A program made the translations under genes and the position numbers. Shown piece by piece: positions 1 to 18,199 of a DNA stretch of 18,199 nucleotides (positions are counted from its first letter, which is position 1; each line of letters starts with the position of its first letter). The DNA is from Gammaproteobacteria bacterium (GTDB taxonomy: Bacteria; Pseudomonadota; Gammaproteobacteria; Pseudomonadales; Halieaceae): assembly GCA_029859085.1 (NCBI GenBank), contig JAOUDU010000005.1, forward strand, positions 1 to 18,199, read 5' to 3'. The notes beneath the pieces are model-generated. The model saw only the letters and a list, made by a program, of their open reading frames with translations. It was not told where the DNA came from and did no database searches.

Positions 1-2
1 CT

Positions 3-47
3 GACATACTGCTGCACGACGCTGCACGGGAGGTGCGGGTGCTCTAG
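3..47 (+). CDS. Possible 3' end of a gene entering from the left
   Basis: The third frame reads DILLHDAAREVRVL and then a TAG at 45-47. The codons are GC-ending like those of the real genes here, and a hairpin lies 37 bases after the stop. Fourteen residues are too few to name a family. It may be the C-terminus of a gene on the plus strand or simply chance. Confidence 0.25.
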   Translation, partial: DILLHDAAREVRVL

Positions 48-83
48 CAGGTGTTTCCGGCCACCCCGCCGCGGTTCATCACC

Positions 84-102
84 GTTTCCGGGCGCCGGGA
101 AC
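84..102 (+). terminator. Stem-loop after the left-edge partial gene
   Basis: The arms GTTTCCGG and CCGGGAAC form an 8-bp stem with one T-G wobble and a 3-base loop (GCG). It is followed by TTCCGTTT, a poor T-tract, and then by the short palindrome CCGTTTAACGG at 105-115. It could terminate the gene ending at 47 or be an unrelated structured element. The remaining bases up to 257 show no convincing gene. Confidence 0.25.
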
Positions 103-257
103 TTCCGTTTAACGGCGGGAGTATAGGTGTAAACCGGGCGCCTCTGATGGTTTCCCTGCCGTGGGTCCGGGATCTTTCCAGGGGATCGTTTCCGCATGTC
201 TGCACTTTGGCTTCGCTATATCATCAGGCAAAACGAGACTGATTTGCGGAGCGAGGA

Positions 258-548
258 ATGAACAAAAGGTGGATAGAACCCGCTACCCTGGCGGGATCGC
301 ACGTTGTACTGGACCCGATGTCACTGGAACACCTGGGGGCTATAGCGGTGGAATTTCGTACCCACTGGCATAACCGGGAATCCCGGGCGGCGATAGCCAG
401 GCTGGGCGCGAAACAGGATGGAGTGCTGCGCAACCATACCAGAACCGCGGACGGCATCTATCGCGATACGGTGGTGTTTTCGATCATCGATCAGGAATGG
501 CCCGCGGTGAGGCAATCGCTGATTTTCAGGTTGGGTCGCCAGACCTGA
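258..548 (+). pseudogene. GNAT (RimJ/RimL-type) acetyltransferase with internal deletion
   Basis: The 96-residue product joins the beginning and end of a GNAT N-acetyltransferase. Residues 1-26 look like the family's usual N-terminus (W.EP.TL.G.HV.L.P.SLEHL). Residues 27-92 look like its usual C-terminus (IAVEFRTHWHNRESRAAIAR, LGAKQDGVLRNH, YRDTVVFSIID, EWPAV). Members of this subfamily run to roughly 190-200 residues, so about 100 central residues are missing, including the acetyl-CoA pyrophosphate-binding motif A. The frame is kept across the junction near 325-345. The start ATG follows GAGGA. The stop at 546-548 lies in a sequence that looks foreign to the family (see 541-571). The product should be inactive as an acetyltransferase. 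The deletion is seen by comparison with remembered family members, not by an alignment. Confidence 0.75.
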
Positions 549-571
549 CCCCACTTTGCAATACCGTGGGG
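541..571. other. Dyad with a GGGGTCAGGTCT-type motif between convergent genes
   Basis: CCCCAC at 549-554 and GTGGGG at 566-571 form a 6-bp inverted repeat around an 11-base loop. It lies between the end of the GNAT remnant and the end of the minus-strand lipoprotein gene. No T-tract follows on either strand, so a classical intrinsic terminator is unlikely. On the minus strand the left part reads GTGGGGTCAGGTCT, which resembles a motif I associate with REP/RAYT-type elements. That association is from memory only. Confidence 0.25.
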
Positions 572-577
572 CCGTAT

Positions 578-1879
578 TCAGGTTTTGCGCACGTAAACAA
601 TCAGCGTGGGGAATCGATTGGGGTCCGTCTGGACGATGAACATCACGCGCCCGTCCGGGGACACGGCGCCATCGGCATCCCGGGTGGTAATCTGGCCGGT
701 CGCTTTGACCAGCATGAAGTTCTGCCCCAGGGCGTAGTTGCGCCCACCGGCGGAGTCGCGCAATACCGTCTCCGCGGTCTGGCCCATTTTGTCCAGCAAC
801 AGCTCGGTCACCGCCGTCACGGGCTGGGTGCTGATCCAGGCGCCGTAATAGCTGCCGGTGACATTCCCCACCATTTTATTGCCTGACGTCCGCAGGCAGA
901 TGCCGGCGCCCTGCAGGGAGGGCGATACCTGGGTGGCGGTGAAAACGCTGCCATCGGGCGACAGGCTGCCCGCCAGCCGTGCCCCGGCGTAGTCGAGGGT
1001 GGTCGTACCGTCCGGGCTCACCCGGTAGCTGATCGCGGCCTGGTTTGCGCCTGCCAGTCGCCTGTTGAGCACGATCAGTGCGCCGCCGCCCCTGCCGTCC
1101 ATATTGGCGCGGAAAAACAGCGCCTGCCCATTGGAGAGGATGTGGCCGCAAAAATAGGTGCCGTTAAACGCGCCCTGCTGCGCCTTCGCCTGCTCGGGCA
1201 TCAGGTAGGCGACGGATACCTCGTTGTCGCTGGTGTCCGTGTCCGCCAGGGTCAGGAAGTCCCCGGCCGCAGTGGCGCCCCCGCTGGGCACCAGCGAGGC
1301 GGAATCGGGTCCTGCCAGCAGCAAGCCGCTCTTCTGGCGCAGGAAACTGGCGGGTGTGCGGTCAAAGTAGCTGCGGGTACCGGCCTGCTGGCTGGTGAAC
1401 CGGTAGCTGCCGTCGGCCTGGAACAGGGCGTCCAGCAATGCTGCAAAGCCCACACGGCCCACCGCGCCAAAGCGCGAGGCGATGTAGGACACCGCCGCTG
1501 GTGCGCCACTGTCGGGTACAAATACCGCGGTAAGTGGAGGGATAACCTCGTCGGGATAGTTGTCATCCCACCACTGCACCCAGGTTTTGTCATAATTTTT
1601 CAGGCAGTCCTGGCCCGGAGATTTCGCAGCGCAGTTGCCGTCCCAGTGCGAGAACTTCCAGCCCGCCCGCGGCAGCGCGCGATACCTGAGGGACTCCGAG
1701 CCGAGCACGTCATTGTCGGTGCACCTGGCCCAGCCGGCCCTGAATTCCTCCAGTGCGCAGCCGCGTTCACCCCGGTTCAGCTCCACGATATCCCCGCTGC
1801 CCTCGATCGCCAGGGGTTGTTTGCAGGCGGTGAGCGCAGTGGCGCAGATGAATAGCAACAGGATACGAAAGCGGGTCAT
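578..1879 (-). CDS. Predicted lipoprotein with N-terminal InlB-like repeat domain
   Basis: I do not recognise the full-length family. Starting at the ATG at 1877-1879, the 433-residue protein opens with a short charged segment, a hydrophobic stretch and the lipobox LTAC with Cys19, so it should be a lipid-anchored envelope protein. Residues 26-121 resemble the divergent InlB B-repeat (bacterial repeat) domain: GSG, then Cys41 and Cys53, AGWKFSHWDGNCA with Cys83, Cys92, and a closing LTAVFV. The four cysteines suggest two disulfides. The rest (about 130-433) is Gly/Ser/Thr-rich and probably beta-sheet, with recurring 'SPDG' turns, and shows no catalytic motif I can name. An upstream GTG at 1963 would add 28 residues before the signal peptide and is less likely. 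No clear ribosome-binding site precedes either start. It is divergent from the secreted-protein gene at 2046. Confidence 0.8.
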   Translation of the reverse strand: MTRFRILLLFICATALTACKQPLAIEGSGDIVELNRGERGCALEEFRAGWARCTDNDVLGSESLRYRALPRAGWKFSHWDGNCAAKSPGQDCLKNYDKTWVQWWDDNYPDEVIPPLTAVFVPDSGAPAAVSYIASRFGAVGRVGFAALLDALFQADGSYRFTSQQAGTRSYFDRTPASFLRQKSGLLLAGPDSASLVPSGGATAAGDFLTLADTDTSDNEVSVAYLMPEQAKAQQGAFNGTYFCGHILSNGQALFFRANMDGRGGGALIVLNRRLAGANQAAISYRVSPDGTTTLDYAGARLAGSLSPDGSVFTATQVSPSLQGAGICLRTSGNKMVGNVTGSYYGAWISTQPVTAVTELLLDKMGQTAETVLRDSAGGRNYALGQNFMLVKATGQITTRDADGAVSPDGRVMFIVQTDPNRFPTLIVYVRKT

Positions 1880-2045
1880 GGGGGCGGCTGAGACCGATGG
1901 CCTGGGTGGGACAATGATAACTTCAAACCCCAGGCGGGGGCACTGTCCGGATGAAATTTGCACAACGGGAGTTTCTGTCTAACCTAAATAGATGCCCGTT
2001 CTGCCAACGGGTGTATCCCATTCAAAAAAACAGGAAACCAACACG

Positions 2046-2819
2046 ATGAACAGATACGCGACAGCGGTATTGGTGTTTTCGGTGGCGGTAATCACATGGA
2101 TCCAGCCGGTACAGGCCCAGGCACAGGACGCGAAGGCGACCCCGCCGGCGCCGGTCGAGGCTTTTTATTGCAATATGAAGGAGGGCAAGAGCAGCAAGGA
2201 CCTGATGCAGGTAGCAGAAGGCTTCAGCAAGTGGGCGGAGAAGAACGACCCGAGTTACGCCGCCTGGATTATCACCCCCCAGTTCGGCCTGGGCGCGGAC
2301 CTGCCCCAGCTGATCTGGCTCGGGTCCTGGCCCGATGGCAGCGCCATGGGAAAGGGAATAGCGGGTTACGGGGCGGCCGGGGGTGACCAGAAGTTTGGCT
2401 TCGACGCTGTCCTGGACTGCGGCATGGGCCATGTGCTCGCCTCGTCCATAGAAATCAATGCCCCCGACGGTCCCCCCGGGGACGGGGTGGTGATGTTCAC
2501 CGAGTGCAATATCGATGACGGCAGCGATTGGAGCAAGGCTGTCGCCGCGCACAAGAGTTTTTCCGGCGCGATGCGATCCATGGGCTCGAAGGGCTCCAGC
2601 TGGTTGTTTTTCCCGATGCTCGGCGGCGGCGACCTCGCCTATGATTACCTGGCGGTTTCCACCTTCAAGAACTGGGCCGACTACGGCGCGGCCTACGACA
2701 TGTACGTCACCGGGGGCGGCTGGCAGAAAGCCATGGCAACCTACGAGGGCGTTGCAAGCTGTGACGCGGTCCCACCCACCGTGTGGGATGTCAAGCTGGT
2801 GCGCCAGGGCAAGCGCTAG
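2046..2819 (+). CDS. Secreted protein with two tandem copies of a Cys-bounded domain
   Basis: Function is unknown. The 257-residue protein starts at the ATG at 2046, chosen because AGGAAA lies 8 bases upstream and a Sec signal peptide follows directly (hydrophobic residues 5-20, likely cleavage after VQA at about residue 24). The mature part contains two similar halves, about 38-127 and 148-241. Each begins with a Cys-Asn pair (YCNM, ECNI), continues with an amphipathic helix (LMQVAEGFSKWAEK, AVAAHKSFSGAMRS), then a Trp-containing strand ending in a Pro-Met or Pro-Gln turn, a strand with W or Y, and closes at a Cys (Cys125, Cys239). The pattern suggests a ferredoxin-like or dimeric alpha-beta-barrel fold duplicated in one chain, each copy possibly closed by a disulfide. 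The fold is inferred and the duplication is seen directly. The gene is divergent from the lipoprotein gene and 144 bases upstream of the glucan synthase gene. Confidence 0.8.
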   Translation: MNRYATAVLVFSVAVITWIQPVQAQAQDAKATPPAPVEAFYCNMKEGKSSKDLMQVAEGFSKWAEKNDPSYAAWIITPQFGLGADLPQLIWLGSWPDGSAMGKGIAGYGAAGGDQKFGFDAVLDCGMGHVLASSIEINAPDGPPGDGVVMFTECNIDDGSDWSKAVAAHKSFSGAMRSMGSKGSSWLFFPMLGGGDLAYDYLAVSTFKNWADYGAAYDMYVTGGGWQKAMATYEGVASCDAVPPTVWDVKLVRQGKR

Positions 2820-2873
2820 ATCTGAAGCAGCCGGGTCTATTCCGGGCTCTGCCTGCAATGTCCTCCGGATTGT

Positions 2874-2915
2874 CGGCAAATTTACATTGCCGGGCACGGG
2901 GCGGGTTGCTAGATT
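2874..2915 (+). promoter_or_regulatory. Candidate sigma-70 promoter overlapping an inverted repeat
   Basis: TTGCCG (2887-2892) and TAGATT (2910-2915) are 17 bases apart, each matching four of six consensus positions. The -35 box is also the right arm of a perfect 6-bp dyad, CGGCAA (2874-2879) with TTGCCG, around the AT-rich loop ATTTACA. The site lies 49 bases upstream of the glucan synthase start. The dyad could be an operator for that gene or a weak terminator for the gene ending at 2819. It lacks a T-tract. Confidence 0.3.
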
Positions 2916-2963
2916 GCGGGGCGTGAACTACCCCACCTTCTGAGCATCCGGCCACTTACTCCT

Positions 2964-5594
2964 ATGCGTATTCCCTCGGCAATTGCGGTCGTCAGCATCG
3001 CGTCCCTCCTCTTCTGGGCGGCCCTGAACCGGCCCCTCGATGCACCGGACTGGGAGGGGAAGTTTGCAGGCGTGTCGTACAACCCTTCCGGCATCTACAA
3101 CCGTGGCGAACTCGAGTCCATTCCCGAACAGCGAATCCGGGAAGACCTGGACCTCCTGCGGGACTGGACCGGCAACGTCCGCACCTACTCTGTGGACCGT
3201 GGGCTGGACGCTGTGCCGCGCATTGCCCGGGAAGTGGGCGGCCTGCACGTGTCGCTGGGAATCTGGCTGTCCGACGACACCGCCTATAACGAGGCCGAAC
3301 TCGCCCGCGCCATTCCATTGATCAACGAGTACCCCGACGTGATCAACCGGGTATTCGTCGGCAACGAGGCGGTGTTGCGGGGCGAGCTGTCAGCTGACGC
3401 CGTCGTGGCCTACCTGCAGAGGGTGAGAGATGCGGTTCCCGAGACCGTCGAGGTCGGCTATGCCGACGTCTGGAGTACCTGGTTGAAATACCCGGAGCTC
3501 GCCCAGGCCAGCGATTTTGTCGGCGCCCACCTGCTGCCTTACTGGGAAGGGGTGGAAGCCGGGGACGGTGAGCGTTATATCCGGGACCGTATGCGGCTGC
3601 TCAGGAAAACGTTTCCAGGCCGGAAGATCGTGATCGCCGAGACCGGCTGGCCGTCCGAAGGGCGCACCAAGCGGAGCTCGGTACCCTCGCCGGCAACCGA
3701 GGCGTATTTCCTGCGTAATTTTCTCGAGCTCGCATCGGATCGCGGTTACGACTACTACCTCATGGAGGCATTCGACCAGCCGTGGAAGCAGGCACAGGAA
3801 GGCGCGGTAGGTGCTTACTGGGGTATTTTTGATGCCCACGCCAGACCCAAGCTTCGCCTCGCGGGAGAGCTCAGCACGCTTCCCGACTGGTACCGGTTTG
3901 CGGGGGTGGCGGTGGCGCTGGTGGTTATCCTGGGGATGCTGGTCATGCCCAGGATGCCCGGCATGAGCGTCCCGGGCTATCTGGCCGTGGGTGTCGCCAT
4001 CGGGGTGGCGGTATCGGAAGTGCTGGCTGTCTTTGACACCTGGAACGTGGAATACCTTGACTGGGGAATCCTGGTATCCGCGGCCCTGGTCGTGCCCGCG
4101 CTGCTATGCGCCGCGACGCTGCTGCTGACCGAGACCGTTGAATTCGCCCTCAGCCTTTGGCGCCAGCGCCGTGTACCCGACCGCCTGGTGCCCGACGGCA
4201 GCCACCCTTTTGTCTCTATCCACCTTCCCACCCACAACGAGCCGCCGTTGATGGTGATGCAGACCCTGAATGCCCTCGCCCGGCTGGACTACCCGAATTT
4301 CGAGGTCATCGTGCTCGACAACAATACCGGGGACGATTCACTGTGGCGGCCGGTCCAGGGCCATTGCCGCGCCCTGGGTCCGAAATTCCGGTTTTACCAC
4401 ATCGACAACGTCAAGGGGTTCAAGGCCGGTGCCCTCAACCTGGCCCTGGAGCTGACTTCGGTCCGCGCGGAAATTGTCGCCGTCATAGACAGCGATTACC
4501 AGGTCGCCCCCGACTGGTTGCGCAGCGCGATGCCTGCGTTCCAGGACCCCCGGGTCGCGCTTGTACAGTGTCCGCAGGACTACCGCGATGCCAACAGCGG
4601 TCGTTTCAAGCGCTGGATCTTCGGCGAGTATGCCGGTTTCTTCCATATCGGCATGGTGGAGCGCAACGAGCACAACGCCATCATCCAGCACGGCACCATG
4701 TGCCTGATGCGCCGGGAGGCGCTGGAATCCGTCGGTGGATGGGCCACCTGGAGCATTACCGAAGACACCGAACTGGGCCTGCGCCTGTTCGAGGCGGGCT
4801 ATGTTGCGCACTATATTCCGCGCTCCCACGGCCGGGGACTGATGCCCGATACCTTCGACGCCTATCGCAAGCAGCGTCATCGCTGGGTTTATGGTGGCAT
4901 GCAGATCCTCAAGCGGCACGCGGGCAGCCTGCTGCTGGGCCGGGCTCCGACAGGTGCGGTCGGCCTGACAGCTGCGCAACGCTACCATTTCCTCGCCGGC
5001 TGGTTGCCCTGGCTTTCCGATGGCCTGTCCGTGGTGTTTGTGGTGCTGGCAATCGCGTGGTCGGTGCTGGCGGCAACCATGCCGGCTACATTTACCGTGC
5101 CCCCGGTTGTACTGTCGCTGGTGGTCGTCGGGCTGTGTGTGATGAAGATCAGCAAGGCGTTGTGGCTGCATCACGCGAGGGTCAACCCGAGTCTGGGGGC
5201 GGCGATGGCTGCTTCACTGGTCGGGCTCGCGTTAAGTTATACCGTCGGGCGGGCCGTGATCAGGGGGCTGGTTACCACCGACCAGCCGTTTATGCGCACT
5301 CCCAAGTGCGAGGCCCCGAATTCGATTGCGGCTGCAATCCGGGGGGCGGGTTCGGAAGTCCTGTTCCTGGTTTCGCTGCTGGTTGCCACCGCCGCGATTA
5401 TCATGGGTACCGGCGCGGATGACCCGGCGGAAGTAGCCTGGCTCGCGGCACTGGCAGTGATGTCCCTGCCCTTTGCAGCGACGCTGGTGGTCGCATTGGT
5501 TTCGGGCTTGCCCCGCGAGAGCGCTGCCGACATGGCTTCCGGTGTTGTGCCTGTTGGGAAAGCAGGGCCGCCTGACGTCGACGTAGCGGCCTGA
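2964..5594 (+). CDS. Bifunctional GH17-GT2 beta-1,3-glucan synthase/transglycosylase
   Basis: This 876-residue inner-membrane protein fuses a glycoside hydrolase family 17 domain to a family 2 glycosyltransferase. An N-terminal hydrophobic anchor (about 5-21) places the GH17 domain (30-310) in the periplasm. Its acid/base Glu135 lies in FVGNEA and its nucleophile Glu226 in AETGWPSEG. Three membrane segments follow (about 312-388). The cytoplasmic GT2 domain (415-650) has THNEPP (423-428), DxD in VIDSDY (Asp509, Asp511), TED (599-601) and QRHRW (637-641), the processive-synthase QxxRW motif. At least four further membrane segments reach residue 848. The GT2 part should polymerise glucose from UDP-glucose, and the GH17 part should cut and rejoin or cyclise beta-1,3 chains. 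Proteobacterial relatives include NdvB/NdvC-type glucan synthases. No PilZ domain is present. The start ATG has only a weak ribosome-binding site. Confidence 0.92.
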   Translation: MRIPSAIAVVSIASLLFWAALNRPLDAPDWEGKFAGVSYNPSGIYNRGELESIPEQRIREDLDLLRDWTGNVRTYSVDRGLDAVPRIAREVGGLHVSLGIWLSDDTAYNEAELARAIPLINEYPDVINRVFVGNEAVLRGELSADAVVAYLQRVRDAVPETVEVGYADVWSTWLKYPELAQASDFVGAHLLPYWEGVEAGDGERYIRDRMRLLRKTFPGRKIVIAETGWPSEGRTKRSSVPSPATEAYFLRNFLELASDRGYDYYLMEAFDQPWKQAQEGAVGAYWGIFDAHARPKLRLAGELSTLPDWYRFAGVAVALVVILGMLVMPRMPGMSVPGYLAVGVAIGVAVSEVLAVFDTWNVEYLDWGILVSAALVVPALLCAATLLLTETVEFALSLWRQRRVPDRLVPDGSHPFVSIHLPTHNEPPLMVMQTLNALARLDYPNFEVIVLDNNTGDDSLWRPVQGHCRALGPKFRFYHIDNVKGFKAGALNLALELTSVRAEIVAVIDSDYQVAPDWLRSAMPAFQDPRVALVQCPQDYRDANSGRFKRWIFGEYAGFFHIGMVERNEHNAIIQHGTMCLMRREALESVGGWATWSITEDTELGLRLFEAGYVAHYIPRSHGRGLMPDTFDAYRKQRHRWVYGGMQILKRHAGSLLLGRAPTGAVGLTAAQRYHFLAGWLPWLSDGLSVVFVVLAIAWSVLAATMPATFTVPPVVLSLVVVGLCVMKISKALWLHHARVNPSLGAAMAASLVGLALSYTVGRAVIRGLVTTDQPFMRTPKCEAPNSIAAAIRGAGSEVLFLVSLLVATAAIIMGTGADDPAEVAWLAALAVMSLPFAATLVVALVSGLPRESAADMASGVVPVGKAGPPDVDVAA

Positions 5595-5613
5595 GGCCGG
5601 CATCTCCCAGCGC

Positions 5614-7389
5614 ATGCCCCAGTCCACCTCGCGCGTCCTGCTGCCCGTACTTTCGACCGCGCTGTTCTACGCGCTGTATTACGCCATCGGGCTGCTGGGA
5701 TTCGATGTCGCCGTGGTGCCCGCTGCGATACCCCGCGACTATGCGCTGAACCTGCTGCTCGCTTACGCGATATTCGAGCTTTCCAGTCGTGCCTGGGTAT
5801 TCCTGCTGGTCCAGGGTTTGTTGATGGCCGTGCTGTACGTCGGCAACGCTGTGAAAATCAGCTACTTCGGCGGGCCGATCATGCCGGATGACGTGTACGC
5901 GCTGCGCACGCTACTGCTGTTGCTGGAAGGCTGGCAGTTCTACCTGGCGGCGCTGCCCCTGGTGATCATCCTCAGTCTTCTCATATTCAACTTCACCCTG
6001 CGCAGGCTGGGCTCCTGGCTGGCGCTGGTGATGTTCCTGCTGCTCGGCGTGACACTGGTTTACCAGCCGCAGAATATCATCAGGCCCCTGGACCGCTATG
6101 TCGGGAATTCGGTGTGGGACCAGCGCTCCAATTATATTTACCGGGGGGCCATGCTTTACACGCTGATGGAGGGTGCCCGCTACTTCGCCGATCGCGTAAT
6201 AGCGCCTGACCAGGAAGCAGTGCGGGCGGCGAGGGCCAGGCTGCGGGCGGGCCTGCCGCAGCGCGACGGGCCAGGCGGGGATTTCGCGCCGCGCAACATA
6301 CACATCATCCTGCTGGAGTCGTTCTGGGATCCGGGTCAGCTCGAAGCGGGGCATTATTCCAGGGATCCGCTGCCGAAGGATTTTCGCGCGCTGTGGCGAC
6401 AGGCCGGTTACAGCCACATTCTTTCGCCTGTATTCGGCGGCTACACCGCCAATGCCGAATTCGAGGCCCTGTGTGGCCTTCCGGTCTTTCAGGATGCAGT
6501 CAAGTTCGAGCGCGACCTGAAAAATGACCTGCCCTGCCTGCCGCGATTGCTGGCGCAGCACGGCTATACCACCATCGCCTCGCACCCGAACGTGCCCGTC
6601 TTCTGGAACCGGGTCAACGCTTACCGGCGGCTCGGCTTCCAGACCTACTGGTCGCTGGAAGATTTCGAGCAGACCGACATGGTTCGCAATTTCATGAGCG
6701 ATGCCTCGCTGTATCGCCAGGTGCTGGATAAGATTGAACCGTGGCTTGAAGGCGGCAGGCCGTTGCTCAATTACATCGTCACCTATTTTGGCCACTGGGA
6801 TTATCCGTTGCGCGGTGAACGCTCCCGTCTAATCAAGGACAAATCGGGTGTGCCCGAGGTGGGCAGTTACGCCAACACGGCCTATTACAAGGCCAGGGAA
6901 TTGATGGTGTTCCTGAAGGAGTTGCGCGAACGCGACCCCGATGCGCTGGTCGTGATTTTCGGGGACCACCTGCCCTACCTCGGGCCGAATTTCGCCGGCT
7001 ACGTCGAGTCTGGCCTGCTGGCGGATGATCGCGGCAAGTTTACGCCCGGTATGTTCGGGATCTACAACGCGGCACCGCTGGTCGTGATCGATGGCAAACG
7101 CGGTCCGCAGCAGCTTGGGACCCTGGCTCTTTACGAGCTGCCGGCGCGACTGCTGCGGCTGCTGCACCTCGAGCCTGCCGGACCGGCGGCGCTGACTGTG
7201 CCCCAACCAGGGCCGCATGTGCGGCCGATACCGGGAATGCATTACCTGGTCAGCGACGGGGGGCAGGTCGAAGTGTGCAAGCAACCCCCCTGGAGCGACA
7301 GCTGCGCCAGCAGCGCGGCCTGGCTCAGGGACGTCTCCACCATTGGCGACGATCTGTCCGTCGGTGGCCAGTTTACAATTGGGGATTAG
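5614..7389 (+). CDS. LtaS/OpgB-type phosphoglycerol transferase, membrane anchored
   Basis: This 591-residue protein has about five N-terminal membrane segments (within 8-150) followed by a periplasmic alkaline-phosphatase/sulfatase-fold domain (about 226-530). The catalytic set of lipoteichoic acid synthase is complete: Glu235 in LLESFWDP (metal ligand), Thr278 in GGYTANAEFE (nucleophile), His394 in YFGHWDYP, and Asp451-His452 in IFGDHLPY (metal ligands). Family members move glycerol phosphate from phosphatidylglycerol to a polymer or glucan acceptor. It starts 19 bases after the glucan synthase stop, so the two are probably co-transcribed and the likely acceptor is that glucan. Two cysteines (555, 564) sit in the tail. 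OpgB (MdoB) in enterobacteria and CgmB in rhizobia are functional parallels. Another substituent such as phosphoethanolamine is possible but less likely, because the motifs are of the LtaS type. Confidence 0.88.
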   Translation: MPQSTSRVLLPVLSTALFYALYYAIGLLGFDVAVVPAAIPRDYALNLLLAYAIFELSSRAWVFLLVQGLLMAVLYVGNAVKISYFGGPIMPDDVYALRTLLLLLEGWQFYLAALPLVIILSLLIFNFTLRRLGSWLALVMFLLLGVTLVYQPQNIIRPLDRYVGNSVWDQRSNYIYRGAMLYTLMEGARYFADRVIAPDQEAVRAARARLRAGLPQRDGPGGDFAPRNIHIILLESFWDPGQLEAGHYSRDPLPKDFRALWRQAGYSHILSPVFGGYTANAEFEALCGLPVFQDAVKFERDLKNDLPCLPRLLAQHGYTTIASHPNVPVFWNRVNAYRRLGFQTYWSLEDFEQTDMVRNFMSDASLYRQVLDKIEPWLEGGRPLLNYIVTYFGHWDYPLRGERSRLIKDKSGVPEVGSYANTAYYKARELMVFLKELRERDPDALVVIFGDHLPYLGPNFAGYVESGLLADDRGKFTPGMFGIYNAAPLVVIDGKRGPQQLGTLALYELPARLLRLLHLEPAGPAALTVPQPGPHVRPIPGMHYLVSDGGQVEVCKQPPWSDSCASSAAWLRDVSTIGDDLSVGGQFTIGD

Positions 7390-7461
7390 CGAGCCCACCG
7401 GCGCCTGTTGTCTCCCATCGCTTTTAGGGGCAAAGTAGCGGGAATAATAGAGGGCATTGCC

Positions 7462-8061
7462 ATGTTCCGGTTCCTGAAGACGACAATCCTGGGTGGTGTG
7501 CTGTTTCTCGTTCCGATCGTGATCTTTCTTGCCGTGATCGGCAAGGCACTCCAGTTGACGCACGCGCTCGCGGCACCGCTCGCCCGGTTGCTGCCCGTTG
7601 CCACAGTCGCCGGGATGGCGGTGGTGGAACTGGTTGCGCTGGGGATACTGGTTCTGGTGTGCTTTGCTGCGGGGCTGGCCGCGAGAACGGCTCGCGCGCG
7701 CAAACTGGTCCAGTCACTGGAGGCCAATGTGCTGGACAAAATACCCGCCTATGCCCTGATGAAAACCAAGACCGGCAGCATACTCGCCCCGGAAGATACC
7801 CAGAATATGCAAGCGGTGCTGGTGCGGTTCGACGATTCCTGGCAGGTTGGCTTCGAAGTTGAAAAAATCGGGGATGGCAAAAGCCTGCTTTTCCTGCCGG
7901 GCTCCCCGGACCCCTGGTCCGGCTCGGTCTGTGCGGTGACCACGGACAGGTTGCAGCCGCTCAATCTGAACATCAAGGAAGTGGGCGTCCTGATGAAACG
8001 GCTCGGCAGGGGCTCCACCGGCGCGCTGGGGGATCCACTGCGCGATAACCAGGCGCGGTGA
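7462..8061 (+). CDS. DUF502 family membrane protein
   Basis: The 199-residue protein has two N-terminal membrane segments (about 8-28 and 50-74) and a soluble C-terminal domain. The order and the motif around FLPGSPDPWSGSV (144-156) fit the DUF502/COG2928 family, in which the corresponding segment is a 'P..P.P.SG' signature. No enzymatic function is established for the family. The ATG at 7462 is chosen because AGGG precedes it by about 8 bases and the hydrophobic segment follows at once. A TTG at 7408 in frame is less likely. It lies 72 bases after the phosphoglycerol transferase gene and may belong to the same transcript, which would tie it to envelope biogenesis. That link is inferred from position alone. 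Confidence 0.75.
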   Translation: MFRFLKTTILGGVLFLVPIVIFLAVIGKALQLTHALAAPLARLLPVATVAGMAVVELVALGILVLVCFAAGLAARTARARKLVQSLEANVLDKIPAYALMKTKTGSILAPEDTQNMQAVLVRFDDSWQVGFEVEKIGDGKSLLFLPGSPDPWSGSVCAVTTDRLQPLNLNIKEVGVLMKRLGRGSTGALGDPLRDNQAR

Positions 8062-8106
8062 ACAGCCGCAGGTAAGCGTACTGACAAAGATAACGGGAGT
8101 GAGCTA

Positions 8107-8589
8107 ATGCCAAAATTCAGCAGGCGGGAACTGGAACAGGCGCTGGAAATATTCAATGAAAAGCGCGATGCGTCCTCCCGCACCGGCGACTGGTCGATCT
8201 GGGCCTCGCTGTTTACCGAGGACGCGGACTATGTGGAGCACGCCTACGGAGAGTTCAAGGGCCGGGCGGCCATCCAGCAATGGATTACCGATGTGATGGC
8301 ACCTTTTCCGCATATGCGGTTTCCCCAGTCCTGGGTAGTCTTCGACGAGGAGACAGGGACGATCACGATGGAAGTGATCAACCTGCTCGATCACCCCACG
8401 GACCCGGGCCACGAAGGTTTCGGCTTTCCCAACTGGACCCGGCTGACCTACGCGGGTGACGGGCTCTTCTCCAGGGAAGAGGATATCTATAACCCGACCC
8501 GGGACGCGGGCCGGGTTATCAAGGCCTGGCTGGCGGCGGGAGGAAAATTCGCCAGCGGCGAAAAGGTCGCGATGAGGCATTCCCGGTAA
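8107..8589 (+). CDS. SnoaL-like (NTF2-fold) protein
   Basis: The 160-residue protein matches the pattern of NTF2-superfamily SnoaL-like domains: an N-terminal helix, then W32-x3-F36-TEDADYVEH with the usual Asp/His-lined pocket, GEFKGRAAIQQWI (48-60), and a curved sheet ending in a 'GDGLFSREEDIYNP' strand (117-130). The fold hosts small isomerases, cyclases and dehydratases as well as non-catalytic binding proteins, so no reaction can be assigned. GGGAG lies 8 bases before the ATG. It is followed 42 bases later by an LLM flavin oxidoreductase gene, a neighbourhood seen in hydrophobic-compound catabolism, though nothing else here confirms such a pathway. Confidence 0.78.
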   Translation: MPKFSRRELEQALEIFNEKRDASSRTGDWSIWASLFTEDADYVEHAYGEFKGRAAIQQWITDVMAPFPHMRFPQSWVVFDEETGTITMEVINLLDHPTDPGHEGFGFPNWTRLTYAGDGLFSREEDIYNPTRDAGRVIKAWLAAGGKFASGEKVAMRHSR

Positions 8590-8631
8590 AGCCAGCTCTG
8601 CAGTAAGTTCATTCGCGCTAAGGATTTCCCG

Positions 8632-9603
8632 ATGGCAACTGTCGTTATGCGCTTCGATTTCCGTTGCCCGCCGGGCAATGCCGTGGCGGCGGACGAGCTG
8701 TATCACGCGGCGCTGGAGATGGCTGCCTATTCCGATGGCAGGGGAGTCGATGTCATCGGCCTGTCGGAACACCACAATACAGATGATGGCTACCTTAGTG
8801 CGCCGCTGACTGTCGCGACGGCGATGGCGGCCCGAACCAGCCGGGCGATGATCAGCATCGGGGCCTTGCTGGTACCGCTTTACGACCCGATCAAGCTGGC
8901 GGAGGACCTGGCGATACTTGATATCGTGGCTCGCGGCAGGCTGATGGTCATCGCCGGCATCGGCTACCGGGAACAGGAATACCACGCGCTTGGCAGGGAC
9001 TGGGCACGGCGTGGCGAGCAACTGGAGCTGAGCCTGGGTGTGCTGCGGCAGGCCTGGCTGGGTGAGCCGTTTCTCTACAAGGGGCAGCTGGTGACCGTAT
9101 TGCCGCGGCCCTACAGCCGGCCGCACCCCTTGATAGCGGTGGGAGGCAACAGCGTCCTGGCCGCGCGCCGGGCGGCGCGCCTGCAACTGCCGTTCTTTCC
9201 CGGTATCGACGATGCCGCGCTGGTGGATGCTTATAACGATGAATGCAGGCGGAACGCGTACGCGGGCGGTTTTGTGATGCTGCCCAATTACCCGTCTACC
9301 ACCTATATCGCCGAAGATGTCGAGGAGGGTTGGCGGGAGATCGGCGAGTACATGCTGTACGATGCGATCGCCTATGGCGCCTGGCGCCACAGCACCCGGC
9401 GGGCTTACGCGGAATCCTTTGCCCACGACCTCGCCAGCCTGCGCGCGGAGGGTAAATACCGGGTACTTACCCCGGCACAGGCCGCGGCGGTGGTCCGGGA
9501 AACCGGCTCGCTGCACCTGTCGCCGCTGGTGGGCGGATGCCCGCCGGCCCTGGGATGGAAAAGCCTCCGGTTGTTCACCGACCAGGTGGTGCCGGCTTTA
9601 TAA
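8632..9603 (+). CDS. LLM class flavin-dependent oxidoreductase
   Basis: The 323-residue protein is a luciferase-like (TIM-barrel) flavin oxidoreductase. Evidence is the early GLSEHH (43-48) motif, the conserved block from PLYDPIKLAEDLAILD through GRLMVIAGIGYREQEY (82-117), and PLIAVGGNS (166-174), which forms part of the flavin phosphate site. Family members use FMNH2 or F420H2 for monooxygenation or hydride transfer. The cofactor cannot be decided by eye, but FMN is the likelier in a proteobacterium. AGGA lies 7 bases before the ATG. The segment after residue 190 is variable in this family and probably sets the substrate, which is unknown. It sits between the SnoaL-like gene and the histidine phosphatase gene on the same strand. 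Confidence 0.87.
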   Translation: MATVVMRFDFRCPPGNAVAADELYHAALEMAAYSDGRGVDVIGLSEHHNTDDGYLSAPLTVATAMAARTSRAMISIGALLVPLYDPIKLAEDLAILDIVARGRLMVIAGIGYREQEYHALGRDWARRGEQLELSLGVLRQAWLGEPFLYKGQLVTVLPRPYSRPHPLIAVGGNSVLAARRAARLQLPFFPGIDDAALVDAYNDECRRNAYAGGFVMLPNYPSTTYIAEDVEEGWREIGEYMLYDAIAYGAWRHSTRRAYAESFAHDLASLRAEGKYRVLTPAQAAAVVRETGSLHLSPLVGGCPPALGWKSLRLFTDQVVPAL

Positions 9604-9651
9604 TGCCGGGAATGCAATAGCGCAATCCACTGTGAGCTGAGGTGTAGCTGC

Positions 9652-10269
9652 ATGAAAAGCCAAACCCGATTGGGCCTTGTACGTCACGGGCAGACCCATG
9701 CGAATATCGAGCATGTGTGGCACGGGCAGACCGATACCGCCCTGACGGAACTGGGCCACCGGCAGGCGCGCCTGCTGGGCCGGCACTTCCACCGCTACAT
9801 GGAACCGGAGGTAATCTACGCCAGTCCATTGCAGCGTGCGCGGCTCACTGCGGAAGCGGTAGCCGCACGCTACAGTATCCCTGTCCAGCTTGATCCCCGG
9901 CTCATGGAATTCGACCTGGGCGACTGGGAGGGGGCCACGTTCGAATCCCTGCGAGGGGCCGGCAATATCATGGAGCAATTGGTGCGCAACCCGGACTTTT
10001 CCGCGCCCAACGGCGAGTCACAGAACCTGGTCAGGAAACGCATGGTCGAGGCGATCGAGGACATTACCCACCGGCACCCGCAACAGAATATTGTCATCGT
10101 TGCCCACGGGGTGGCCATCGGCATCGCGCTCTCACACCTCATCGAAGGCGACACAACCCGCTGGCCAAACTACACCAAGGACAACACGGCCTTTTCCGAG
10201 CTGTGCCTCAGCACCAATACGCTGCTGAGCTACAATAAAACCGATCATCTTGAAGCCGGTGACCGTTGA
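9652..10269 (+). CDS. Histidine phosphatase family protein (phosphoglycerate-mutase fold)
   Basis: The 205-residue protein carries the full histidine-phosphatase set: the RHG motif at 11-13 with phospho-acceptor His12, Arg62 in ASPLQRARLTAE, acidic Glu86 in LMEFDLGDWEG, and His152 in VIVAHGVA. It should be a cytosolic phosphatase or cofactor-dependent phosphoglycerate-mutase-like enzyme. The length (about 200 residues) matches GpmB/CobC-type members rather than glycolytic GpmA (about 250). The substrate cannot be read from the sequence. Its TGA stop shares its last A with the ATG of the next gene (TGATG), so the two are likely translationally coupled. Confidence 0.88.
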   Translation: MKSQTRLGLVRHGQTHANIEHVWHGQTDTALTELGHRQARLLGRHFHRYMEPEVIYASPLQRARLTAEAVAARYSIPVQLDPRLMEFDLGDWEGATFESLRGAGNIMEQLVRNPDFSAPNGESQNLVRKRMVEAIEDITHRHPQQNIVIVAHGVAIGIALSHLIEGDTTRWPNYTKDNTAFSELCLSTNTLLSYNKTDHLEAGDR

Positions 10270-10475
10270 TGAAGCCCGGGCGATACCGCCATTTCAAAGG
10301 CGGAGAATACCGGGTCCAGGGTGTGGCCAGGCACTCTGAGTCCGGTGAGTTACTGGTGGTGTATACACCCCTGTATGGCGAAGGCGGCCTGTGGGTGCGC
10401 CCCCTCGATATGTTTCGGGAAACGGTAGAGCACGAGGGCCGGGAACGGGCCCGTTTTGAGTATGTGGGGCCATAG
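10269..10475 (+). CDS. DUF1653 domain protein
   Basis: This 68-residue protein is a complete DUF1653 domain: GRYRHFKGGEYRVQGVARHS at the start, VVYTPLYGEGGLWVRPLDMF in the middle and a closing RFEYVG. The domain is small and beta-rich, common in proteobacteria, and has no agreed function. The ATG at 10269 overlaps the preceding stop by one base. A TTG at 10266 in frame would add only one residue. The coupling with the histidine phosphatase gene suggests the two are made together, but I know of no shared role. Confidence 0.87.
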   Translation: MKPGRYRHFKGGEYRVQGVARHSESGELLVVYTPLYGEGGLWVRPLDMFRETVEHEGRERARFEYVGP

Positions 10476-10574
10476 GGTAAAGTGGCGCCCCGGTGGCAAA
10501 AACAGCAACAGGGGCGCAGTCCGGCGCCAGGCAGATCCATGTTCAACCGCAACACACATCCGGCCTGTTCGGTA

Positions 10575-13142
10575 ATGCGCCGCCGAACTGACCAGGGGCG
10601 CCTCCGGTATCTGGCCCGATTCGGCGCCACACTGGCCTTCGGCATTTTACTCGCGGGCTGTGGCGGTTCCGGGTCCTCCGGGCCCGGATCGCCGGGAACG
10701 GGCTCGTCCGGAGCCGGCGCCGGCGCACCTGCTGCGGGACCGGCCAGCGGGCAGGACCGGCAGCTGGGCTATTACACCCATACCAAGGCCATCATCGACT
10801 CCCGCTGCGTCACCTGCCACCGCGATGGCGGCCAGGCTCCATTCCCGTTGACCGATTATGCCGAGGTGGCCGCGAAACGTTCCGCGATGATCTATGCGCT
10901 GGAATCCGGCACCATGCCCATCCCGGGTTTCGCGCCACTGTCCGTGCAGGAGCGCGAGTTGCTGTTGCAGTGGCTGGAGCAGGGCGCTGCCAAAGGACAT
11001 TCCCCGGAAGGCGGGCAAACCACACCCTATACCTATTATGGACAAGCGAAAGCGATCATTGAAGCGAAGTGCGCCGGCTGTCATCGGCCCGGCGAGAACG
11101 CGCCGTTCAGCCTGACAGATTACGACAGCGTCTATGCGGTGCGCGCCGCCGTGGCGCACCAGGTAGCCTCCGGCGCGATGCCGCCCTGGCCCCCGACAAA
11201 CCATTTCCTGCCCCTGCAAGACAATCGTTCCCTCGCGGATGAAGACAAGGCCATATTGAATTCCTGGCTCGCCGGCGGGGCGCCCGCGGGTAATCCCGGT
11301 GACTATAGCCCGGCCCCGCAGAACCCCGCCGGGATAGATTATAACCTCACGATTTCAATGAATGAGCCGTATACACCCACCGTGCAACCTGACGACTACC
11401 GCTGCCTGATGATCGACTGGCCCCTGGACCATACGGTGTTCGTGGATGCGGTCAACGTCATACCCGATGCCAGGGCCCAGGTGCACCACGCTTTCGCGGT
11501 GATTATCGATCCGGAGAACCTCGCTCCCTTTGAGGCTGCCGATGGTGCCGATGGCAAGCCGGGGTTTCCCTGCTGGGGCGCGCCCTCGCCGCAAGGTACT
11601 CTGTTGCCCCCCCGGGCACTGTCAGTGTGGGCGCCCGGTGTCACTGCGGGTTACCTTCCCGCGGGTACCGGTGTGCGGGTTGCACCCGGTTCCAGGATCG
11701 TGATGCAGATGCACTACAACACTACCAATTCAGAGCCCGTGGCGGACCAGTCGGGCCTCGAAATACATTATGTGGATGCGGTGGACCGGGAGGCGCTCAC
11801 CCTGTTTTTCCTGGATGTGCGCTGGCCTGGCCCCGGGGGCATGCCAATACCCGCGGGAGACCCCAGTGTCACCTTCACGCATACCAGCGATGTGGGCTGG
11901 GCCATGGCGTTTGTCGGTGCGGACAAGGTCGGTATAAGTCCCGAGGAGCCTTTCGCGCTGCACAGCGTCTACCTGCACCAGCACGTCCTGGGTCGTTCCA
12001 ATTCTATCGAATTGATTCGCGAGGACGGTACCGAAATAATGCTGGTGGATATTCGCGACTGGGACTTCGACTGGCAGGACGAATACACCTTCGATAAAGA
12101 GATTATCGTGCAACCCGGCGACAAATTCCGCCTGACCTGCAACTGGGATAATTCCGCTTCCAACCAGCAGTTTGTCGACGGCAAGCAGCTCGAGCCGCGC
12201 TACGTCGAGTTCGGGGAGGGCACTTTCGATGAAATGTGCGTAAGCTATTTTTACGTTACCCGGGTGCGGGAGGAAGACAGGGGCACACTGCAGGATATTT
12301 TGCCGACAGTCGGGTTTCGCCAGCCGCAATACCTGCAGGTTTTCCACCCTGGCGATTATCTGCCGGTTGAGTTATTGGTAAACGCCTTCAGCCTGCAGGA
12401 ACCCGACAGCAGCCACGCTGACCACGGGCATACCGATGTGGTAGAGGGCGTCGACACCGGCCCGACCCACGATCACCGCGCCGGGCACTACCACCTTTAT
12501 CTCGACACCGATGACGACAACGCAGCCCATTCACTGGGCTGGGACGCCGCTACCTATTACCAGCTGCCGGAGGATATCGCACCCGGGAGGCACACCCTGC
12601 GGGTGAGCCTGCGGGACGATATGCATGAAGCCACAGGAGTGGAAAGCCGCGTGACCTTCGTCGTCGAGGCCGATCCCGGGGCGGGGCGACCGGCTGCTGT
12701 GGAATCATTGGTCGATGTGGAGGACTGGCAGTCCCAGGACGCGACAACCGATTCACTGGCGGGTCATCGCCCTGATACCGTCAGCTGCCCGGAGAACGCC
12801 TGGTACGAGGAAGACGGGGCGCTGGAAGTGGAGACGGGTTACTGCAATTACCTGTCGTTGCGGCAGCCCAGCAAGGTCGGGGTCAGCAAAGGCGACAATA
12901 TTCACCTCGTGTTGTGGCACGGGCAGCTTCGTTTTGACGAGCCGGCGGAGGCACATGTGGCCGTGTCGATCGGCGGCAAGGTGATATGGGAACTCGAGAC
13001 AGGAATACCCGACGCCGGTGCGGTATACGATGTTACCATTCCCTCCACTATTACGGCGCCGCCGGGCGAGATGGTGGAGTTCCACCTTCACAACCACGGC
13101 TATAACAGCTGGACGCTGCTGACTCTGGAAGTCCGGCACTGA
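10575..13142 (+). CDS. Diheme cytochrome c-copper (PHM/DBH-type) monooxygenase lipoprotein
   Basis: The 855-residue lipoprotein (lipobox LAGC, Cys29) has a Gly/Ser-rich linker, then two tandem cytochrome c modules: CVTCH (78-82) with likely axial Met114 in GTMPIP, and CAGCH (166-170) with Met202 in GAMPPW. A copper type II monooxygenase region follows (about 258-565). It holds every ligand known from peptidylglycine alpha-hydroxylating monooxygenase: His304-His305 (QVHH) and His380 (MQMHYN) for CuH, and His468, His470 (LHQHVLGR) and Met554 (DEMC) for CuM. A beta domain (about 580-700) includes a His-rich loop, and a C-terminal beta-sandwich (715-855) has two cysteines (738, 757). It should hydroxylate an unknown substrate at the cell surface or in the periplasm, with the hemes plausibly feeding electrons. 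Upstream starts at 10539 (ATG, AGG 7 bases before) and 10482 (GTG) are possible; 10575 gives the most compact signal peptide. Confidence 0.88.
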   Translation: MRRRTDQGRLRYLARFGATLAFGILLAGCGGSGSSGPGSPGTGSSGAGAGAPAAGPASGQDRQLGYYTHTKAIIDSRCVTCHRDGGQAPFPLTDYAEVAAKRSAMIYALESGTMPIPGFAPLSVQERELLLQWLEQGAAKGHSPEGGQTTPYTYYGQAKAIIEAKCAGCHRPGENAPFSLTDYDSVYAVRAAVAHQVASGAMPPWPPTNHFLPLQDNRSLADEDKAILNSWLAGGAPAGNPGDYSPAPQNPAGIDYNLTISMNEPYTPTVQPDDYRCLMIDWPLDHTVFVDAVNVIPDARAQVHHAFAVIIDPENLAPFEAADGADGKPGFPCWGAPSPQGTLLPPRALSVWAPGVTAGYLPAGTGVRVAPGSRIVMQMHYNTTNSEPVADQSGLEIHYVDAVDREALTLFFLDVRWPGPGGMPIPAGDPSVTFTHTSDVGWAMAFVGADKVGISPEEPFALHSVYLHQHVLGRSNSIELIREDGTEIMLVDIRDWDFDWQDEYTFDKEIIVQPGDKFRLTCNWDNSASNQQFVDGKQLEPRYVEFGEGTFDEMCVSYFYVTRVREEDRGTLQDILPTVGFRQPQYLQVFHPGDYLPVELLVNAFSLQEPDSSHADHGHTDVVEGVDTGPTHDHRAGHYHLYLDTDDDNAAHSLGWDAATYYQLPEDIAPGRHTLRVSLRDDMHEATGVESRVTFVVEADPGAGRPAAVESLVDVEDWQSQDATTDSLAGHRPDTVSCPENAWYEEDGALEVETGYCNYLSLRQPSKVGVSKGDNIHLVLWHGQLRFDEPAEAHVAVSIGGKVIWELETGIPDAGAVYDVTIPSTITAPPGEMVEFHLHNHGYNSWTLLTLEVRH

Positions 13143-13191
13143 TGTTCCCGCGCCCTTCAATTTGCACGGCGCACAGAATCGGGTATGCACT

Positions 13192-14790
13192 ATGAAGCGA
13201 TGGAATGGCTGGGGTGATGACGAAAATGACCTTGGCCTGGAGTTGAGTCCTTCGGCACTGGCTTATTTACAGCAGCTGGTCGGTCCGTCCACCGCCCTGC
13301 CCGCCGCCACGCTGGAGGAAGTCCTGTCCAGGGTGCCCCCATCGCGGCTGCCGCCGCACACGCTGGTGAGCGTCGATGCCGAGGATCGCGTGCGCCACGC
13401 CAGGGGCCAGAGCCTGCCAGACTGGCTGGCATTGCGCAGCGGTGACTTCGGCGTGTTTCCCGATGGGGTGGCTTTCCCTAAAACCAGTGCCGAGGTAGGC
13501 GACCTGCTGCAGTATGCGCGGCAACACCAGGTCAGCGTTATTCCCTATGGCGGGGGGACGTCGGTGGTCGGGCATATCAACCCGGAGGCGGGGGGGCGTC
13601 CCGTGCTCACCATTGATATGACGGGCATGAACCGGCTGATCGCGCTGGACCGGGAAAGCCAGATCGCCACCTTTGGCGCCGGGGCCAACGGACCGCAGGT
13701 GGAATCGGCACTGGCGCAGGCAGGGTATACCCTTGGCCATTACCCCCAGTCCTGGGAGTTGTCCACTGTCGGCGGCTGGGTGGCCAGCCGTTCCAGCGGC
13801 CAGCAATCCATGCGCTATGGTCGTATCGAGCAGATGTTTGCCGGCGGGCATATAGAGACCCCGATGGGCTCGCTGGAGATTCCCTCCTTCCCGGCATCGT
13901 CGGCGGGACCGGATATCCGGGAAATGATCATGGGCAGCGAAGGGCGCATGGGTATTATCACCGAGGTCAAGGTCCGCGTAACACCGCTGCCCGAGCGCGA
14001 GTCATTCCACGTGATCTTTTTCCCCGACTGGGATGCCGGCCTGAAGGCGGTGCGGGCCATGGCCCAGGGCAAGGTGCAGCTATCGATGATGCGCCTCAGC
14101 AACACCATCGAGACATTTACCCAGCTCAAGCTGGCCGGCGGCGGCACGGCCATCAGCCTGCTGGAAAAATACCTGGCCCTGCGGGGGGTCGGCGACAGCA
14201 AGACCATGTTCACTTTCGGCGTCACCGGTTCCCGCGCCCAGTGTAAGGCCGCTCTGGCCCTGGCCAACGGCTTCGCGCGCCGACACGGCGGCGTCGGTAC
14301 CGGCACCCTGCTGGGCAGGAAGTGGGAACACGGGCGCTTCCGTTCGCCCTATCTGCGCGAGGGCCTGTGGGACGCGGGCTATGCGGTGGATACGATGGAG
14401 ACGGCTATCGACTGGATCAGGGTGCCGGACGCGCCGGCGGTGATCGAGGCGGCGATTACCGGGGCACTGGCGGAAGAAAAGGAGACGGTGCATGCGTTTA
14501 CCCACCTGTCGCATATCTACCCCCAGGGCTCCAGCGTCTACACCACCTATATCTTCCGTTGCGGCAGTTCCTACGCCCAGACCCACGCTCGCTGGCAACA
14601 GCTGAAGGCGGCGGGTGCCCGGGCGATAGTCGAGCTGGGCGGGACCATCAGTCACCAGCACGGTGTCGGCAAGGACCACGCCATGTATCTGCCGGCGGAG
14701 AAAGGCGAGCTGGGTATCGCCGCCATCCAGGGCCTGGTGGATGTGTTTGATCCGCAGGGGCAGATGAACCCGGGCAAGCTGTTGCCCTGA
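13192..14790 (+). CDS. FAD-binding oxidase, alkylglycerone-phosphate synthase-like
   Basis: The 532-residue protein is a VAO/PCMH-type flavoprotein close to alkyl-DHAP synthase (AGPS). It begins MKRWNGWGDD, as bacterial members do. The FAD domain has FPKTSAEV (95-102), PYGGGTSVVG (118-127), GHYPQSWELSTVGGWVASRS (182-201) and MGSEGRMGIITE (247-258). The substrate domain keeps counterparts of AGPS Arg419 (Arg301 in MMRLSN), Arg515 (Arg389 in YLRE) and Tyr578 (Tyr450). The eukaryotic HHH triad is His488-Gln489-His490 here. AGPS exchanges the acyl group of acyl-DHAP for a fatty alcohol, giving the ether bond. Bacterial relatives may do this or oxidise a hydroxy acid or polyol phosphate. Downstream GlpD and an FGGY kinase favour a triose- or glycerol-phosphate substrate. 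E. coli YgcU beside kinase YgcE is a similar pairing. A TTG at 13162 is a less likely start. Confidence 0.85.
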   Translation: MKRWNGWGDDENDLGLELSPSALAYLQQLVGPSTALPAATLEEVLSRVPPSRLPPHTLVSVDAEDRVRHARGQSLPDWLALRSGDFGVFPDGVAFPKTSAEVGDLLQYARQHQVSVIPYGGGTSVVGHINPEAGGRPVLTIDMTGMNRLIALDRESQIATFGAGANGPQVESALAQAGYTLGHYPQSWELSTVGGWVASRSSGQQSMRYGRIEQMFAGGHIETPMGSLEIPSFPASSAGPDIREMIMGSEGRMGIITEVKVRVTPLPERESFHVIFFPDWDAGLKAVRAMAQGKVQLSMMRLSNTIETFTQLKLAGGGTAISLLEKYLALRGVGDSKTMFTFGVTGSRAQCKAALALANGFARRHGGVGTGTLLGRKWEHGRFRSPYLREGLWDAGYAVDTMETAIDWIRVPDAPAVIEAAITGALAEEKETVHAFTHLSHIYPQGSSVYTTYIFRCGSSYAQTHARWQQLKAAGARAIVELGGTISHQHGVGKDHAMYLPAEKGELGIAAIQGLVDVFDPQGQMNPGKLLP

Positions 14791-14852
14791 TTGCAACAGG
14801 GTCGCCCTTCACCCGCCAGGAGAACCTGGTCCAGTGCCAGGACAGGATGAGA

Positions 14853-16463
14853 ATGAGCAGCAGCCAGCCGACTTTCAACGACCGCGCAGCCCTCTGGGCG
14901 CAATTGCAGCAGGCCCCGTCGCAATGGGATATGGTGATTGTGGGCGGCGGTATTATAGGCGCCGGCATTTTGCGCGAAGCGGCCCGGCGCGGCCTGAAGG
15001 TGCTGCTGCTGGAACAGCGGGATTTCGCCTGGGGCACCTCCAGCCGCTCCTCCAAAATGGTCCACGGCGGCCTGCGCTATATCCTCCAGGGCGATATCGG
15101 GCTCACCCGCGAATCCCTGCAGGAGCGCGAGCGCCTGCTGCAGGAGGCCCCCGGCCTTATCGATCGCATGGGCTATTACTTCACCGTGCGCAAGGGCCGG
15201 TTCCCGGGCCGGGTCGCCTTCAGCCTGCTGCTGGCCTTCTACGATTTCATGGCGGGGATCAGGGACCATCACTTCCTGCCGCGTGCCGATGTGCTGCGGC
15301 ACTTTCCCGGCATCGACGACACCGGGCTCAAGGGTGCCTGTTACTACACCGACACCGTCACCGATGATGCGAGGCTGGTACTGCGCATCCTGCAGGAGGC
15401 GATAGCGGCGGGGGGCCTCGCGGCCAATTATGTGAGGGTCGAAAGCCTGCTGCGCAGCCGGGGACTGGTGGACGGGGTGGTGGCGGTGAATACGCAGACC
15501 GGGGAGCGTGTGCAGCTCAAGGCGCGGTCGGTCGTCAACGCCACCGGCACCTGGGCGGACCGACTGCGCCACGAGGTCAACCCGGAAACCCGGGTCCGGC
15601 CCCTGCGCGGGAGCCACCTGGTGCTGGCGCGGGAGCGGCTGCCGGTGCACGATTGCCTGACCATATTCCACCCCCGGGACAAGCGACCGGTATTCGCCTT
15701 TCCCTGGGAGGGGGCGACCGTCGTCGGCACCACCGACCTGGACCACCGGCAGGACCCTGATACGGAAGCCACTATCAGCAACGGGGAGCTGGACTACCTG
15801 CTGGAGGCTGTGAATGACCAGTTTCCCCGGCATGCCATTGGCCGCGACGACATTATCTCCACCTGGTCTGGTGTCCGCCCCGTTATCGGCTCGGACAAAT
15901 CGAAGGATCCCTCCAAAGAGCGGCGCAATCACGCGGTGTGGGTGGATGAGGGCCTGGTGACGGTCACGGGCGGCAAGCTTACCACTTTCCGCAAGATCGC
16001 CCTGGACGCCATGGCCGCAGCGACTGCGACCCTGGGAGAAATGCGCATTACAGAGCCGGATCAAGCCGTGTTCGGCAGCACCAGTATCAGCGCCGCCGAT
16101 ATCGGCCTGGCGGATGAGTCCCGCGCCCGGCGCCTGGCGGGGCGCTACGGCGCCGCGGTGATGCGTTTGTTCGAAGGGGTCGCGGCAACGGAGCGGGCGA
16201 ACATAGGCGGCACCGGGTTCTGCCTGGCTGAATGCCGCTGGGCCGCGCGCAACGAGTCAGTCCTTCACCTGGATGACCTGCTGCTGCGCCGCACCCGCCT
16301 GGGCTCGCTGCTGCCCGGGGGCGGCGCAGAGATCTTCGGTGCGCTGGAAACCATTTGCGCCGAGGAACTGCACTGGGACCAGGCCCGCTGGCAGGCCGAG
16401 CTGGCGCGTTACCGGGATATCTGGGAGCGGCACTACTACCTGCCGACCCCGGCAACCGGCTGA
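14853..16463 (+). CDS. glpD: FAD-dependent glycerol-3-phosphate dehydrogenase
   Basis: The 536-residue enzyme oxidises sn-glycerol-3-phosphate to DHAP and passes electrons to the quinone pool at the inner membrane. Evidence: the dinucleotide-binding GGGIIGAG (31-38), the GlpD signature GTSSRSSKMVHGGLRY (61-76), NATGTWAD (229-236), GTTDLDH (292-298), SGVRP (339-343) and TGGKLTTFRK (372-381), and a C-terminal domain with LLRRTRLG. The ATG at 14853 is preferred because AGGA ends 5 bases before it. An ATG at 14847 would add two residues. It starts 62 bases after the AGPS-like gene and is followed 27 bases later by the FGGY kinase gene, so the three are likely one operon. The length is slightly above the E. 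coli enzyme (about 500). A paralogue specialised for this cluster is possible. Confidence 0.9.
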   Translation: MSSSQPTFNDRAALWAQLQQAPSQWDMVIVGGGIIGAGILREAARRGLKVLLLEQRDFAWGTSSRSSKMVHGGLRYILQGDIGLTRESLQERERLLQEAPGLIDRMGYYFTVRKGRFPGRVAFSLLLAFYDFMAGIRDHHFLPRADVLRHFPGIDDTGLKGACYYTDTVTDDARLVLRILQEAIAAGGLAANYVRVESLLRSRGLVDGVVAVNTQTGERVQLKARSVVNATGTWADRLRHEVNPETRVRPLRGSHLVLARERLPVHDCLTIFHPRDKRPVFAFPWEGATVVGTTDLDHRQDPDTEATISNGELDYLLEAVNDQFPRHAIGRDDIISTWSGVRPVIGSDKSKDPSKERRNHAVWVDEGLVTVTGGKLTTFRKIALDAMAAATATLGEMRITEPDQAVFGSTSISAADIGLADESRARRLAGRYGAAVMRLFEGVAATERANIGGTGFCLAECRWAARNESVLHLDDLLLRRTRLGSLLPGGGAEIFGALETICAEELHWDQARWQAELARYRDIWERHYYLPTPATG

Positions 16464-16490
16464 CAGCGCGTCCCGCCCGGAGCCCGTCTT

Positions 16491-18050
16491 ATGAGTACTG
16501 ATAAAAAATACCTGCTCGCGATTGATAACGGCACCCAGAGCGTCCGCGCGCTGGTGTTCGACCTGGACGGCCAGCTTGTCGCCAAAAGCCAGGTGGAGAT
16601 CGAGCCGTTCTTTTCGGACCAGCCCGGCTGGGCCGAGCAGCATGCCGACTATTTCTGGGACAGGCTCTGTGATGCCTGCCAGCAGCTCTGGCCCCGGCTG
16701 GACTTCCCCCGCACCGCCATCCAGGCGGTGGCACTGACCACCCAGCGCGCCACTGTCATAAACCTCGACGCCGAGGGCAAACCCCTGAGGCCCGCTATCA
16801 TCTGGCTGGACCAGCGCGAGCAGCTCCAGTTGCCCGGTATGGGCGCCTGGGGGGTGGTGCTTGGCATGGCGGGGGCGACCGCGAATGTACGCTCATTTCG
16901 CAGCCAGGCTGAAGCCAACTGGATCGCGGCCCGGCAGCCCGATATCTGGCGGCGCACGGCGAAATTCCTGCTGCTGTCCGGTTACCACAGCTACAGGCTC
17001 ACCGGGCGCTATGTCGATTCTGTAGCCAGCCAGGTCGGTTACCTGCCGTTCGACTTCCGGCGCCAGCAGTGGTGCGGGCCGCGGGACTGGAAGTGGAAGG
17101 CACTGCCGATTGTGCGGCAGCAATTGCCCGAACTGGTTCCCGCCGGCGCTGAACTTGGGCGCATCACCGAACAGGCGGCCAGGGAAACCGGTATTCCCGC
17201 CGGCCTGGCGCTGATATCCGCGGGCGCGGACAAGGCCTGCGAGGTGCTGGGCTCCGGCTGCCTGGAGCCGACTGTCGGCAGCCTCAGCTATGGCACCACC
17301 GCCACCTATAACACCGTGGACAGCCGCTACCTGGAAATGATCAGGCAGGTACCTGCCTACCCGGCAGCCGTGCCGGGCCTGTATAACTCGGAGACGATTG
17401 TGCAGCGCGGGTACTGGATGGTGAACTGGTTCAAGCGCGAATTCGGCCAGCCCGAGCAGGTCCTGGCAGCCCGCAGCGGGGTAAAACCGGAAGCACTGTT
17501 CGACGACCTGCTGCGCCAGGTGCCGGCCGGCTCGATGGGACTGGTGTTACAGCCCTACTGGTCTCCCGGCCTGCGGATCCCGGGCCCGGAGGCCAAGGGC
17601 GCGATCATCGGTTTCGGCGACGTCCACACCCGCGCCCATATCTACCGCGCCATCATTGAGGGGCTGGCGTACGCCCTGCGGGAGGGCAGCGAGCGCCACG
17701 AAAGGCGCAGCGGCCACAAGATCGACCGGCTGAAAGTATCGGGCGGGGGCTCCCAGAGCGACCAGGCGATGCAAATTACCGCGGACATTTTCGGCCTGGC
17801 AGCCGAGCGCCCGCACACCTTCGAAACCTCCGGCCTTGGCGCCGCGATCAATGCCGCCGTGGCGACCGGGCTGTACCCGGACTACGCGACCGCGATAGGC
17901 CGGATGACCCATCCCGGCGCTGTTTTCACCCCCATCCCGGCAAACGTGCAGATCTATGAGCAGATCTACCGGCAGGTTTACCGCAAGCTCTACGGCAGGC
18001 TGGGGCCTTTGTACAAGGCGATAAGGAGTATTACCGGCTATCCGGCCTGA
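16491..18050 (+). CDS. FGGY-family carbohydrate/polyol kinase
   Basis: The 519-residue protein is a sugar or polyol kinase of the FGGY family, with the two-domain actin-like ATPase fold. Visible motifs are the phosphate-1 loop DNGTQSVRALVFD (12-24), GWAEQ (46-50), TTQRATVINLD (83-93), IIWLDQR (103-109), the catalytic-base region SAGADKACEVLG with Asp247, SYGTTATYNT (266-275), and the C-terminal VSGGGSQSD (416-424). Glycerol kinases carry an Arg-Glu pair where this protein has Arg86-Ala87, so the polyol contact made by that Glu is absent. Glycerol may therefore not be the substrate, and another triol, a tetritol or a ketose is possible. The location after GlpD still points to a product used with glycerol-3-phosphate chemistry. 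GGAG lies about 9 bases upstream of the ATG, and a terminator-like hairpin follows. Confidence 0.88.
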   Translation: MSTDKKYLLAIDNGTQSVRALVFDLDGQLVAKSQVEIEPFFSDQPGWAEQHADYFWDRLCDACQQLWPRLDFPRTAIQAVALTTQRATVINLDAEGKPLRPAIIWLDQREQLQLPGMGAWGVVLGMAGATANVRSFRSQAEANWIAARQPDIWRRTAKFLLLSGYHSYRLTGRYVDSVASQVGYLPFDFRRQQWCGPRDWKWKALPIVRQQLPELVPAGAELGRITEQAARETGIPAGLALISAGADKACEVLGSGCLEPTVGSLSYGTTATYNTVDSRYLEMIRQVPAYPAAVPGLYNSETIVQRGYWMVNWFKREFGQPEQVLAARSGVKPEALFDDLLRQVPAGSMGLVLQPYWSPGLRIPGPEAKGAIIGFGDVHTRAHIYRAIIEGLAYALREGSERHERRSGHKIDRLKVSGGGSQSDQAMQITADIFGLAAERPHTFETSGLGAAINAAVATGLYPDYATAIGRMTHPGAVFTPIPANVQIYEQIYRQVYRKLYGRLGPLYKAIRSITGYPA

Positions 18051-18073
18051 GCGGCCCCCGCGGGTCGCATTCC

Positions 18074-18092
18074 CCGGTAGCAACCGGTTTTT
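18074..18092 (+). terminator. Rho-independent terminator after the FGGY kinase gene
   Basis: CCGGT (18074-18078) pairs with ACCGG (18083-18087) around the 4-base loop AGCA, followed directly by TTTTT. The stem is short (5 bp) but GC-rich, and the position 24 bases after the kinase stop fits the end of the three-gene operon. Confidence 0.4.
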
Positions 18093-18199
18093 ACCGCATC
18101 GATCCTGTGTGAAAGTACCGAATTTTCGGTTTACCCTGCGATTTTTTGCTTATTTCACCATTTTGGCGCCCGTATTTGCGGTCATTACCGCTTCAAGCT
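18093..18199. other. AT-richer intergenic tail, no gene seen
   Basis: The last 107 bases are clearly richer in A and T than the rest of the window, with several T-runs, as expected for a promoter region of a gene beyond the right edge. I see no well-spaced -35/-10 pair and no start codon with a ribosome-binding site. Confidence 0.4.

Follow-up and report, generated by a model that had tools for sequence, protein, structure and literature searches.

A two-heme dicopper monooxygenase-like lipoprotein of Halieaceae that may be reduced through its own cytochrome modules

The window analyzed here, a stretch of 18,199 nucleotides from a gammaproteobacterial contig of the family Halieaceae, carries on its forward strand (10539..13142) the gene of a two-heme dicopper monooxygenase-like lipoprotein of 867 aa, with an intact open frame and 120 listed homologues. 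With a probability of roughly 0.7, we consider this protein to be a PHM/DBH-fold dicopper monooxygenase that receives its electrons via the hemes it carries. The animal enzymes PHM and DBH are textbook examples of enzymes fed by ascorbate. The window protein would be an exported, lipid-anchored monooxygenase of this fold carrying its own reductase, in which hemes take over the role that ascorbate has in the animal enzymes. An electron would enter at a heme, pass to the heme module adjoining the copper domain, and move on to CuH and then CuM. O2 would be activated at CuM to hydroxylate a C-H bond in a substrate that is either exported or of outside origin and presumably lies outside the cytoplasm; both sites are expected to be loaded with copper. 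Because two cytochrome modules are built in, the electrons probably come from the hemes and not from vitamin C, and the proposal of the preliminary description that electrons reach the copper through the attached hemes is plausible.

The open frame extends from 10482 to 13142 (+), with the stop codon at 13140-13142. It contains two in-frame ATG codons ahead of the lipobox, at 10539 (867 aa) and at 10575 (855 aa, the start used in the preliminary description), either of which may be the start codon; residues are numbered throughout from ATG 10539. The lipobox LAGC (10650..10661, +) ends at Cys41, the residue presumed to be lipidated, and this Cys is found in 65 of the 68 homologues longer than 730 aa, the other three having gaps. 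The signal with its lipobox thus predicts an exported, lipid-anchored protein. The lipobox of the preliminary description is thereby borne out, and its surface exposure is not, as lipidation alone does not give it.

Two cytochrome c modules follow (10746..11339, +). Heme c site 1, CVTCH at residues 90-94 (10806..10820, +), is kept as CxxCH in 66 of the 68 long homologues (two gaps), and Met126 (10914-10916, +) in 67 of them (one gap). Heme c site 2, CAGCH at residues 178-182 (11070..11084, +), and Met214 (11178-11180, +) are both present in 119 of the 120 listed homologues, the exception (P0070) being a sequence without its N-terminus. The two modules with their conserved Met residues therefore hold as first described, and each Met is presumably an axial ligand. 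Both modules presumably carry heme c, and the genome encodes CcmF (CcmF_C, 411 bits), the sole component of heme c maturation searched for. In Pfam, Cytochrome_CBB3 reaches 37.7 bits over the whole protein (cut-off 27), with no single stretch passing the E-value limit, while the Haem_bd and DUF4399 matches stay below their cut-offs. Structure search gives a weak match to the cytochrome fold, and heme module 1 most closely resembles PccH, a cytochrome from Geobacter.

Downstream of the hemes lies a PHM/DBH-type dicopper double domain (11340..12275, +). A protein search with the window protein found 197 relatives, of which 120 were listed, including the window's own protein (P0001). In a MAFFT alignment all six copper ligands are kept in 120 of these 120. 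The CuH ligands are His316-His317 (HH, 11484..11489, +), aligning with VHH of PHM, and His392 (11712..11714, +), aligning with QVHYG of PHM and EVHY of DBH. The CuM ligands are His480 and His482 (HQH, 11976..11984, +), aligning with HTH in both animal enzymes, and Met566 (12234..12236, +) in DEMC, aligning with DEMC of PHM and EEMC of DBH. Altogether, six of six ligands align with PHM and four of six with DBH, so the complete ligand set claimed for this region is confirmed. Homologues that keep the hemes and lack the copper ligands, which would have spoken against the preliminary description, number 0 among the 120 listed, and the same domain order was found in other genomes on search. A chance origin of the heme and copper motifs is ruled out by this conservation, which is well beyond chance across the 120 listed homologues. 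At the profile level, Cu2_monoox_C (PF03712) scores 36.2 bits in the window protein (cut-off 23), and Cu2_monooxygen (PF01082), the N-domain, has no match in it at E<=0.001 and is listed for some homologues; the PHM/DBH fold match from structure search covers both copper domains. Part of the heme-copper unit looks duplicated in two long relatives, P0108 and P0109 (1277 and 1260 aa), which contain TPR-type repeats, two CxxCH, and a pair of HHA motifs separated by about 600 residues.

Since the first query included the hemes, a second search used a 19-sequence profile of the copper domain by itself and gave 527 matches. CxxCH stands ahead of the copper domain in 110 of the 120 matches listed; by eye, six of the other ten appear N-terminally cut and four appear truly heme-free. 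These four PHM-like proteins (P0200, P0202, P0204, and P0212) have an N-terminal hydrophobic stretch in the heme's place, and the fold therefore does not strictly require the heme.

A search of contigs from one genome per species confirmed 553 relatives, of which the best 80 were taken. Ten of these 80 (L018-L027) are the closest and belong to Halioglobus, Haliea, Halieaceae or, once, Gammaproteobacteria. The other 70 are of a one-heme type, mostly from Myxococcota, Deltaproteobacteria or members thereof. In 69 of them a CxxCH shares its reading frame with the copper domain; in the exception, L054, the heme motif is CGASCH (CX3CH). Taken with the 110 of 120 profile matches, this means that in this part of the family a predicted heme normally stands beside the copper domain, though not in every case. 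Judged by these motifs, the heme-copper fusion is common in the family and not unique to the window protein, which itself belongs to a two-heme, jelly-roll-bearing group of Halieaceae. A quick tree with SH-aLRT support was built from 117 of 121 rows, after dropping the window's own protein, the long P0108 and P0109 and one row with a short aligned stretch; several one-heme rows gave long-branch warnings. It places the window protein in group A, which comprises 29 rows and has support 100. A second long group, group B, is 45-49% identical to the window protein, and 39 of its 42 rows form a clade with support 100; the 71 rows jointly have support 99. In wider sampling PF03712 is rare, occurring in two of 397 Pseudomonadota genomes, one of which is this genome, and the two-heme protein is found at E below 1e-130 in 18 of 140 genomes of the same family.

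Two C-terminal domains add to the preliminary description, namely an Ig/FnIII-like domain with a weak resemblance to DUF4399 (12300..12677, +) and a jelly-roll domain with a fold like that of carbohydrate-binding modules (12690..13139, +). In 9 of the 70 one-heme-type loci, the same jelly-roll is encoded by a gene of its own, no more than about 1 kb from a copper-enzyme gene; this share may be inflated because the loci were ranked with the full-length query. The jelly-roll gene is directly downstream in six (L028, L029, L032, L037, L060, and L081), upstream in two (L048 and L061) and divergent in one (L039). As the domain is fused in one group and an adjacent gene in another, it most likely works together with the copper enzyme, its probable role being substrate binding or positioning of the enzyme. 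Other neighbor families common among the 70 loci, such as response regulators, kinases and acyl-CoA dehydrogenases, look by eye like common genes. Moreover, Halieaceae loci L192, L193, and L194 contain open frames of a second lipoprotein-like family (873-983 aa) in which the modules are permuted: a jelly-roll, a CX4CH heme-like motif (C-A-x-S-x-C-H), a PHM-like region with the ligands HH, NSH, HTH and DDEM (read by eye), and an Ig-like segment resembling that of the window protein, with an additional leading CxxCH module in L192 and L194. This second arrangement supports the modules being one working set. Nearly all of the 68 fused, 9 separate and 5 second-family jelly-roll rows keep Trp730, Asp738, Pro745, Cys750, Glu758, Glu763, Cys769, Gln776, Pro824, Asn852, His853, Gly854 and Asn856; of the His residues considered for a possible metal site in this domain, His853 (NHG) is invariant in all three sets, and the remaining His vary in at least one.

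The sister paralogue, group B, has a conserved genomic partner. Its genes lie directly upstream of genes for a thioredoxin-like protein, a DUF4266-type protein (ending GGGCGCN), DUF3570 and ApbE. Wherever the contig continues, which is the case in ten genomes (G147, G143, G152, G004, G153, G151, G036, G081, G011, and G034), DUF3570 is found 739-794 bp downstream, in 10 of 10. In G002 and G000 the contig breaks within the group B gene and the C-terminal piece lies with the operon, so that the arrangement holds in 12 of 12 in total. This genome also seems to have a group B copy split by contig ends, in C203 (2576-3256) and C769 (6-332), and the thioredoxin, DUF4266, DUF3570, and ApbE genes come next after the C769 piece. 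DUF3570 was shown to be flavinylated at two [S/T]GA[S/T] motifs, and DUF4266 was described as a small CXC protein, in PMC8238504 (Meheust et al. 2021), which terms the function of this flavin electron-transfer system uncertain and in whose main text the words 'monooxygenase' and 'copper' are absent. Both SGAS flavinylation motifs are present in eight of eight DUF3570s checked, including that of this genome. The donor of group B is likely the adjacent thioredoxin/DUF4266/flavinylated DUF3570 module.

This association does not extend to the window copy. With group A delimited by identity (63-65% to the window protein, plus the window itself), DUF3570 stands beside the gene in none of seven genomes (G000, G142, G144, G146, G149, G150, and G155), two of which have no DUF3570 match anywhere. 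Other Halieaceae have the flavin operon without the monooxygenase, and the operon is therefore not dedicated to it; nor does DUF3570 alone predict the monooxygenase, occurring in 60 of 140 family genomes, against 18 of 140 for the two-heme protein. At the 70 one-heme-type loci, profiles built from Halieaceae sequences, which could miss distant relatives for that reason, found no DUF3570, DUF4266 or ApbE; a thioredoxin-like match occurs at one locus (L049). The respiratory-chain link of the preliminary description found no backing here, the sole conserved partner operon found being a flavin/thiol electron-transfer module of the sister paralogue only.

No conserved neighborhood was seen around the window gene itself. 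When five group A flanks including the window were compared as far as the contigs extend, no neighbor family was common to the window and any of L128, L129, L138, and L139; L129 and L139, which are close relatives, have several neighbor genes in common. Upstream, at 2964-8061, the window encodes a membrane-bound glycosyltransferase of family GT2, which also matches GH17 weakly, followed by a sulfatase/LtaS-like protein of the membrane and by a DUF502 protein; by sequence the three look like a set for glucan synthesis and phosphoglycerol decoration. Downstream, at 13162-18050, are genes for an AGPS-like FAD oxidase, a GlpD-like dehydrogenase and an FGGY kinase, all assigned by Pfam and NCBIfam matches. 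These matches, and the position of the AGPS-like gene on the same strand after a gap of 20-50 bp depending on the start codon, would suit an ether-lipid or glycerolipid enzyme encoded in one operon with the three. We regard that reading as highly improbable and largely refuted. The AGPS-like gene is found in 20 of 140 family genomes, and in the seven others that have both genes the two are on different contigs. In the same-genus genome G002, nucleotide similarity to the window starts at 13181, past the monooxygenase gene, and the AGPS-like gene occurs together with the GlpD-like and FGGY genes independently of the monooxygenase. Broken assemblies could hide some cases of adjacency, but not that of G002.

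Several findings count against a heme-reduced monooxygenase: the missing PF01082 match, the four apparently heme-free homologues, the weak structural support for the cytochrome fold, and the position of the window copy away from a flavin operon (0 of 7 close-homologue genomes) that other Halieaceae keep without any monooxygenase. A PHM-like domain that binds copper without being an oxygenase, serving as a heme-copper electron carrier, a copper sensor or an envelope copper store, is the rival to be taken most seriously, and we still think it unlikely. We found no member with tested activity, and the sister's operon, with its CXC protein DUF4266 and its thioredoxin-like protein, could also point to copper or thiol handling. 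However, both sites, including the Met of CuM, are intact in every listed homologue, and a copper carrier would presumably not need an O2-activating CuM to be so strictly kept.

The direction of electron flow, moreover, cannot be read from the sequence, and c-type cytochromes can pass electrons either way. The copper domain could thus oxidize something while the hemes carry the electrons off to an acceptor, for which the resemblance of heme module 1 to PccH may be cited. To our knowledge, though, a six-ligand PHM/DBH site is known only from monooxygenases that consume a reductant, and flow in this reverse sense appears improbable. Least probable of all is that the protein is a plain cytochrome whose PHM-like appendage is dead and free of copper. 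Many heme-fused members are already present in databases, some of them called 'monooxygenase' or 'mono/diheme cytochrome c family protein', but not one of the 120 listed homologues has lost any of the six ligands. A heme-reduced monooxygenase thus remains our preferred reading. A further step, possible for the sister group and put forward only tentatively, is a full flavin-heme-copper relay for O2 activation outside the cytoplasm, in which FMN bound covalently to DUF3570 and charged via thioredoxin/DUF4266 would reduce the two hemes, and these CuH and CuM; the window protein would then be a paralogue with a changed donor.

The closest known proteins are animal DBH (PDB 4zel) and PHM (1phm, 1sdw, and others), to which the window protein has about 20% identity. 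Compared with them, the lipoprotein adds two cytochrome c modules in front and the Ig-like and jelly-roll domains behind, and hemes would replace ascorbate. PHM-like proteins with one heme, from Myxococcota and other bacteria, share the copper domain and its ligands with the window protein, behind one cytochrome c module; they differ in having a single heme module and no fused jelly-roll. The ApbE/DUF3570/DUF4266/thioredoxin(/DsbD) systems described in PMC8238504 correspond to the operon that immediately follows the gene of the sister paralogue, and the window copy itself lies outside such an operon. The table of a 2020 review places PHM and DBH (DBM) under eukaryotes only (PMC7435645), and PHM is stated to be widespread in eukaryotes in PMC8812541. 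Among the open-access literature matches listed, judged by titles and the starts of abstracts, no experimental study or biochemistry of a heme-fused PHM/DBH-like protein was found.

Fold and ligands belong to a known family, met here in a two-heme, jelly-roll-bearing form, with a testable candidate electron donor in the sister paralogue. A bacterial branch with a built-in heme c reductant would reveal how these enzymes can operate in the absence of ascorbate and would pin down where the single electrons enter. The fixed place of the sister paralogue by a flavinylation module makes it a candidate acceptor for the DUF3570/DUF4266 system. If the relay is true, there would be an ascorbate-free way to drive PHM-type enzymes, and the orphan DUF3570/DUF4266 system would gain an acceptor. 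An exported hydroxylase that reduces itself might, in addition, find practical use as a catalyst.
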